Shown here: one piece after another, positions 1 through 64,000 of the stretch | Layout: each line of letters starts with the position of its first letter | Numbering within the stretch: position 1 is the stretch's first letter | Source: a virus | Reading direction: 5' to 3' (one strand) | Length of the DNA stretch: 64,000 nt | IMG/VR virus record: IMGVR_UViG_3300026521_000003 | Location: 62,001-126,000 of that record | Position numbers and translations under genes: made by a program | Notes under the pieces: model-generated | The model's database searches: none | The model's input: the letters and a program-made list of their open reading frames with translations, nothing else | Told to the model about the DNA's origin: nothing

Positions 1-190
1 TTAATGTATTAAAGCTATTTTTAATTAAATATAATTTTCGATAAAATGGCAGATCCCATAATATATGATGGAATTCATAAATATCCTGATCACTACCTAA
101 TAATTTTAAAAATAATTCAGGTTTACTCGTTTTTAAAACTTGCATTATTATTTCAAATTGACTTATAGCGGGAATTTCTTGAAGTTTCAT
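1..190 (-). CDS. Hypothetical protein, 3' part outside window
   Basis: The reading frame opens with ATG at 190-188 and stays open to the left edge, giving at least 63 residues. The start overlaps the stop of the upstream gene as ATGA, a typical arrangement for translational coupling. The visible part begins MKLQEIPAISQFEIIMQVL and is rich in Leu, Ile and Phe, with no motif I recognise. The same short overlaps recur in this left-hand cluster of small genes, which supports it being real. Confidence 0.55.
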   Translation of the reverse strand, partial: MKLQEIPAISQFEIIMQVLKTSKPELFLKLLGSDQDIYEFHHILWDLPFYRKLYLIKNSFNTL

Positions 191-522
191 GAAAAAATCA
201 CTTTACCAGTTATACTTTTATTACTGATATTATTAATATTTCTCCATCGTTTGAGTTTTTCAAATTCATTAGGTATAACATTAACAATAGTTTCCATAAC
301 CCTTGTCGATGTACCAAACATAGCTTTCTCCTTTTTTGGATTCGCTCTAGGTATTTTTGACATATTGAGATCATTTAATCCTATTTTTTGTCGCATTAAA
401 TCATATGATCTAACAGATTCAAAATAATTAAGGATTGACTGCGCATATAATAATTCTTTCTTTAAATATTTAATCCTTTGCTGATACCATATCCATTGTT
501 TTATTCTTTTAATATCAACCAT
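187..522 (-). CDS. Hypothetical protein, 111 aa
   Basis: This is a basic, mostly helical protein with no recognised domain. Its start overlaps the end of the MazG-like gene by 22 bases in another frame, and its stop overlaps the next start as ATGA. Both overlaps indicate one polycistronic unit. The N-terminal half has a coiled-coil look (IKQWIWYQQRIKYLKKELL) and the C-terminal half is basic. An opposite-strand frame at 140-427 is the weaker choice because it breaks the minus-strand operon. Confidence 0.6.
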   Translation of the reverse strand: MVDIKRIKQWIWYQQRIKYLKKELLYAQSILNYFESVRSYDLMRQKIGLNDLNMSKIPRANPKKEKAMFGTSTRVMETIVNVIPNEFEKLKRWRNINNISNKSITGKVIFS

Positions 523-794
523 TTTTTAAACCCACCCCTTTTTTTAAGCTTATTAATCCTTGCAGACTCTATTTCATCTCTATAAATACCTTGAAATTCA
601 GCCATAGCATATATAATCTCAATAACATCAGCATACTCTTCAATATCATTAAAAGCTGTTTCGGAAAGCTCTTCTAATTCTTCATATATTTTATCTTTCA
701 AAAAAATAAATTTTTCTGAAATATCTTCAGCAATATATAGTCGATTAGTATCGATAATAGATTCGTATTTATCTCTAATTAATTTACTCATCAT
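501..794 (-). CDS. MazG-like nucleotide pyrophosphohydrolase
   Basis: The 97-aa protein fits the short phage branch of the all-alpha MazG/phosphoribosyl-ATP pyrophosphohydrolase-like family, which hydrolyses NTPs or dNTPs to the monophosphate. It starts with KLIRDKY. A metal-binding type EELEEL segment follows, then EEYADVIEIIYA in the place of the second acidic ExxD helix, and it ends with a KKRGGF motif, all usual in this family. Two adjacent ATG codons (794 and 791) could serve as start. Family assignment is fairly secure; the substrate is unknown. Confidence 0.75.
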   Translation of the reverse strand: MMSKLIRDKYESIIDTNRLYIAEDISEKFIFLKDKIYEELEELSETAFNDIEEYADVIEIIYAMAEFQGIYRDEIESARINKLKKRGGFKKWLILKE

Positions 795-984
795 TCACCC
801 TTATAAATTTTTGTTGAAATTCTTCAATAGTCCTAATATATGGATTATGAGTTTTCACAAACATTTCAATATAACCACCTGCTGGAACCCATATATTATC
901 AACTTAAATCGAACAAAAAAATTGAGGCTTATACTTTTTTTTATTTTTATAATGCATATAAGGTATGTTTAGTTCTATATTCAA
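784..984 (-). pseudogene. Possible small gene split by in-frame TAA
   Basis: On the minus strand one frame is open from a TTG at 984-982 to a TAA at 786-784, except for a single TAA at 906-904. The TTG overlaps the stop of the upstream gene (TTGA). The first part gives 26 residues and the second 39 residues, including VPAGGYIEMFVKTHNP, or 26 residues if begun at the ATG at 864. It could be a decayed 65-aa gene, two tiny genes, or a sequencing error. The plus-strand frame at 840-1022 looks like chance. Confidence 0.3.
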
Positions 985-1238
985 AGTTGCTCCCCTGTCA
1001 TATCAGCAACATATATAAGTAGATTTAACGTAGATTTACCACTTATAGGATTTACATCAGTAGAAATTTTTAATGTATCAACAATATCAATTGCTAACCA
1101 TTTATTTTTCTTATCTTTCTCAGATAATGTATTTCGTACTTCCGAACTAATAACTTGTTCTAAATCATCTAACATATCTATATCTATTGATACGTTTATA
1201 GCTTTCCATTTTCTATTTTTCCTATACATAGTCACCAT
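981..1238 (-). CDS. Hypothetical protein, 85 aa
   Basis: No family is recognised. The N-terminus is basic (YRKNRKWK), followed by an alternating Ile/Asp strand-like segment (INVSIDIDMLDDL) and a C-terminal hydrophobic strand. An AGGG sequence lies about 8 bases before the ATG at 1238; a second ATG follows three codons later. It lies 9 bases downstream of the preceding gene, in the same packed minus-strand cluster. Confidence 0.55.
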   Translation of the reverse strand: MVTMYRKNRKWKAINVSIDIDMLDDLEQVISSEVRNTLSEKDKKNKWLAIDIVDTLKISTDVNPISGKSTLNLLIYVADMTGEQL

Positions 1239-1247
1239 ACTATAACC

Positions 1248-1478
1248 CTATTCTTGAATTAATAGATGATCAATTTGTATTTTTAAATCTTCCATCTTTT
1301 TCATAGTTAATTCTTTAGTTTTAGAATCCCATACACCCCATAAATGCGACGGTGATGATTTGACTATCCGATCTGATGTTTTAAATACATACTTATAAAC
1401 TCTTTCTTCTGGTTTAAATTCAATATCTAATATTGGTAGGGTCTTAAAGATTCTACCATCATCTAATTTAGTAATCAT
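1248..1478 (-). CDS. Small protein resembling an orphan Hint domain
   Basis: The 76-aa product contains VYKYVFKTSDRIVKSSPSHL followed by WGVWDSKTKELTMKKMEDLK and a final DHLLI. This order (strand, DGR-like turn, SPSHL with a His, then an L..L..xDxLL strand) is what is seen in the Hint fold of inteins and hedgehog autoprocessing domains. It lacks both the N-terminal nucleophilic Cys/Ser and the C-terminal His-Asn, so splicing is not expected. The start overlaps the previous stop as ATGA. The fold match is from pattern only; a plain hypothetical protein is the alternative. Confidence 0.5.
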   Translation of the reverse strand: MITKLDDGRIFKTLPILDIEFKPEERVYKYVFKTSDRIVKSSPSHLWGVWDSKTKELTMKKMEDLKIQIDHLLIQE

Positions 1479-1903
1479 AATACACTTTCAATGAATGAAG
1501 GACAATCAATACTTATTTTTTTATATAAATCATCGTGTATATTTAAAATATCATTCATTTTCTTAATAATGTCATCCGACACATATAAAAAATATTTTTC
1601 AGCATCATCACGAGTTTTAAAAAATTTAATACCTTTTGAATTTGCTTCCCATCTAGATAATTTAGTTCCATCTTTCATTATAAGTGTTAAACGTGTTATA
1701 GAATCATCACCATGCCAATATCTTCGATCGCCTATTTCGATAGAAACTTCTTGAGGTTCAATATAATCAACATCCACATGTTGTTTTTCATCACCTGCAT
1801 ATTTCTCGATTCTTATCCCAGAAACCCAAAACCGCTTATTCTCTTTTTTCATAGCTGAACGCAAAACAGTTTTTGGAGAAACTTGTGTGATTACTCTTGA
1901 CAT
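1475..1903 (-). CDS. Hypothetical protein, 142 aa
   Basis: The product is a mixed alpha/beta, charged protein with no recognised family. A stretch with WVSGIRIEKYAGDE followed by beta-rich text and ITRLTLIMKDGTKLSRWE suggests two antiparallel sheets, then a helical C-terminus. It ends in an ATGA overlap with the next gene and starts 2 bases after the stop of the preceding one, so it is part of the same transcript. No catalytic motif is visible. Confidence 0.6.
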   Translation of the reverse strand: MSRVITQVSPKTVLRSAMKKENKRFWVSGIRIEKYAGDEKQHVDVDYIEPQEVSIEIGDRRYWHGDDSITRLTLIMKDGTKLSRWEANSKGIKFFKTRDDAEKYFLYVSDDIIKKMNDILNIHDDLYKKISIDCPSFIESVL

Positions 1904-1905
1904 TA

Positions 1906-2115
1906 TTAATTACCGTTATTATAATCATATAATTTTTTTGCACCATAAGCTAAAGCCACAGAAATACCACCATCAAATATCCCTGCTATTAGCATAGCTG
2001 CTCCACCTGCACCAAGCCAATAAGTTTCTTCTTGTTTTAATGCACTTTTAAAATCAATTTTTGAACTTTTTGATTTATTTTTCATTCTTTCATACGCATT
2101 TGTTCGTTTTTTCAT
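1906..2115 (-). CDS. Small protein with one possible membrane segment
   Basis: The 69-aa protein has a basic, Ser/Lys-rich N-terminus of about 30 residues. A hydrophobic Gly/Ala-rich stretch follows at about residues 33-60 (WLGAGGAAMLIAGIFDGGIS, then VALAYGAKKL), which could be a membrane segment or helical hairpin broken by an Asp. The phage context would allow a small inner-membrane or lysis-related role, but nothing in the sequence proves that. It is 2 bases from the next gene. Confidence 0.5.
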   Translation of the reverse strand: MKKRTNAYERMKNKSKSSKIDFKSALKQEETYWLGAGGAAMLIAGIFDGGISVALAYGAKKLYDYNNGN

Positions 2116-2172
2116 ATTTAGACCTTTTTGAAATTATTTCTAAATTATATATTGATTTATCTTAGAATAATC

Positions 2173-2358
2173 TTAATTCTTCCAACCAGATATTTTTGAT
2201 TTACCATCCAAAACATTAATAACATCTTCGACCTTCTGTGCTATTTTTATAATATCTCTTTTTTCAATCACTTTCTTTGATAATGTTCTGTCGACTAACT
2301 TAGATGTAAATTCAATCCATGCTTCTAATTGTTTTTTTAATATCTCTTCCTGATTCAT
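2173..2358 (-). CDS. Hypothetical helical protein, 61 aa
   Basis: This is a small, charged, almost wholly helical protein (MNQEEILKKQLEAWIEFTSK onward) with no recognised family. Its ATG overlaps the stop of the upstream 54-aa frame as ATGA, which supports both being translated from one message. About 57 bases separate it from the next gene. Confidence 0.5.
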   Translation of the reverse strand: MNQEEILKKQLEAWIEFTSKLVDRTLSKKVIEKRDIIKIAQKVEDVINVLDGKSKISGWKN

Positions 2359-2519
2359 TTATCGATACCTCTTAAAATTTTTCCTAAGATCACATTTATT
2401 TTAAACATTTCATTTCGGAGATATTCTTTATTTTGAACAATATTAATTTGGGAAAAGTCAATAGATTTTAAGTTTTGTAAGATTTTTTGGAGGTTAATTT
2501 TTATATTCTGTTGGTCCAT
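2355..2519 (-). CDS. Hypothetical small protein, 54 aa
   Basis: A short frame begins with ATG at 2519-2517 and encodes MDQQNIKINLQKILQNLKSI followed by a charged helical tail ending GIDK. Its stop overlaps the next start (ATGA). A possible Shine-Dalgarno (AAGGG on the minus strand) lies about a dozen bases upstream, at the loop and stem edge of the hairpin at 2521-2552. No function can be given. The coupling to its neighbour and lack of a competing frame are the support. Confidence 0.45.
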   Translation of the reverse strand: MDQQNIKINLQKILQNLKSIDFSQINIVQNKEYLRNEMFKINVILGKILRGIDK

Positions 2520-2520
2520 A

Positions 2521-2552
2521 TAAAATAATCCCTTTTTTTAGAGATTATTTTA
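2521..2552 (-). terminator. Hairpin between fibre gene and small-gene cluster
   Basis: A perfect 10-bp stem (TAAAATAATC with GATTATTTTA) with a 12-base loop follows the stop of the fibre gene. It may end that transcript. It also sits directly on the translation start of the 54-aa gene, so it could instead control ribosome access. There is no clean U-run after it. Confidence 0.35.
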
Positions 2553-2565
2553 CATTTTTTTATTT

Positions 2566-4836
2566 TTAGTAACCTTGAATTACATATCTTATTTGTTCAG
2601 CATCGCCACTAGCTAACGAAATTTTTACAGTATTAACATCAATAACTTCCGTTACTACTAGATCGAATCTCCATACCGATTCAGATGCATCATATACTTG
2701 TACTGAAACATCAACAAATTCAGTATTTAAATTATGAGCGACAGTATAAGTGTCTGCCGCATCTTCTTCTGCTACTTCACCTTTAACATAACGATTTTCA
2801 ATATCATTGATTTTAGTATTTACTAAAGATGCAATATTATCAAGTGTATTCTTTAGTGTATCGGCATTTAATTCGATTGTTGGATTAACTATATTTGTAT
2901 CAGATTCTGTATATCCATCATACCCAACATAATTTGTACCATTACCAGAAGTTGTAGCAATCAAATTATCATAATTTGTTTTAATAGCACTATCTAAAAT
3001 ATTATCCGAATCATACAATGAAGTAGCTGATGTTATATATGTTGCATTGGAATTTGATGTATAAGTATCATCCGATATTCCTGCAGCGATATTAATATTG
3101 TCAATTCTTGTAGATAAAGCGTCGTCATTGTTAAATCTAGTAGTACTTTCATCATCAATAGCAGTCTGTAAATTTGTTTCTGCAGTAGTTGCTCTTGTTA
3201 CTTCACTATTTAAATTAGCATCAACTTCATTAATAGCATTTACTAATGTATCTTGTGCATCAGTTGTTAGATCTGATAAATCACCTATTTTACCATCAAC
3301 TTGAGATTCGATATTAGTAACTCGTATATCGATAGACGATATTGAATCCTCATTAGTTTTAATTGAGGTATCTAATAATACTGTAGCATTATGTACACTT
3401 GTTGCTGATGAAATATAATTTGTCAACGCTTCAACAACATACGTACCATCATCATTTAAACCTGCACCAGTTTCAACTCTATCAATTTCCGATTGTATTG
3501 CTGAATCAGCATTAATTCGGTTGGATACTTCACCATCTATATTAGAATCAACTTCATTAATAGCATTTACTAATGTATCTTGTGCATCAGTTGTTAGATC
3601 TGATAAATCACCTATTTTACTATCGATTTGAGTTTCTAAGTCCGTAATACGAGAATCTAATGATGCATCTGCATCACTTCTTGTTGTGGCTTCAGTATCA
3701 ATATTAGACTGCAAATTATCATCAGCATTAGTTCTATTTGTAATTTCTGTTGATAGATCCGATGATATAGTGTCTATGTCTGCACGTAATATATTATCAG
3801 CGGTATCAACATAATCCTCAGTTGCTACTTTTTTAAGGCTACCATCTGATTGAATTTCAACTTGATCAAGAGTTTCATTCCATTGTAATATTGTTGTTAA
3901 TCCTTCATTTCCTCTATCAACTTCAATACCTGCATTTTCAGTTGGATCCACATCACCAATACCATCATTTAATGTTATAATGTTATCAGCAACTTTTAAT
4001 GTTTCTGTTTCAATAGTGGTAGTTGTTCCACTTACTGTAAGATCACCCTGTATTATTAAATTATTAGAAAATGTTGTTTCTGCTGTTACAACTTGGGAGT
4101 CTGAAGATGTTTTATTTAAATAATTAGTTGATAAATCATCTACTATGTTTGAAATAGCAGTTGTATTAATATCTGTATTTGCATCTACTTCATTAATTGC
4201 AGCAACTAAGTTGGTCGTATCATCGGTAGTAAGTGCCGATATATCGCCTTCTACTGATGTTGCTCTAGACATTTCCGTATTAATACTTGCTGTATTAATA
4301 TCTGTATTTGCATCTACTTCATTAATTGCAGTAACTAAATTTGTTTTATCAGTTGTAGTTAATGTCGCTAAATCACCTTCTACTGATATTGCTCTAGATA
4401 TTTCAGTATTAATACTTGCTGTATTAATATCTGTATTTGCATCTACTTCATTAATTGCAGTAACTAAGTTGGTCGTATCATCCGTAGTAAGTGCTGATAT
4501 ATCCCCTTCTGTTGCTGTTGCTCTAGATATTTCAGAATCAATATTTGTTTGTAATGTTGTATCTGCAGAAGTTCTATCTACTATTTCTTGTTCTATAGCT
4601 TCAGTATTTGCTTCTACATCAGCACTATTATCGATACCGATAGGTTTAATTTCAACGTTTGTTCCATCAGCATCTAAAAAACCACCTTTAAATGTTTTAT
4701 CCGTATTATTAAACCATAAACGACCAACAGATTCAACACCATTTAATGTTGGATCTGATGTTAAACTTTCAAGTACTAAATTTGAAAATTTACTATTTTT
4801 AGCTAGTTCAGGATTATGTAATTTTATTTTAGCCAT
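2566..4836 (-). CDS. Repeat-rich tail fibre / baseplate fibre protein
   Basis: The 756-aa protein looks like a trimeric fibre shaft. The N-terminus (IKLHNPELAKNSKF, then GRLWFNNTDKTFKGGF) is shared with the protein at 53304-54626. Three 43-aa repeats with NLVTAINEVDAN follow at about residues 103-230. Next is a beta module (GDLTVSGTTTTIETETLKV, ADNIITLNDG, AGIEVDRGNEG) seen in many myovirus fibres, then more coiled-coil-like INEVDSN repeats. The C-terminal module (YTVAHNLNTEFVDVSVQVYD) again has a partner in the 53304 protein. It would be a host-contact or baseplate fibre; the exact T4 counterpart is unclear. Confidence 0.7.
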   Translation of the reverse strand: MAKIKLHNPELAKNSKFSNLVLESLTSDPTLNGVESVGRLWFNNTDKTFKGGFLDADGTNVEIKPIGIDNSADVEANTEAIEQEIVDRTSADTTLQTNIDSEISRATATEGDISALTTDDTTNLVTAINEVDANTDINTASINTEISRAISVEGDLATLTTTDKTNLVTAINEVDANTDINTASINTEMSRATSVEGDISALTTDDTTNLVAAINEVDANTDINTTAISNIVDDLSTNYLNKTSSDSQVVTAETTFSNNLIIQGDLTVSGTTTTIETETLKVADNIITLNDGIGDVDPTENAGIEVDRGNEGLTTILQWNETLDQVEIQSDGSLKKVATEDYVDTADNILRADIDTISSDLSTEITNRTNADDNLQSNIDTEATTRSDADASLDSRITDLETQIDSKIGDLSDLTTDAQDTLVNAINEVDSNIDGEVSNRINADSAIQSEIDRVETGAGLNDDGTYVVEALTNYISSATSVHNATVLLDTSIKTNEDSISSIDIRVTNIESQVDGKIGDLSDLTTDAQDTLVNAINEVDANLNSEVTRATTAETNLQTAIDDESTTRFNNDDALSTRIDNINIAAGISDDTYTSNSNATYITSATSLYDSDNILDSAIKTNYDNLIATTSGNGTNYVGYDGYTESDTNIVNPTIELNADTLKNTLDNIASLVNTKINDIENRYVKGEVAEEDAADTYTVAHNLNTEFVDVSVQVYDASESVWRFDLVVTEVIDVNTVKISLASGDAEQIRYVIQGY
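3220..3620. repeat. 74-bp direct repeat in fibre gene
   Basis: About 74 identical bases occur at 3220-3293 and 3547-3620. They encode the GDLSDLTTDAQDTLVNAINE module twice. Identity at DNA level implies recent duplication or ongoing gene conversion. Confidence 0.75.
4142..4528. repeat. Three tandem 129-bp repeats in fibre gene
   Basis: A 129-base unit is repeated three times. The landmark TGCTCTAGA falls at 4261, 4390 and 4519, exactly 129 apart. Each unit encodes 43 residues containing NLVTAINEVDAN or a close variant. The repeat also creates a long open frame on the opposite strand, which is an artefact. Confidence 0.8.
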
Positions 4837-4864
4837 TTTTAAATTTCTCCATTATAATTTATTA

Positions 4865-5311
4865 TTATTTATTAAGATGAAGAAATTTATCAATATTATA
4901 ATTTAATACTTCTACTGGTGTCATTTCCATTTTTATAGATTCAATCACATTATCATTACTATCAACAATAAAAAAAGCTGGAGTACCTTTTATATCATAA
5001 TTTGATGATAAATAGTCAAACATAGAAATATTTTTATTCCATACGTCCGAAATATCTTTATTCCAATCAATTTCAATATTATTTAAAGGTTGCCCAGATA
5101 ATAATTGATAGTATGCATTTAATGGATTTTTTGATTTAAATATTACTTGTATTGCTAATTCATCCATAGGACTAAATGGCGCCAATAGCAACTTACGAGT
5201 TAATGGAATTTTATCACAATCATTATTTTTTTGTAATTCTCTACAAACCGAACAATTCGGATTAGTTACAACTAATAATGACAAATCGGTTTTTTTATCT
5301 ATTATAATCAT
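4865..5311 (-). CDS. Thioredoxin-like protein
   Basis: The product (148 aa from the ATG at 5311) opens with a beta strand and the redox motif NPNCSVCRE (Cys20 and Cys23). A long middle insertion follows, and near the end a KGTPAFFIVDSNDNV segment holds the cis-Pro that packs on the active site in thioredoxin folds. A longer TTG start at 5335 would place the Shine-Dalgarno sequence (GGGGGA) inside the gene, so 5311 is preferred. It lies directly downstream of the ribonucleotide reductase gene, suggesting it is the electron donor that re-reduces NrdA. A DsbA-like role is less likely because no signal peptide is seen. Confidence 0.7.
   Translation of the reverse strand: MIIIDKKTDLSLLVVTNPNCSVCRELQKNNDCDKIPLTRKLLLAPFSPMDELAIQVIFKSKNPLNAYYQLLSGQPLNNIEIDWNKDISDVWNKNISMFDYLSSNYDIKGTPAFFIVDSNDNVIESIKMEMTPVEVLNYNIDKFLHLNK
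4866..4873 (-). promoter_or_regulatory. Late-promoter-like AATAAATA for fibre gene
   Basis: The octamer lies 29 bases upstream of the fibre start at 4836. Confidence 0.5.
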
Positions 5312-5336
5312 AGTTATTCCCCCTATACTTTTCAAT

Positions 5337-5344
5337 TATTTATA
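5337..5344 (-). promoter_or_regulatory. Late-promoter-like TATAAATA for thioredoxin-like gene
   Basis: Exact T4 late octamer 25 bases upstream of the start at 5311. Confidence 0.55.
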
Positions 5345-5369
5345 ATTTCTATATAGGGAAATAGATATT

Positions 5370-7766
5370 TTATCCACTACAACTAATACATTCTTCTTTT
5401 TCAGAAACATCAGATGAATTTTTTTGGACACTTCTAATATAATAAACCGTTTTCATATCACGTTCCCACGCATACATTAATGTTTCATACATATATTTGG
5501 CATTTACTTCTGGTAAATTTAAATTAAATATCAATTCCATAGATATTCCCGTATCTGTCCATTTTTGTATTATAGAGATTATACGTACTACGTCTTTTTG
5601 TGGGATATTTTTAAATTCTTGATAAAACCACATTTTATCCTTAATAAATGGGGGCATTATTGGTACTGCACCTTTAGAATTTTTATCAACATAAAATTTA
5701 CTAAAAATTGGCAATACCGATGCCGAACACCCTTGCACCAACGATGAACTTGTATTTGGAGCAATCATATGTAGATGTGAATTTCTTATACCGTATTTCT
5801 CAAGTCTATCAAAAGTGTTCATCCATCTTTCTGGATTATCTGTATTTTCTTTATACCATTGTCTATCTCTACCTAAAATTAATCCTTTAGACCACTCCGA
5901 ACCATCATATTTTGGATATTTTCCTCTTTCTTTAGCTAAATTGATCGATGCATTAATAGTATAGTAAGCTATGTTCTCAAATAGTTTATCAACAACTTCA
6001 TCAGATTTAGTATATGCAATATTGCGTTTAGCTAAATAATCAGCTAATCCCATAGAACCAACACCAATAGTTCTATATACATTATTATGAATTTCACCTT
6101 CTTTAATAGGAACATCAGTAAAATCTATAGCATTATCCAATAATCTTACTGCTGTTTCACAAGCACTATGTAAATCAGCTTCATCTTCTATATTAGCAAG
6201 ATTAATACTATTCAAATTACAAGTATGTACTAACCCAGCTTCAGTTTCTCTTATAATTTTAAATTTACCATTTTCTTCTTCAATTTTATTCTCAATTACC
6301 TTAGATGGTCTAAAATTTGAATACGATTCTTGACATAAATTACCATTACCAATCATTCCATCATGTTTATTTGGATTAGCTCTATTCATAGCATCTTTAA
6401 AAGTTAAATAAGGCATACCCGTTTCAACTTGAGTCTTCATTATAGTTTTAAATAATTCTCTTGCTTTTGTACGTCTAACTAATTTTAATACTTTATATTC
6501 ATCCTCTCTTCCAGAAATTAAGCCTCTATAAGTAGTATCAAACTCCTCATCATATAATTCAGTTAAATCAATATTAGCCTCTTGACCAATTTTTAAAATC
6601 ATCTTTTCAATCTTTCTATAAACTTTTTCAAACGATTCACCCCAAGATTCTGCTAAATCAACATTAAGTTTTTTCTTAATTTCATAAGGATCAACCATAA
6701 ACCAATCTTGGTTCTTTTTATTTCTACGCATAAATTCATCAGGGATAACAACTTGTGGAAAAATATCAAATGCTTTTGTTCGTTGATCACCATTTTCCGT
6801 TTGAAGTTCTAAAAAATCCTCAATATCCATATGCCATATATCCAATGCAACAGTACAAGCCCCAGCTCTTTTCCCTTGTTGATTAACGGCTACAACAGTA
6901 TCATTAACATTTCTAATCCAAGGTACAACACCACCAGATGCATTTGGCATTTGTCCAATCCATGAACCTTTACAACGAATTCTGGAAACGTTTAAACCAA
7001 CTCCTCCACCATTCTTAGATATTTCAGCAATTTGATCGATAACATAATAAATGCTATCTCTTGAATCATCCATTGCTGCAATAAAACAACTCGATAAATT
7101 ACCGAATGGTTTTCTTAAATTCATAAGCATAGGTGTAGCCAGAGATAATTTTCGTTGTGCTAATTTTTCATACGTATCTTTAATTCTATCTAACCTTAAT
7201 TCTTTTGGTTGGTTTTTTTCAATTAATAATGCAGCAGTTAAAAATGCTTCTTGAGGTAATTCCCATGGTTTAGATCCCCGTGTTAATAAATATCTGTTTA
7301 TCATTAAATTTGCACCAGCATAATCAAATGACATATCATAATTAACATTAAGAAATTTACCAATAATTTTAATCTCCGATTCATCATAATAATCTAATAT
7401 TGATGACTCATACAAATTCTCTTTTATAGATTGTTTAATATGTTTTAAATAACTATCATATCCGAATGTTTCATAACCTTTTTCAAACTTCACATCTTTA
7501 TATAGATCCATAAGTTTTAGTCTTGCTGCTAAAATTCTCCAATCTGGTTCATCAATAGAAGTTAGTTGTAACGCAGTATCAATCAAATTTTCCTGTATTT
7601 CTTTAGTCGTCATATTGTTACGAAATCTCATATGGATATTCGATTCTAATTCAATAGGATTCACATTTAACCCATCAGCAGCCCATTCAATAACCTGTCT
7701 TATTTTTGTTATATCTAATGGGGTAATATCTCCATTTCTCTTTACTATTTTATAATGTTTAGCCAT
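5370..7766 (-). CDS. nrdA: Class I ribonucleoside-diphosphate reductase, large subunit
   Basis: NrdA reduces ribonucleoside diphosphates to dNDPs for phage DNA synthesis. The 798-aa protein has an N-terminal ATP-cone (residues about 1-95) and all class I catalytic residues. These are the redox pair Cys227 (in NLSSCFIA) and Cys516 (in VHTCNLNS), the active site NLCQE with Asn476, Cys478 and Glu480, and the radical-transfer tyrosines 775-776 in TVYYIRS. The C-terminus carries the CISC shuttle cysteines (793, 796). No NrdB radical subunit lies in the window. A thioredoxin-like gene follows. The length is typical, and the presence of every key residue argues for an active enzyme. Confidence 0.96.
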   Translation of the reverse strand: MAKHYKIVKRNGDITPLDITKIRQVIEWAADGLNVNPIELESNIHMRFRNNMTTKEIQENLIDTALQLTSIDEPDWRILAARLKLMDLYKDVKFEKGYETFGYDSYLKHIKQSIKENLYESSILDYYDESEIKIIGKFLNVNYDMSFDYAGANLMINRYLLTRGSKPWELPQEAFLTAALLIEKNQPKELRLDRIKDTYEKLAQRKLSLATPMLMNLRKPFGNLSSCFIAAMDDSRDSIYYVIDQIAEISKNGGGVGLNVSRIRCKGSWIGQMPNASGGVVPWIRNVNDTVVAVNQQGKRAGACTVALDIWHMDIEDFLELQTENGDQRTKAFDIFPQVVIPDEFMRRNKKNQDWFMVDPYEIKKKLNVDLAESWGESFEKVYRKIEKMILKIGQEANIDLTELYDEEFDTTYRGLISGREDEYKVLKLVRRTKARELFKTIMKTQVETGMPYLTFKDAMNRANPNKHDGMIGNGNLCQESYSNFRPSKVIENKIEEENGKFKIIRETEAGLVHTCNLNSINLANIEDEADLHSACETAVRLLDNAIDFTDVPIKEGEIHNNVYRTIGVGSMGLADYLAKRNIAYTKSDEVVDKLFENIAYYTINASINLAKERGKYPKYDGSEWSKGLILGRDRQWYKENTDNPERWMNTFDRLEKYGIRNSHLHMIAPNTSSSLVQGCSASVLPIFSKFYVDKNSKGAVPIMPPFIKDKMWFYQEFKNIPQKDVVRIISIIQKWTDTGISMELIFNLNLPEVNAKYMYETLMYAWERDMKTVYYIRSVQKNSSDVSEKEECISCSG

Positions 7767-7812
7767 TCTTGAAATCCCTTTTAAACTTGTTATTTGTATA
7801 ATATATTGGATA

Positions 7813-7820
7813 TATTTATA
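7813..7820 (-). promoter_or_regulatory. TATAAATA upstream of nrdA
   Basis: Exact octamer 46 bases before the start. A late-type promoter on a nucleotide-synthesis gene is unexpected, so chance in AT-rich DNA is possible. Confidence 0.35.
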
Positions 7821-7890
7821 GTGTTAGTTTATACTAATTTATGAAAATTTTACAATATTTTTTTCTTTTTTAATTTATCATATTTTAGGG

Positions 7891-7898
7891 AATAAATA
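7891..7898 (+). promoter_or_regulatory. Late-promoter-like AATAAATA for hub-spike operon
   Basis: It lies 31 bases upstream of the hub gene start, divergent from nrdA. Confidence 0.5.
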
Positions 7899-7929
7899 AA
7901 GAAAATATAATAAAAAAAGGATTACTTAT

Positions 7930-9396
7930 ATGGCTTATGATAGTTCTGGATTTGCAGGCGACATACACACAGCAGTAGGAAAATCTGATGTAGTAATGAT
8001 GCATTATGAATTAAAAATCGGTACTATTGACAATAAGGGTGATTTAACATTACTAGCCGATACTTATTCTTATAAAAAGGGCACGTCATTATCTGAAATA
8101 AAATGGGGGTTTGTTAATTCCGGTTCATTTGGCGATAAAACTGATGCGAATATAACATTTACTCTACATGATATTGCAGGTGAAACATTTCAAAATTTTA
8201 TGAAATTGCAAACGGGATCATATTGGATTTATTTTAAAGGTCCTGATTCAACAGGTGCTCTTTGGTCTGGTGATGCTGCGATTTACGTACCTGATAGAGA
8301 AGGTTGTTCTGTTGAATTTTCACCAACTCAAGGTTTCACATACACTTTTACAGGTAAACCTATGTTGATGCATGCTAGATCTGAATACGTTACAAATACT
8401 GAAGAAATAGAAGTTAATGGGTGGACTGAACCAGGTACAAATTTTATGCAATTTTTATCAGAACTTGAAACTGAATGGAATACTGCAGCAAAAAATCATA
8501 ATAAGTGTAATGCAAAAACAATCAAACTTAATTTTGGTAATCCAACAAATAAATTATGGTTGACTCCAATACACAGAACTGAAAAAACAGAAGAAAATGT
8601 AAGAACTATTGAACCATATAAGATTGGTGCAGGTAAAACTATATCTGATGCTATTATAGATTTTTTTAACATTATATTCTTAAATGAAAAAGGCGTAAAA
8701 AATGATAAGCCTACCATTGAAGTGAATTTTGAAAAAACTGAAGGTGATATTATTCATATCGATGTTAAAATTTGGGGCTTAGAAGATGAAAAAAGTGTAA
8801 TTAGCACAGATAAAATTTGTATTGGAACAGATGATAACTGTAACGGCTCTAGATTTAGAGGACAACTAGTTGGTATGGATTTTAAACCTCTTTTATCATT
8901 ATTAGCAACTCAAGTAATCGATAAAGAACTTGAAAATACAGGAACTGGAAAAGGTGCTGCTGAAACAACCGGACAATGTTTACCAGAAAAAAATACACCT
9001 ATTGAAGGACAAACACATACTCAAGTAACTGGAGCTAATAATCCTCATGAGTTTGCAGCTGATGGATCATGGGCAGGTATAGATACTCTTTTAAATAAAC
9101 TAAAATTTCCAAAGTTTGTAATTGAAGTTGAATTGCCATATTCATATGGTTTTACACCTATAATTCACGGAGGATTATTAAAAGATGCTATTGAGGGATC
9201 AACTGGAGGGGGAATACATATTATGCAAGGAACACAACTTGATTTCTTCTGGTATACTTCCCCAGATTGCAATAAATTAGAGCTAGTAAAAGGGATTTCA
9301 AATAAATATCGTATTTCAACAGTAACACATACAATAGGTTTAAATGGTAATTCAACTCAAATTAAATTATCACACTTATATTTTGCAAATCAGTAG
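7930..9396 (+). CDS. Putative baseplate hub protein (gp27 position)
   Basis: The 488-aa beta-rich protein lies immediately upstream of the gp5-like spike gene, 25 bases apart. In contractile tails the spike is normally encoded beside the hub protein that holds it (gp27 in T4). The first 150 residues have strand-rich text, and the last 40 (YRISTVTHTIGLNGNSTQIK) resemble the closing strands of gp27/gpD-type hub proteins. It has no signal peptide, membrane segment or enzyme motif. The hub call is from position and general character rather than clear similarity. Confidence 0.5.
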   Translation: MAYDSSGFAGDIHTAVGKSDVVMMHYELKIGTIDNKGDLTLLADTYSYKKGTSLSEIKWGFVNSGSFGDKTDANITFTLHDIAGETFQNFMKLQTGSYWIYFKGPDSTGALWSGDAAIYVPDREGCSVEFSPTQGFTYTFTGKPMLMHARSEYVTNTEEIEVNGWTEPGTNFMQFLSELETEWNTAAKNHNKCNAKTIKLNFGNPTNKLWLTPIHRTEKTEENVRTIEPYKIGAGKTISDAIIDFFNIIFLNEKGVKNDKPTIEVNFEKTEGDIIHIDVKIWGLEDEKSVISTDKICIGTDDNCNGSRFRGQLVGMDFKPLLSLLATQVIDKELENTGTGKGAAETTGQCLPEKNTPIEGQTHTQVTGANNPHEFAADGSWAGIDTLLNKLKFPKFVIEVELPYSYGFTPIIHGGLLKDAIEGSTGGGIHIMQGTQLDFFWYTSPDCNKLELVKGISNKYRISTVTHTIGLNGNSTQIKLSHLYFANQ

Positions 9397-9421
9397 AATT
9401 TTATAATAAATGGAGAAATAA

Positions 9422-11338
9422 ATGAGCACATTCGATGAAAATGGTAGAAGAGAAATAAATCGACTTAGAAATGTCGATGGGAATGGCGTTTTTGGAATTG
9501 CAAAAGTAATTGGTCGTGCTGATCATACTAATCAAGGTCGTATCAGAATTGATGTTGAGGCATTGAAAAGAAACGTTGAAGATTCAGAACAAGTACATAC
9601 TGATGCGAAAAATAAAGAGATAGAACGATATAAATGGGCTGAACTATTATCCCCAATAAGAGGTGAAGGTCATGGTGTATATTGTGTTCCAGAATATGGT
9701 GATTATGTATTTTATACATATATTAATAAATTATATATTATATTAGGCTCTATTAATAGTCCTAGTTTAAATTTTCCTGGAACTAATATTCCAGTTGAAG
9801 CTCAAAATATGCAAAATAACTCATTAGAATATAATTCATCCCATTGGCCTAATTTAACAACTCGAGGACTACATTTAGCAAAGCCAGTTTTAGGTGATGT
9901 TTTCCAACCTGCTTCTTTTTTACATAGATGGAGAAAAAATGACCATTTAATATATAATACAACAAAAATACATGATAAATGGGGATCAACAGCAAAATTA
10001 GTTGAACATAGGTCTGCCGAAAATAACTTTTTACAGATGGTAGATATAGGAAATCACAGTATTTCACCTGGTACAGCTGGAAGAAATCATAAAAAATATT
10101 CACCTGTTCGACAAACAGATTATAGAGATTTATGGGAAGGATTTAATATAAATAAAGAATTTTGGACTCAGAGAACTGATAAACCACCTTTATCACACGA
10201 GTCACAATATATTAAATTAGCAACAAATGGACATGATTATCATGAAGAACCACACCCTGATACTGGAGCTGATCTACCAGATAAAGTACGTGGAGAAATT
10301 CGGTTAGATGATAGAATGACTGATGGTACACATGAAACTTCAAAAACATATTGCCCAATTTATCAAACTTTAAAAGTGGCAAAAGGCGATGAACGATATG
10401 TGAATGATAAAATTCCAAAAGTGCCATGGATTGCTGGAGCACCATTTAGAAAAAAACTTAAAAAATGGATCGAAGATACTGGAGATAAATATGATCCAGA
10501 GAATCAGCATTTTAACGTTGGGCATTATTTAACTTTATCTAACACAATTTATAAACGAAGAGCAATGTTATCTACAAAAAAAGGACATCAATTAGTTATG
10601 TCTGATATTGATTTTGATGAAAAAGTTCTATTGAATTCATATAGAGGCAAACACATCTATATGGAAGATGGTTTACCCGATCTTTATGATGCTATGTGGT
10701 TTGCTTCACAAAAACACCATATGTTATTTGTCGATCACATGCAAACACCATATTTAATTGATGATATGGGGGAAGAAAGACATCGATTGTTGGATCCAAA
10801 TCAAATCGATTTTTCTTCATATCAGTTAATTCAAACTGAAGCATATCAAAAAATTTGGCTTGCTGATAGCCCATTATGTCCAAGGATTCATGCTCACACT
10901 ACTTCTGGTCATGAATTATTATTATTGGATCATGATCAAGGAACTATTGGACATATGCAAGCATCAAATAAAGGTAAGATACAATTAACTACAAATGATA
11001 AAATGATGCAAATCACTATGGATGTTGAAAATGGTGATATTACTATCCAGAATCACAATCTTGCAGGTAAAGGTGCTGGTGGTAAACCATTAACTGGGGA
11101 TATTAGTATCTATGCAGCAAATAATCTTTTATTACATGCTGATAATATGATTCAAATGAGAGCAAATTTAGGTTATGATATTCAATCATCAAGTGGTTCA
11201 TATAATGTAGTAGCATGCGGTATTTCACATTCTACACCTTGTGGAGCTCCAACTATACCAGAAGTAATAAGACCGTCAGTTTTAACAGATATTGATGTAA
11301 CAGAAGGTGCATTAATAAATAAATTTGATCCAAGTTAA
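9422..11338 (+). CDS. 5: Baseplate spike protein, gp5-like
   Basis: The N-terminal part (residues about 22-125) looks like the OB-fold of gp5/VgrG spikes: VIGRADHTNQGRIRIDVEAL, then a G.YCVPEYGDYVFYT strand pair and LGSINSP. The last 150 residues are repetitive beta (GDITIQNHN, GDISIYAANNLLLHADNMI), as in the triple-stranded beta-helix that pierces the outer membrane. T4 gp5 has a lysozyme domain between these parts. Here the middle (about 130-470) shows no lysozyme Glu...Asp...Thr signature that I can see. The next gene adds another beta-helix-like piece. It would sit at the centre of the baseplate on the hub. Confidence 0.75.
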   Translation: MSTFDENGRREINRLRNVDGNGVFGIAKVIGRADHTNQGRIRIDVEALKRNVEDSEQVHTDAKNKEIERYKWAELLSPIRGEGHGVYCVPEYGDYVFYTYINKLYIILGSINSPSLNFPGTNIPVEAQNMQNNSLEYNSSHWPNLTTRGLHLAKPVLGDVFQPASFLHRWRKNDHLIYNTTKIHDKWGSTAKLVEHRSAENNFLQMVDIGNHSISPGTAGRNHKKYSPVRQTDYRDLWEGFNINKEFWTQRTDKPPLSHESQYIKLATNGHDYHEEPHPDTGADLPDKVRGEIRLDDRMTDGTHETSKTYCPIYQTLKVAKGDERYVNDKIPKVPWIAGAPFRKKLKKWIEDTGDKYDPENQHFNVGHYLTLSNTIYKRRAMLSTKKGHQLVMSDIDFDEKVLLNSYRGKHIYMEDGLPDLYDAMWFASQKHHMLFVDHMQTPYLIDDMGEERHRLLDPNQIDFSSYQLIQTEAYQKIWLADSPLCPRIHAHTTSGHELLLLDHDQGTIGHMQASNKGKIQLTTNDKMMQITMDVENGDITIQNHNLAGKGAGGKPLTGDISIYAANNLLLHADNMIQMRANLGYDIQSSSGSYNVVACGISHSTPCGAPTIPEVIRPSVLTDIDVTEGALINKFDPS

Positions 11339-11352
11339 GAAAGGAGTTAAAA

Positions 11353-11775
11353 ATGGCTGCAAATCCAATCGATATGAGTCCAGCACCACCACAAGCTAAT
11401 AATAATCATAGAATTATTCAATTACCACAGGATTTTGGTGATGGTGGCGGACAAAGAACACAAATCATTACTATGCAAGGACATGAAATAATTATGCTAG
11501 ATACTCCAAGTGGTATGAGTAAAATTCAAATAACTACGAGTGATGGTTCACAACAATTAATCTTAGATGAAATGAATAAAACATTTTATATTGGTGTTGC
11601 TGATGCAGATACAAAAATAGTAATTGAAAGTGATGCTAAAATTGAAATACGTTCTAGACAAGATATTTTTGTAGATGCACCAAATATAAACTTTAATTGT
11701 GAAGACTTTGATGTTCAAAAAGACCAACAACCTTCACACCCACCAACAACACCAAAAGATATGGGCTATGAATAA
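11353..11775 (+). CDS. Small beta-helical spike-like protein
   Basis: This 140-aa protein starts with a Pro/Asn-rich linker. Repeated short strands then fill residues about 35-115: IITMQGHEIIMLDTPSG, KIQITTSDGSQQLILDE, KIVIESDAKIEIRSRQDIFV. This is the pattern of gp5/VgrG beta-helices. The C-terminus is Pro/His-rich (SHPPTTPKDMGYE). It is 14 bases after the gp5-like gene and overlaps the next gene by 8 bases. It could be a separate spike segment or tip, or a carrier for a cargo. It lacks a PAAR-type motif. Confidence 0.55.
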   Translation: MAANPIDMSPAPPQANNNHRIIQLPQDFGDGGGQRTQIITMQGHEIIMLDTPSGMSKIQITTSDGSQQLILDEMNKTFYIGVADADTKIVIESDAKIEIRSRQDIFVDAPNINFNCEDFDVQKDQQPSHPPTTPKDMGYE

Positions 11776-12637
11776 TTTAGAAATTTTAATTACTCAATTA
11801 TTAGAAAATGATGAATTTGCTATGATACCATTTAATAAAAATATTAATAATGAACTAAAATTTTATTTTGATTTTTTTATTAATTTAAAAACAGATTTAT
11901 TATTACGTAATTTATTAAAATATCAAAATCATAATAATTTTGATAAAGCTTTAAAAATAATAATCCATTATAAAGATAAAGTTACAGATAATAATATTAT
12001 ATTAGATTTTAAAACTTTTTTAATAATTAAAGATATATTTACAAAAAATAAACAATTTGAATATGAGTGCACTTTCTATAAAGAAATAACCAATCAAGTA
12101 CTAAATAATAAAATATTATCTATTGACGATAAGTTATTAACTTTTATATATGATAACGATATTGATAGATATATAGATTTAACATTAAAATTAAATATAG
12201 ATAATGCTATAAACAAAATTTTTGAAAAAGATAATTATAAAATATTTGATTGGTTAAATAAACATCCTAATAAATTTCTCGAATTAAAAAAATTAAACCA
12301 ACCCTATTTTATTCTTACCAACATGAATACTAGATTAGATATAAATGATGAAACATTAAAATATTTCTTTGAAGTTGCTCCAACCGACTTATCTTTATAT
12401 AAAAATTTACGCCAAAATTTATCATTAGAAATCATATACAAATATAGCAAAAATAAAGTTTCAGATGAATTTATTTTTGAACTTGTTGAAACTTTCGATG
12501 ATATAATTTTTATTTTAAACTTAAATAATTTAAAACTAAATACTCTAAATTCCTTTATGAATAAGATTAAAAATGATTTCCCATACATTTATACCAATCT
12601 CAATTCTTTATTACTTATGAAAAAGGAAATTCTCTAA
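11768..12637 (+). CDS. Hypothetical protein between spike and fibre genes, 289 aa
   Basis: The ATG at 11768, overlapping the stop of the preceding gene, is chosen over an upstream in-frame ATG at 11699 that lies deep inside that gene. The product is almost wholly helical and very rich in Asn, Leu, Ile, Lys and Phe, with no recognised family. Text such as FDWLNKHPNKFLELKKL suggests short repeated helical pairs. Its tight coupling to spike genes points to baseplate structure or assembly, but that is inference. Confidence 0.6.
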   Translation: MNNLEILITQLLENDEFAMIPFNKNINNELKFYFDFFINLKTDLLLRNLLKYQNHNNFDKALKIIIHYKDKVTDNNIILDFKTFLIIKDIFTKNKQFEYECTFYKEITNQVLNNKILSIDDKLLTFIYDNDIDRYIDLTLKLNIDNAINKIFEKDNYKIFDWLNKHPNKFLELKKLNQPYFILTNMNTRLDINDETLKYFFEVAPTDLSLYKNLRQNLSLEIIYKYSKNKVSDEFIFELVETFDDIIFILNLNNLKLNTLNSFMNKIKNDFPYIYTNLNSLLLMKKEIL

Positions 12638-12663
12638 TAAATAAATAAAAAATATATTAGAGA
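12631..12663 (+). terminator. Hairpin enclosing a late promoter motif
   Basis: A perfect 9-bp stem (TCTCTAATA with TATTAGAGA) begins at the stop codon of the upstream gene. Its 15-base loop lies in the AT run that also carries the late-promoter-like AATAAATAAATAAA. No U-run follows. It may mark the boundary between transcripts. Confidence 0.3.
12636..12650 (+). promoter_or_regulatory. Tandem late-promoter-like AATAAATAAATAAA for the 1331-aa fibre
   Basis: Overlapping octamers lie 25-32 bases upstream of the start, inside a hairpin. Confidence 0.5.
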
Positions 12664-12675
12664 TGGAGAAATGAT

Positions 12676-15600
12676 ATGGGTTTAATCGTTAAACACGCAG
12701 ATGGGAGCGAATTCCTTAATATTGCGAATAAAACATATGATGATGTATCAACAAGTTTAAAATTGCCAGGTAAAGGTGTTTTAAACTGGGGTGAGGCATA
12801 TGTAAACAATTTTGTACACTTACTAGAAAATTTTGCTAGTTCAATTGAACCACAAAACCCACAAGTTGGTCAAATATGGTATAATACTGGTTCAGGTGTT
12901 TTATCAGTTTATACAATAGGACAAGAATGGGAAATAATTAATAAAGATACAGATATTGAAGCTAAATTTGATGCTTTAGTTACTGAATTACAAGAAAGTA
13001 ATGCAGGGACTATACCACCAACAGATGTGTCTATTGGTACTACTTGGTTTGATACAAATGTAAATGTATTAAAAGTTTTTAATGGTACTGAATGGGTTTC
13101 ATTTGGTTTTAATTCAATAGCATCTTTTATTCAACCTAGTGATAGTGAAGCATCAGATTTATGGTATGATAAGAATATTAATAATCTTAAAGTTTATGAT
13201 GGTTCACAATTCCAAAGATTAATCTCAACTATTGAAAGTACGAATCAACCAACTAATTCGCCGGTTGGTCAATTTTGGACAAATACCACAACAGGTCAAA
13301 TATTTATATATAAACAAGAACCATCTACTGGTGAATATTATTGGCAAGAATTAGGTGCAGAAATTGTTACTGAAGGTGATATTTTACCAACTATTGCTAA
13401 AACTGGTGCATTACATATAACCCGTACAACTTTTTCAAATATCCTATATATTAATAAAGGTACTAAAACTTCACCTGTATGGGTTGAAATTCCAGAATTT
13501 GGTGGTGCTATAAAATCTGTAAATGAACCAGTTGATGCTAAAGATGGTATGTTTTGGTTAGATGGTAATGATGTATTAAAAATTAGAAAATCTGGAGTAT
13601 GGACTGATATTGATCAGACAGCAATTTCATATATTTCTGAAACAATGCCAACTGATGCTAAAGATGGTATGGTATGGTTTGACACTTCAACTGGCTCTAT
13701 GAAAATTAAAGTTGGTAGTAATTGGGAAGCTGTACAAGATACAGGTTTAATTGAATACGGTGTAGCGCCAATTTCACCAAAAGAAGGACAATTATGGTTC
13801 GACAATACAAGATCCGAACTAAAGATTTTTAATGGTACTTCGTGGACGGTTGTTAATAATTCAAGCACTATTGTAAGTTACCAAACACCATTGGATGCTA
13901 CTGCCGGGCAATTATGGTTAGATACTACAAGTTCAGAATTAAAAGTTATGAAAGATGGGAGATGGGCATCTTTACCAGAAAATGCTAGAGCACACTTAAC
14001 AATTCCTGCTAGTCCTAAAAATGGTGACATGGCTTATGTTAATAATGCATTAAAAATCTATGATGGTTCTGATTGGAAAGATATTAATATAAATATTGAT
14101 AATAGTACAACAGGTGATGATGTATCAATTAATTATGATGAAATCTCACATGAAATAGTTATAGTTTCAGATGGTATTACAACAAGAGTACCTCTAGCAG
14201 TTAGTAGAGATGTTATTGTTGAAAATGTTGGTATAACATCTGATGTTGTTGAAGTTATACATCCAGATATAAGTGAAGGTGAAAGAAGAATTATTGATAT
14301 TCAAAAAGTTAATCTAAATAGATCATTTTTTGTTTTTAGAAATGGTAGATTTACAGATGATTATTATACAGATTCTCAAGATTTAATTCTTAATAGTGCT
14401 GCGGGTGATGATGAAATTGATATTTTACAATTTAATGGTGATATTTCTATAAATTATTTAGTTAAAAAATTCAAATCAACTATTAATGGTAATTTTACTA
14501 TTGATAACTATACTAGAACATTAGAAGAGCAAGAAGAATATGATATTGTTAAAGCCGAATATGATGCTAAGTTAGTTGAATTAATAGCACAGTATGGTGA
14601 TAATAGTTCTGAAAGTGACTTAACTGATGCTGATTGGGCTATATTGGATGAAATTGAAAGTAGATTCCCTATTAAAACATCAAATCAAATAGCAGATTTA
14701 TCTTTAGGATCTATTATAGTATTTAAAGAAGGTATTTTTATACCTACAGACGATTTAACAATCAATGAATCAAATGAAAATAAGATTATTATACCTAATA
14801 CTAATGCAGGGGAAATTTATACAATCATACAGTTAATTGCTGGTAATGATTATAAATCATCATTCTTCAGTCGAGAAAACTCTTTTACTATTGGAGCAGT
14901 TGAAGATACAACAGAATCAACTCTAAATGTTGCGGGTAAAATGATGACAGATATGCTTCAAGCTGCTTCAAAAAATACTGCTGGATATGGTGAAGTTGAT
15001 GTCGATTATATTTTTAATGATACTGAAAAAACTGTTACTTTTAGTTTAATGGATATTGATGCAGATTATCATTTCTTCGTAACAAGAAATAATCTGTTTG
15101 TTTCTCCAGTAAATTATACAGTCAATACAACTAATAATACATTAACAATGCATGCTAATTCTTTAGATGAAATACGATTTTTTCAATTCTACTTACCACA
15201 TAATTATGTTCCTATTGAATTTAATTATAAAGAGGCTTTAGCTGCAAATGAAGGTTGGATAACAATAGAGTTAAATCAAGATTTTGACTTAAATAGCCCT
15301 TTATTAGTATATAGAAATGGTATGTTACAAGAATCAGCAAACATAAATATTATTACTCAAGAAACACTTGTCGATGATAATGGTATTACATATACTGTTG
15401 ATGGATTAAGAAAAGTACAAATTTTTGGAGATGCAGAAACAAACGATGAATCTATATCTGGAGTACAAATAGGTGATATAGTAACTGTTATGCAAGTTTC
15501 ACAACCAGAATTCTATAATATTTATTTAGAAGAATTTGGTGCTACAGTTGATGGGTTTAATATTTTTACGTTCAATGAAATAGATAGTCAAAAAGATATT

Positions 15601-16671
15601 TTAGTATATAGAAATGGTATGAAACTAGACGATACTAATTTCTATATCAATGATGACGGTAAATTAGTAGTTTCAGATTGTAATGGCCCAACAATCGATG
15701 AACTTGCTATTAATCCTAATGCTAAAGGGGATATTATTATAGTTTATCAATTCTTTACTAAAGATGTAATAGCTGAAGATGATTTAACATATACTAAAGA
15801 AATAATTACAGCAACAACAGACGGCTATGAATATTTCCAATTACAAAATACCGAATTTGTAGCAGATGAATTCCTTTTAGTATTTAAAAATGGTCAATTA
15901 ATTACAAGAAAACAGCCTGAATCCGAAGATACTAATCAAACTCAAATAAATACATATAAAGTATTTGCTGAAAGAGTTTATAACAATACAGTACCGGCAT
16001 TAGATATTAATGGTGATCCAATTTATGATAGTGAAGGTAATCCAGTATTAAATGTTGATCCAGAAGATTATACAGATATTATGGCATTTAGCTTAGATAA
16101 TGTTGTAGCAGGTGAAGAGATAGTAATATATGAATTCAACAAAAAAGTTACTAATGTAAATAATTTATCTAGTGAAAATCATTATGAAATTCTTCCTAAA
16201 AATAATATTCAAAGAATTTATACGTCTAAGTTTGACCAATTATCGAACCTAACAATGGTATTTCAAGATGGTTTAATTATCGATAGAAAAGTAGATAGTA
16301 ACGGTAATGACAATGTTAGAATTGATGGAATGTTTAGAATATTAGATCAATATGCCGTAGATAATATTACAAAATCAATAATTGTTAATGATTGGAAAGT
16401 TGGTGGTAAGTTGAGAATCCAACAATTTACAGCACAATCAACTGATATAAAAACAATCACATTAAGTGTAACAATTTTAGCAGATGGAACATATGATGTA
16501 TTTTTACCGAATAATGAAACATATACTCCTAATGCTGGAGCAATTGAAGTTTATGTTGATAGACAAATTCAATGGACTGGTGAGGACTATCAAGAAGTTG
16601 CTAACAATAGAATAATGTTTACTAGACAACTTATGAAAGATCAAGTTGTAAAAATGATCATAAGAAAATAG
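12676..16671 (+). CDS. Large tail fibre / baseplate fibre protein, 1331 aa
   Basis: The N-terminus (NWGEAYVNNFVHLLENFAS, then NPQVGQIWYNTGSGVLSVY) is a module seen in several T4-like virion proteins and shared with the gene at 55073. It is followed by about ten copies of a 40-50-aa unit with the pattern GxLWFDtxxxxLKixxGxxW, to about residue 480. The C-terminal half carries another repeat, of type LLVYRNGMLQESANINI ending in a GDxIxVxQF strand, at roughly residues 550-1300. Both repeat types are typical of trimeric fibre shafts. It would form part of the adsorption apparatus. The hub genes lie just upstream. Confidence 0.7.
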   Translation: MGLIVKHADGSEFLNIANKTYDDVSTSLKLPGKGVLNWGEAYVNNFVHLLENFASSIEPQNPQVGQIWYNTGSGVLSVYTIGQEWEIINKDTDIEAKFDALVTELQESNAGTIPPTDVSIGTTWFDTNVNVLKVFNGTEWVSFGFNSIASFIQPSDSEASDLWYDKNINNLKVYDGSQFQRLISTIESTNQPTNSPVGQFWTNTTTGQIFIYKQEPSTGEYYWQELGAEIVTEGDILPTIAKTGALHITRTTFSNILYINKGTKTSPVWVEIPEFGGAIKSVNEPVDAKDGMFWLDGNDVLKIRKSGVWTDIDQTAISYISETMPTDAKDGMVWFDTSTGSMKIKVGSNWEAVQDTGLIEYGVAPISPKEGQLWFDNTRSELKIFNGTSWTVVNNSSTIVSYQTPLDATAGQLWLDTTSSELKVMKDGRWASLPENARAHLTIPASPKNGDMAYVNNALKIYDGSDWKDININIDNSTTGDDVSINYDEISHEIVIVSDGITTRVPLAVSRDVIVENVGITSDVVEVIHPDISEGERRIIDIQKVNLNRSFFVFRNGRFTDDYYTDSQDLILNSAAGDDEIDILQFNGDISINYLVKKFKSTINGNFTIDNYTRTLEEQEEYDIVKAEYDAKLVELIAQYGDNSSESDLTDADWAILDEIESRFPIKTSNQIADLSLGSIIVFKEGIFIPTDDLTINESNENKIIIPNTNAGEIYTIIQLIAGNDYKSSFFSRENSFTIGAVEDTTESTLNVAGKMMTDMLQAASKNTAGYGEVDVDYIFNDTEKTVTFSLMDIDADYHFFVTRNNLFVSPVNYTVNTTNNTLTMHANSLDEIRFFQFYLPHNYVPIEFNYKEALAANEGWITIELNQDFDLNSPLLVYRNGMLQESANINIITQETLVDDNGITYTVDGLRKVQIFGDAETNDESISGVQIGDIVTVMQVSQPEFYNIYLEEFGATVDGFNIFTFNEIDSQKDILVYRNGMKLDDTNFYINDDGKLVVSDCNGPTIDELAINPNAKGDIIIVYQFFTKDVIAEDDLTYTKEIITATTDGYEYFQLQNTEFVADEFLLVFKNGQLITRKQPESEDTNQTQINTYKVFAERVYNNTVPALDINGDPIYDSEGNPVLNVDPEDYTDIMAFSLDNVVAGEEIVIYEFNKKVTNVNNLSSENHYEILPKNNIQRIYTSKFDQLSNLTMVFQDGLIIDRKVDSNGNDNVRIDGMFRILDQYAVDNITKSIIVNDWKVGGKLRIQQFTAQSTDIKTITLSVTILADGTYDVFLPNNETYTPNAGAIEVYVDRQIQWTGEDYQEVANNRIMFTRQLMKDQVVKMIIRK

Positions 16672-16692
16672 CTTTTTCTTATCACTCCTTTG

Positions 16693-16700
16693 TATAAATA
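16693..16700 (+). promoter_or_regulatory. Late promoter TATAAATA for coiled-coil gene
   Basis: Exact octamer 24 bases before the start, with AAAGGAGG between. Confidence 0.65.
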
Positions 16701-16724
16701 ATTATATAAAGGAGGATTTATTAC

Positions 16725-17381
16725 ATGAGTAAATATTTTAATAACACAGAGTCATTATCTACTTCCATTTCAGACATTTCAGAAGAAAATAATTCGATTA
16801 TACCCACGCATATACAACAAATAGATAATGATGGAAAGGCCAATCTTCAATCAAAATTAAATAATTCACTTGATGATGAAATAAAAAAAGTTGCATCTCA
16901 ATCTGCAATTATAGATGATAGTATGGACGAACTTAAAAAGGTTACAGACTCATATGCTGAAATCGAAAATGCTTTAAAAAAATTTAAACCCTTAGAGTTA
17001 TTTGAACGCTTAAATCAAATAACGTTTTTAATGATTGAAATGAGAAACAGATTGGATGCTATTGAGAATCATTTAAGACTCGATGAAGAAAAACCTCTAA
17101 AATCACCGATTGAACAATTTAATGAGACTTCTAATAATGACGATCTTATGGATCCAAAAGTTGCTAAAGAACAATTAAACAGCATACAAAAAGGGAATAT
17201 CCCAACTATACCTAATGAGAATTATATTGAGAATGGTGTAAATTTAGAAGAAATGTTTCCTGGTAAACCAGATGAAGCATATCAAGCAGCATATAAAAGT
17301 TTAGCTGAAAATCAAGATAAATTAAATACTCAAACTGTCTCAAAATCTCCAAAAGGAGGAATTCAAGGCATTAGATTTTAA
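16725..17381 (+). CDS. Coiled-coil protein, probably virion-associated
   Basis: The 218-aa protein has a Ser/Asn-rich N-terminus. A long coiled coil (about residues 45-125) contains DDSMDELKKVTDSYAEIENA and LIEMRNRLDAIENHLRL. The tail is flexible and Pro/Asn-rich, ending in GGIQGIRF. It has its own late-promoter motif (TATAAATA) and a strong AAAGGAGG ribosome site. It follows the large fibre gene and ends 2 bases from the convergent neighbour. No family is recognised. A structural or chaperone role near the fibre is plausible. Confidence 0.6.
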   Translation: MSKYFNNTESLSTSISDISEENNSIIPTHIQQIDNDGKANLQSKLNNSLDDEIKKVASQSAIIDDSMDELKKVTDSYAEIENALKKFKPLELFERLNQITFLMIEMRNRLDAIENHLRLDEEKPLKSPIEQFNETSNNDDLMDPKVAKEQLNSIQKGNIPTIPNENYIENGVNLEEMFPGKPDEAYQAAYKSLAENQDKLNTQTVSKSPKGGIQGIRF

Positions 17382-17383
17382 AT

Positions 17384-18025
17384 TTACCACCCTTGAATAG
17401 TTTGGGAACCATCATCACCCCAAGTTTTAGTCCATAATCCAGATGCAGAATTGTAACTCCAACCTGTTGGGTCTGGTGTTACTAATTTTTCCTTTTGTGA
17501 AAAACTTTCAGTACCACGAAATGACATAGGAAATATCATAATTTTATGACTGTCTAGATACGACTTCATTGTTTCTTCTATTTCATAATTAAGGGTTACT
17601 AAATAATCTATTTTTTTTAAAAAGTCTTCCTTTTTATTTAAACTAGGATAAATGGATTTAATATTTAATTTTTCTTGTTTTAATTTTTTTATATCATTAA
17701 ATTCTTCTCTAGTTGTTACATAATGAAAATCTCTAGAAGGAAATAACGGTGTCATATATTCTAATAAACGTTTATTATATGGTAAAAAAGCAAATTGGTC
17801 AGATATAGGACTATTAAATAAAACTGTTAATGTGCGTTCTATTTCTCGTTTTAATGCATATATCATATCATCTGATAATTCTAAATCATCATTAGCAATA
17901 ACCCCAATATTTAAATTATTAACTTGAACAGATTTCTTTGCAGGATTTACATCTTTATTTTTTTCTATATTTAAATTATTATCAGATCTACTAGTTATTT
18001 TGTATATTAAATCTTTATAGTTCAT
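17384..18025 (-). CDS. Hypothetical protein, 213 aa
   Basis: After a charged N-terminus, a predicted alpha/beta region starts with LNIGVIANDDLELSDDMIYA and ends with DYLVTLNYEIEETMKSYLDS and KIMIFPMSF. This order of strands and helices is reminiscent of Rossmann-like SLOG/LOG nucleotide-binding proteins, but no diagnostic GGA or PGG motif is seen, so the match is weak. The last 30 residues are rich in Trp, Ser and Gly (PTGWSYNSASGLWTKTWGDD) and look like a separate sticky tail. It is expressed from its own late-promoter motif. Confidence 0.55.
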   Translation of the reverse strand: MNYKDLIYKITSRSDNNLNIEKNKDVNPAKKSVQVNNLNIGVIANDDLELSDDMIYALKREIERTLTVLFNSPISDQFAFLPYNKRLLEYMTPLFPSRDFHYVTTREEFNDIKKLKQEKLNIKSIYPSLNKKEDFLKKIDYLVTLNYEIEETMKSYLDSHKIMIFPMSFRGTESFSQKEKLVTPDPTGWSYNSASGLWTKTWGDDGSQTIQGW

Positions 18026-18044
18026 ATAGTAATCCTTTTTTCTT

Positions 18045-18052
18045 TATTTATA
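18045..18052 (-). promoter_or_regulatory. Late promoter TATAAATA for the 213-aa gene
   Basis: Exact octamer 19 bases upstream of the start at 18025. Confidence 0.6.
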
Positions 18053-18090
18053 CTTTATTAATCTTTTTTTATAAAATATTTATTTTGTTG

Positions 18091-18098
18091 AATAAATA
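18091..18098 (+). promoter_or_regulatory. Late-promoter-like AATAAATA for ART-like gene
   Basis: It lies 28 bases upstream of the start at 18127, divergent from the preceding motif. Confidence 0.5.
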
Positions 18099-18126
18099 AG
18101 ATTAAATTAAATAGGAGTTTCGACAT

Positions 18127-18828
18127 ATGCAACTTAAAGAACTAAAAGCTATATATGAAGCTAGAGACCAAAATGAAAATAGACTCTTTAAATATTGTTC
18201 ATTTGAATGGATTTTAGATTTACTAAAAGATGGTCAAGTATATTCATATGATAAATCATTAAGAGATCAAAGAAAAGGTATTGTTGATGGTAAAAATTGG
18301 ATAGCATTAACAACTAAACGTAGTTCAACAATTAACCAATATTTAGAAGAATATGGAACTATTGAAGTAACATTTGATAAAGAGTTATTAAAAAAAAGTA
18401 ATGAAATATTTACAGTTAGATATTCTACTGAATGGTTAGATAAAAGACCAAGCATTTTATCATTTATAACAAAAGGTAAATATAAAAGTTCTAAAGATTA
18501 TTTTAGGGAAAATTATAAAAATATAAACTGGAATAATACCGATAATTTTTCATTAAAATTCTTTGACGATTATATGGATAATGGTGTACTGGATATTGAT
18601 TTAATTTTATCTGAAATGTCTGTTGCAGAAATTGAGGATTATATATATGATACCAATTATATACCTTTTGAGAATTATATAAATTCTTTAGGTACTGAGG
18701 ATGAATTAGTTATTGTAGACTCACCTTTAACCTTAGTTAATGATGCAATTTTACAAATTGTTGTTCCAAGACGTTATAAAGAAAAAATAAAAGAATACGA
18801 AATAGAATATAAAATACGGTATGAATAA
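18127..18828 (+). CDS. Hypothetical protein with ADP-ribosyltransferase-like N-terminal pattern
   Basis: The 233-aa protein begins ENRLFKYCSFEWILDLLKDG, then NWIALTTKRSS, then EYGTIEVTFDKELL. The order (aromatic-rich strand, helix ending in LKxG, an xISLTR-like strand, then a vxDxxxL strand) occurs in many phage proteins with an ADP-ribosyltransferase-like or DUF2971-like core. A catalytic Glu cannot be assigned with confidence (a candidate lies in the C-terminal half near GTEDELVIVDS). It is a single-gene plus-strand unit with its own late motif and ends 4 bases from the convergent neighbour. It could be a virion-delivered or late host-modifying factor. Confidence 0.5.
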   Translation: MQLKELKAIYEARDQNENRLFKYCSFEWILDLLKDGQVYSYDKSLRDQRKGIVDGKNWIALTTKRSSTINQYLEEYGTIEVTFDKELLKKSNEIFTVRYSTEWLDKRPSILSFITKGKYKSSKDYFRENYKNINWNNTDNFSLKFFDDYMDNGVLDIDLILSEMSVAEIEDYIYDTNYIPFENYINSLGTEDELVIVDSPLTLVNDAILQIVVPRRYKEKIKEYEIEYKIRYE

Positions 18829-18832
18829 TTTT

Positions 18833-19387
18833 TTAAACTACAGCTGATTTAACACTTGAAAAATAATCAGTTGTATTTTCATTTGATGCTGTTACTGCAG
18901 CACTAGTTAAAATGTTTGTACCACTATCTGTAGCATTTTGTCCTGTTGTTGCAGAAACAACTCCTGCTCCAAGTGATGAACTTATTATAGCTTGACCACT
19001 TGAATCTGGCTCCATTCCAAGTGCACCACCAATAGCATTTGTTGTTGCCCCTATTCCATCACCTAATGTTGATGAAATAGTTCCTATACCTTTATCTAAT
19101 CCCGATCCTATAAAATTTCCTGTTTCCGATATTGAAGGTCCAGCTAGAGACATACCCAAATCAGCAACAGCATTTAATAAGGCGTTGTTACCAGACCCAC
19201 AAGGATCATTATTAGCGTCTCCAGAACCTTGTCCACCGCCAGCACCACTAGGACAAGGTTCTGAACCTAAAAGATTACTCATAGCAGAATCAGCAGTATT
19301 ACCTAATATTCCGGTTATAGCTGAACTTGTCCCGCTTGTTAATGATACTGATGCTAAGGGGGATAAAACGTTGTCCAGATCAAACAT
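18833..19387 (-). CDS. Gly/Ser/Ala-rich protein, probably structural
   Basis: The 184-aa product is low in charge and rich in Gly, Ser, Ala, Thr and Asn, with glycine-zipper-like stretches (GLDKGIGTISSTLGDGIGAT, NAIGGALGM). Two cysteines lie in a Gly-rich loop (EPCPSGAGGGQGSG and DPCGSG). No family is recognised. The composition would suit a membrane-interacting or tail-associated protein such as the end of a tape-measure-like chain. It precedes the tail-tube-fold gene on the opposite side of that gene's stop. It has a late-promoter motif and a good AAAGGA ribosome site. Confidence 0.55.
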   Translation of the reverse strand: MFDLDNVLSPLASVSLTSGTSSAITGILGNTADSAMSNLLGSEPCPSGAGGGQGSGDANNDPCGSGNNALLNAVADLGMSLAGPSISETGNFIGSGLDKGIGTISSTLGDGIGATTNAIGGALGMEPDSSGQAIISSSLGAGVVSATTGQNATDSGTNILTSAAVTASNENTTDYFSSVKSAVV

Positions 19388-19402
19388 AATTATTCCTTTT
19401 TA

Positions 19403-19414
19403 TATTTATTTATT
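19403..19414 (-). promoter_or_regulatory. Late-promoter-like AATAAATAAATA for Gly-rich gene
   Basis: Two overlapping octamers begin 15 bases upstream of the start; the leader would be short. Confidence 0.5.
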
Positions 19415-19426
19415 AAAAATCTAATT

Positions 19427-21031
19427 TTATCTCCAAATAGGACTGTTCCCCTTTTTTAATACCCTAGGAGATGAACCTTGAATAACATTAAACTTTTCTA
19501 CTTTAAATACTGCTTGTACGGTATATACAGTTTCATCACCTTCATCATCTGCTGCATCAAAATCAAAACTACTTAATACCGCATTTTCAAATTTATATTC
19601 TAAATGTTTATTTGTCTCAACACTCAAATCATATATAGAGAATACAGGTATTAATATTGAATCTCTTAAAAGAAAAGTACCAGTATTACCAACTGATTTA
19701 TGATCCCATACATCACCAGCAAAATACGAATATAGGGTTGAAACTGTTTTATGATCGACATCATCCCAAAATGTAACACTAACATCACCAATGTTATATT
19801 TTACTGGATACTGTCGTTTAACATTGAATCGGATTTGTTCAATACTCTCTATATCAACTTTAGGTCTATCTATGGTTTTAACCATCCAATCTAAATCTGA
19901 TAATTTTGAGGGAAATTCACCCATATAAGCATGTTTATTTTTTGGTTGTATATGCTGTGAGATTATTTTTTCTAACTCACCATCAGTATTAGCCATTTTT
20001 GCATCAAATTTTAGATATGCCCCTTCATTTTCAGATTTTAATTTATTTGCTGAATCTCTGTAAATTTGATCCAAAATAAGATCTTCGGCGGTTTTCTTTT
20101 TTAATTCTTCTATCTTATGTGTTGTATCATATAATTGGGTGGCAGCATTTTGTTTTTCTCTAATACTTGCATTAGGATCATTAACAATTTTATTTAAATC
20201 AGCTATACGTTTCTTTTCAGCATCTATCTTTGCTTGAATAGCCGCACGTTTTTTTGCTATTTCAGCATTCTCTTTATCTTTTTCAATGTTTTCAGCATTC
20301 GTTTTTAAATTTGATTCATCTTGTTCTTTTGCAACTTCAACAGCATCTACCATATCTTTATAAATTTCCGGGAAATCTTCAGCTAATTGTTCTTTTATTT
20401 TTTCTTCATTCTTTAATGATTCTGAATAAATATCTTCACTTTTCGATACATCATTTTCAAGAGCCGACAGTTCATTTTCTGCAGTTTCAATATCTTTATC
20501 ATAATCTTCTATACCATCTTCTAAATTTCCGTTTTCCGTTGTTAAATCTCCATTTTCTGTTGTTAAATCTCCATTTTCTGTTGCTAATGTAGAATTCTCC
20601 GATTCTAATGCTTTTCTCTCCGCTACAACTTTCTCATATGCTTCATTTGCTGCCGCTACTTCTTCTGGAGATTTTGAATTATCAATAGCAACATTATATA
20701 ATTCCTCTTCTCGAACTTTTAAATCGACTATAGCTTTATTATTTGCTTCTATTTTATCATTATTTGCTTCTATTTTATCATTATTTGCTTCTATTTTATC
20801 ATTATTTGCTTCTATTTTATTTTTAGCTATCTGTTTTTTGTTTTCCAATTTGCTAATATCGTTCTTTTTTTGTTGTAAATTATTATTTGCATCCATAACA
20901 TCTTGTTTGGCTTGAGATGTTTTTTTACAAGCATCATCATATGAAGGACTTTTTGCTCTGATGGCATTTTTTGCTTTTAAGGCATTATTAGTTGGTAATG
21001 GTTTTGATGGTGCAGTTGTAATAGTACTCAT
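19427..21031 (-). CDS. Tail-tube-fold protein with long coiled coil (gp48/gp54-like?)
   Basis: Residues about 30-350 form a very long coiled coil. It includes four 7-aa KIEANND repeats and three ENGDLTT repeats, which probably pair as two arms. The last 150 residues (SIEQIRFNVKRQYPVKYNIG, VTFWDDVDHKTVSTLYSYFA, SILIPVFSIYDLSV, then a closing FKVEKFNV) have the strand order of the contractile-tail tube fold shared by gp19, gp48 and gp54. A tube-fold domain near baseplate genes would suit the tube initiator at the baseplate. The coiled coil is unlike T4 gp48/gp54, so the exact identity is uncertain. It is 2 bases from the next gene upstream. Confidence 0.5.
   Translation of the reverse strand: MSTITTAPSKPLPTNNALKAKNAIRAKSPSYDDACKKTSQAKQDVMDANNNLQQKKNDISKLENKKQIAKNKIEANNDKIEANNDKIEANNDKIEANNKAIVDLKVREEELYNVAIDNSKSPEEVAAANEAYEKVVAERKALESENSTLATENGDLTTENGDLTTENGNLEDGIEDYDKDIETAENELSALENDVSKSEDIYSESLKNEEKIKEQLAEDFPEIYKDMVDAVEVAKEQDESNLKTNAENIEKDKENAEIAKKRAAIQAKIDAEKKRIADLNKIVNDPNASIREKQNAATQLYDTTHKIEELKKKTAEDLILDQIYRDSANKLKSENEGAYLKFDAKMANTDGELEKIISQHIQPKNKHAYMGEFPSKLSDLDWMVKTIDRPKVDIESIEQIRFNVKRQYPVKYNIGDVSVTFWDDVDHKTVSTLYSYFAGDVWDHKSVGNTGTFLLRDSILIPVFSIYDLSVETNKHLEYKFENAVLSSFDFDAADDEGDETVYTVQAVFKVEKFNVIQGSSPRVLKKGNSPIWR
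20530..20592. repeat. 21-bp tandem repeat encoding ENGDLTT
   Basis: About three copies of a 21-base unit (AAATCTCCATTTTCTGTTGT core, with variants) encode successive heptads of the coiled coil. Each unit adds exactly one coiled-coil heptad. Confidence 0.65.
20738..20821. repeat. 21-bp tandem repeat encoding KIEANND
   Basis: Four near-identical 21-base units (core ATTTGCTTCTATTTTATC) encode four heptads KIEANN(D/K). Slippage here would lengthen or shorten the coil by whole heptads without breaking the frame. Confidence 0.75.
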
Positions 21032-21033
21032 TT

Positions 21034-21720
21034 TTAAGAATCCTTTTTATTAAATTGATATTCATATTCATACATTCGATCAAGCATAGGGTTTTCTTCT
21101 ACAATAGGTATAAAATTATAATCAAATTGAACATCGTTTATATATCTATAATCAATTATATACTGCATTATTGCTCTCATTTCTTCTGGAGCTTGTTCAA
21201 CTATTAAATTAAAAATCTCATAATTTCTGGTCCACTTAATATTATAATATAGTTCTTTATCTAAAAATTCATTATTAAAAATTTCTTCAAATAATGAGTC
21301 TAATACAATATCATCTTCATTTTCAAGAAATATAGTGAAAATTTCTATATATTTAATATAATTTAGTTGATCAAATTTAAAAAGACCACCTAAATATTTT
21401 CTTTTATCAGTTATTATTTTATTAATATTATTTATTTTTCTTTTATAGTCATCTATTTCTTTTTTTATACGTAAATAATTCTCATCTTTTTCTAAAAGTT
21501 TATATTGAGATAAAACTATTTTATCTGGAATTATAGTTTTGTCATTTATTTTCATTTGCTCATATAAAAATAAATCATGGAAAAAATCTTTTTTAATTGT
21601 TAATACTTGATCATTCAATGTATTATATTTGAATTCTAATGTTTCTAATTCAGTAATATAGGGTGACAAAGCATCATATATATTATCTAATAGAAAATCT
21701 TCTTTATTATAAACTTGCAT
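21034..21720 (-). CDS. Hypothetical protein in baseplate region, 228 aa
   Basis: The ATG at 21720 is used, 8 bases after a GGAGTAAT ribosome site; a TTG one codon earlier is less likely. The protein is helical with a coiled-coil centre (about 30-115: LETLEFKYNTLNDQVLTIKK and EIDDYKRKINNINKIITDK). The C-terminus is acidic and aromatic, ending YEYEYQFNKKDS. No family is recognised. It lies directly upstream of the tube-fold gene, 2 bases apart, with its own late motif, so a tail or baseplate assembly role is likely. Confidence 0.6.
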   Translation of the reverse strand: MQVYNKEDFLLDNIYDALSPYITELETLEFKYNTLNDQVLTIKKDFFHDLFLYEQMKINDKTIIPDKIVLSQYKLLEKDENYLRIKKEIDDYKRKINNINKIITDKRKYLGGLFKFDQLNYIKYIEIFTIFLENEDDIVLDSLFEEIFNNEFLDKELYYNIKWTRNYEIFNLIVEQAPEEMRAIMQYIIDYRYINDVQFDYNFIPIVEENPMLDRMYEYEYQFNKKDS

Positions 21721-21741
21721 CAATTACTCCTTATAATGATT

Positions 21742-21749
21742 TATTTATA
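21742..21749 (-). promoter_or_regulatory. Late promoter TATAAATA for the 228-aa gene and tube-fold gene
   Basis: Exact octamer 21 bases upstream of the ATG at 21720. Confidence 0.6.
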
Positions 21750-21806
21750 CCAAATAATAAGATTATAATATGAAAAGTTAATTTTGCAGCAATATAGGGT
21801 ATGGAG

Positions 21807-21836
21807 TTTTTATAGAAGGTATAACCTTCTATAAAA
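21807..21836 (-). terminator. 12-bp hairpin downstream of small structural gene
   Basis: The perfect stem TTTTATAGAAGG/CCTTCTATAAAA with a 5-base loop lies 30 bases beyond the stop of the gene at 21867. No separate U-run follows on the minus strand, so termination is possible but not certain. Confidence 0.45.
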
Positions 21837-21866
21837 TAAGTTCTAGTGGATATGAATAGTTAAAAA

Positions 21867-22394
21867 TTAAGAAACAGTAATCTCTACTTGATAAGTAAAT
21901 GAAAGTGTTCTATTTTCAGTTTTAGTAATACCATCAAATGTGATATGTGTTAATTTTTTATTTGATATATCAAATAAACCTAATTCATTAAATTTAACAC
22001 CATTAGCTTCTGTTGAACTGATAGTAGCATTAACTTCAATAATTTTTGAATTTGGTTCAATTATATTATTAGCATCATCTGTAATGTCTAAAACTTTGAT
22101 ACCATTCCCAGATCCAACTACATCTTCTGAATGTGCCGCTTCAAATAATGTGTCGGTAGATACATCTGGAGTTTTTTCATTACCATCTACATCTTCTCCA
22201 CCAGATCCAAATCTGATAGTTGCTATTCTATATGCATCAGCATTAGTTACATCACCATGAACCGCTCCAAATGCTAATGTTCTAACAAAGTTATCTAATT
22301 TAATTTTATTTCTTTTTTCAACAACTAAATCTAAGCCATCAAATACTTTTAATGTACCAATTACACTCGGTGTTGACATTTCTTTCATACTCAT
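21867..22394 (-). CDS. Small phage virion protein (tail-associated family)
   Basis: The start at 22394 (MSMKEMSTP) follows a GGGGAA ribosome site. A more upstream frame start at 22445 lies inside the promoter-leader region. The 175-aa protein has the pattern of a widespread small myovirus structural family: a conserved N-terminal strand (VIGTLKVFDG), a helix KLDNFVRTLAFGAVHG, then IATIRFGSGG, later VKFNELGLFDISNKKL and a final strand TLSFTYQVEIT. Members are usually found beside tail fibre or baseplate genes, as here. Its exact role is unknown. Confidence 0.6.
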   Translation of the reverse strand: MSMKEMSTPSVIGTLKVFDGLDLVVEKRNKIKLDNFVRTLAFGAVHGDVTNADAYRIATIRFGSGGEDVDGNEKTPDVSTDTLFEAAHSEDVVGSGNGIKVLDITDDANNIIEPNSKIIEVNATISSTEANGVKFNELGLFDISNKKLTHITFDGITKTENRTLSFTYQVEITVS

Positions 22395-22432
22395 TTTGGT
22401 TCCCCTTGAACAATTTTTTATTTGTTTTATTT

Positions 22433-22440
22433 TATTTATA
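22433..22440 (-). promoter_or_regulatory. Late promoter TATAAATA for small structural gene
   Basis: Exact octamer 38 bases before the chosen start at 22394. It lies within the longer frame, which supports the later start. Confidence 0.6.
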
Positions 22441-22485
22441 TTCAAATACCTTTTTTTATTTTAAAAAAGATTTTTTTATTAAGTT

Positions 22486-25400
22486 TTAAAGATATACATT
22501 AGGATTTTCAGCGTAAGTTCCTTGTATTTTATCAATAATTCCAACTTCTGTATAATCCCCAAATATCAATTCAACTATTGATGAAGTATTATCCTTAATA
22601 ACAGTCATTGATTTAGCTATAGAACCGTCAGTTTGTTCTTTATATAAATCTATTTTTGTTTTATAATCAGTATCTAAAGACATATATTCATCAAATCTAA
22701 ATAAAGCACTTGTTAATATATCATTATTTATATCTATATCTATTTTTTCATACATACGATATTTAAAAATTGATGCAATAATCTGATTAATATTTGGATC
22801 TAAAATATCTATACTTTCTAATCTATATTTATCATTATAACTAAATAGGTGATTCTTAACTAAATCATCAAATTCATAAGATAACTTCATTTGTTCAGCT
22901 CTTATTTTCGTTTGTAATTTTTTATTATCTAATATTAAATAACTAGAATTAATATTATCAAGAACATTTATATTTAATGATTCGTAAAATCCACTCATAT
23001 ATTGATAATAATCAAAACCAGAAATATCTTGTATTGATATATTTAAGGTATCTTTAAAATAATAATCAAAACCAACAATTAAATTATCATAAACACCGGT
23101 TGTAATTTGAGATAAATCATCACCTTGTTGATCATATTCAAATTCATTATATGGTATTTCGTCATGAGGAATTTGCCCAACCCAAGTCTCATAAGGAACA
23201 TTATAACCAAAAGATTCCCATTCTTTATAATCCCATATATAATCATAATAACCAACCCCATACATAAGATTATCAGAATTATTAATTGAAATAATATCTT
23301 TTGTATTTATTCTTTCTTGTTTAAGAGATATGTCTAACATATCATCAGGATATACTGTTAGTGTATCTCGGATAAAAAATTCACTTATAACATTTAAATC
23401 ATCGAATAAACCTGAGGTTACACTATTATCTATTGAATAATCATCATAATATTCCATCCCAACATCATCTTTTTCATGTATTACATTATCTACACCATAT
23501 CTGTTCACAGTCCATTTTCTAGAAATATATAATTGTTCATCTCTAAAAATAGATATATCTAATTGATCACTAAATATCATACCATATTTTAAACGTTCAT
23601 AAGTTCTTACCGATGCAATATTTCCCCGTGGATCATTTACAACACTATATTGGAATATTTCATTCATTTGAACATCAATATCTGATGGGTTATCGGCAGA
23701 TTCATCAACACTCAACCTGTTCAATACAAATCCTCTTATTTTATCTGTAAACCATTTACCCTTCCCATATGATATTTGTTCATTATCGGATTGAACAGTT
23801 AAAGAATCTGTAAAAATTTTATTATCATTTAAATATAATTTATCACTTAGAGTTACAGATACATTATCATCTAAATTTAAAGTACGGTATTCATCAATAA
23901 GAAGAGTATCTTTAATTTTAGTATTAATACTATCATCATAAAAAATATTAGTGTCATAAATTTCTACTAAACTATCCGAAAATATAATATTAGATTTTTC
24001 TTCTTCTAAATTAAATTTAGTTAGCAACCAATCTGATAAACTCACTTTAAATATTGTTTCACTTATTTTAACATCTTCAAAACCATAATCAAGATAATCA
24101 ACCATTTGAACATTCATATAATTATCTCTTAACTTGTAACCATACCATACAGTATCAAAAATTGATATGTTAGTTATAGTGTCAATATTTTCTTTTCTAA
24201 TAATACTATTATCATGATTTTGAATATATAAGTTATCTTTAAAACCAAATTCAATAATTTTTAACTCATCAGTCATTGATATATTTGTACCTATTTCATC
24301 TATTTCTATTTCTTCATCAATTAAAATTTTCTCAGTAAATGTTATCAATGCATTTGAATCGTATAATAAATTCATAGAATCAAGTCTTAAATATTCTCTA
24401 AGTTCTGCGGTTATATCGAATTCTTCAGATATACCATGGAACATATGCGGTACTTCATCATGACCAAATTTATCAAATTCTTGCCATATCCAGGGTTTTT
24501 TAACTATATTGATATAACTGGTTATTGAATCTATAATATTTACAGATATACTATCCTGAATGTTATTTGATATATCTTGCATTAAATAATCATATAAAGT
24601 AAGATAAGTATTATCATAAAATGTATCCGTCATAGTAAAAATTAAACTATCATCTAATTTTGATGTAATTGAACGTTCTATCGATTCATCAGTATATCCC
24701 ATCTGACCATATAAATCATGATATTCTGATAATCGCTTGCCATCAAATTCATAATCTAATGCAATATCTTCTAAAATAGTTTTCTCTGTTTGTGAAATAA
24801 CCAATGAATCAGTATATATTTTATTAGACAAAACATCAATAAGTTTATCGTTTAGTGATACTGTCATTCCATCTATAATAAATTTACTTTGATGCCCATA
24901 ATATAATCGATCCAATAAAGATATTTCTTGTTTTTCTAAAGCTATTTGATTAATAATATCATAATTATTTTCATTTAATAAAATATTAGTTTTTTCAATC
25001 ATATTAAAATATGTTTTAAGATTCTCTATTAACCTAGCTCTTAAATTATTATCTTTATATTTTAGTAATACAAAATTATCCTCTTCAATTTTTATTGATC
25101 TTAAATAATCTCTATCAAATTTAGTCATTCCTCTTTCTATTTTCATTTTATTTTTAGTATCAATAGATATACTATCACTAATTTCTAATTTAAATAAGTT
25201 ATCTCGCTCTGTATTTGCAGCATTAGTTCCAAAAATACTAACTATTGATATATCATTAATAATACTTGCATATTTATCTAAAGAAACTATATACTCTCTA
25301 AAGTCATATTTGATATGTCTATTAATTAATGAATCAGTAATTTTATTAGCAAAATATTCTTCAGAAATATTATCATTATCAATATGTGAATATATTTCAC

Positions 25401-28400
25401 TTCTTAAATTTTCATCAATTATATCAATAGTATAAAAATCTAATAGATTTATACGAATTATATCCTTGCTAAAAATGTGTATATCATATAATAAAGAATC
25501 TCTAACTCTTGCATTATGCATATCTGAACCAGGTTGATTAGCTCTATAAAATTTTTGTGAAATTAAATCACCGTATGGATCTATTGGTAACATTCGCATA
25601 AACCCGAAATCTACACGTATAACACCCAATGCATCGATTAATAAAGAATCTACCATATTCGCAATTCTATCTAGATCAGCAGAGTTATGATAAAATTCAT
25701 CGTATGCAAACTCATTATGTCCTGGTATAAATGTTCCATTTTCAGTTATAAATGATTCCCTTTGTCGTCCTGCCCAAATATGTATTTCTGTATGGATTGT
25801 ATCTATTGGACATATCTGAACATTTTCACTTTCCACTATATCTAATTTAGCAATAAATTTATCTTTTAATGAAATATCACTCATATCTAATATTTCCGTT
25901 TCAAACCCTTGTTCTAATAGTGAATCATAGACCATAGTACTTATATCCTGACCTAATATTGTAGGATTACTTTGATGATAATATTCATCAATAGCAAATT
26001 CGTCATGCCCAGGAATATCAAGTACATCATAAAGAATACCTATATCAGTCCAAATAGAGTCTAATATAGCTACATTTAACTGTTCATAAAACTCATGTAA
26101 AATAGTTTGATGCATTAAATCTTTCATACCGATTAATGTTGTTTGATCTTCAGGCCCAGAATATTCATCTAAACCGTATAAATCCATAGGTAGTTGTTCC
26201 ATATCATAAAAGCGAATATTAAATTCCGTATCAATATCAATCAAATAATCTTCTATAACATTTGTTTCTGCAATATCATCAATATTATTCATAATATCAA
26301 TAGTAGGTATATAATCTATAAAATGTGATTCAACAACATTATCTTGTTCAAAAATATTTTGTTTAATATGAAAATAATCATCAATATAAGTGTCGACTAC
26401 TTTCTCAAATTCATTTTCAGGTATGCATTCCCACCATAAATTTGCTAAATTAGGTGGAGTATATATAGATTCAGGTCTCTGTTTCCAAATTTCTTTATTT
26501 AGAACGTACCAATCATCATCTATACCATACGTTTCATCATCCATAGCCATTAAATCATGCCCACCAACTTTTACACTTCTATCATAATCATATGGTATTT
26601 CATCATGAGCTCCACATAGTTTTAACCCTTCAGATGGAAATATTACATCAATTCTAGATGATATTATAGAACGATCTAGTGTCTGTATTCTAATCTTTTC
26701 ACTAAATGCAGAAATAATATCTATAATATTTCTATCTTCAACTAAAACATCTGCTTCTTTAGAAACTGCTTCTGCTGATGAACTTTCCATAATTTTAATA
26801 GTAAATATAATTTTATCTAAAACAGTATGAAAAGGTAAGAATTCATCAAATAAATCTTGGACTATTTTCTCATAAATATCATAAGTCGCATCACCTTTAC
26901 TGTCTTTTATATTAATAGCCATAGACAAATCCAACATTGAAGAAGCAATTACATCTTCTGTAAATAATGCTAATATCTTAGTTATTAAATCATAACGTTT
27001 AATATTGAATAAGTAATCAAAATAATGTTCTACTGGTTGTTTAATACTATCTAAATATGTCAATTCTTCAAAATCGGTTATTTCAAGATTAATAAATGAG
27101 TTATATACTAAATTTGAATCAATTATCATTTTATAAATTTCATCTGTGTTACTACCCAAATCTGCAAGAAGAGTATGTTCTTTTATTTTATTATATTCCA
27201 CAGATAAATTCGGGTGATCAAATTGCTTTAATTCATAATATATTACATTTTTAAATTCTTCAACGGTCTTTACATCATTCATAAGAATATAATTTGGTAA
27301 AAACCTCTCAACAAACCATCGAATTATAACTAAATTAACACTTAATAAATCAAATCCCTGTTCAATAGATAATCGATTTAATACATCTAATACCTCAAAT
27401 AAATAATCTACGGGTTTATTTAGTTCATATTTAATATTATCTTCATATTCATTGTAATTATCAGAAAAACTAACATATGAATTAGTAACCATACTATAAT
27501 CTAGCAATCTATAATCTTTTTTAGAAAAAACACCATCGTCAATAATAGGGCGGATTAATAATAATGGTTCTTTCCAATCAACAGACATTTTAATAAATTC
27601 ATTTATATTTAGAATATCATATTTAAATGGTTTTTCAAAATGCACATGATTATTTTCTTGAATATCATTCCAATCTGAATAATTTATAATCGGTTTATAG
27701 GTTTCAATAGTATCTTTTTTTATCTTTTCTAATTCATCCGTAAAAATATAAAATAACCGTTCTTTGTCATATTGATTAAATGTCATCATTGAAACTTCAG
27801 ACACAATATCATTATCGGCATTTTCTTTTATAAAATCAACGATAACTTTTAAATTATTCTCTATCCACACATTATGAATTAAATAATAATCGAATTGTTC
27901 TAGTAAATAATCATCTTCAAGATATTTTCTTATATATGCTATTAATATATTGTGTATATTATTCGTATCTAATGAAAAATGCTCATAATTATTATTTTTA
28001 AAAATATCAATCAAATCATCATATGAACCAGAAATTAATTTCGTCTCCATTAGGTCCGCAACTAATTCTTTTAACGTATCAACAATATAGATTGAAGATG
28101 GTAATATAGTTGAAACTCTAGCCCATTCAGATATAAATTTATTACGTTGAACCATATAAACTGGTGAAACATTTATATCATTCGATATAGCTTTTAAATT
28201 TGACTTTAAATATGATTCTAACCCTTTTAAAGATGAAGTATTAGTTTTAAACATTAAATATGGTTCTTCTTCTAAATTTTGAGTTTTTGCATTATCAATA
28301 TCTATATCTAATTGCTCACCTAATAAATTATGCTCTTGTGTATTATTATTTTTATCTTGGCCTCTTCCTAACATATATACATTATCAGGAATCATCATCG

Positions 28401-30996
28401 ATGAATAAATATTTTCTCTTCCAAAAAATTGGCTATTAGAATTTTGAGGTAATACATTCCCAGCATAAAAAATTGAATTTGCAGTCATACCCCTATCTCT
28501 ATGAATGTAATTAACAAATTCAGTCTCTTCTATTTCTAACTCAATAGTTATCAAATTATCATATATAAAAAATAATTTTTCTTCTTTCGAATCAAAATAA
28601 ACTGAATTATTTACTTTTTTATCAATATAAAGTTCATCATTTAAATTAATATCAATATACATATCCATTATTTTTAATCGTGGAATACCAGTCAAACTAT
28701 CTACGTATATTATTTTATCATAGCCTATTACATCATCATTACTTGCTATATATAAATTTTTAATTTTAAATCTCTTTTCATTTATTTCGATTATAAAAAT
28801 CATCTCAAAACTATCAAAATAAACACTATTAAGTATAGGTTTATTAATAGTCATTGGAGAGACAGCTTCTATTTCATCATATTCTTCTGTAATTGGATTT
28901 TTTAAATAAATTTTTTTATTAGCAAAAACGAATCCTTCTTCACATAACTCCTGGCCACAATAGATAATTTTATTTTTAATATTATCAAAGTTGAGATTGT
29001 CAATATTTAGACCTCTATTTAATCCATCATTTAACGGAACTATTAATTGTCTATTACAATAATTAAATATAATCAAATTACGTTCTTGATCATAATTAAA
29101 TTTATTTAAAAAAATAAGATTCTGATAAAATGGAATTTTTTTAATATTATCAATCATTGTTAGATATGGTATAGTATTACGACTTTTATATTCGTCAAGT
29201 GTAATTTTATCAATAACCTCAATCACATTTTCATTATAAGGATTAAGAATATTTGTATAATTATAACGTTCAAAAGTTTTTTTATATACTTTACCATTAT
29301 CCATAAATACGTTTTTTCTAATATTATTATTAAAGTCATTTATCTCAAAATTAGAATAGTAATTGACTTCAAATTCATCATACATAACATCATCTATCAA
29401 TACGTATTCCATTATAGTATGAAATCTAAAATTTATACTATTATTTAAATCATTAAAAAAATCTACGTATATTTTAGGTTCATAAACATAATTATAAGTA
29501 TTAAAACCAATAATTAAGTTTTCGTTTTCAATTATTAGTTGGTGTGATGATTCATCTATACCGAATATTTCATATGTTCGAATATATCTCTCTTCTTGTT
29601 CTTCTATACCAACTTTCACTTTAAATGCAACGTTTAATTTCTCATGAAATCCAGAATTATTATACTTGTAAATTGTAAAATTATCTAGAAATCCCGTAGT
29701 TTGCATCGTTAAATTATTATGTTCTTTTTCTTCAAATATTACACCAATTATATCCGTTTCAATTCTAATATCTTCTATAATATGATTGATTGATAATCCA
29801 TTCAAATCACAAATAATATAATCGCTTACTATAATTTTATAATACATAGTTGTATCATCAAAATAATTTTTTATAGAATAACCGTATAATTCTTCACCAT
29901 CTAATGGTACTATTCTTTCATAAATACGCTCGTTGTTTATATACAATTTAAACGTCGATTCATCAACTTGTAAATTTTTATCTAAATAAAAATAAATTTC
30001 TAAATTATTATCTTCTTCATTTAAAAAATAAGTAAGGTTATCACTATCAAGATTAATAGTCTGATTAGTAAATACATCTTCTCTAATAAGTTTCGTTTGA
30101 CTTTTTTCTAATGCATATCCCATACCATTATTATCTACTAATACACCTTGATATTCTTTATATTTTTCGACTATCGATGATATTTCCAATGAAAATATAG
30201 CTATTAAATCAATTATATTATTAATTACAAAGTTCTCATAAGAGATTTTTTCTTTTCCAGAAAAAACATACTTAGCAATTTTTTTATCATATGAAATATA
30301 ATCTTCTAAATACATAACTAAAGCACTATTCGCAAAAATTATTTCGTTATCAAACGTTCTAATATTTAAAAATGAACTTAATGAACTAGCTATATTATCA
30401 ATAATCTGTTGGATAGAATAGTCATTCTGCTTAGATAATTCTGTTAAAATTATATCAAATTCATCAATTAATTGCTTGTATTTATCTACTATTATTTTAT
30501 AATGTTCATATGTACTTTTATAAACTTTCTTTTTATATATCTCTGGCGTCTCTAAATATTTTTTATAATTTTCATCATATAATTCTTTGTTTATATTATA
30601 TGTATCTTGAAATTTAAAATATAATGAACAAATAGGTTGTAAGAAATTATACTCTTCTATAGCAAAATAAAAAAATATAAAATCTTTAATATCATCAAGT
30701 GTTTGTACTAAATCTTTTTTTGAATAGCGTTCTAGTTTTATTTTTTCTTGACTATCATTCATATAAACATGAAATGCTCTAGAATCAATATTATAAGGTA
30801 TTCTAAATTGAGGTAAGAATTTATTTTTATAATATATATCTTTATTTAATAATTCACCAACAGTATATGAATTTTCATGTTCTATATTTATATCACGTAC
30901 TTTTTCAAATAATAGAGGGTTTAAGACATTATAAATAAATTTTGAATCTTCTTTTTCTAGAATTTCTCTAGGTAATGATTTTAATAGATTTGGCAT
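22486..30996 (-). CDS. Giant baseplate-region protein in gp7 position, 2836 aa
   Basis: It starts 9 bases after gp6, as T4 gp7 does, so the N-terminal part (residues about 1-950) may be a gp7-like wedge protein; similarity is not obvious by eye. T4 gp7 is only about 1030 aa. The extra 1800 residues contain many degenerate acidic repeats of the form DSLxxxIxDxIxI. Spaced among them are six GHDE-type elements (GGHDLMAMDD, PGHDEFAIDEYYH, PGHNEFAYDEFYH, FGHDEVPHMFH, IPHDEIPYNEF and GAHDEIPYDY), some next to Trp-rich text such as WKQRPES. No protease or glycosidase motif is seen. It could be an elongated wedge arm or a fused adhesin. Confidence 0.5.
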   Translation of the reverse strand: MPNLLKSLPREILEKEDSKFIYNVLNPLLFEKVRDINIEHENSYTVGELLNKDIYYKNKFLPQFRIPYNIDSRAFHVYMNDSQEKIKLERYSKKDLVQTLDDIKDFIFFYFAIEEYNFLQPICSLYFKFQDTYNINKELYDENYKKYLETPEIYKKKVYKSTYEHYKIIVDKYKQLIDEFDIILTELSKQNDYSIQQIIDNIASSLSSFLNIRTFDNEIIFANSALVMYLEDYISYDKKIAKYVFSGKEKISYENFVINNIIDLIAIFSLEISSIVEKYKEYQGVLVDNNGMGYALEKSQTKLIREDVFTNQTINLDSDNLTYFLNEEDNNLEIYFYLDKNLQVDESTFKLYINNERIYERIVPLDGEELYGYSIKNYFDDTTMYYKIIVSDYIICDLNGLSINHIIEDIRIETDIIGVIFEEKEHNNLTMQTTGFLDNFTIYKYNNSGFHEKLNVAFKVKVGIEEQEERYIRTYEIFGIDESSHQLIIENENLIIGFNTYNYVYEPKIYVDFFNDLNNSINFRFHTIMEYVLIDDVMYDEFEVNYYSNFEINDFNNNIRKNVFMDNGKVYKKTFERYNYTNILNPYNENVIEVIDKITLDEYKSRNTIPYLTMIDNIKKIPFYQNLIFLNKFNYDQERNLIIFNYCNRQLIVPLNDGLNRGLNIDNLNFDNIKNKIIYCGQELCEEGFVFANKKIYLKNPITEEYDEIEAVSPMTINKPILNSVYFDSFEMIFIIEINEKRFKIKNLYIASNDDVIGYDKIIYVDSLTGIPRLKIMDMYIDINLNDELYIDKKVNNSVYFDSKEEKLFFIYDNLITIELEIEETEFVNYIHRDRGMTANSIFYAGNVLPQNSNSQFFGRENIYSSMMIPDNVYMLGRGQDKNNNTQEHNLLGEQLDIDIDNAKTQNLEEEPYLMFKTNTSSLKGLESYLKSNLKAISNDINVSPVYMVQRNKFISEWARVSTILPSSIYIVDTLKELVADLMETKLISGSYDDLIDIFKNNNYEHFSLDTNNIHNILIAYIRKYLEDDYLLEQFDYYLIHNVWIENNLKVIVDFIKENADNDIVSEVSMMTFNQYDKERLFYIFTDELEKIKKDTIETYKPIINYSDWNDIQENNHVHFEKPFKYDILNINEFIKMSVDWKEPLLLIRPIIDDGVFSKKDYRLLDYSMVTNSYVSFSDNYNEYEDNIKYELNKPVDYLFEVLDVLNRLSIEQGFDLLSVNLVIIRWFVERFLPNYILMNDVKTVEEFKNVIYYELKQFDHPNLSVEYNKIKEHTLLADLGSNTDEIYKMIIDSNLVYNSFINLEITDFEELTYLDSIKQPVEHYFDYLFNIKRYDLITKILALFTEDVIASSMLDLSMAINIKDSKGDATYDIYEKIVQDLFDEFLPFHTVLDKIIFTIKIMESSSAEAVSKEADVLVEDRNIIDIISAFSEKIRIQTLDRSIISSRIDVIFPSEGLKLCGAHDEIPYDYDRSVKVGGHDLMAMDDETYGIDDDWYVLNKEIWKQRPESIYTPPNLANLWWECIPENEFEKVVDTYIDDYFHIKQNIFEQDNVVESHFIDYIPTIDIMNNIDDIAETNVIEDYLIDIDTEFNIRFYDMEQLPMDLYGLDEYSGPEDQTTLIGMKDLMHQTILHEFYEQLNVAILDSIWTDIGILYDVLDIPGHDEFAIDEYYHQSNPTILGQDISTMVYDSLLEQGFETEILDMSDISLKDKFIAKLDIVESENVQICPIDTIHTEIHIWAGRQRESFITENGTFIPGHNEFAYDEFYHNSADLDRIANMVDSLLIDALGVIRVDFGFMRMLPIDPYGDLISQKFYRANQPGSDMHNARVRDSLLYDIHIFSKDIIRINLLDFYTIDIIDENLRSEIYSHIDNDNISEEYFANKITDSLINRHIKYDFREYIVSLDKYASIINDISIVSIFGTNAANTERDNLFKLEISDSISIDTKNKMKIERGMTKFDRDYLRSIKIEEDNFVLLKYKDNNLRARLIENLKTYFNMIEKTNILLNENNYDIINQIALEKQEISLLDRLYYGHQSKFIIDGMTVSLNDKLIDVLSNKIYTDSLVISQTEKTILEDIALDYEFDGKRLSEYHDLYGQMGYTDESIERSITSKLDDSLIFTMTDTFYDNTYLTLYDYLMQDISNNIQDSISVNIIDSITSYINIVKKPWIWQEFDKFGHDEVPHMFHGISEEFDITAELREYLRLDSMNLLYDSNALITFTEKILIDEEIEIDEIGTNISMTDELKIIEFGFKDNLYIQNHDNSIIRKENIDTITNISIFDTVWYGYKLRDNYMNVQMVDYLDYGFEDVKISETIFKVSLSDWLLTKFNLEEEKSNIIFSDSLVEIYDTNIFYDDSINTKIKDTLLIDEYRTLNLDDNVSVTLSDKLYLNDNKIFTDSLTVQSDNEQISYGKGKWFTDKIRGFVLNRLSVDESADNPSDIDVQMNEIFQYSVVNDPRGNIASVRTYERLKYGMIFSDQLDISIFRDEQLYISRKWTVNRYGVDNVIHEKDDVGMEYYDDYSIDNSVTSGLFDDLNVISEFFIRDTLTVYPDDMLDISLKQERINTKDIISINNSDNLMYGVGYYDYIWDYKEWESFGYNVPYETWVGQIPHDEIPYNEFEYDQQGDDLSQITTGVYDNLIVGFDYYFKDTLNISIQDISGFDYYQYMSGFYESLNINVLDNINSSYLILDNKKLQTKIRAEQMKLSYEFDDLVKNHLFSYNDKYRLESIDILDPNINQIIASIFKYRMYEKIDIDINNDILTSALFRFDEYMSLDTDYKTKIDLYKEQTDGSIAKSMTVIKDNTSSIVELIFGDYTEVGIIDKIQGTYAENPNVYL

Positions 30997-31005
30997 TTAT
31001 TTTCC

Positions 31006-33693
31006 TTATGAAACTATATCAATGGTTCTTGATGGTTTTCTTGTATTATTTATAATTTTATGTTTCTCAACAATTTGTGTAAAAACTATTTTATCTTTTA
31101 AAATATCTAATGTTGATGATGGGGTTATTTGTTCACCATTATCATTATCAATCATCTCTATATGTTGTACTTCCTCAACATTACTATGAATCCATTCAAT
31201 TAATCTAGATAAATAAAAGTGTTTACCTAATGGAATATTACTAATATCAAAGAAACTATCAATCACTACATCAATCTTAGACTTTAATAATTCATTTGTT
31301 ATTGAAAATGTATGAGATTTAAAAATTTTCATAGCAATTTCAATTTCAAAAATATTTGAATTATAAACTTGAACTATATCAGAAATCATTTTTCGCTGAT
31401 TGATATTATTAATCAAATTATTAATTTCAGAACTCGTTAAAGGCTCATATAAATCAATATTCTTTTTTAAATCTTTTTTTATTGCAGTAACGTATATCTC
31501 AACTATATTCGATTTACTAGGATTAATAAATATATCATCTGATTTATAATGTGTCCAAACGTATGATAAATTTATTTCTGGTAAATATATATTTTTTGTC
31601 TTATATAGTAAAGTCATTGAATATAATGTGTCAATCGATGTTAAATTAATGTCAACTATATCAATATCATCAAATAACTTATTTAATGATAATAGAATAT
31701 TAACCTTATTATCATCTAAATAGTTTTCTAAGTCATCTTTTGGCATTGCATCAAATATAAAATATAAATATTTATTTGTATTTGATTTAAATACTATATT
31801 TTTAATAGAATAATCAAACATCAAAATATTATTTAATGTATTTTCATTAATAATACTTAATATATCATTTTCATTAACTTTTTTATTAATCAATTTAATA
31901 ATAGTACCTTTGCTTTTCCTTTCCGTAAACTCAGATGGATAACGATACCAAAGATTTGCTGGAATACTATCTATATCAAAAATTTCAAAATAATATTCTT
32001 TACTATTTTCTATAAATTTAATACTATCAAATTTGTCGGCTACTGATGGTTCGGTAAAATATGCTGTTGGAGTAATTATAAAAATCTCATCATCAAAACC
32101 ATCTTCAACTAATTTAAATACAGAAATATCCATTTTCTCTATATTAAAGAATATATCTATGAATTCATTAGTCATTCTAGCACTATTTTTACCGATGTAA
32201 CTACGCAAAATAACCGTAGAATATTTAACTCTAGGATGTAACATTCCCGCAGTCTCATAGTCTGATGCTGTTACAAATCGATCTTGAATACTTCTTAACT
32301 TTCTGGCCATATATTTGATTTGTTCATCACTTTCTGCAGACATACCATCTTTAGCACTAAATCTATCCATAACATCTAAACTTAATGATGAAATTTGTGT
32401 TTGTTCAATATAACTATCATAATATTCTACATCTAAACTTATAGCTGGCATTTTTGCATTCACTACATTCATAATTTCATCACTATTATTAAAGTTTTTT
32501 CTATAAAATAATAATGTTTTTGCAGCAGGTAAAAGAATTTCAGAATTTTTGCCATCACCAAATAATAATTCTATATGTCCATCTGGAGTATTATTTACTT
32601 CATAAGCATATTTGTGAGTATGATTATTTAAATTATCTACCTCATAATAAGTTCTTAATAAATTATCTTGAGCATCATATTGACGTACTAATGTCTTATC
32701 ATTAAATATATTTTCTTCATATGAAATCATCTTAAAGTTTTTTATAGATTTTGTTACTTCTATTGGTCTAGTAAATGTACCACCTTGAATCGCAGGAATA
32801 TACATAAATACATTTTTATCTAAAATATTATAACCTTTATCATATCGCAATGTAAATTCAAATCCAACCTCATTAAATGGAGCATATAATGCGTCTTCAT
32901 TATAAGATAGTGCGTCTTCTGTATTTTCACTATTAAAATATGTAACACTATCAAATAATAAACTTTGGAGCTCAAATGGTTTATCCTGACCCATATATTC
33001 TGGATATATGTTAGTATTTGGTTTATATCTCATTTGAAATTTATCTATAAAAATTGATCTTTCAAAATATTCAAAATTATCTTCTACTATACGTTTTACT
33101 TTAATATTTTCAGTTTCTTTAAAATCAGATAACTTATCAAATATATTATCTAATGTATTCATAAAATCTTCGGCTGTTACATTTTTTAACAAATAATCTA
33201 ATTTATATTGAAAATATCTACTTACTGTAAATTCGATAGGAATAAAGGTTATGTCATTAGTCTTTGAAAGTATATCATTTACTGATCCAACATTTTTAAC
33301 CTTATTTAGAATCTGTGCTCCAGATGCACCATTTGAAAGGTCTATTTTTAATATTGAAATTGAAGGTTTAATTCTAGCATATTTGTAACCTAGCATATCT
33401 GCAATTTTAATTATATTTTTTCTTTCTTTGGCAGAAGATAGATATACTTCATTCATATTAGTATCCATACGATATGCCATCATTTCACCATAAAAAGCAA
33501 ATAATTCAATTAACATCATAACATAATCAGACCTAAAATAATCATTATAATTTGGATAAGTTTGTTCAATATAATCTTGAAGTGTTTGTCTAATAGAATG
33601 AAAATCATATTCCTCAAAATTATAATTTTCAATAAGATTAGTGAATTCCGTAGATAATTGTTTAACTTCTCTTTCAAAAGTTTTTACTGCCAT
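31006..33693 (-). CDS. 6: Baseplate wedge protein gp6
   Basis: gp6 forms the inner ring of the baseplate and joins the wedges. The N-terminus matches the gp6/gpJ family well: FEEYDFHSIRQTLQDYIEQT, then YPNYNDYFRSDYVMMLIELF, AYRMDTNMNEVYLSSA and ADMLGYKYARIKPS. The start at 33693 (MAVKTFERE, 895 aa) follows a GAGGTTAAT ribosome site. The longer frame start at 33741 would overlap the late promoter. T4 gp6 is about 660 aa; here the C-terminal half is longer and less conserved. The gp7-position gene follows. Confidence 0.88.
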   Translation of the reverse strand: MAVKTFEREVKQLSTEFTNLIENYNFEEYDFHSIRQTLQDYIEQTYPNYNDYFRSDYVMMLIELFAFYGEMMAYRMDTNMNEVYLSSAKERKNIIKIADMLGYKYARIKPSISILKIDLSNGASGAQILNKVKNVGSVNDILSKTNDITFIPIEFTVSRYFQYKLDYLLKNVTAEDFMNTLDNIFDKLSDFKETENIKVKRIVEDNFEYFERSIFIDKFQMRYKPNTNIYPEYMGQDKPFELQSLLFDSVTYFNSENTEDALSYNEDALYAPFNEVGFEFTLRYDKGYNILDKNVFMYIPAIQGGTFTRPIEVTKSIKNFKMISYEENIFNDKTLVRQYDAQDNLLRTYYEVDNLNNHTHKYAYEVNNTPDGHIELLFGDGKNSEILLPAAKTLLFYRKNFNNSDEIMNVVNAKMPAISLDVEYYDSYIEQTQISSLSLDVMDRFSAKDGMSAESDEQIKYMARKLRSIQDRFVTASDYETAGMLHPRVKYSTVILRSYIGKNSARMTNEFIDIFFNIEKMDISVFKLVEDGFDDEIFIITPTAYFTEPSVADKFDSIKFIENSKEYYFEIFDIDSIPANLWYRYPSEFTERKSKGTIIKLINKKVNENDILSIINENTLNNILMFDYSIKNIVFKSNTNKYLYFIFDAMPKDDLENYLDDNKVNILLSLNKLFDDIDIVDINLTSIDTLYSMTLLYKTKNIYLPEINLSYVWTHYKSDDIFINPSKSNIVEIYVTAIKKDLKKNIDLYEPLTSSEINNLINNINQRKMISDIVQVYNSNIFEIEIAMKIFKSHTFSITNELLKSKIDVVIDSFFDISNIPLGKHFYLSRLIEWIHSNVEEVQHIEMIDNDNGEQITPSSTLDILKDKIVFTQIVEKHKIINNTRKPSRTIDIVS

Positions 33694-33719
33694 ATTAACC
33701 TCTTTTTTCCTATTTCCTT

Positions 33720-33727
33720 TATTTATT
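33720..33727 (-). promoter_or_regulatory. Late-promoter-like AATAAATA for gp6 operon
   Basis: It lies 26 bases upstream of the gp6 start at 33693. Confidence 0.55.
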
Positions 33728-33777
33728 CTATTTTTAAACAATTTTTTATTAAAACATTAAAACCAACCATTTATTTA

Positions 33778-33785
33778 AATAAATA
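33778..33785 (+). promoter_or_regulatory. Late-promoter-like AATAAATA for gp4
   Basis: It lies 27 bases upstream of the gp4 start, divergent from gp6. Confidence 0.55.
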
Positions 33786-33812
33786 AAGAAAATATGAAAA
33801 AATGGAGATATT

Positions 33813-34268
33813 ATGTCATCAGGAAGCTGGAAACAGGGAAAATATACACCGACAAACCCAGATAAATATAAAGGGTCATTACCGATTATTTTTAGAAGTA
33901 GTTGGGAAAGAAGAGTTTTTTATTTCTTAGATCATCACCCATCTGTTATATCTTGGGGGAGCGAAAGTATAATTATACCATACATTTATCAAGTTGATAA
34001 TAAACAACATAGATATTATATAGATGTCGATTTTATAATTAATGATAAAGATGGGAATCAAAAAAGATATATAATAGAAATTAAACCACATGATCAAACA
34101 ATCCCTCCAAAACCACCAAAGAAAAAATCAGCAAAAGCAATGCAAAGATACAATCAACAAGTTTTGGCTTTTCAAAAAAATCAAGATAAATGGATGGCGG
34201 CTGAAATTTGGGCTAAAAAAAATGGATATATTTTTAGTATTTGGACAGAAAAAACATTAGGATTATAA
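33813..34268 (+). CDS. 4: Head completion protein gp4 (PD-(D/E)xK-like fold)
   Basis: The 151-aa protein matches T4 gp4 (also called gp50) closely in length and order: SWKQGKYTPTNPDKYKG, FRSSWERRVFYFLDHHP, ISWGSESIIIPY, then RYYIDVDF and IIEIKPHDQT, and a C-terminal KWMAAEIWAKKNGY. gp4 is needed after DNA packaging to ready the head for tail joining. The core has nuclease-like residues (Glu32, Asp71/Asp73, Glu89-x-Lys91). It is transcribed alone on the plus strand from a late motif, facing the capsid gene. Confidence 0.9.
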   Translation: MSSGSWKQGKYTPTNPDKYKGSLPIIFRSSWERRVFYFLDHHPSVISWGSESIIIPYIYQVDNKQHRYYIDVDFIINDKDGNQKRYIIEIKPHDQTIPPKPPKKKSAKAMQRYNQQVLAFQKNQDKWMAAEIWAKKNGYIFSIWTEKTLGL

Positions 34269-34287
34269 ACTTTGCGAACATAAAAAA

Positions 34288-34316
34288 AGCCAATAATTAA
34301 AAAATAATTATTGGCT
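34288..34316 (-). terminator. Bidirectional terminator after major capsid gene
   Basis: A perfect 12-bp stem (AGCCAATAATTA/TAATTATTGGCT) with a 5-base loop lies between the convergent gp4 and gp23 genes. On the minus strand it is followed by a run of seven U, a classic intrinsic terminator for the capsid transcript. Confidence 0.85.
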
Positions 34317-34344
34317 ATTATATACTTAAATATTAATTTAGGAA

Positions 34345-35568
34345 TTAACCTAAATTAACACTTACTTTACCATAGTATGCATCAGCACCCATCATATTGT
34401 CGGCGATACCATATCTAGTACTTAACATTACTCTAGGCATAAATGAGTTACCATCTAAAATTGTTGGAGATACTTCTAATGGTACATATGGCATATAAAC
34501 AATACCAGTATCAGTTTCAGTATTACCTTTATAACCCATTAAAATATCATCAGTTGTTCTAATAATATCAGTAAATACTTTAAATCTACCCTCGATTGTT
34601 CCAGCTAAACCGATGTTTGTTGGATCAACATAAGAACTTGCTGTTGGAGCAAAGTTGAATGATTTAAGAGTTTGAAGAATTGTTAAAACATTAGGATTAA
34701 CGATCATCCAGTTTGCTGCACCTCTTCTAGTTCTTACAGCAATTTGATTAGAAACTTCTAATACTTTAGTGTACATAGCTTGATATTTTTCAGCCATTGA
34801 GTTTGTTCCTGAAACATTAGCATAATCATAATTTGCTGTATAACCTACTTTTGATTCGATTGTTTGTAATAATTCTCTATCAATATCATTAGCAATTGTT
34901 TGTGCAAGTGCTGTAATCATTTCTTTTTCAATATTGATACCTAATGAAGCTTGAGCATCTTGTGCTGCTTCTAATGACCATTGTGCTGCTAGTTTTCTTG
35001 TTTTAGCAGTTACAGTAGTTTGAGTGAATTTTAAAGTTGTTTCTTTAAACTCATTATAAGTTGGGTTAGCAACTGTATTAAGAGTCATTTTTTCACCATC
35101 TTCAGTAGTCATTTTACTTGCATACTGATTAACACCGGCTACATATGATACTTCTGCTCCAGCAGGGTATGTTACTTTCGTATCATCAACAGTTGCTTTT
35201 GGAGCATCTGGATCATTTTGTACTAATGCATTATATCTAGCTGCTTCAGCATTAGCTGTATTAGCATCACCTAAATCAATTACTGAATCAGATGCATAAA
35301 CATATTTAAGAGACATACAGATACCTGTTCTCTCTTTAAGTGGTTGAACACCAACTAATTGATCTGCAACAACATTTGTCATCACTCTTCTTGCCAAAGG
35401 CATAATTAATTTTGGAACTGATTTAATAGCTCCACTAAAAGTAGCTTCATTTAAAGTTTCAGCATAATTCGCTTCATTTTCTAAGATTACTCTCATAGAA
35501 TCTTTTTTGTGTTCAGCTACACCTTCTAATAATGATTCTACTAACATTTTTGGTTGTACTTGTGCCAT
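34345..35568 (-). CDS. 23: Major capsid protein gp23
   Basis: The 407-aa protein has the gp23 landmarks: KLIMPLARRVMTNVVADQL, VGVQPLKERTGICMSLKYVY, the central KLAAQWSLEAAQDAQASLG and RRGAANWMIVNPNV, and a C-terminal MPYVPLEVSPTILDGNSFMP. It is over 100 residues shorter than T4 gp23, suggesting a slimmer HK97-type subunit with reduced insertion and N-terminal regions. A likely gp21 cleavage site (LxE) is LNE before ATFSGA at about residue 41. It is the last gene of the head operon, with a strong terminator and its own late promoter. Confidence 0.95.
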   Translation of the reverse strand: MAQVQPKMLVESLLEGVAEHKKDSMRVILENEANYAETLNEATFSGAIKSVPKLIMPLARRVMTNVVADQLVGVQPLKERTGICMSLKYVYASDSVIDLGDANTANAEAARYNALVQNDPDAPKATVDDTKVTYPAGAEVSYVAGVNQYASKMTTEDGEKMTLNTVANPTYNEFKETTLKFTQTTVTAKTRKLAAQWSLEAAQDAQASLGINIEKEMITALAQTIANDIDRELLQTIESKVGYTANYDYANVSGTNSMAEKYQAMYTKVLEVSNQIAVRTRRGAANWMIVNPNVLTILQTLKSFNFAPTASSYVDPTNIGLAGTIEGRFKVFTDIIRTTDDILMGYKGNTETDTGIVYMPYVPLEVSPTILDGNSFMPRVMLSTRYGIADNMMGADAYYGKVSVNLG

Positions 35569-35615
35569 TTTAATTTCTCCTTAAAAAGAACTTCTGTTTT
35601 TTATTATTTCATTTT

Positions 35616-35623
35616 TATTTATA
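35616..35623 (-). promoter_or_regulatory. Late promoter TATAAATA for gp23
   Basis: Exact octamer 47 bases before the capsid start, with AAGGAG close to the ATG. Confidence 0.65.
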
Positions 35624-35660
35624 TCGATATTTTAAAAAATATCATTTTTTAAAAGATTTT

Positions 35661-35680
35661 AACCTTATTTTAATAAGATT
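35661..35680 (-). terminator. Weak hairpin between gp22 and gp23
   Basis: AACCTTATT pairs with AATAAGATT (one G-U pair in RNA) across two bases, just after the gp22 stop. It may reduce read-through into the separately promoted capsid gene. Confidence 0.35.
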
Positions 35681-35681
35681 T

Positions 35682-36911
35682 CTATCTAATTCCTGCCAAT
35701 GACATTAAATTTGTCAATTCATCTGATGTTTTTGTTTCTATATCACCTGAGCTTATTGAAGTTTGTACTGATTCAACAATTACTTCTTCTTCAATTTCTT
35801 GTTCAACATTTTTAATAATTTCATCTTTTGAAAAACCTGCATTAAAAGTATCTACAACTGATTCCATTAAACTATCAATTTGTGTCTCAAGTTTATCAGA
35901 CTCAATATTTTCAGCTAATTTTTCTAAAGCTTCTTTTTTATCATCAGTTAAGATTGATCCTTTCGATTCAACAATAACTTTTTTCTTTAAAGTTTCAATT
36001 TCCATTTGTGATTCTTCTAATCTCGCATGTTCTTTCTTCAACATATCTTTATATTGTTCAACTTTTGCTTCAGTTTCTTTTTTCATTTCAAGAATTTCTT
36101 CTGCTACTTCTTCATCAATATCCCAATATTGTTTAACAATACCTTTGATTGATTCTAATAATTCTCTACCTTGAACTTCTTTCATGATAGATTCTTTATC
36201 AGCTTTAACTTCAGCTAATTCTTGTTCTAAGAAAATCTCTGTTGATGTAACTAAATTTTCTTTTATAGCTTCGATTCTTTCATCAGCTTCAGCTTTCATT
36301 CTTTCTTCTGTTTCTCTTACAGCTTCTTCTACTCTATCAATAGATTCAGATTCAACTAATTCAGATTCAACTTCTTCTAAATTATTTTCTAATTCATTAA
36401 TTGTTTCAACTAATTCCTTATTTAATAATTCTGCTTCTTCTAATGATTCTTCTAATTCAGTAATAATAGATGTACTACTCTCCATAGCAATTTCAAATGT
36501 ATTATTAAATTTTTCCTTTGCTATATCAAATGCAGCCTCATATTTTGCTTCTAATTCTTCAGTTAATTTTGCTTCTGCTTCTTCTAAATCACTTTCAGAA
36601 ATATTTATAAACGGCTTCGATTCTAATTCTTCAATAGTATCTTCAAGATTTTCTATTTCTTCTTTTGCTGCTTCAGCAACACTTTTAGCTTCATCTAATT
36701 TTGTTTTATAAGATTCTTCTAATGTTTTAAAAGTTTCTTCAAATTTAGTTTTAGCAGCTTCAAAATTTTCTTTAGCTTTAGCTTCAACTTCAGCTCTTAC
36801 CGCTTCTTCTCTTGCTGCAATTGCTTCTGTTAAAGATACTTCTAAAGTTTCTTTTACTTCATCTGTTAAAACATTATTTTCTAATAATGGTTTTAGGATT
36901 TCTGTCATCAT
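35682..36911 (-). CDS. 22: Prohead core scaffolding protein gp22
   Basis: The 409-aa protein is extremely rich in Glu, Ala, Lys and Leu and forms an almost unbroken coiled coil. Its opening (ILKPLLENNVLTDEVKETLE) resembles gp22 scaffolds. Position between protease gp21 and capsid gp23 matches T4. Scaffolds of this kind are degraded by gp21, and several LxE sites are visible (for example LLE, LEE). The C-terminus ends NLMSLAGIR. Two adjacent ATG codons (36911, 36908) are possible starts. A long frame on the opposite strand is a by-product of the biased codons. Confidence 0.88.
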   Translation of the reverse strand: MMTEILKPLLENNVLTDEVKETLEVSLTEAIAAREEAVRAEVEAKAKENFEAAKTKFEETFKTLEESYKTKLDEAKSVAEAAKEEIENLEDTIEELESKPFINISESDLEEAEAKLTEELEAKYEAAFDIAKEKFNNTFEIAMESSTSIITELEESLEEAELLNKELVETINELENNLEEVESELVESESIDRVEEAVRETEERMKAEADERIEAIKENLVTSTEIFLEQELAEVKADKESIMKEVQGRELLESIKGIVKQYWDIDEEVAEEILEMKKETEAKVEQYKDMLKKEHARLEESQMEIETLKKKVIVESKGSILTDDKKEALEKLAENIESDKLETQIDSLMESVVDTFNAGFSKDEIIKNVEQEIEEEVIVESVQTSISSGDIETKTSDELTNLMSLAGIR

Positions 36912-36939
36912 AGTCTAACTCCTGTTCAAGCTTTTTCTT

Positions 36940-37578
36940 TTATTTATTTTTATTTATTACAGAATTCAAAAACTTCTGAATTTCTTTAGTAAAATATTTT
37001 TGAGCTGCTTCATCTTCAACAACAGCCTCACTCAACGAAACAATTTTTGGATCATTGTAAATTATATCTAATGATTCTTGTAAACTATTTGGAAATGCTT
37101 CAGGAGCACTCGGTGTAGCTACAATATCCACAGTAATTAAATTAAATGATTCTACTAATGTAATCCCATCTTCATGTTTTGTTGAACCAGAACCTCTAGA
37201 TGATACACCTAGTTTAATTCCTTCTTTCAATAAAGCTTTAACGATTTCACCCTTTGGTGTATCTAAAATTTTAGCTCTTCCAATTACATCATTTCCATTC
37301 CATTTAAAACTCTCAATAACATGAGATACATTATTAAGATTTACTGTAAGTGCTTCAGGGTGTTCTAATTCACCTAAAACAGTATATCCTTTTGACATTT
37401 TATCTTGAATTTTAGATACCGCCTCAGTTAAAACAGATTTAGGATAAATCCTACCATTACCATTTTTAGCTTCAGATTGCATAAAAATACCTTCCAAATA
37501 CCAATTTTTACCATCACTTTTTGATTCTTGCAAATTAGCTACATTTGGTGCTAATGACTCAATTAATAAATCAGCCAT
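36940..37578 (-). CDS. 21: Prohead core protease gp21
   Basis: gp21 is the serine protease that matures the prohead by cutting scaffold and capsid proteins after LxE or IxE. The 212-aa protein has the herpesvirus-like/T4 protease order: NGNGRIYPKSVL, catalytic His73 in LGELEHPE, Ser126/127 in LGVSSRGSG, and the closing strand VDIVATPSAPEAF. It sits 2 bases after the small core protein gene and before gp22. The gp22 late promoter lies within its 3' end. Confidence 0.93.
   Translation of the reverse strand: MADLLIESLAPNVANLQESKSDGKNWYLEGIFMQSEAKNGNGRIYPKSVLTEAVSKIQDKMSKGYTVLGELEHPEALTVNLNNVSHVIESFKWNGNDVIGRAKILDTPKGEIVKALLKEGIKLGVSSRGSGSTKHEDGITLVESFNLITVDIVATPSAPEAFPNSLQESLDIIYNDPKIVSLSEAVVEDEAAQKYFTKEIQKFLNSVINKNK
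36941..36958 (-). promoter_or_regulatory. Two late-promoter-like AATAAATA copies for gp22
   Basis: Octamers at 36941-36948 and 36951-36958 lie within the end of gp21, 29 and 39 bases from the gp22 start. Confidence 0.5.
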
Positions 37579-37580
37579 AA

Positions 37581-37796
37581 TTACTCCTCATTATATGAAT
37601 CTTTAGATTCATCTAATTCTTTCTTTAATTCTGCTTCTTCATCATTAGGATTTTTATATGCACTACCAAATACCTCTTCATTTGAAAGATATTTTTTTCC
37701 GGCCATATATTCAGCTAAAGATGTTTTTAATGCTTCTCTAGCACCATCAAAATCTTCACTTTCGATTGCATCAACCATTTTTCTAATATTTGACAT
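37581..37796 (-). CDS. Small prohead core protein (gp67/gp68-like)
   Basis: The 71-aa acidic protein lies directly before gp21, where T4 carries core genes 67 and 68. It contains AIESEDFDGAREALKTSLAE followed by an acidic tail ending DESKDSYNEE. The helix and size suit a prohead core component. It is unclear whether it corresponds to gp67 or gp68. Confidence 0.6.
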   Translation of the reverse strand: MSNIRKMVDAIESEDFDGAREALKTSLAEYMAGKKYLSNEEVFGSAYKNPNDEEAELKKELDESKDSYNEE

Positions 37797-37822
37797 GTCT
37801 TAATCTCCTTACAATTTTTTAA

Positions 37823-37842
37823 AATTTTTTGCGCAAAAAATT
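37823..37842. repeat. 20-bp perfect palindrome in head-operon leader
   Basis: AATTTTTTGCGCAAAAAATT is its own reverse complement. It lies between the late promoter at 37854 and the small core protein gene, so it is in the 5' leader. An alternative stem uses the neighbouring CAATTTTTT at 37812. Confidence 0.6.
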
Positions 37843-37853
37843 GTTTTCATTAG

Positions 37854-37861
37854 TATTTATT
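37854..37861 (-). promoter_or_regulatory. Late-promoter-like AATAAATA for core protein-gp21 operon
   Basis: It lies 57 bases upstream of the start, with a 20-bp palindrome in the leader. Confidence 0.5.
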
Positions 37862-37973
37862 ACAATTAAATCTTTTTTTATATATTTTATATAATTCACA
37901 GGAATATATTACATATCATGTTAATATTTTGATTTTGATTTTTAATAGGATTTTGTTGATGAAAATTGGGGAT

Positions 37974-37997
37974 TATCTGGAGAAAATTCTCCAGATA
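37974..37997 (-). terminator. Hairpin after tail tube gene
   Basis: A 10-bp perfect stem TATCTGGAGA/TCTCCAGATA with a 4-base loop lies 20 bases beyond the gp19 stop. It is G+C-rich compared with its surroundings. A weak U stretch (AATTTT) follows on the minus strand. The rest of 37797-38017 has no gene. Confidence 0.6.
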
Positions 37998-38017
37998 GAA
38001 TTATTTAAGAATTATTT

Positions 38018-38707
38018 TTATTTTTGTGAGAATGCATTAGATGTAGTAGCATTTGAATCATCAGTACCATCATCCACAGCAGTACCATAACTAAATGAAG
38101 GCATCCAAGTAGTAAAGTTAGCATATCTAATACCTAAGTTTACAGATGAAAGTCCAGCATCATCTGAATAATCTAAAGTACCAAAATCACAAGTCATTAC
38201 TACACACTTGTGATAATACCATGCCATTAATGCCGTACCATCACCACTTAGCTCTTCCGCAGTCATATTGAAAAAATATGCTGCTGCAGATTTAGCATGA
38301 TAATTTGTATCAAAGTTTGCTTGTTTTTGTAATTGTGTTTGAGCTGCTCTTGAAACTGCTCCATCTAATGAGTCATCTAACTCAACTGTTGCTTGATCTT
38401 GAGTTTTTCTACCAGCAAAATAAACTTTTGAATTTAGCTTAGGTACTTCAATCTCAGCAAATGTAACATTAGGTTTTGTTATTGTTTTAACATGATGTCC
38501 TACAGCTCTAAATACACCAAATTTAACTCTAAATCTATGCATTAATTTTACTTCAACATCCTCTACATTATGGGCTCCATCACCACCAACATTAAATGCT
38601 GCTGATCCAAATTCATTTCCACCAGTAGCTTTAGAATCTGCAAATGCATCTGCTGCTGCCGCAGAAGTTGCTACTGCAGTTCCATTATCTCCATTATACC
38701 ATGCCAT
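38018..38707 (-). CDS. 19: Tail tube protein gp19
   Basis: The 229-aa protein has the T4-like tail tube pattern: HRFRVKFGVFRAVGHHVKTI, an FAEIEVPKLNSKVYFAGRKT strand pair, DQATVELDDSLDGAV, a Q-rich helix, then a closing strand pair MTCDFGTLDYSDD and GIRYANFTTW. It has an additional Ala/Gly-rich N-terminus of about 50 residues. It is placed between portal and core genes. In T4 gp19 precedes gp20; here the order is reversed. Confidence 0.85.
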   Translation of the reverse strand: MAWYNGDNGTAVATSAAAADAFADSKATGGNEFGSAAFNVGGDGAHNVEDVEVKLMHRFRVKFGVFRAVGHHVKTITKPNVTFAEIEVPKLNSKVYFAGRKTQDQATVELDDSLDGAVSRAAQTQLQKQANFDTNYHAKSAAAYFFNMTAEELSGDGTALMAWYYHKCVVMTCDFGTLDYSDDAGLSSVNLGIRYANFTTWMPSFSYGTAVDDGTDDSNATTSNAFSQK

Positions 38708-38749
38708 AATTATATCTCCTTTATGAGTTATTTTTCTATTTCTTTTAAT

Positions 38750-38757
38750 TATTTATA
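38750..38757 (-). promoter_or_regulatory. Late promoter TATAAATA for gp19
   Basis: Exact octamer 42 bases upstream of the tail tube start. Confidence 0.6.
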
Positions 38758-38791
38758 TCAAAATAATTTTTCTTTTAATTTAGAAATAGGT

Positions 38792-40273
38792 TTATTCACC
38801 ACCTTCAATTTGGGTTTGAATTTTTGACCATTTTTTAAGTTGTGTAATATTTTCTTGAACTTCTTCTTCTGACCAACCAAGTACTTTCTTTTGTAAATAT
38901 GTAGGTGCAAATTGTTCCATAGGAAAACCCGTAAAAACTGATTGTCTCTGAATCATTTTTTCTAATTCTTGATTTTCAGCAACATTAATTGACTCTCTCC
39001 ATTTCATATTTAATTGATCTGATGAAATATTAATTCCTCGTTCTTTAAGAAACTCAATAAACAATGATTTGAATGACCATAAAAATTGTTCCCTAATTTC
39101 TGTAAGCCATTTACCAAACCTCGCTTCTTCCGCTAAAGCACTTCCAACTTTACCATCATTCCAAGTAGGTTGATTTTCTAAATTGAAATATGAACTTGGA
39201 ACTCTCATACCTGCTATAAGTTTTTTATAAAAATAATTTACATCTGCTATTTCACCAAGATTCGATGCACCAGGAAGAGTTTCAACTCTCGAACCTCTAC
39301 CGTCTGCTCTTTGAGCAAAGAAATAATCTTCTTGCATTGACAACGGATTAAATGATGATGCTATACCTAATTCTTTTGATTCTTGTGATGCGGCAGTTCT
39401 TCGTCTTTTAATTTCTTCTTTAGTTTGAGTAACAACTTTTTCAGCAATTTTAGCTGGAGCTTTACCAACATCAATATAGAAAACTCTTCTTTCTGGCGCT
39501 CTAACAATTCTGTAAATAATTAATGAATCTTCTAACAATGAAACTTTTTTCCAATATGGGAATATACTTTCTAAATAACTTTCACCAAATGGAAAAAATT
39601 TAGAATTTTGCCCCTTATTCATAAATCTAACCATTGAAGATGATGGTATTATATAAAATTCTTCTCCCTCTTTAACTGCTATACCGGCAGTTTTATCTTC
39701 TGATGCTTTTGCTAAATTTTGATATTTTAAAAATTGTAAATAACTACCCATTTGTGCAGAATCAATTTTTGTTTTTGCAATATAATAATTTAATGGTTCA
39801 ATACCAACTTCATCATATTCAATAAAGTCAATATCCTTGTTTTCTATTCTTCTTAAACCTGCAATTCTATTGTCTTTATTTTTAACAACAAAATAAAATG
39901 AATCACCATATTTTAAAGATTGTCTTACTGCAAATGGTAATATTTCTTTTAATTTTAAAGTATCAGTAAATTGACTTATAGCTTTAGATAATACATTTTC
40001 TGGAACTTTATCATCAGTATCAAATAGGAATGGAGAATTAGCTATCGGTTCAAACATAAATATTTCTGTTGAAATTATATCTAATGCTAAATGAATTTCT
40101 GGGTAGCGATCCATTTCTTCATATGTTTCATATCGTTCTAAACGTTTTCCACTTTGCTCTACAAATTGAGTGAACGCTTCCATATATGACATCCACATAG
40201 GAGTTGGAGATTCATTTAACAATGTATCGTCCTCATTTAAATAATGATTTAATTGTTCATTTAATATTTCCAT
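38792..40273 (-). CDS. 20: Portal protein gp20
   Basis: The 493-aa protein matches gp20 strongly: YETYEEMDRYPEIHLALDII near the N-terminus, RIVRAPERRVFYIDVGKAP in the middle, then RGSRVETLPGASNLGEIADV and YFYKKLIAGMRVPSSYFN. The dodecameric portal sits at the head vertex, initiates prohead assembly and passes the DNA. The length is close to T4 gp20 (524 aa). It has its own late motif. Confidence 0.94.
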   Translation of the reverse strand: MEILNEQLNHYLNEDDTLLNESPTPMWMSYMEAFTQFVEQSGKRLERYETYEEMDRYPEIHLALDIISTEIFMFEPIANSPFLFDTDDKVPENVLSKAISQFTDTLKLKEILPFAVRQSLKYGDSFYFVVKNKDNRIAGLRRIENKDIDFIEYDEVGIEPLNYYIAKTKIDSAQMGSYLQFLKYQNLAKASEDKTAGIAVKEGEEFYIIPSSSMVRFMNKGQNSKFFPFGESYLESIFPYWKKVSLLEDSLIIYRIVRAPERRVFYIDVGKAPAKIAEKVVTQTKEEIKRRRTAASQESKELGIASSFNPLSMQEDYFFAQRADGRGSRVETLPGASNLGEIADVNYFYKKLIAGMRVPSSYFNLENQPTWNDGKVGSALAEEARFGKWLTEIREQFLWSFKSLFIEFLKERGINISSDQLNMKWRESINVAENQELEKMIQRQSVFTGFPMEQFAPTYLQKKVLGWSEEEVQENITQLKKWSKIQTQIEGGE

Positions 40274-40302
40274 CTGATACCCTTTTATACTTTAATTATT
40301 CT

Positions 40303-40310
40303 TATTTATA
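40303..40310 (-). promoter_or_regulatory. Late promoter TATAAATA for gp20
   Basis: Exact octamer 29 bases upstream of the portal start. Confidence 0.6.
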
Positions 40311-40339
40311 TATATTTTTTCATAAATTACAAACATTCA

Positions 40340-43300
40340 TTATCTATATTGAGCTTTACTTATATCTCTTTGACGTATATTATCACTAGAATCAACATCA
40401 CGTTTATATGATTTTTGGGCTATTTTATTCTGTTTTGTAAATTCTTTTGATGTATTATTCAGATGACCTAGTTGTTGATTTTGAACTTGTAACATTTGTT
40501 CTAATAATTTTTCAACGTTTACTAAAGTGGTTGTTTCAGCGTTTTCATTATTTATTGTTGTTGAACTACTAGAACTATTATAATTTTGAGTTGAAACATT
40601 ATTTAGTTTTGGACTTGTACTAATACCAGATGTACCAGTCCCAGATATAATTCCTGATGTTGGTTTTGATGTTTCAGATGAACTAGAATTCATTACTAAT
40701 TGATCAAATATAGATACCAATGATTCTGGTATTACTTTCTCATTAGTATGAACAATACCTGCTGCACCTTTCATACCGGTTAAAGTTTCTAATACTGGAT
40801 CTGGTGTTGATGGTGTTTTCCCTCCTTCTGCAAATCCAAAAAAATCACCGACGGATGATGCAACTGAAGAAACTGCACCTCCAATTCCACCAGATTCTCC
40901 ACCAAAAAGACTATTTGCTGCAGAAGATATACCACCCAATAATCCTCCACCAGATTCTCCACCACCTAATAGCCCTCCTAGTGCACCACTAAGACCGTCC
41001 ATAATACCACCAAAGTCAAATGAACCTAATGCATCAGTTAAACCTTCCCCCATACTTCCAGTAATACTATTAAATGTTTCAGTTATACTACCATCACCAT
41101 CAAATGCATCCATAACAGAATCCAAAGGACCACCTTCTACTGTAAATGATGTGAATGTATTAGATAGATTACTTGTTAAAGAGCTAGTTACATTTGTTAG
41201 AGCTTCACCAATACTAGTATCACCATTTAGGACTCCAGCTATGTTTGTAGATACTAAATCACCGGCACTAGATAAACTAGATGTAATCCCTCCTAACGCA
41301 TTGGTTAATGTATTAGGTAATACATTTGTTAAAGAGCTAGTTACATTTGTTAGAGCTTCACCAATACTAGTATCACCATTTAGGACTCCAGCTATGTTTG
41401 TATTTAAAGAAGTTCCTACTTCTTTAATACTTGAACCAACATTTTGTACTATATTTTGAACTGAAGTAGGTAACAATGATGTTACATTTTGTGCTAAATT
41501 TTGTAATGATTGAGATGCAGTTCCACCAATATTTGTTAATGCTTCAGTTATTGTACTCTTTCCAGTAAAAATATTAGTTATGCCATCTACAACACTTTTA
41601 CCAATATCAACTTGTCCACCAAAAAATGATGTAGCCGTCGCACCTAAACCTGTTGCCAAGACACCTAATTTATCTTTAAGTATATTTTTAACATCATCAA
41701 GACTATTCACCATAGCATTTGCTTGCTTATCATCAATACCTTCTTTTGTTGTCTTTTTAACTTGTTCATCTGCTATTTGTTTTTGTTTTGATATAATTTC
41801 TTTTTGATTATTACGTTCTTTTATTTCTGTTAATTTATTACTAGTTTCAGACGATTTATTAGGTATTATTTTATCATAAGCATTACTAACTGCACCCTTA
41901 ACAGAATCAACCGGTGTACTAATAAACCCTTTAATACTTTCTGTAATTTTACTAAAAACATTGGTCTCTGTTTTTTTAGATTCTTTTTTAGTTGTTTTTT
42001 TATTATTTGATGTTGAGAAATCCAATAATTTATAAAATGATTCAACAGTATTTGCAGGTATAACAAATTCTCCAGGACCATGTACTCCAGCAATACCATT
42101 AGGTTCTGCTGAACCGGTTGGATCTATTAATTGTGTTAATGCTTTATTTGCTGCATCACCAGTATATCCACCTTTTGCTTTTGCTTCTACTTTTATAGTT
42201 TTTGCATCCGCACCATTTTCAAGTGCTTTAATAAGTCTGTCTAACTCATCCTCATATTTACCTTCCAGTCCCGATTCAGACCGCATAGCTTTTAATTCTT
42301 TTAAACCTATTTCCCCAGAATTTAAACCCTCTTGAACTTTAGTAGTATTTAGGGTGTTATATCCATAATCATCAACCCAATATCCTTTCTTTTCAAGATC
42401 GGCAGATGATTTTTCTTCTTCAGAATCTGGACCCATACCAGGAATCATTCCAAGAAGCCAATTTATAGCATCACTTATAGGTTTTGTTACAACATCATAT
42501 AAACCACTAAATATTTTTTTACCCGCATCTACAATACCATTAAACATATTTTTAAACATATCTAAAAGACTCATATCGGGATCTGTAAAATATGCTACAA
42601 CAGCTTTAAATGGTGCAGTAACTAAATCTATAAACCCACTAAAAATATTTTTAACTCCATCTACAATACCTTGAAATGTTGCTTTTATATCAGTACCGAA
42701 AATACCATCAACATAATCAATTATAAATTTAAATGGGGCTGTTACTAAATCAGTAAAACCATTAAATAATGATATTACTCCATTTTTTACACCATCAAAT
42801 ATCTGTTTTACAGCATCTATGAATGATAAATCGCCGGAAATCCATGCAGAAATAGCCAAAAATGGAGCTTTAACTATATCAATAAATCCACCCAAAATAC
42901 CAGAAACGGCATTTACTATATTATTAAAATAACCTTTTATTGCATCTATAAATGAATTAAAAACAGCTGTAAATTTGGTTCCAAAATAATCATCAACTAA
43001 TCCAAATACCCAATCAAAAGGTTTTCGTACTAGATCAACAATTCCATTTAAAGCACCAATAATAGCATTCTTAACATTAGTAAAAATATCCTTTACCATA
43101 GTATCAAATGATATTTCACCTTTGAAAAATGACATTATCGATTTAAAAGGTGCAGTTATAAGTTCATAAAATGTACCAAAGATATTTTTAATTGCTGTAA
43201 ATGAATTTCTAAATGTACCAAGCATATCTGTACCAAAAATACTATCAACCATACCCAATACAGCTTTTAATGGTATTGTAATTATATCAAGAAATCCATC

Positions 43301-46300
43301 AAAAATTGTTTTGATACCTTCACCAATTTTACTAAAATTACCAGTAAAAATTCCAGTAATAATTTGGAAAAAACCATTAATATATTTAAATATACCTTTA
43401 AAAACATCACCAACAACACTTAATAATGGTTGTATTTTATTAAAAATCCATCCAACTACTTCACCGATTTTAGAAAAGAATGCACCTAACGCATTACCTA
43501 ATTCATTAAATGTAGCAGTAATACCCATTTCATCCATCTTTTTACCTAACCATGAGAAAGCCTCTGCTACTTTATGAGCTACTACTTGTCCATCCAACAT
43601 ACCAAATGATAATGCTTCTAGTGCTCCTCCTACAGCTGATGCGGATTTTTGAGTTAAAGAAGCTCTAGCTTCTAATTTATTACCGTATTCATCTTCCCAT
43701 TGACCATTAACAAAAACTGCTTTTCCTGTTTTTGATAATGATTCAGCATATTTTTTCCCCTCTTTGGTATTTTTTGTTAATAATTTTTTTTGAGGCTCTA
43801 AATCTTTTCCAAACCATTCGGCAGCTTTACCCCAACCTTCCATTCCACCTTGGAGTGCTTTCATTGCCGCTCCAGCAAGAAAGGCAGGACCCATCATACT
43901 TTTTAAACCACCACCTAAAGTCTTCAATCCACCAGAAACAGTTTTTTTAAACCCTGTCCATTTTTTTCCTGCTTTTTGCCAAAAATTACCATCAGGTTCT
44001 AATACTGTCGCAGCATTATTTGTGTCTTTACCCTTAGCAAATGAGGTTTTAATATTTTTAAAAGTATTACCAATACTCAACCCGACATTAGAAAAAACGT
44101 CTTTTATTTTTCCAAATCCAGCTGATAACGATTCTTTAAATCCCCCAAAAATATTTGATAATCCAGAAACAGCTCCTTTTCCTGCTTTACCAATAAACCC
44201 TATTGTTTTTTTAGTAGCACTACCTATATTTGATGCTATTGTTTTTAAAGTATTAGGGAAATTCATTAAACTTTTTGTAAATTTACCTATACCTATTGCT
44301 ATACCTTTTGTGACATTCCATCCAGCAATACCTATTAAATTGGCAGTTTTCATTATACCGGATCCAAGTTTTGATATAGTATTGTCAATTAAATCAAATG
44401 CTCCAGAACTTTTTAATAGTTTTGCTAAAAATAATCCTCCCATAACCATTGATATAGTTTCAATATTTTCAGTTAAAAATGATAATGCTTTATTTAAATA
44501 AGGGAGTACGTCATTAACTAATTCCATTGTTTTATTTTGAAATGCATATAATGCTGCTGTTGCTTTTTGTTCCACTCTATCTCTAGTATTTTCAACACCC
44601 GTACTGTTAGCTTTTATCTGATTTTGTAAATAATTTGGATCTTCAATCGTTTTTTTAACATCATTATGAGTTAAAGCACTACCGTCTTTTTTTGTTAAAC
44701 CTGACATAGTTAATTTTTTACCATCTTTAGCCAATTTGATTTGTTCTTTTATTAAATCGGCATTGGAAATTTTAAAAGCATCTCTTTGATATTCTGCATA
44801 CTTTTTAGGATCATTCTTTTTTAATTCCGCAAGTTGAGATTCACTCATCTTAGAAATAAGCATCATTTGTTTTTTGGTTTCTTCTGCATTTTGATCATTT
44901 GCTATAAGTTGGTCTAACATCTTATTATAACCATCTTTATTAGTAGCACCCATTGAAACTAATAGTTTATCTAAATCAGCAGTTGATTTTTCTCCTTTTG
45001 AACGTGCTATAAATTCTTTCGTCCCCTCTTTTTGTGCAGCTATTGTTGCAGCAACACCTTGTTGGTTTATTTTGTTTGCTACTTCAGAATCTTTAGCCCA
45101 TTCTTTACTTTGTTGTAACATTTGGAATTTCGCTTTCTCACTTGCTGTTGCTGTACCATCATTAACTTTTTTAGCTAAATCAGCATACATAACTTGTTGT
45201 GCTTGAACATTAACTTGTTGCATCTGTAAAAATAATTTTTTATCTTTTTCACTTAATCCTTCAAATCCTACAAGCGATGCTTTAGCTGCTAAATCATTTG
45301 CTTCTTTTTGATTCATACCAATAGTATCTAACCCCTGTTTTAAGAAGTCAGCACCCTTTCCACCCATTTGATTCATCATATTCATATCTTTAATAGAATC
45401 AGCAATTGCTTCTGGGTCTGCAGCAATATTAGATACCTTCTCTAAAGTAGCTTTTATGTATTCTTCTGAAAAACCAGCTTGTTTCATACCAGATGCCATA
45501 CCACCCATTGTTTTTTCTATTTCTTTAGCAATATCAGCATTCATACCTTTTGTTATTAATTTTGAATTTTCATGTATAGCTTTAATTTGTTCAAGAGCGT
45601 ACTTATTACTAACACCCATTGTTTTTGCTAAAGCCGAAGTTTGAGCAGCTAAGTCATCCATCATACCTGCTGGAGATTGACCTTCTAAGACAGTTTTTAG
45701 TGAGTTAAGAGCTTCCATCTGATTTTCAGCATACTCTTTACCCATTGTACGTTCTGATAATCTTTGTTTAACTGCAACTTTTTCCATCTCTACACGATTA
45801 TTATTTAAGGAAACATTAAATGTAGTTTGTAAGCTATCAGACAAGGCTTTTAATCCAGCTGGATCTATCAATGAATTAATATGCATATTTTGGAGATCCG
45901 ATACTAGATTACCACTACTACTACCCATCTCTCTAGATATATTTAACTGGTCATGATACATACCTATAGCTTTTGTAGCCATTGCCATTGCAGCTCCTAA
46001 TGCTGCTACAGGTGCACCAACACTACTAATCATTCTTATAAAATCATTTCCAACATTTCTAACTTCACCAAATGATTTCATTCCGTCACCAACATTATCA
46101 AATGCAGATGATAAATGTCCAGCAGCATCACTTACTTTATCTAATTGATTAGAAAAGCCTTGCGCTCCTTGAGATAAAATATCAAATTTAGATTTTGATT
46201 TTTGTACCGCTTCATCTAATTTTTTTTGAGATTTTGATTCATTTTTAGTATTTTGTTTGTCTACTTTTTTTTTAGTTTTACCTTTTATTGCAGGACCCAA

Positions 46301-47032
46301 TTCATTTATAACTTTAGCGTTTTCTTCTTGTAACTTTATAACTGTCGATAATGAATCTTGAGTTGATTTTAGATTTTCTGAAGCTTCTATAATTTCAGAT
46401 TTATCGGCTCCATCAGCAACTAAACGTTCTATTAATTTAGTTTGTCGTTTAGTTTCTAATTCCAATCTATTTTGCTCAGCTATCAAATCATCACTCAAAT
46501 CATCTATACTATCTATAAATGATGTAGTGTCACCATTAAAAGTAATATTACTACCATCTACATTATAAATATTTTCAATATTTTCTTTCAAACCATCATC
46601 AATCAAACTATCAAGTGTAAATGAATTGTCCCCTAATGATATATTATTTGTAGTTTCTGTTTTTTCTTTAGGTTTACCTAAATTTGCAACATAAGAACCC
46701 AGCATTTCTTTTGCTTCATTACTATTTGAATTTTTACGTTCTTCAGCAAGCTCTTTAATAAATTCAGCAAATTTTTCATCATCTTGATCATTTGCAAAAT
46801 CATGGGTAACTGAATTTAATTCTTTTTTTAACTCATCAGCAAAATTTTCTTCAATCTGATTCAGTCTATTAATAATTTCACTTGGATTAATATCATCATT
46901 AAGAAAATCATCTCGTAAATTTATTTTTTCGCTTGACTGCCCTGATAATTTTTCAACAAGAGTATAGAGCTTCGACATTTTCTCTGATACATTTTTATAA
47001 TCAATTATTTGACTACCTTTATTAAATTCCAT
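40340..47032 (-). CDS. Very long tail tape measure protein, 2230 aa
   Basis: The N-terminal third is coiled coil. A hydrophobic Ala/Gly-rich block follows (GAPVAALGAAMAMATKAIGM), then helical text. About residues 1130-1600 contain five or six copies of a module ending in APFKxxxxxVDxIFGTD, typical of the amphipathic repeats of tape measures. A GGSN-like low-complexity tail has repeated NIAGVLNGDTSIGEALTNV. Its place beside tail genes supports the call. At about 1.5 angstrom per residue it would specify an unusually long tail, unless much of it is not rod-like. T4 gp29 is only about 590 aa, so this is not a simple orthologue. Confidence 0.7.
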   Translation of the reverse strand: MEFNKGSQIIDYKNVSEKMSKLYTLVEKLSGQSSEKINLRDDFLNDDINPSEIINRLNQIEENFADELKKELNSVTHDFANDQDDEKFAEFIKELAEERKNSNSNEAKEMLGSYVANLGKPKEKTETTNNISLGDNSFTLDSLIDDGLKENIENIYNVDGSNITFNGDTTSFIDSIDDLSDDLIAEQNRLELETKRQTKLIERLVADGADKSEIIEASENLKSTQDSLSTVIKLQEENAKVINELGPAIKGKTKKKVDKQNTKNESKSQKKLDEAVQKSKSKFDILSQGAQGFSNQLDKVSDAAGHLSSAFDNVGDGMKSFGEVRNVGNDFIRMISSVGAPVAALGAAMAMATKAIGMYHDQLNISREMGSSSGNLVSDLQNMHINSLIDPAGLKALSDSLQTTFNVSLNNNRVEMEKVAVKQRLSERTMGKEYAENQMEALNSLKTVLEGQSPAGMMDDLAAQTSALAKTMGVSNKYALEQIKAIHENSKLITKGMNADIAKEIEKTMGGMASGMKQAGFSEEYIKATLEKVSNIAADPEAIADSIKDMNMMNQMGGKGADFLKQGLDTIGMNQKEANDLAAKASLVGFEGLSEKDKKLFLQMQQVNVQAQQVMYADLAKKVNDGTATASEKAKFQMLQQSKEWAKDSEVANKINQQGVAATIAAQKEGTKEFIARSKGEKSTADLDKLLVSMGATNKDGYNKMLDQLIANDQNAEETKKQMMLISKMSESQLAELKKNDPKKYAEYQRDAFKISNADLIKEQIKLAKDGKKLTMSGLTKKDGSALTHNDVKKTIEDPNYLQNQIKANSTGVENTRDRVEQKATAALYAFQNKTMELVNDVLPYLNKALSFLTENIETISMVMGGLFLAKLLKSSGAFDLIDNTISKLGSGIMKTANLIGIAGWNVTKGIAIGIGKFTKSLMNFPNTLKTIASNIGSATKKTIGFIGKAGKGAVSGLSNIFGGFKESLSAGFGKIKDVFSNVGLSIGNTFKNIKTSFAKGKDTNNAATVLEPDGNFWQKAGKKWTGFKKTVSGGLKTLGGGLKSMMGPAFLAGAAMKALQGGMEGWGKAAEWFGKDLEPQKKLLTKNTKEGKKYAESLSKTGKAVFVNGQWEDEYGNKLEARASLTQKSASAVGGALEALSFGMLDGQVVAHKVAEAFSWLGKKMDEMGITATFNELGNALGAFFSKIGEVVGWIFNKIQPLLSVVGDVFKGIFKYINGFFQIITGIFTGNFSKIGEGIKTIFDGFLDIITIPLKAVLGMVDSIFGTDMLGTFRNSFTAIKNIFGTFYELITAPFKSIMSFFKGEISFDTMVKDIFTNVKNAIIGALNGIVDLVRKPFDWVFGLVDDYFGTKFTAVFNSFIDAIKGYFNNIVNAVSGILGGFIDIVKAPFLAISAWISGDLSFIDAVKQIFDGVKNGVISLFNGFTDLVTAPFKFIIDYVDGIFGTDIKATFQGIVDGVKNIFSGFIDLVTAPFKAVVAYFTDPDMSLLDMFKNMFNGIVDAGKKIFSGLYDVVTKPISDAINWLLGMIPGMGPDSEEEKSSADLEKKGYWVDDYGYNTLNTTKVQEGLNSGEIGLKELKAMRSESGLEGKYEDELDRLIKALENGADAKTIKVEAKAKGGYTGDAANKALTQLIDPTGSAEPNGIAGVHGPGEFVIPANTVESFYKLLDFSTSNNKKTTKKESKKTETNVFSKITESIKGFISTPVDSVKGAVSNAYDKIIPNKSSETSNKLTEIKERNNQKEIISKQKQIADEQVKKTTKEGIDDKQANAMVNSLDDVKNILKDKLGVLATGLGATATSFFGGQVDIGKSVVDGITNIFTGKSTITEALTNIGGTASQSLQNLAQNVTSLLPTSVQNIVQNVGSSIKEVGTSLNTNIAGVLNGDTSIGEALTNVTSSLTNVLPNTLTNALGGITSSLSSAGDLVSTNIAGVLNGDTSIGEALTNVTSSLTSNLSNTFTSFTVEGGPLDSVMDAFDGDGSITETFNSITGSMGEGLTDALGSFDFGGIMDGLSGALGGLLGGGESGGGLLGGISSAANSLFGGESGGIGGAVSSVASSVGDFFGFAEGGKTPSTPDPVLETLTGMKGAAGIVHTNEKVIPESLVSIFDQLVMNSSSSETSKPTSGIISGTGTSGISTSPKLNNVSTQNYNSSSSSTTINNENAETTTLVNVEKLLEQMLQVQNQQLGHLNNTSKEFTKQNKIAQKSYKRDVDSSDNIRQRDISKAQYR
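41173..41402. repeat. 77-bp direct repeat in tape measure gene
   Basis: Bases 41173-41249 recur almost exactly at 41326-41402, 153 bases apart. They encode NIAGVLNGDTSIGEALTNVT twice. A recent duplication of a Gly/Ser-rich module is implied. Confidence 0.7.
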
Positions 47033-47033
47033 A

Positions 47034-47516
47034 TTATTTTAATAACTCCATTCTTAATGATTCTATGGATTCACTTATAATATCATCATCTAAATCTCGT
47101 AATGATGGATTATTTCTTAAAAGTCTTACAATATTAGCTTTATTCCATAATTTATTATTTCTTCTATTCATTCGCATATTTCTTTTTTCTGAAAATACAT
47201 CAAAAGGTATATCAATATAATTTAAAGTATCTTTATAAAATCGGACGAAAGTAAAATCAATATTACATCCTTTTGCAGCTTTTTTTTCTGCTTCATCAAG
47301 AATTTTTTTAATTTTTGAAATGTTTCGCATAAAAACATATTTAAAAAATGATCTATATGAAGTATGTCCTTTATAATAATAAATAGACATTAATTCATAT
47401 TCAATTTTGTTTAGTTTTGACTTTATTAAACATGATTTAACTTCTTTACCATATGAATCATCAGATCCATTATTTCGTTTTTTTAATAGTGATGATAAAC
47501 TTCCGAATAAACTCAT
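47034..47516 (-). CDS. Hypothetical protein upstream of tape measure gene, 160 aa
   Basis: This basic helical protein ends one base before the tape measure start region and shares its late promoter, so the two are co-transcribed. It begins MSLFGSLSSLLKKRNNGSDD and has a basic centre (NMRMNRRNNKLWNKANIVRL) and an acidic C-terminus. No family is recognised. Genes in this position often encode tail assembly factors. Confidence 0.6.
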   Translation of the reverse strand: MSLFGSLSSLLKKRNNGSDDSYGKEVKSCLIKSKLNKIEYELMSIYYYKGHTSYRSFFKYVFMRNISKIKKILDEAEKKAAKGCNIDFTFVRFYKDTLNYIDIPFDVFSEKRNMRMNRRNNKLWNKANIVRLLRNNPSLRDLDDDIISESIESLRMELLK

Positions 47517-47541
47517 AAAAAATCCTTTTATTTAATATAAC

Positions 47542-47549
47542 TATTTATT
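47542..47549 (-). promoter_or_regulatory. Late-promoter-like AATAAATA for tape measure operon
   Basis: It lies 25 bases upstream of the 160-aa gene that precedes the tape measure. Confidence 0.5.
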
Positions 47550-47577
47550 CATTTTTTTTATTTTTTCTTTAAATTAA

Positions 47578-48249
47578 CTATTTTTGTAATCGGATATTAC
47601 GTTTATCAATTTCTAAATAACTTAACCATCGTTTATAAGAAACTTCTTCAATAACTTTTATTTCTTCAGCTTTATAATTTCTATACGCTAATGAAAGTTC
47701 CGGAATAATTTTTCTAACCATTTCAAATGTTAAAATTGGCATTTTTCCACTTTTTATTCGTGGACCATTAATTTTCAAAATCTGTTTAACAAAAAATTCA
47801 CGAAATACTGGTATTAAATAATGTAAATTAATAGCATTAAAATTTTGAAATTTACTATCATAGGAATTTAGAAAAATTACTAATGGAAACGGATCATGTT
47901 GATAATTTTTATATTTTATCTGGTACATTTGTCCTAATTTTATTCCTCGTACAATTTTAATATGATCGGTCTTCCAAACAGCACTATCTTTATAATCAGT
48001 AACTAGATCTAATATCGAATCTAATAATAATTTTGTATTATTTTTATATTTTCTTTTTAGTATCTCATATTCTTTTAAATCATATTTTGTTTTATATGAA
48101 AAATAATTCATGAACTGATCTCTAATATCTGGGGTCATATTTTTTAAAAATTTATAATGTAGTGGAAGAGTTTTGTCTGTAGTAGATAATAATTTATCAA
48201 ATATTTTTTTAAGTTTTCTATCAATTTTTGGTTTAATTCTTACTATCAT
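47578..48249 (-). CDS. T4-like virion protein of unknown role
   Basis: The 223-aa protein carries the pattern GQMYQIKYKNYQHDPFPLVI, FLNSYDSKF, then INLHYLIPVFREFFV. I recognise this D.FPLV.....GxNLHYL block as common to a family of T4-like phage proteins usually annotated as hypothetical or virion proteins. The N-terminal 80 residues are basic and helical. It has its own TATAAATA motif. No catalytic function is evident. Confidence 0.6.
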   Translation of the reverse strand: MIVRIKPKIDRKLKKIFDKLLSTTDKTLPLHYKFLKNMTPDIRDQFMNYFSYKTKYDLKEYEILKRKYKNNTKLLLDSILDLVTDYKDSAVWKTDHIKIVRGIKLGQMYQIKYKNYQHDPFPLVIFLNSYDSKFQNFNAINLHYLIPVFREFFVKQILKINGPRIKSGKMPILTFEMVRKIIPELSLAYRNYKAEEIKVIEEVSYKRWLSYLEIDKRNIRLQK

Positions 48250-48267
48250 AAATATACCTTTTATTTT

Positions 48268-48275
48268 TATTTATA
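48268..48275 (-). promoter_or_regulatory. Late promoter TATAAATA for the 223-aa virion gene
   Basis: Exact octamer 18 bases upstream of the start at 48249. Confidence 0.6.
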
Positions 48276-48292
48276 ATAGTAAGAATTAAAAG

Positions 48293-48322
48293 TTAATAGG
48301 GTTAAATAAGTAACCCTATTAA
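48293..48322 (-). terminator. Terminator after the acidic/basic protein gene
   Basis: A perfect 12-bp stem TTAATAGGGTTA/TAACCCTATTAA with a 6-base loop starts 5 bases beyond the stop at 48328. It is followed on the minus strand by CTTTTAATT. Confidence 0.7.
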
Positions 48323-48327
48323 AAATA

Positions 48328-49359
48328 TTATTTTAGTATTTTACTACTAGCCTTCATATGTTTACCTTTGTTTCTCATATGTTTAAGAATACCAGGTATT
48401 AAAACAAATTGTAAATATTCATCTGAATATGCTTTACCAGTAGCTTGTTTATGAGCTTTTGCAGCTTTCTTAACATGCTTTCTTAATTTACCATTTAATT
48501 TATCCATAGATAAATCTTTGATATCTTCACCACCATGTAGTTTTGGATTTTTCAAATAGTATTTTTTTGCTTCTTTAGCTTTTTTCTGTGCACATTGAAT
48601 ATCACCCGGTTTACATCTAGTAAGTTTTTTCTCAATTAAAACAGTTGCTTCTTTTGCTTTTCTTAATAATTCAGCACCCGCTTCGTCTTCTGCTTCTGCT
48701 AATATTTCATCATTAACTTGTGCCATTTCTTCTAATAAATCTTCAGTATCTTCATAATCATCTAAAAATTCCATTAATGATTCACCTTCATAATCTTCAG
48801 AATCAAAGTCAATCACACCTTCATTTATAGCTTCTTCTAATTTATTAGAAATTTCTTCTACCGTTTCTACTAAATCCATAGTTTCAACAGAATCATCAAT
48901 ATCTAAATCTTTTGCAGCTTCAACAATATCAAATACCATTTCAGCTGGTAATTTTTCAACTGTTTCTTCACCTAACATCTCTGTTAATTTATTTGTTACA
49001 ATCGATAAAAGAGTTACTGATGCCGTTTCATCTTCTTCTAAAAATTCTATATCAATATTTTCAATATTTTCTAATGCTTCTTCAATTATTAATTCTGGTT
49101 TAGATGCATTTTTTCTAGCAGATTCTAAAATAATATTTAAAATTTTTGAACCATCAACTGTTTCAGATATAATTTTAGCATTTTCATCTGTTTGCGTTTC
49201 TACAAATTCAACTAAGTAATCTAAATGATGTACTATATCAAATTCTATTTCGCTCCCCTCTTCTAAAATTGTTTCAATAAGATCCAATTTAGATTCAGAT
49301 AATGTTCCTAACTTTGACTCAATGTCTTCAACGATTTCAACGATCTCAACAAACTTCAT
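48328..49359 (-). CDS. Acidic/basic bipartite protein, possible internal head protein
   Basis: Residues about 1-235 are strongly acidic (VEIVEIVEDIESKLGTLSES; FLDDYEDTEDLLEEMAQVND) and scaffold-like. The last 110 are strongly basic (KKAKEAKKYYLKNPKLHGGE; KHVKKAAKAHKQATGKAYSD). Such a layout, with many LxE-type sites for gp21, would suit a prohead protein whose acidic part is removed and whose basic part stays with the DNA. No family match is seen, so the function is inference. It has its own late promoter and terminator. Confidence 0.55.
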   Translation of the reverse strand: MKFVEIVEIVEDIESKLGTLSESKLDLIETILEEGSEIEFDIVHHLDYLVEFVETQTDENAKIISETVDGSKILNIILESARKNASKPELIIEEALENIENIDIEFLEEDETASVTLLSIVTNKLTEMLGEETVEKLPAEMVFDIVEAAKDLDIDDSVETMDLVETVEEISNKLEEAINEGVIDFDSEDYEGESLMEFLDDYEDTEDLLEEMAQVNDEILAEAEDEAGAELLRKAKEATVLIEKKLTRCKPGDIQCAQKKAKEAKKYYLKNPKLHGGEDIKDLSMDKLNGKLRKHVKKAAKAHKQATGKAYSDEYLQFVLIPGILKHMRNKGKHMKASSKILK

Positions 49360-49392
49360 ATTTCTTTCTCCTATTTTCGGTTAATCTATTTT

Positions 49393-49400
49393 TATTTATA
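49393..49400 (-). promoter_or_regulatory. Late promoter TATAAATA for the acidic/basic protein
   Basis: Exact octamer 33 bases upstream of the start at 49359. Confidence 0.6.
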
Positions 49401-49461
49401 CACTACTAACCATATTTTTTATTTATTTATTACTTTTTTTTAAAAATCGTAGTTTTTTACT

Positions 49462-49469
49462 AATAAATA
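49462..49469 (+). promoter_or_regulatory. Late-promoter-like AATAAATA for gp26-like gene
   Basis: It lies 40 bases upstream of the start at 49510. Confidence 0.5.
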
Positions 49470-49509
49470 AAATAAATCTATAAAATATAGAGAAATAAGG
49501 AGATCTTTT

Positions 49510-50292
49510 ATGAGTGCGATTAATCCACTATTGCAAAGTCAAGAACCAACGTATTATGATACGGAATTACCATCACATGGTATCCCATATGAAAATATCG
49601 ATAATATTTTTGAACCAGGAACTATCCATGATGGTATTGTTCAAGTTAGACCATTAACTACCAAAGACGAACTTATTTGGACGGATCAAAAATTAGTTGA
49701 GGATTTAAAAGCCCCAATAATTATTTTAAAGAATACAGTTTTGGGTTTAAAGAATCCAGAGTTATTAATTCGAGCTGATGTTGAAGCATTATTACTCCAA
49801 GCAAGAGTTTTAACATATGGTAAAATGACAAAAGTTAGTTGGACCTGTTCAGAGTGTTCAAATACTAATGAAATTACGGTAGACTATACAAAATTACCTA
49901 TTAAAAAATTAAATTCGTTCGATGAGCTTATGTTAAAATTTAAAAATTATGAAATATTTATGATTCCTATTATATTTAAAGAAGCAGTTGAAATACAAAA
50001 AGTTAATGATAATGATATTTCCGAGCAATTAGATAAAATCGTTAGTTGTATTCAACGAGTAAATGTGATCGATCAATCAGGTGAAAAACAAACCGTTCAA
50101 GATAAACAATTTATAGCTCAATGGGTAGAACAAGTTAATCCTAAAGATTTTAAATTTATTATAGACCATTTTACTGAAGTTAATAAAATTGGTACTGTAT
50201 TAGATTTAGATGTTAAATGTGCACATTGTGCATATAAAGAGAAAACTGATGTAGTGGTGGATATAACCAATTTTTTCTCCGAAGAGGATTGA
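49510..50292 (+). CDS. 26: gp26-like baseplate hub / tail assembly protein with two CxxC pairs
   Basis: The 260-aa protein begins with YYDTELPSHGIPYENIDNIF, then VRPLTTKDELIWTD and EALLLQARVLTYGKMTKVSW, as in the T4 gp26/gp51 baseplate assembly family. Two CxxC pairs (Cys113/116 in WTCSECS and Cys237/240 in CAHCAYK) probably bind one zinc. In contractile phages such proteins act as tape-measure chaperones or hub assembly factors. A UUUUUUC slippery heptamer at 50271-50277, in the correct frame, could shift ribosomes into the following frame and extend the protein. It is transcribed from a plus-strand late motif. Confidence 0.7.
   Translation: MSAINPLLQSQEPTYYDTELPSHGIPYENIDNIFEPGTIHDGIVQVRPLTTKDELIWTDQKLVEDLKAPIIILKNTVLGLKNPELLIRADVEALLLQARVLTYGKMTKVSWTCSECSNTNEITVDYTKLPIKKLNSFDELMLKFKNYEIFMIPIIFKEAVEIQKVNDNDISEQLDKIVSCIQRVNVIDQSGEKQTVQDKQFIAQWVEQVNPKDFKFIIDHFTEVNKIGTVLDLDVKCAHCAYKEKTDVVVDITNFFSEED
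50271..50277 (+). promoter_or_regulatory. Candidate -1 ribosomal frameshift site
   Basis: T TTT TTC fits the X XXY YYZ heptamer with the codons TTT and TTC in the zero frame, five codons before the stop. A -1 slip continues as LRRGLKNF into the next frame, giving a fusion of about 332 residues. Confidence 0.6.
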
Positions 50293-50507
50293 AAAATTTC
50301 ACAGAACGTGATGTTATACCAATCCTCAAATCTTTAAAAACTCAACAAGATAATATTTTATTTGAAATTTGGGCTCTAAATTATCATATGAGTACTCAAC
50401 GTAGTGAAACTATGTTGATGACACCCGATGAACGAAAATTTTGGATTGAAGAGTTAATTAAACAACGTGAAAAAGAAAATGAAGAAATTAAAAAATCTTC
50501 TAAATAG
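50289..50507 (+). CDS. Short extension frame of gp26-like protein (72 codons)
   Basis: The frame is open from TTG at 50289, which overlaps the TGA of the gp26-like gene, to TAG at 50507. It reads FTERDVIPILKSLKTQQDNI, LFEIWALNYHMST, then a charged helix. An independent start is poorly supported: the AGAGG sequence is only one or two bases from the TTG, and the first in-frame ATG is far inside. Expression as a -1 frameshift extension, as in lambda gpG-GT, is more likely. Translational re-initiation at TTG is the alternative. Confidence 0.55.
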   Translation: MKNFTERDVIPILKSLKTQQDNILFEIWALNYHMSTQRSETMLMTPDERKFWIEELIKQREKENEEIKKSSK

Positions 50508-50509
50508 TA

Positions 50510-50535
50510 CAACCAAAGAAATTAATCTTTGGTTG
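50510..50535. terminator. Bidirectional terminator between gp26 unit and gp18
   Basis: A perfect 10-bp stem CAACCAAAGA/TCTTTGGTTG with a 6-base loop lies between convergent genes, 3 bases after the plus-strand stop and 15 before the gp18 stop. Confidence 0.75.
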
Positions 50536-50549
50536 GTTTATTAATCAAT

Positions 50550-53117
50550 TTAGCTAACTGATATAGGAATTATTAGGTGTTCCATATAAGGACTTGGTTT
50601 AATTGCAACTAAAGCATTAAGTTTAGATTGTGCTAATACAATCGGAGGATTATATTCTTCTGTTACACTTGCTTCTGCTTCTGCTAAACAACTATTAACA
50701 ACATATGTATTTAAATATGATTGGAAATCACTTTGAATTCTATCCCATAATGCAGGAATACTTAAATCAAATAAGTAATTTTTACCAGCCATTGTTAAAT
50801 CTCTTACAATTTGCTCAATCATAAGCATTGTTCCTACTTTTTGCATAGGTGATGTTTTACTATAAGTTGTTTTTTGACCCATAATATGAATACCTGTTGT
50901 TAATCCTTTAGTTATCGGATTTATACCCATTCCATAAAGTCTATCTCTCATTACTTGTGATAATTTAATATCTTTAGAAACAGCTACAGCATCATAGATA
51001 ACACCTCTTACTGTTCCTGCAGGGGCATCACAAATTTTACCATTTTTCTGCGTTAATGCCATTGATTGTAATGCAGAACCACTTGGTGGTACAGCTACAA
51101 CTTTTTTAGTCATAGTATCTAATTTCATAACCCATGGGTAATAAATAGACTCAAATTTAGAATTGTGATTACCACTAGTTCTCCAATTAATAACTGCTTG
51201 TGCTGTTAAATTTGGAGTATCAATAATACAATGAAAATCTCTTCTATTTTCAGCTAATGAAACCATTTCACCACTAACAGCACCATATTGTGAAAAATAA
51301 GGACATGCTAATGCTTTATAAGCAAATTCTTCAAAGTTTTGAACAGCCCATACCCCTGTTTGATGTGCAACAGATCCAGCAATATATGGTATCAATTTTT
51401 CATCATTTTTATAATCATCTTCTGTAAACATATCAGCTCCACCCATAAGTGGCATAGGAAGTTCAGCTCCAGTATCAGGATCAATATCATTAACTGGGTA
51501 TGTTAAGCTATTTGTTGGATCAACTGGAGTAGCAATACTAATAAGTACATTTTTAAATGTTAGTTGATCAGCTTTATATGATGCTGAAACACCATTTTCA
51601 ATTTCAACTATATCTGAACCACGCTCTTCATAGATATGAATATTAACTTCATCAATAGAAACATCATAATCAACAGAAACTTGATAATTATTACCCCATT
51701 CACCTGGTGAAATAGCATCAACTCTAAATGCTTGGTTAGCTGGATCTTTCTTAATATTATTCATTTTTTCAATAATTTCAGCAAGTTTTTCAGCTGCATT
51801 AGCAAATTGTACAGTAACATTATAATTTCTACCAGTACCTTCTATTGCAGGTAATGTAGCAGGACCATCGGAAACTCGTGGACAATCTTTCTTAAATAAT
51901 TCACCTAATAAGAAAACATCTTCATCTGAATTTAAGAAATAATTGTGTGTTTCAACATCTCCACCTAAAGGCATAACATAATTTCTAATTTCACCAGCTG
52001 TAAAATCTCTTTCTACACCATCAACATCTCTTAATGTGATGATTGTTGAATCACCAAGCGCCATATTGATTATTACAGGATATGCTGTTGCGTATGCTAC
52101 AGATCCATTAGAACAATCTACATTATTATAAGTACCCCAATCTATTAATTTATCTGAATATACTACTTGCTTCATAGTATCTAATGTTAATCCTGAAAGT
52201 ACCAAAATACCATTATCACGCACATATTTTTGTATATTTAGTGGTAATTGAACATATTCATTTTTTGCCATTGTATAGTTATCTGATTCTTCTCTAAATT
52301 CTGCTCTAGCTGCATCATATTTTTTGAAACCAGCTAAATTAAATATTGGAGCCCAAGCTGATTCTATAGCATTTGATCCACCAGCAAAATTTACTGTAGC
52401 TTTTAATTTTTCAATTAAAATAGTTGATGTAAATGGTTCTCTCTCAAATATAAACATAAAGTCTTCAGTTTCATTTCCATTTACTAGTTCATTAAATTGT
52501 TTAACACATTCATCAGATACTGGATCATATAAATATTCACCAAAATGATTAACTTGGTCTGCATCATCAATAGCAGTATATACTCTTTGTGTTGCAAAAT
52601 CTACATTAAATCTATTTTTTCCTGGAACAGGAATAAATTCTGGGTATGGACTTGTTTCAGTTTCAGCCCATTCTTCAGGAGTTAATGGATTCTTCATTTC
52701 TATAAGAACCTGCATTGTAACTACACCATCAAAATTTATAGGATTTATATCTTGAAAAACAGCTCTTAATGAATTCCCAAACTCACCACTTGTTTTATAT
52801 CTAATTGTTAATAATGGCTTAGCATCTCTAGCCTTAATTGTTGTTTCAGCAAAACCTGGAGTATCAGCTCCTGCTCTAATTATCCATGCACTAGAACCTT
52901 GTTTAAAAAATTCATAAGCTGCAAACATTCCATATTGTTTTTTTGAAAGATCTGCTTCTCCAAAAATTTGTAAAGCCTCTTGAGCTGAACCACATAGATA
53001 CGGTTGATTAACCGGACCTTTACTTGCAAATGTTACGATTGTTGGAATAAATGATGAATCTCCACCAGGATATGATGGGGAATTATCAATTAATTTTGTT
53101 TCTACACCTACTAACAT
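50550..53117 (-). CDS. 18: Tail sheath protein gp18
   Basis: The contractile sheath subunit, 855 aa (T4: 659). The N-terminus (VGVETKLIDNSPSYPGGDSS, then TIVTFASKGPVNQPYLCGSA and AWIIRAG) is the usual sheath start. The C-terminal core (MAGKNYLFDLSIPALWDRIQ, then SDFQSYLNTYVVNSCLAE) forms the handshake fold. The long middle (about 230-560) probably holds surface domains. It has its own late motif, with a short hairpin in the leader at 53135-53150. Unlike T4, it is separated from gp19 and gp20 by the tape measure and other genes. Confidence 0.93.
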   Translation of the reverse strand: MLVGVETKLIDNSPSYPGGDSSFIPTIVTFASKGPVNQPYLCGSAQEALQIFGEADLSKKQYGMFAAYEFFKQGSSAWIIRAGADTPGFAETTIKARDAKPLLTIRYKTSGEFGNSLRAVFQDINPINFDGVVTMQVLIEMKNPLTPEEWAETETSPYPEFIPVPGKNRFNVDFATQRVYTAIDDADQVNHFGEYLYDPVSDECVKQFNELVNGNETEDFMFIFEREPFTSTILIEKLKATVNFAGGSNAIESAWAPIFNLAGFKKYDAARAEFREESDNYTMAKNEYVQLPLNIQKYVRDNGILVLSGLTLDTMKQVVYSDKLIDWGTYNNVDCSNGSVAYATAYPVIINMALGDSTIITLRDVDGVERDFTAGEIRNYVMPLGGDVETHNYFLNSDEDVFLLGELFKKDCPRVSDGPATLPAIEGTGRNYNVTVQFANAAEKLAEIIEKMNNIKKDPANQAFRVDAISPGEWGNNYQVSVDYDVSIDEVNIHIYEERGSDIVEIENGVSASYKADQLTFKNVLISIATPVDPTNSLTYPVNDIDPDTGAELPMPLMGGADMFTEDDYKNDEKLIPYIAGSVAHQTGVWAVQNFEEFAYKALACPYFSQYGAVSGEMVSLAENRRDFHCIIDTPNLTAQAVINWRTSGNHNSKFESIYYPWVMKLDTMTKKVVAVPPSGSALQSMALTQKNGKICDAPAGTVRGVIYDAVAVSKDIKLSQVMRDRLYGMGINPITKGLTTGIHIMGQKTTYSKTSPMQKVGTMLMIEQIVRDLTMAGKNYLFDLSIPALWDRIQSDFQSYLNTYVVNSCLAEAEASVTEEYNPPIVLAQSKLNALVAIKPSPYMEHLIIPISVS

Positions 53118-53167
53118 ATATTTCTCCTTATTTTAAAGATTAAAATCTTTTTATTTTATTTCAATTT

Positions 53168-53175
53168 TATTTATA
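53168..53175 (-). promoter_or_regulatory. Late promoter TATAAATA for gp18
   Basis: Exact octamer 50 bases upstream of the sheath start, with a 7-bp hairpin (53135-53150) between. Confidence 0.6.
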
Positions 53176-53254
53176 TAATGTGAGGAAAAATATACCGATT
53201 TATAAATTTATTTTTTTGAGAAAAAGTTTTATGTTATAAATAGTGAGTTTGGAT

Positions 53255-53291
53255 AAAAAATCTAGATTAATTATTAAAAAATCTAGATTTT
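53255..53291 (-). terminator. Terminator after fibre-like gene
   Basis: A 12-bp stem is formed by two copies of an AATCTAGATT palindrome (53257-53268 with 53280-53291) around an 11-base loop. It is followed by a U-run on the minus strand. It ends the fibre transcript before the gp18 promoter. Confidence 0.75.
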
Positions 53292-53303
53292 AATTTATTT
53301 ATT

Positions 53304-54626
53304 TTATGTTATTATTAAGTCTGTTGTTTGGTCTATATCAAAACCTTCAATAGTACTAATCATATATCTTATTTTTGTAGATTCTGAGGTTTCAATCAAT
53401 ATAGTATTTTCATCAATCACTTCAATAGGTAACGTATCAAAAAACCATGAATCGTTATCTTCTCGTTGAATTCTAACATCAACATATACAGTTCCTAAAT
53501 TATGCGAAATTTGAAATGATGTTCCTGCTGTGGTTGTTTCACCAACTCTTACATTATTAACCCTATTAAAAGAATCATGATCAATTTTCTGAACAATATT
53601 ATCAACAACATTATCTAATTTTCCTGCATCTAGTTTATACGAATATTTCAATGCTTCTGTTTCTGTAACACCATCATTAATAGATATTATATAATTTATA
53701 CCCTCATAACCATCATAACCTATCCAAGATGCACCAGACTTATCTAATATTTTTCTACCTAAAGTATATGAATCTATTATTTGATGTAATTCATATGATG
53801 GTGTAGCCGATTCATAATTCCATATCGAAATATTAGCTGTTGCTTCTTTTAATGTTTCGTTGGTTGATGTATCGGTTGATTCTACCCATTTAATCAAATC
53901 AACAACACCTTCAGATCCACGATTAACAGCTATACCGGCATTCATATCAACGTCGACACCATCAACTATTGTCGATGCTAATCGTGGATCTTCTGTTGTT
54001 AAATTACTATTTAAAATAATTATATTATCAGCTATGGTCATATTTTCAGCAGCAATATCTACTTTTGTAGTTTGTCCACCCACAGTCAAGTCACCAGATA
54101 TAATCATATTACCATCAACTGACACATCACTAATAATACTAGTAGTAGCATAAGATAGGGTTAATTCATTATTTGTATGATCGGCAATAATTTTATCAAT
54201 GATACCATCATTTATTGTAAATGAATCCGTTGCAAGTATTGTTATAGTAGCAGTATTAAATTGAACATCCATACCATTATATTCAAACGACTCATTCAAT
54301 TTATCAATATTTAATAATTTTGATAAATCACTTTTTATAATCGATATACTATTTTTAAATTCTATCTTAGATATAATATTTTGAATCCTAGTATCAGTCT
54401 TTGATAAGAATTCATCAATATATATTTCACCATTATTAATATTTACAAATTTAAATACTTCATTATCTGTGTTATACCATATTCTACCAGTTTCTGGTAT
54501 AATAGGGGTAGTATTAGATGAGTCATTTATGGCTAACTCACCATTATTATCAAGTTTTTCAATAACTGCATTAGATAAAAATGAATTACTTGCTATTATT
54601 GGGTTGTGTAATTTGCTATGAATCAT
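53304..54626 (-). CDS. Tail fibre-like protein, paralogue of the 2566 gene product
   Basis: The 440-aa protein (ATG at 54626 preferred over TTG one codon upstream) shares module order with the 756-aa fibre. The shared parts are the IHSKLHNPIIASNSFLSNAV start, a GRIWYNTDNEVFKF strand, the GDLTVGGQTTKVDIAAENMT and ADNIIILNSN block, AGIAVNRGSEG, and a C-terminal FQISHNLGTVYVDVRIQRED. It lacks the INEVDAN repeats. It is likely a short fibre or baseplate fibre subunit that may assemble with or replace its paralogue. Confidence 0.65.
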   Translation of the reverse strand: MIHSKLHNPIIASNSFLSNAVIEKLDNNGELAINDSSNTTPIIPETGRIWYNTDNEVFKFVNINNGEIYIDEFLSKTDTRIQNIISKIEFKNSISIIKSDLSKLLNIDKLNESFEYNGMDVQFNTATITILATDSFTINDGIIDKIIADHTNNELTLSYATTSIISDVSVDGNMIISGDLTVGGQTTKVDIAAENMTIADNIIILNSNLTTEDPRLASTIVDGVDVDMNAGIAVNRGSEGVVDLIKWVESTDTSTNETLKEATANISIWNYESATPSYELHQIIDSYTLGRKILDKSGASWIGYDGYEGINYIISINDGVTETEALKYSYKLDAGKLDNVVDNIVQKIDHDSFNRVNNVRVGETTTAGTSFQISHNLGTVYVDVRIQREDNDSWFFDTLPIEVIDENTILIETSESTKIRYMISTIEGFDIDQTTDLIIT

Positions 54627-54647
54627 CAATCTAACCTCTTTTTCATT

Positions 54648-54655
54648 TATTTATA
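54648..54655 (-). promoter_or_regulatory. Late promoter TATAAATA for fibre paralogue
   Basis: Exact octamer 21 bases upstream of the start at 54626. Confidence 0.6.
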
Positions 54656-54667
54656 TCTTTGAATCTA

Positions 54668-55063
54668 TTATTCAAAATAAATAAATATATAACCAGATAC
54701 AGGATCAATGAATTCCACTATTATTTCATTTTCATCTATTATAGATACCGAACTATTAATCATACTATTTAAATTACTATCAAAAATATTATAGTTGAAA
54801 AAGATAGTATCTTTATTGTGACGTATATTTATAGTATATACCTCTTCAAATGCAAATTTAAAACTATGTTGAGAAATACTTTCATCAATATATTCATTAA
54901 GACCATCTTGTAATGTTATATCGGTTAGAAAAATTTGGATTTCATTATCTCTCCAAGATTTAAATACTTTTTCAGTAGTATTATACCATACAAAACCATT
55001 TTCTTGAACTACTGGATCAAATTCTAACTGTTCTACTTTATTAATATTAAATGGGAATTTCAT
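54668..55063 (-). CDS. Small fibre-module protein, 131 aa
   Basis: It contains FVWYNTTEKVFKSWRDNEIQ, the same WYNT..KVFK strand motif as in the fibre proteins, then a C-terminal beta module (INIRHNKDTIFFNYNIFDSN; ENEIIVEFIDPVSGYIFIYF) like the HNL module that closes the larger fibres. It therefore looks like a minimal fibre protein made only of the end modules. It lies 9 bases after the next gene and is co-transcribed with it. Confidence 0.55.
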   Translation of the reverse strand: MKFPFNINKVEQLEFDPVVQENGFVWYNTTEKVFKSWRDNEIQIFLTDITLQDGLNEYIDESISQHSFKFAFEEVYTINIRHNKDTIFFNYNIFDSNLNSMINSSVSIIDENEIIVEFIDPVSGYIFIYFE

Positions 55064-55072
55064 CTTTACTCC

Positions 55073-56035
55073 TTAAATTATACGAACATTTATAATAGCT
55101 TTATATCGTTTATCTGCTAAAAAATTAAATTGAATATATAAATTATTTTCTTCAACAGATATAGGATTTATTAAATTATTAGTATCAATATCTATAATTT
55201 CAATAGAGGAAATTGTTTTAAAATTTTTAGGGATACGTAAATATGGTTTGGGTTTATCAATATTAATATACCAAGTAGAATAATAATCACCAATAGAACC
55301 ACCGTGCTTCCATATCGTTAATAAATCATTATTTTTAACTCTATATACTAATCCATCGATTGTTAAAATATTATTAATTATTGAAAATTCATTATTTTTT
55401 AATAATATACCATTTAAATCCACAGATAAACTATTGATATTTGTACCTTCAAGAATACTTTCAATATCAAATTGTGTTTGACCAGATGTTGTATAAATTT
55501 CATTTTTTTTATTTATTTTAGGGTTACTTATTCTATCTTTCGGATGAAATACAAATATATATAAATCAATTATATTTGATTCTTTTAAAATTATTTTTTT
55601 TGAATCAAAAGGATCTATAATAAATTTAACTTCATTCATATCTTGATCATATATCATAATATTATCAATAGTAAAATTAAAAATTGATTCATCTAAGGTA
55701 AATTCTAATTCATCTAAATTGAATTTGATAAAAACTTGTACATCAAAAGTTTTATCAAATTCTGTTTGTACCCAATTATCACCTAGCCATCGATATATCA
55801 TATGATCATTTTGATTAAACCATGTTTGTCCAATTATGGGATTTATTGGTTGATACATACCATAAAAATTTTGAACTACTCTAATATAATTTTCGTTTAA
55901 TTCATCAGCTATATCAATTAAGTTACGACCAAATAAATGTAATGAAAATTTATCATGGTCGATTGTATTAGGGTTTATCCAAGTTATATCTTCCCCATTT
56001 ATATCCGAAATTAATTGTGTGTTATTATCACCCAT
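55073..56035 (-). CDS. Fibre / baseplate protein, 320 aa
   Basis: The N-terminus (FGRNLIDIADELNENYIRVV, NFYGMYQPINPIIGQTWFNQ) is the same module that starts the 1331-aa fibre at 12676 (a helix, a FYG or FAS turn, then NPxxGQxWFN). The rest is beta-rich with an LNGILLKNNEFSIINN unit like the RNG repeats of that protein. It would be a short relative of the large fibre, perhaps a connector. It starts 17 bases after the Rep gene stop. Confidence 0.6.
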   Translation of the reverse strand: MGDNNTQLISDINGEDITWINPNTIDHDKFSLHLFGRNLIDIADELNENYIRVVQNFYGMYQPINPIIGQTWFNQNDHMIYRWLGDNWVQTEFDKTFDVQVFIKFNLDELEFTLDESIFNFTIDNIMIYDQDMNEVKFIIDPFDSKKIILKESNIIDLYIFVFHPKDRISNPKINKKNEIYTTSGQTQFDIESILEGTNINSLSVDLNGILLKNNEFSIINNILTIDGLVYRVKNNDLLTIWKHGGSIGDYYSTWYINIDKPKPYLRIPKNFKTISSIEIIDIDTNNLINPISVEENNLYIQFNFLADKRYKAIINVRII

Positions 56036-56052
56036 ATATTACCTCTACATTT

Positions 56053-57360
56053 TTACAAATATGAATATTCAATCTCAGAAATTATTTCATTTGTTTCAAT
56101 AATTTTGAACTGTCCACCCATATCTTTAAATTTATTTATCTTATTTATAGTTGATTCAATTGTTTCACTAATATTAGATTTATTAATAGGTGAATATAAT
56201 AAATATTGATTCGAGATAGAAACAATAGGCTGACCTTCAAAATTTTCCATAACTAAGACTTTATGTTTATTTGATTTTGGAATATCCAATGTCGATATAA
56301 TTTCTTTAAATAGATTATCAACAACAATCATATTCTCAATTTCTAAATTTTCAGATTTAAGATTACGTATAATTGTTTCTAAATATTTTTCTTCATTCTT
56401 AATTTCAGTTCCAAAAATTTTTGCTTGTTCTAATCTCTTTTTTGCTAAAGAGCGATATTTCATTTCAATAGGGGATAATTCAATTGCAGGTAGTTCTTCA
56501 TTAGAAATAATTTTTGTATCTAAATCATACGGTATATTATCGGTATAATCAACAAGTATTGATTTTTGTGATTCAAGTTTAAATTTAACAGCAACAACTT
56601 CAAGTTTTTTATCTATTCGTTCTTTAATAACCTCATAAGTTACTTTAATATCCGATTTATCATTAACTTCTTGTACGGCTTTTTTCAATATATCTCTGTT
56701 AAAATTAGCCCATTTTTGTAAAGATGGTTTATTAACAATATCAACATTTAAAATAGCTTTTAATATATTTATCTCTATACGTTTTTCATAAGACCCAACA
56801 TAATCTTTTAAAAGTTCATATAATAGTTTTGAATATTTCGATTTTAATCCCACTTGAATCTGTAATGAAAATTTAGTATAATAATTTTTTATATTTAAAA
56901 ACATTATTAATAATTCTGGTTCTATCCAGACTTTAACTCTTTTACTTGTAGTTTGTTTATCCTTTGACCAAGCTATTTTTCTTAGAAAATGAAATAATAT
57001 CGATTCTTGAGTTTTATTTTTATGTAATACATTTGTTAAAACTTGTATTTTGGATATTTCATGTAAATTTTTTATTATTTCATTATAATACCCATTTTTA
57101 TATTTACCCAGTACATCCGAAATCGACTGCAAATTAATTTCAAAATGATTTAGTGACGCCCATTCATAAATCTCTTCTTCTGTTAATTCTTGCTGCAACA
57201 TAATATCAGAAATAAAGAAAAACATAGTCCCAATTAAATCAACTTGAATTGGTGTTAAAACAGCAAATTCTTCTTTTATAAAATCTTTGTAATATAAAAC
57301 TTGACATAATTCTGATGGTTTTCTTAATTCTAAATTTTTTGTTACTTCTTTTTTACTCAT
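56053..57360 (-). CDS. rep: Plasmid-type replication initiator (Rep_3 / RepB-RepE-like)
   Basis: The start at 57360 (MSKKEVTKNLE, 435 aa) follows an AAGGTTGAA ribosome site; a longer frame to 57405 would cover the promoter. Residues about 10-260 show the double winged-helix pattern of Rep_3 initiators: LTPIQVDLIGTMFFFISDI, a helix with KVWIEPELLIMFL, KYSKLLYELLKDYVGSYEKR, then NFNRDILKKAVQEVNDKSDI and KVTYEVIKERIDKKLEVVAV. These proteins bind iterons and open the origin of theta-replicating plasmids. Four iteron-like repeats lie upstream. The C-terminal 170 residues are helical and unassigned. I know of no such initiator in the T4 core set. Confidence 0.8.
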   Translation of the reverse strand: MSKKEVTKNLELRKPSELCQVLYYKDFIKEEFAVLTPIQVDLIGTMFFFISDIMLQQELTEEEIYEWASLNHFEINLQSISDVLGKYKNGYYNEIIKNLHEISKIQVLTNVLHKNKTQESILFHFLRKIAWSKDKQTTSKRVKVWIEPELLIMFLNIKNYYTKFSLQIQVGLKSKYSKLLYELLKDYVGSYEKRIEINILKAILNVDIVNKPSLQKWANFNRDILKKAVQEVNDKSDIKVTYEVIKERIDKKLEVVAVKFKLESQKSILVDYTDNIPYDLDTKIISNEELPAIELSPIEMKYRSLAKKRLEQAKIFGTEIKNEEKYLETIIRNLKSENLEIENMIVVDNLFKEIISTLDIPKSNKHKVLVMENFEGQPIVSISNQYLLYSPINKSNISETIESTINKINKFKDMGGQFKIIETNEIISEIEYSYL

Positions 57361-57382
57361 ATGTTCAACCTTATTTTTTTTG

Positions 57383-57390
57383 TATTTATT
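57383..57390 (-). promoter_or_regulatory. Late-promoter-like AATAAATA for rep
   Basis: It lies 22 bases upstream of the rep start and 27 bases from iteron 1, so Rep binding could repress it. Confidence 0.45.
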
Positions 57391-57410
57391 AGATTTTACA
57401 ATCACAATTA

Positions 57411-57438
57411 AAATTACACAATCTAATCACAGTTTTTT
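57411..57438 (+). repeat. Iteron 1
   Basis: The core CACAATCTAATCACAG (from 57417) is followed by a T-run. It is identical over 28 bases to iteron 2. It lies 50 bases upstream of the rep start, next to its promoter motif. Confidence 0.8.
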
Positions 57439-57500
57439 ATAGTTTATTTAATATTTTTAAATTTTATACCTATATTTATATGACATTTTATTTTAATTTT

Positions 57501-57528
57501 AAATTACACAATCTAATCACAGTTTTTT
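57501..57528 (+). repeat. Iteron 2
   Basis: An exact 28-base copy of iteron 1, placed 90 bases away in the same orientation. Confidence 0.8.
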
Positions 57529-57564
57529 CTTTTTGGTTCTTAATATATTAAATTATATCAAAAA

Positions 57565-57837
57565 TAACTCAAAAAATAATTCTTAGTTAAATTTAATGTA
57601 GTTTATAGCTATTTTTCAGAAGAAAAAAACTTAAAAAAAAAATCTTAGTTATGGCATTTTTTATTTTATTTATATTTTTATATAATTTATTCTTATATAT
57701 TGAACTCATTAATAGTCAATAAAATATATAATAAACTATATTTTAACTAAAAAATATTTTTTGAGTTATCTAAAAAACTAAAAATAAATACGTAAGTTAA
57801 AATTTAAAAATTTAACTAAGAATTATTTTTTGAGTTA
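57565..57837. repeat. 30-bp perfect inverted repeat, arms about 210 bp apart
   Basis: Arm 57565-57594 is the exact reverse complement of arm 57808-57837 (core AACTCAAAAAATAATTCTTA). A related unit in the second orientation lies at 57741-57768, and a partial one in the first near 57635-57653. All copies are AT-rich and flank the centre of the putative origin. Confidence 0.75.
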
Positions 57838-57892
57838 AAAAATGGGTTTTTTGCCGCATTTTAAGACTATAAAAATAAGGTGTTTTTTTTGG

Positions 57893-57909
57893 TTCACAAT
57901 CTAATCACG
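57893..57909 (+). repeat. Iteron 3 (shorter match)
   Basis: CACAATCTAATCAC starts at 57895, then diverges (GAAAA instead of AGTTT). It is 22 bases before iteron 4, the usual two-helical-turn spacing of plasmid iterons. Confidence 0.7.
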
Positions 57910-57914
57910 AAAAC

Positions 57915-57939
57915 TACACAATCTAATCACAGTTTTTTT
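57915..57939 (+). repeat. Iteron 4
   Basis: CACAATCTAATCACAG starts at 57917 and is followed by seven T. Same orientation as the other three copies. Confidence 0.8.
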
Positions 57940-58120
57940 CAAGGGTCACTGGGTAACACTATATTTTCTCGTGCAAAACTAGGACTGTACAAAATACAAA
58001 TAGAATAAAGGATAGATAAATAGCCTTCGGCATGAAATAGATTGGTTGATCTAAATCATCTTTATTTAATCTGATTCATCTTTACACACTACCTATTAAA
58101 ATTCCTATTAAAATTAATTG

Positions 58121-58126
58121 TATAAT
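58121..58126 (+). promoter_or_regulatory. Possible sigma70-type -10 for gp47
   Basis: TATAAT lies 31 bases before the gp47 ATG. No late octamer precedes this gene, so host-type early transcription is plausible. No clear -35 was found. Confidence 0.35.
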
Positions 58127-58157
58127 TAAAACAAAATTATTAAATTAAAGGTAATTT

Positions 58158-59213
58158 ATGTCAAAGAAAATCACAATGAGTACAGATTGGCATTTTGGTA
58201 AATCAAATGGAAGGTTTGACAATATTATTTTAAATGGTATTATTGAACAATGTAATTATGCAAAAGATAATAATATCAAAGTTATGATTAATCTTGGTGA
58301 TACATTAGATGTAAAGCAATCAATTACTACTAGTACTATGAATTATTTAGCTAAAGCATTCCAGTTAATAAATGAAACATTCGATAAAGTTTATGTATTG
58401 GTTGGTAATCATGATATGTCCAAAAAAACTTATAATAATGATGGACATAATTTACATATCTTTTCTGGTTATAGTAATATTGAGGTTATTGACACTCCAA
58501 AAATAATTTCAATATTCGATTCAGATTTTTATTTTATGCCTTATTTCCCAAATGATTATCTCAAAAATCATACTTTTGAAAAAGCTAGATATTTGTGTGC
58601 TCATATTGAAGTACAAGGATTTATGTTAAATCAATTTGTTAAAGCTGAAGATGGTTTGAATATGCAGGCTATAACAAATATATATGACAATGTTTTTTTA
58701 GGTCATTTTCATAAGCGACAATCTAGAGGGAATGTATCATATATTGGTAATATGTGTAGATTTTTTTATGGTGAAAATGATGAAGAGCGTGGTTGGACTA
58801 TCTTAGATGTTGAAAATAATGATTATGAATTTGTTGAATACCAACACCCTAAAATGTATAAATTTAAATTATCAACATTAATGAATTTAGATGAAGATTT
58901 AAATGATATATTTGAACCAGGTGATAATCTTAAACTGGTTATTGATAAACAATTAAAATATTCTGAATTAGAGGAGTTTAAATCAAAACTAATTTTGGAT
59001 TATAAAATTAATGATTTAGTATTAGACGACCAGTTTTATGCATTTGATATTGATGAAATAGATGATGAAGATGAAATAGATGATAATGTTACAGATTTAG
59101 ACCCTAGTTATATGGATTATCTATTAACAGAAATGGGGAAGATTATCACAGACGATAATGCCATAGAAGCATTAGAATATCTTAGAGAAAAATCTAAAGA
59201 TTATCAGGAATAA
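58158..59213 (+). CDS. 47: Recombination nuclease subunit gp47 (SbcD/Mre11-like)
   Basis: The 351-aa metallophosphoesterase has every Mre11/SbcD motif in order: Asp10 and His12 in STDWHFG, Asp48 in LGDTLD, Asn84/His85/Asp86 in GNHD, His149 in AHIE, and His183/His185 in GHFHK. With gp46 it resects DNA ends for recombination-dependent replication. The C-terminus has a Glu/Asp-rich linker (about residues 295-315). It is the first gene after the putative origin, read away from it, with gp46 next. Confidence 0.93.
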   Translation: MSKKITMSTDWHFGKSNGRFDNIILNGIIEQCNYAKDNNIKVMINLGDTLDVKQSITTSTMNYLAKAFQLINETFDKVYVLVGNHDMSKKTYNNDGHNLHIFSGYSNIEVIDTPKIISIFDSDFYFMPYFPNDYLKNHTFEKARYLCAHIEVQGFMLNQFVKAEDGLNMQAITNIYDNVFLGHFHKRQSRGNVSYIGNMCRFFYGENDEERGWTILDVENNDYEFVEYQHPKMYKFKLSTLMNLDEDLNDIFEPGDNLKLVIDKQLKYSELEEFKSKLILDYKINDLVLDDQFYAFDIDEIDDEDEIDDNVTDLDPSYMDYLLTEMGKIITDDNAIEALEYLREKSKDYQE

Positions 59214-59285
59214 AAGCCTAATAAAATATGGTTTTAAAATCCTATTAATGTAAAATATGTATAAAGATAAAAAAATGGAAGATAA

Positions 59286-61127
59286 ATGAAGATTAAATTT
59301 CGTAAAATTGAAATACAAAATTTTTATAGTTATGGTGATAAACAGGAAGTAGACTTAGATCAATTTAAAAGTACAGTTGTTTTAATAGATGGTATAGATA
59401 AAGATACAGAGGGATCAAAAATTGGTTCTGGTAAATCATCATTCCTTGCAGCAATAACATATGCATTATTTGGTGAAACCGTTTCAAATGTAAAAGCTAA
59501 TGAGATAGTAAATTATATAAAAGGTAAAAATGCATTAGTTGTTTTAATATTTGAAATGAATAATACTCTTTTTAAAATTGAAAGGGGTAGAAAACCAAAT
59601 ATATTAAATATCTATCAAGAAATTGATAGAGATGAAAATGATGATATTCAATGGGAAAATATATCAAGAGCTGATATAAAAGATAATGATAAACTTATTG
59701 TTTCATTAATAAAAATCAATTTTGAAACATTTTTACAAACATCATTATTTTCTGTAGCTTCAGAGCATAATAAACCTTTTTTAAATATGACTCCATCAAA
59801 TCAAAAAAAAGTTCTTGAAAATATTTTTAATTTTGATTTATTTAATAATATGATTAATGAGATAAAAGATGATGTTCGTGACAAACAAGTTATTAGAGCT
59901 GAATTAGAATCTTCATTAAGAGAAGTTCAAATCTCAAATGAACAAATAGAATCACAAATAGAAAGACTGAAGGAATCTTCAGATAAATTTGAAAAACGTA
60001 GAAATAAACGTATTAAAGAACTTGAAGAAAGTATAGTTTTTTATAATAATATTGATATTGAAGAAGAAAAAGATAAATTTGCATTTATAGATGAGTTAAA
60101 AGAACATAAAACTAATATTACTTCAACTATTTCGGAATTGAAAATTGAGTTAAAAGATATTCAAACTGAATTATCGAGAGTTGATAGGGAAATCGAATTG
60201 TTAGTCAATGATTATCAATCAGAAGAAGATAATAATAAGAGTTTAAGAGGTAATATTTGTCCAACTTGTCATCAAGATTGGGAAGATCCAGATGCAATAA
60301 TAGCAAGTGATAATAAATTAAAAAAAATAGGTTCTGAAATAATTTCTTTTGAGAAAAGCTTAAATGAATTTGAGGTAGTTGAACAAAAAATTCTAAAAAA
60401 GATTAAAGATAAAAAAAGTATTTTGTTTGAAATTAAAGAAGCTATAGATGAAGTAGAAACACAAATTGATAAAAAAGAATTGGATAATATTGATATTATA
60501 TTATCTAATATTAAGAAAGAACTAAAAAATGAAATAAATCAAGAAAACCATTATCTTATGGAAATAGAAGCAAATAAATCACTACTTCGAGAAATAGATA
60601 CGGAAACATTAGACAAAGTTGATAGTTGGATTCAAAATATTAAAGCATTTATTAAATTATCTGAGGATCCTAAGACAAGAGGGAAATTTTTAAGAAAATT
60701 TATAAAACAATCTAATGAAATTTTACGAGGGTTTAAAAAATTAATACCGGATTATAATATTCATATTCAATTCAATCCTGACTTTACCATTAGAGTTATG
60801 AAGTTAGGTAAAGAAGTTAATCCTGCATCTTTATCAAATGGTGAAAAGAGGATTGGAAATATAATGATAATGATGGCATTAATGAAAGTATTTAAACTTA
60901 AAAATAACGTTGAATTTAATGCTATTTTTATGGATGAAGTACTTGATAGTGGTATTAATGGTGCCTTATTAGAAAGTGTTTACACTTTTATAAAAAATGT
61001 AGCAAAAGAAGAACAAATGAGAGTTTATTTAATTTCACATAGAGAGGAAATTAAAGAAAAAGTTAAAGAAGTTATAATGGTTACAAAATCAAGAGGCATA
61101 TCAACTATTGAAATAAATCCTATGTGA
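59286..61127 (+). CDS. 46: Recombination ATPase subunit gp46 (SbcC/Rad50-like)
   Basis: The 613-aa ABC-type ATPase has a Walker A (GSKIGSGKSS, about 43-52), a Q-loop region (FLQTSLFSV), and coiled-coil arms with a Rad50-type zinc hook CPTC (Cys325/Cys328). The C-terminal signature ASLSNGEKRIG (514-524) and Walker B FNAIFMDEV (Asp550, Glu551) follow, with a distal His in LISHREE. It pairs with gp47 to process double-strand ends. The length suits T4 gp46 (560 aa). Confidence 0.94.
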   Translation: MKIKFRKIEIQNFYSYGDKQEVDLDQFKSTVVLIDGIDKDTEGSKIGSGKSSFLAAITYALFGETVSNVKANEIVNYIKGKNALVVLIFEMNNTLFKIERGRKPNILNIYQEIDRDENDDIQWENISRADIKDNDKLIVSLIKINFETFLQTSLFSVASEHNKPFLNMTPSNQKKVLENIFNFDLFNNMINEIKDDVRDKQVIRAELESSLREVQISNEQIESQIERLKESSDKFEKRRNKRIKELEESIVFYNNIDIEEEKDKFAFIDELKEHKTNITSTISELKIELKDIQTELSRVDREIELLVNDYQSEEDNNKSLRGNICPTCHQDWEDPDAIIASDNKLKKIGSEIISFEKSLNEFEVVEQKILKKIKDKKSILFEIKEAIDEVETQIDKKELDNIDIILSNIKKELKNEINQENHYLMEIEANKSLLREIDTETLDKVDSWIQNIKAFIKLSEDPKTRGKFLRKFIKQSNEILRGFKKLIPDYNIHIQFNPDFTIRVMKLGKEVNPASLSNGEKRIGNIMIMMALMKVFKLKNNVEFNAIFMDEVLDSGINGALLESVYTFIKNVAKEEQMRVYLISHREEIKEKVKEVIMVTKSRGISTIEINPM

Positions 61128-61160
61128 TTTATTGTAAAATAAGTATGAGAAGGATATAAA

Positions 61161-61811
61161 ATGAAATTTTCAGATCTAGATTTAGATATACCTTCTAAAT
61201 TGTCAAATGATATTAGGTATAAATTTATAAGAGCATCGGTTAAAAATAATGGGAATTATCAACCTCATCCAGCAGGTATATATCTATATAAGAATATTCC
61301 TCAATTTAATAAAATTGCTGTAAATGATTATAAATTTATGGAAGATAATAATTATCAAAAAATTGATATTTTGAATAATACATTTTTAGATAATATTACA
61401 AATGATGAAATGGACAAATTTATAGATTTAATTGAAATGGAAGAAATTGATTGGAAAAAGCTTTATACATATGATGAACCTTATCAACTTAGTAAATATC
61501 CATCAATATTAAAAGAATTTCAAGTTTCATCAGTATTTGATATTGCAATGGTTTTATCTATAATAAGACCTGGATCAATTAAAAAATATGATGCTTTAAA
61601 AAAAGCTATGAAAACAAAAAAAAAGATTAGTAAAGATATAAAGTATTATGATATTTTAAAAGACACGTATGGAGTTCCAATTTTTAATGAACAATATAAA
61701 GAGATAGGTATTGATGATGGTGTGTATAGATATAAAAAACCACACGCTATCGGTTATGCCTATGTATTGTTGATTGATTTTTTAAAAAAAAGTCATAAAA
61801 TTAAGGAATAA
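61161..61811 (+). CDS. Mini DNA polymerase III alpha (DnaE)-like protein lacking the catalytic centre
   Basis: The 216-aa product keeps several DnaE palm/fingers landmarks in the right order. HPAGIYLY (36-43) matches the HAAGV region; KIDILNNT (67-74) matches the K.DFLGL motif; FDIAMVLSIIRPGS (126-139) matches the ALxRPGP motif; DILKDTYGVPIFNEQ (164-178) matches the YGVxxYQEQ motif; KPHAIGYAYVLL (193-204) matches KSHAAAYALxxY. The catalytic PDxDxDF block is absent, and about 80 residues carrying the third Asp region between the last two motifs are missing. It is probably not an active polymerase. It may bind primer-template or act as a decoy or clamp partner. It follows gp46 by 33 bases. Confidence 0.65.
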   Translation: MKFSDLDLDIPSKLSNDIRYKFIRASVKNNGNYQPHPAGIYLYKNIPQFNKIAVNDYKFMEDNNYQKIDILNNTFLDNITNDEMDKFIDLIEMEEIDWKKLYTYDEPYQLSKYPSILKEFQVSSVFDIAMVLSIIRPGSIKKYDALKKAMKTKKKISKDIKYYDILKDTYGVPIFNEQYKEIGIDDGVYRYKKPHAIGYAYVLLIDFLKKSHKIKE

Positions 61812-61816
61812 TTATA

Positions 61817-61841
61817 GAAAAAAAGATTTTTTGGGTCTTTT
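61817..61841 (+). terminator. Weak terminator-like hairpin after the DnaE-like gene
   Basis: An AAAAAGA...TCTTTTT 7-bp stem with U-rich 3' side follows the stop and precedes the late promoter of the HU gene. Confidence 0.35.
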
Positions 61842-61845
61842 TACA

Positions 61846-61853
61846 TATAAATA
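61846..61853 (+). promoter_or_regulatory. Late promoter TATAAATA for HU gene
   Basis: Exact octamer 59 bases upstream of the HU start. Confidence 0.55.
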
Positions 61854-61867
61854 AAAATGAATTATAA

Positions 61868-61889
61868 AAATAAGATTATTATCTTATTT
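61868..61889 (+). other. Stem-loop in the HU gene leader
   Basis: AAATAAGAT pairs with ATCTTATTT across a 4-base loop, between the late motif at 61846 and the ribosome site. It could stabilise the message or regulate it. Confidence 0.4.
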
Positions 61890-61912
61890 AAATCAAAAAA
61901 AAGGAAGTTAAT

Positions 61913-62197
61913 ATGACAAAAGCAGATATGGTAGTTCAACTACAAGAAATTATTGGTGAAGAAAAAGTTTCAAAAGCAGAATGTGAAAGAATCTGGAATG
62001 GTTTAATCGAAATTATTGCAGAAGAGGTAAAAGATGGTGGTGAAGTAAAATTTGGTTCACTATTTAAAGTTTATAAAAAACATAAAAATGCTAGAAAAGT
62101 AAGAAATCCGAGAACTGGCGAAACTTTCATGAAAGAAGCTAGAGATGAACTAGGATGTAAAGTTATGAGAGAAGGTAAATACCTTATTCAAGACTAG
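61913..62197 (+). CDS. HU/IHF-family DNA-bending protein
   Basis: The 94-aa protein is a full-length HU-type protein: MTKADMVVQLQEIIGEEKVS, then IIAEEVKDGGEVKFGSLFKV, the arm KNARKVRNPRTGETFMKEAR, and a short C-terminal helix. The NPRTGE arm tip with the DNA-intercalating Pro is conserved. HU or IHF is a cofactor at iteron plasmid origins and also compacts phage DNA. Here it lies near the rep-iteron region and has a late-promoter motif, so either role is possible. Confidence 0.92.
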   Translation: MTKADMVVQLQEIIGEEKVSKAECERIWNGLIEIIAEEVKDGGEVKFGSLFKVYKKHKNARKVRNPRTGETFMKEARDELGCKVMREGKYLIQD

Positions 62198-62205
62198 GAA
62201 TTAAC

Positions 62206-62547
62206 ATGAATGTTAAAGTTGGTGGACCAAATTCGGAAATAGAAGCTGAAGCCAAAAAAAAACTTATTACTGAGAAAAGGATTAAAGAAATCCTTTCTCA
62301 AAATCCTTCAAAACACGATTTAGAATCACTTAAAGTTAAAATACGGGAATTACTACAATTCTATGAACGTATAATTAAATCTATCAATCAAACTATACGT
62401 ATGGTAAAATCAAAAACGCAGATGTCTTATTTAGAACAAAAGAATTATATTCAATCACAAGAGAAAGAATTATCACAGGCTAAACGTGAAAAAAGTAGAT
62501 TAAGAAAATATTTAAAAATATTGAATGAAAAGTTAGATTTAATATAA
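62206..62547 (+). CDS. Coiled-coil hypothetical protein, 113 aa
   Basis: The product is highly basic and helical, with two coiled-coil segments (about residues 10-60 and 70-113). It ends in KSRLRKYLKILNEKLDLI. It starts 8 bases after the HU gene and is co-transcribed with it. No family is recognised. The basic coil could bind nucleic acid or serve assembly. Confidence 0.6.
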   Translation: MNVKVGGPNSEIEAEAKKKLITEKRIKEILSQNPSKHDLESLKVKIRELLQFYERIIKSINQTIRMVKSKTQMSYLEQKNYIQSQEKELSQAKREKSRLRKYLKILNEKLDLI

Positions 62548-62550
62548 ATA
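62543..62550 (+). promoter_or_regulatory. Late promoter TATAAATA for the 115-aa gene and gp13
   Basis: Exact octamer 20 bases upstream of the start at 62571, at the stop of the preceding gene. Confidence 0.6.
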
Positions 62551-62570
62551 AAAAGAAAAAGGAATTTTTT

Positions 62571-62918
62571 ATGGCATATGAATATACAAGTATAACACCA
62601 GGGATATTTAGTTTCACTATCCCTGGTGAAAATAAAACAGTAAAATTATTTACAGGTGATAAAATTATTGTTAAAAAACAACTCACAGGTACATACCTCA
62701 AAATGTTTATTTTTAATGGAGAAGTTCCAGATGCTGATGAAGTAAAATCTAAAAAAACTAATCCGAAAGCAAAAGTAGCAGATAAAATAACATCTGTTGT
62801 TGAAACTGAAGAAATTCAATCAAATGATAATATAGATATTGAACTTAGTGATAATATTAAAGATGTTGAAGAAAAACCAACTCCTAAAAGAAGAGGGAGA
62901 AAGAAAAAAGAATCATAG
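62571..62918 (+). CDS. Hypothetical protein with beta N-terminus and basic AT-hook-like tail
   Basis: Residues 1-50 are strand-rich (YTSITPGIFSFTIPGENKTV, KLFTGDKIIVKKQLTGTYLK). About residues 60-105 are an acidic flexible linker, and the end RRGRKKKES resembles an AT-hook or nuclear-type basic patch. A strong 11-bp hairpin (62596-62628) lies within its first codons. It has its own TATAAATA motif and precedes the neck gene, so it is probably a head or neck-associated late protein. Confidence 0.55.
   Translation: MAYEYTSITPGIFSFTIPGENKTVKLFTGDKIIVKKQLTGTYLKMFIFNGEVPDADEVKSKKTNPKAKVADKITSVVETEEIQSNDNIDIELSDNIKDVEEKPTPKRRGRKKKES
62596..62628 (+). other. Strong hairpin inside start of coding region
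   Basis: CACCAGGGATA and TATCCCTGGTG are perfect 11-bp arms around an 11-base loop, about 25 bases after the start codon. The stem is notably G+C-rich for this genome. Confidence 0.6.
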
Positions 62919-62939
62919 TGGCTCTTTATTAAAAATATT

Positions 62940-63614
62940 ATGACAAAAGATTTCTTAAAACAATATATATTATCTATGTTAGGAGCATCACAAACTGATG
63001 TTGAATTATCTGATGAAGATTTAGATATGTCGATATATCATGCTATAAATTATTATGGACATAATTCATCTGAGGCATGGAATGAAGAATGGGTAGTTAT
63101 ACCACTAAAAGCGGGTGAAAATTATCATGAAATAGATGATTCAATAGATTTCATTATAAGTATGAATGCTATGGCTGGACAACAAGGAGTATCATTAATC
63201 CCAGAAACTGTCGGTAAGGCTTATGAAAATGCTATGTTAGCTATGAATAATCAAGATAACGATTTACAACGAGTAATTAATCCTGTATCCACAAGGATAT
63301 TATACAGAGATAATAAAAGATTTATACAAACAGATTTTGCCCCGACATCGGATTTGAATGTAGCTGCAAAAGTTATGAGATATAAAGATTTAGCACCAAT
63401 ATATTCTGATCCTTGGGTACAAAAATATGCTTTAGCTCAAGCAAAATTTACACTAGGCAATATTCGTAGTAAATATTCTAGTGTATCTGCACCTCAGGAT
63501 ATGTCAATGAATGGTTCAGATTTAATTTCACAAGCTCAAACAGAAATTGAAAAATTAGAGCAAGAGTTATTTGATAAATCAGTTATTATGAATGGTGGTA
63601 TTTATATCGGCTAG
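62940..63614 (+). CDS. 13: Neck protein gp13
   Basis: The 224-aa protein matches the gp13 neck family: KQYILSMLGASQTDVELSDE and LDMSIYHAINYYGHN at the N-terminus. The C-terminal block WVQKYALAQAKFTLGNIRSK, then MSMNGSDLISQAQTEIEKLE, is the signature helix pair of the family. gp13 with gp14 forms the collar that joins head and tail. It is somewhat shorter than T4 gp13 (309 aa). It is 21 bases from the upstream gene and is followed by gp14, as in T4. Confidence 0.8.
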   Translation: MTKDFLKQYILSMLGASQTDVELSDEDLDMSIYHAINYYGHNSSEAWNEEWVVIPLKAGENYHEIDDSIDFIISMNAMAGQQGVSLIPETVGKAYENAMLAMNNQDNDLQRVINPVSTRILYRDNKRFIQTDFAPTSDLNVAAKVMRYKDLAPIYSDPWVQKYALAQAKFTLGNIRSKYSSVSAPQDMSMNGSDLISQAQTEIEKLEQELFDKSVIMNGGIYIG

Positions 63615-63636
63615 TTTATAAATTTATTGAATAATG

Positions 63637-63644
63637 AATAAATA
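63637..63644 (+). promoter_or_regulatory. Late-promoter-like AATAAATA for gp14
   Basis: It lies 25 bases upstream of the start at 63670. Confidence 0.5.
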
Positions 63645-63669
63645 TATATGAAATAATGGAGATAAATTT

Positions 63670-64000
63670 ATGACTAGAACTGATTTTTTAAATGAAATAT
63701 TACCTACATCATATACTATAAAAGGTTCATTATCTGAATCGGGACCAAATTCTAGAAAGGTATATAATAATAAACCTAAAGATGTATCTTTTATTAAACG
63801 TATTGCAAGAGAAAAAATACATCTTGATGGTGCACCGATCTTATATTTTCCAATTGACCCAACTTCAAATGATTTATTACAGTCTTTAGATTTCGATAAT
63901 AGTTTAAAAGATCATACTCATCTAACATTAGGAAAACCATTAGAAATGGTTGCAACATGGACACCACAAGAATACCAAAACGATTTATCTAAATGGGGAG
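63670..64000 (+). CDS. 14: Neck protein gp14, partial
   Basis: The frame runs off the right edge after 110 codons. It reads RIAREKIHLDGAPILYFPID and SNDLLQSLD, then WTPQEYQNDLSKWG. These parallel T4 gp14 where the corresponding stretch has an IQMRGVECYYVPRE-like strand followed by an FF-turn. Position directly after gp13 supports it. It has its own late motif. Confidence 0.6.
   Translation, partial: MTRTDFLNEILPTSYTIKGSLSESGPNSRKVYNNKPKDVSFIKRIAREKIHLDGAPILYFPIDPTSNDLLQSLDFDNSLKDHTHLTLGKPLEMVATWTPQEYQNDLSKWG

Follow-up and report, generated by a model that had tools for sequence, protein, structure and literature searches.

Phage T4 replicates from origins such as oriA and oriG and in a recombination-dependent manner, and to our knowledge it is mostly unknown how replication starts in the other large T4-type phages. 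In iteron-type plasmid origins, DnaA boxes are common but not universal. Among phages, the mycobacterial extrachromosomal prophages are described as RepA-dependent, temperate and maintained as plasmids (PMC7157519). We found no description of a Rep_3-iteron origin in T4-type jumbo phages in the literature searched (most subscription journals excluded). Here, we report such a module in a 64,000-nucleotide stretch (the window), i.e., positions 62,001-126,000 of a 289,880-base IMG/VR virus record, labelled G000. A rep gene and the divergently oriented gp47 are separated by a gene-free gap that contains direct repeats (iterons). The features, in window coordinates, are as follows.

56053-57360, minus strand: Rep_3-family replication initiator (Rep), 435 aa from an ATG start (ORF map, Pfam, PHROG, PDB, AlphaFold)
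57361-58157, no strand: gene-free region between divergent rep and gp47, putative origin (ORF map; strand-corrected GC-skew break)
57417-57432, plus strand: iteron 1, CACAATCTAATCACAG, 72 bp before the rep ATG in the rep direction, a position kept in L005
57507-57522, plus strand: iteron 2, CACAATCTAATCACAG, 162 bp before rep
57565-57837, no strand: proposed unwinding element, an AT-rich stretch flanked by the iteron pairs and containing four 25-bp TAACTCAAAAAATAATTCTTAGTTA-type boxes
57895-57910, plus strand: iteron 3, CACAATCTAATCACGA, with two changes at its end (CACGA instead of CACAG)
57917-57932, plus strand: iteron 4, CACAATCTAATCACAG, 22 bp after iteron 3

The rep ORF can alternatively be read as 450 aa from a GTG. 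A profile search of the 435-aa protein against Pfam gave Rep3_N (2.2e-11) and Rep3_C (4.6e-9), both over the curated cutoffs, confirming the Rep_3 identity that a sequence-only reading of this DNA had proposed. The two winged-helix domains, WH1 (Rep3_N) and WH2 (Rep3_C), make up residues ~20-265, and the C-terminal ~170 aa match no Pfam family. The best PHROG match is phrog_4402, replication initiation protein (2.6e-17), and the sequence matches in the PDB are the R6K pi protein (2nra, 4.9e-6) and F RepE (0.0019). Structure prediction with three Rep sequences gave a pLDDT of 34; with nine phage Reps, AlphaFold produced a usable core (~residues 20-265) of moderate to good quality, pLDDT mostly 70-90. 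When this model was compared with the PDB by Foldseek, all 45 significant matches were RepE (E 5e-10 to 1e-7, probability 1.00), among them structures bound to iteron duplex and to single-stranded DUE DNA, and the next unrelated match was at 0.62. RepE is thus the only significant PDB fold for the predicted core. Please note that the TM on target is about 0.54 and the whole-model confidence is only moderate.

The rep-gp47 gap is 797 bp long with a GC content of 19%. It holds four copies of CACAATCTAATCAC in one orientation, two of them exactly 22 bp apart (57895, 57917) as had been noticed from the letters, and there are zero copies elsewhere in the 290-kb record. All 16 bases are matched by three of the four, the exception being the copy at 57895. 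The 14-base iteron core occurs four times in the record, always in this gap, and a reversed control pattern 0 times. In 500 dinucleotide shuffles of the gap, 14-mers with at least 2 G/C never rose above 2 copies, compared with the observed 4; for 13-mers, the gap comes first of the 22 G000 gaps of at least 250 bp (4 copies versus at most 2). On the shuffles and the comparison with all other G000 gaps, the iteron repetition is not due to chance.

Between the two iteron pairs, the 25-bp boxes are arranged as two forward (57565, 57627) and two reversed (57744, 57813) copies, with a fifth, weaker one at 57775. No further box with 6 or fewer mismatches is present elsewhere in the 64-kb window, and boxes related to this type are also seen in two relatives, L032 and L036, described below. 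DnaA boxes are not enriched in the gap, which has one site with 2 or fewer mismatches against 3 expected by chance. A conserved hairpin-like sequence, GCCTTCGGC, lies between the iterons and gp47 (window 58023-58031); at a similar place L032 has GCCGTTGGC and L036 has two TTCG-type hairpins. No RNA element was found in the gap, and the GCCTTCGGC hairpin has no Rfam match.

Comparison with relatives links the iterons to Rep. In G001 (L005), whose Rep is 96% identical, the four iterons and their spacings (22, 388, 90) are unchanged, with drifted sequence between them. A gp46 search led to L032 (Rep 62% identical) and L036 (Rep 61%), both with the same gene neighbours as G000. The gap of L032 has four copies of CACAAACGAATCAC at spacings of 22, 383 and 102, and that of L036 has five copies of CACAAGACTTACAC or CACAAAG[CT]TTACAC at spacings of 22, 232, 197 and 101. 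All three relatives share the layout, i.e., a 22-bp pair plus a pair 90-102 bp apart, and in L032 and L036 every iteron copy differs from the G000 copies with the layout kept. The entire iteron set has changed jointly with the Rep protein, as expected if Rep reads the iterons. A scan of related phages for rep plus iterons, which the sequence-only reading had put forward as a check, found a private upstream array of 3-5 direct repeats at all eight distinct phage Rep loci (8/8), with steps mostly of 22 or 30-32 bp and a repeat sequence that differs between arrays. Ranked among all gaps of its genome, the rep gap comes first of 22 in G000, and the two rep gaps of the relative G411 come first and second of 44. 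At least one Rep is present in every large clade record searched (G000, G001, G002, G411, G412). Judged from these alignments, direct repeats specific to the cognate Rep lie beside rep as they do in iteron origins, and binding of Rep to them is predicted.

The position of the module is not fixed. A tail-sheath profile search identified two more members of the clade, G411 (306 kb) and G412, in which the tail gene and gp47 stand in the G000 order with only about 195 bp between them, without Rep or iterons. G411 has two Reps, 50% identical to each other and with different iterons: Rep B (66.7-67.8 kb) is located between portal and the structural gene that follows it, with three repeats of 32 bp on its upstream side, and the second (185.8 kb) is beside a terminase fragment with four repeats at 31, 31 and 28 bp. 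In a further record, a Rep with four 32-bp repeats lies directly ahead of topoisomerase I; the corresponding site of G000 is empty. The arrays at Rep in two other records comprise three and four repeats, and additional Rep loci adjoin other homologues of G000 genes. Four syntenic positions of the module were mapped, and positions filled in one phage are empty in another. From these gene orders, rep and its iterons evidently move together as a cassette whose site sequence and position change against an otherwise constant gene order. The integrated block suggested earlier, if read as obligate linkage to gp47, gp46 and HU, does not survive this comparison, since the 306-kb relative has the same three genes in order without Rep and carries its two Reps elsewhere. 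At the 186-kb locus of G411, the initial codons of the rep gene overlap with an iteron copy in inverted orientation (L173:1459-1500), as would be expected for an autorepression operator.

Nucleotide skew gave a separate line of evidence. The minimum of the raw cumulative GC skew is at 115-120 kb of G000, and we rejected it as origin evidence on its own because gene direction flips at the same place. Since the genes diverge at the site, strand correction matters; third-position GC skew was therefore regressed on gene strand and genome side, and the break was scanned across the genome. In G000 the best break of the GC3 regression is at 120.0 kb, with the iterons at 119.4-119.9 kb. Four-fold sites place it at 119.7-121.7 kb (window 57.7-59.7 kb), with a drop of 61.3 versus at most 48.2 in 300 permutations. 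From left to right of the break, the median skew goes from -0.10 to +0.25 for plus genes and from -0.24 to +0.14 for minus genes, and in a bootstrap of genes 86% of the breaks fall at 110-130 kb. The best break of G001 is at 133.2-134.2 kb and its iterons are at 133.5-134.0 kb; its drop did not beat all permutations, and the two results are not independent because the phages are close relatives. G002 was without a skew signal (46 genes, p=0.89). Third-position AT skew did not point to any origin. The G411 break at 58-61 kb (bootstrap mostly 40-70 kb) is only a loose fit to Rep B at 66.7-68.6 kb, the interval including both the Rep B gap and the empty site, and there is no skew break at the second G411 Rep (185.6 kb). 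The strand-corrected break within about 2 kb of the G000 iterons is separate, indirect evidence for a bidirectional origin.

Concerning ancestry, a tree with Campylobacterota and named plasmid Reps placed the six phage Reps included in one clade (100/100) with a stem of 1.87; the neighbours of this clade are weakly supported, and identity to plasmid Reps is only about 24-37%, over part of the protein. A single phage clade on a long stem speaks against recent capture of rep from a plasmid, and the captured replicon of the sequence-only reading is abandoned in that sense. By this tree, Rep appears to be long resident in these phages, and plasmid capture, if any, would be old. By tblastn, Rep had no match in 50,697 phage and 72,556 plasmid records at E 0.01 and 0.001, and a looser query returned only a weak C. 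difficile phage match. A scan of bacterial genome contigs found no Rep relative, and in 397 Campylobacterota genomes the Rep_3 proteins detected by a profile search were all remote. The iteron 16-mer was also found in six other IMG/VR contigs; these are single matches with no Rep by tblastn and were taken as chance.

The phage itself is T4-type in part. By phmmer, G000 has homologues of gp13, 15, 17, 18, 20, 21, 23, gp44, gp46/47, gp55, RNase H and topoisomerase subunits, so that T4-type capsid (gp23), portal (gp20), protease (gp21), sheath (gp18) and terminase (gp17) are all represented. The same search gave no match to T4 gp43, gp41, gp61, UvsX, gp32 or gp59, where distant homologues could escape and the record is possibly incomplete, and Pfam gave no DnaB_C or RecA domain in G000. 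The description of the genome as T4-like stands for head and tail genes, a T4 replisome not being detected, and the contrast drawn earlier with T4 replication is weaker than stated, since T4 polymerase, helicase, primase and UvsX were not detected here. Different portions of bacterial DNA polymerase III alpha are matched by two short ORFs (window 61161-61811 and G000:142544-143050). The latter ORF is kept at unchanged length in G001 and G002, and jumbo phages of the 121Q/BF type have short proteins like these. This pair is a candidate split or remnant polymerase.

Other G000 genes touch on the host. A CheY-like response regulator has its best relatives in Campylobacterota CheY (60%), which together with the low GC suggests a Campylobacterota host. 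Another ORF starts with MADILSQDEIDRLLG, resembling the CheY-binding tip of FliM (the two ORFs are at G000:33590-33964 and G000:224104-224448), and an ORF with flagellin N and C domains is among those scanned; from these ORFs, the phage may interfere with host motility. The large terminase gene is in two pieces around a DUF7487 ORF (G000:275194-280170), and gp39 and NAD ligase are split in much the same way; with intein-domain matches, this suggests many intervening elements. A TnpB/Cas12f-like protein, an Apyc1-like anti-Pycsar protein, a KptA-type RNA 2'-phosphotransferase, two ClpP-like proteins and ankyrin-repeat proteins are also present (G000:265791-266981 and other ORFs).

The proposal of a Rep_3 initiator with iterons that act as a replication origin is upheld by the sequence and fold match, the arrays at every relative's Rep and the skew break. 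With the joint change of iterons and Rep and the relocation of the module also observed, we consider it likely that this Rep-iteron module functions as an origin and is the principal one in the G000-type phage. As the main bidirectional origin of this T4-type jumbo phage clade, it would act like an iteron plasmid origin. By analogy with RepE and pi, Rep monomers would bind the iterons via the two winged-helix domains, and the bound pairs flanking the ~390-bp AT-rich stretch would open it, possibly aided by HU, for which a phage HU-like gene is nearby. The replicative helicase would then be loaded, most likely host DnaB because no phage DnaB-type helicase was found, and forks would proceed from there in both directions to the ends of the genome. 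Rep probably also represses rep through the iterons 72 and 162 bp ahead of it, again as in RepE and pi, and recombination based on gp46/47 may replace origin use late in infection. How far the phage relies on the host replisome is uncertain, given the phage's gp44-like clamp loader and Pol III alpha-like fragments. More tentatively, it is possible that the clade does without T4 origin and replisome logic and that a relocatable Rep_3-iteron cassette hands the genome to the host replisome, where two replicons with different iteron specificities in some members would let co-infecting relatives avoid or impose plasmid-style incompatibility.

Rep_3 proteins with iterons are a typical plasmid feature, and RepA-type initiators have been described for extrachromosomal prophages (PMC7157519); Rep and iterons might thus only maintain an extrachromosomal prophage, with lytic replication starting elsewhere. 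We regard this as decidedly unlikely, since Pfam scans of most G000 ORFs of 120 aa or more contain no ParA/ParB, integrase or repressor family and, judging from the skew break, most replication cycles start at the iterons. The plasmid-like state offered as an option in the sequence-only reading is likewise unsupported, as no partition or integrase genes were seen in these scans. The four syntenic positions with reciprocal empty sites, the two G411 paralogs with different iterons and the absence of a skew break at the second G411 Rep would also suit a selfish or parasitic cassette hopping between phages, which is not the main origin and perhaps excludes or outcompetes related phages or plasmids by iteron incompatibility. 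That every large clade record searched has at least one Rep, that position and layout persist in relatives whose Rep has diverged to 61%, and that the skew breaks at the module in G000 and G001 make it unlikely. Both readings keep some weight owing to the relocations and the second Rep of G411.

If Rep were only a transcriptional regulator binding operator repeats between divergent rep and gp47 promoters, the location of the repeats between divergent genes and of iterons close to the rep start would be explained, and repression of their own promoters by RepE-type proteins is established. However, in G411 and L200 the arrays lie upstream of rep genes at different loci with different neighbours, which leaves rep itself as what they have in common, and the skew break would be left unexplained; we give this very little credence. 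All sequences are metagenomic, but no result favours an assembly artefact, i.e., a plasmid fragment joined to a phage contig. The same junctions in the independent records G000, G001, G002 and G003 refute it, and further Rep loci adjoin other homologues of G000 genes, leaving its probability negligible.

Under the preferred reading, a main Rep-iteron origin, one locus would offer a defined initiator, predicted binding sites and relatives with different iteron sequences, so that simple plasmid and binding assays could address initiator specificity, copy control and competition among co-infecting phages. It would also mean that a plasmid-type origin has resided for long in large T4-type phages, its site sequence and position changing while the other gene order stays.

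Among known systems, the RepA-dependent mycobacterial prophages share a phage-borne RepA-like initiator and a protein-mediated origin with the G000 type; they are temperate and maintained as plasmids, and the scans of G000 show no lysogeny or partition genes. T4 differs in lacking a phrog_4402 Rep and in having gp43, gp41, gp61, UvsX, gp32 and gp59, none of which phmmer detected in G000. The RaK2/121Q/BF/Atu_ph07-type jumbo phages resemble G000 in their large T4-type genomes and in ~200-aa and ~170-aa proteins matching parts of Pol III alpha; unlike G000, none of the ten reference phages has phrog_4402, including T4, a Campylobacter T4-like phage and seven jumbo phages with such short Pol III-like proteins or of that type (121Q, BF, RAS14, Atu_ph07, XaC1, SCTP-2, RaK2). 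Rep_3 iteron plasmids (F RepE, R6K pi) do not share the 290-306-kb T4-type phage context, the G000-type arrangement of iterons in two pairs about 390 bp apart or the extra C-terminal ~170 aa outside Pfam, and the phage module has neither enriched DnaA boxes nor detected partition genes. They share with it an initiator with two winged-helix domains, direct repeats preceding rep at ~22 or 31-32-bp steps, an AT-rich stretch beside the repeats and iterons near the rep start. By domain and predicted fold, Rep is a member of Rep_3, and its origin, although not classed as a plasmid origin, would work like that of an iteron plasmid.
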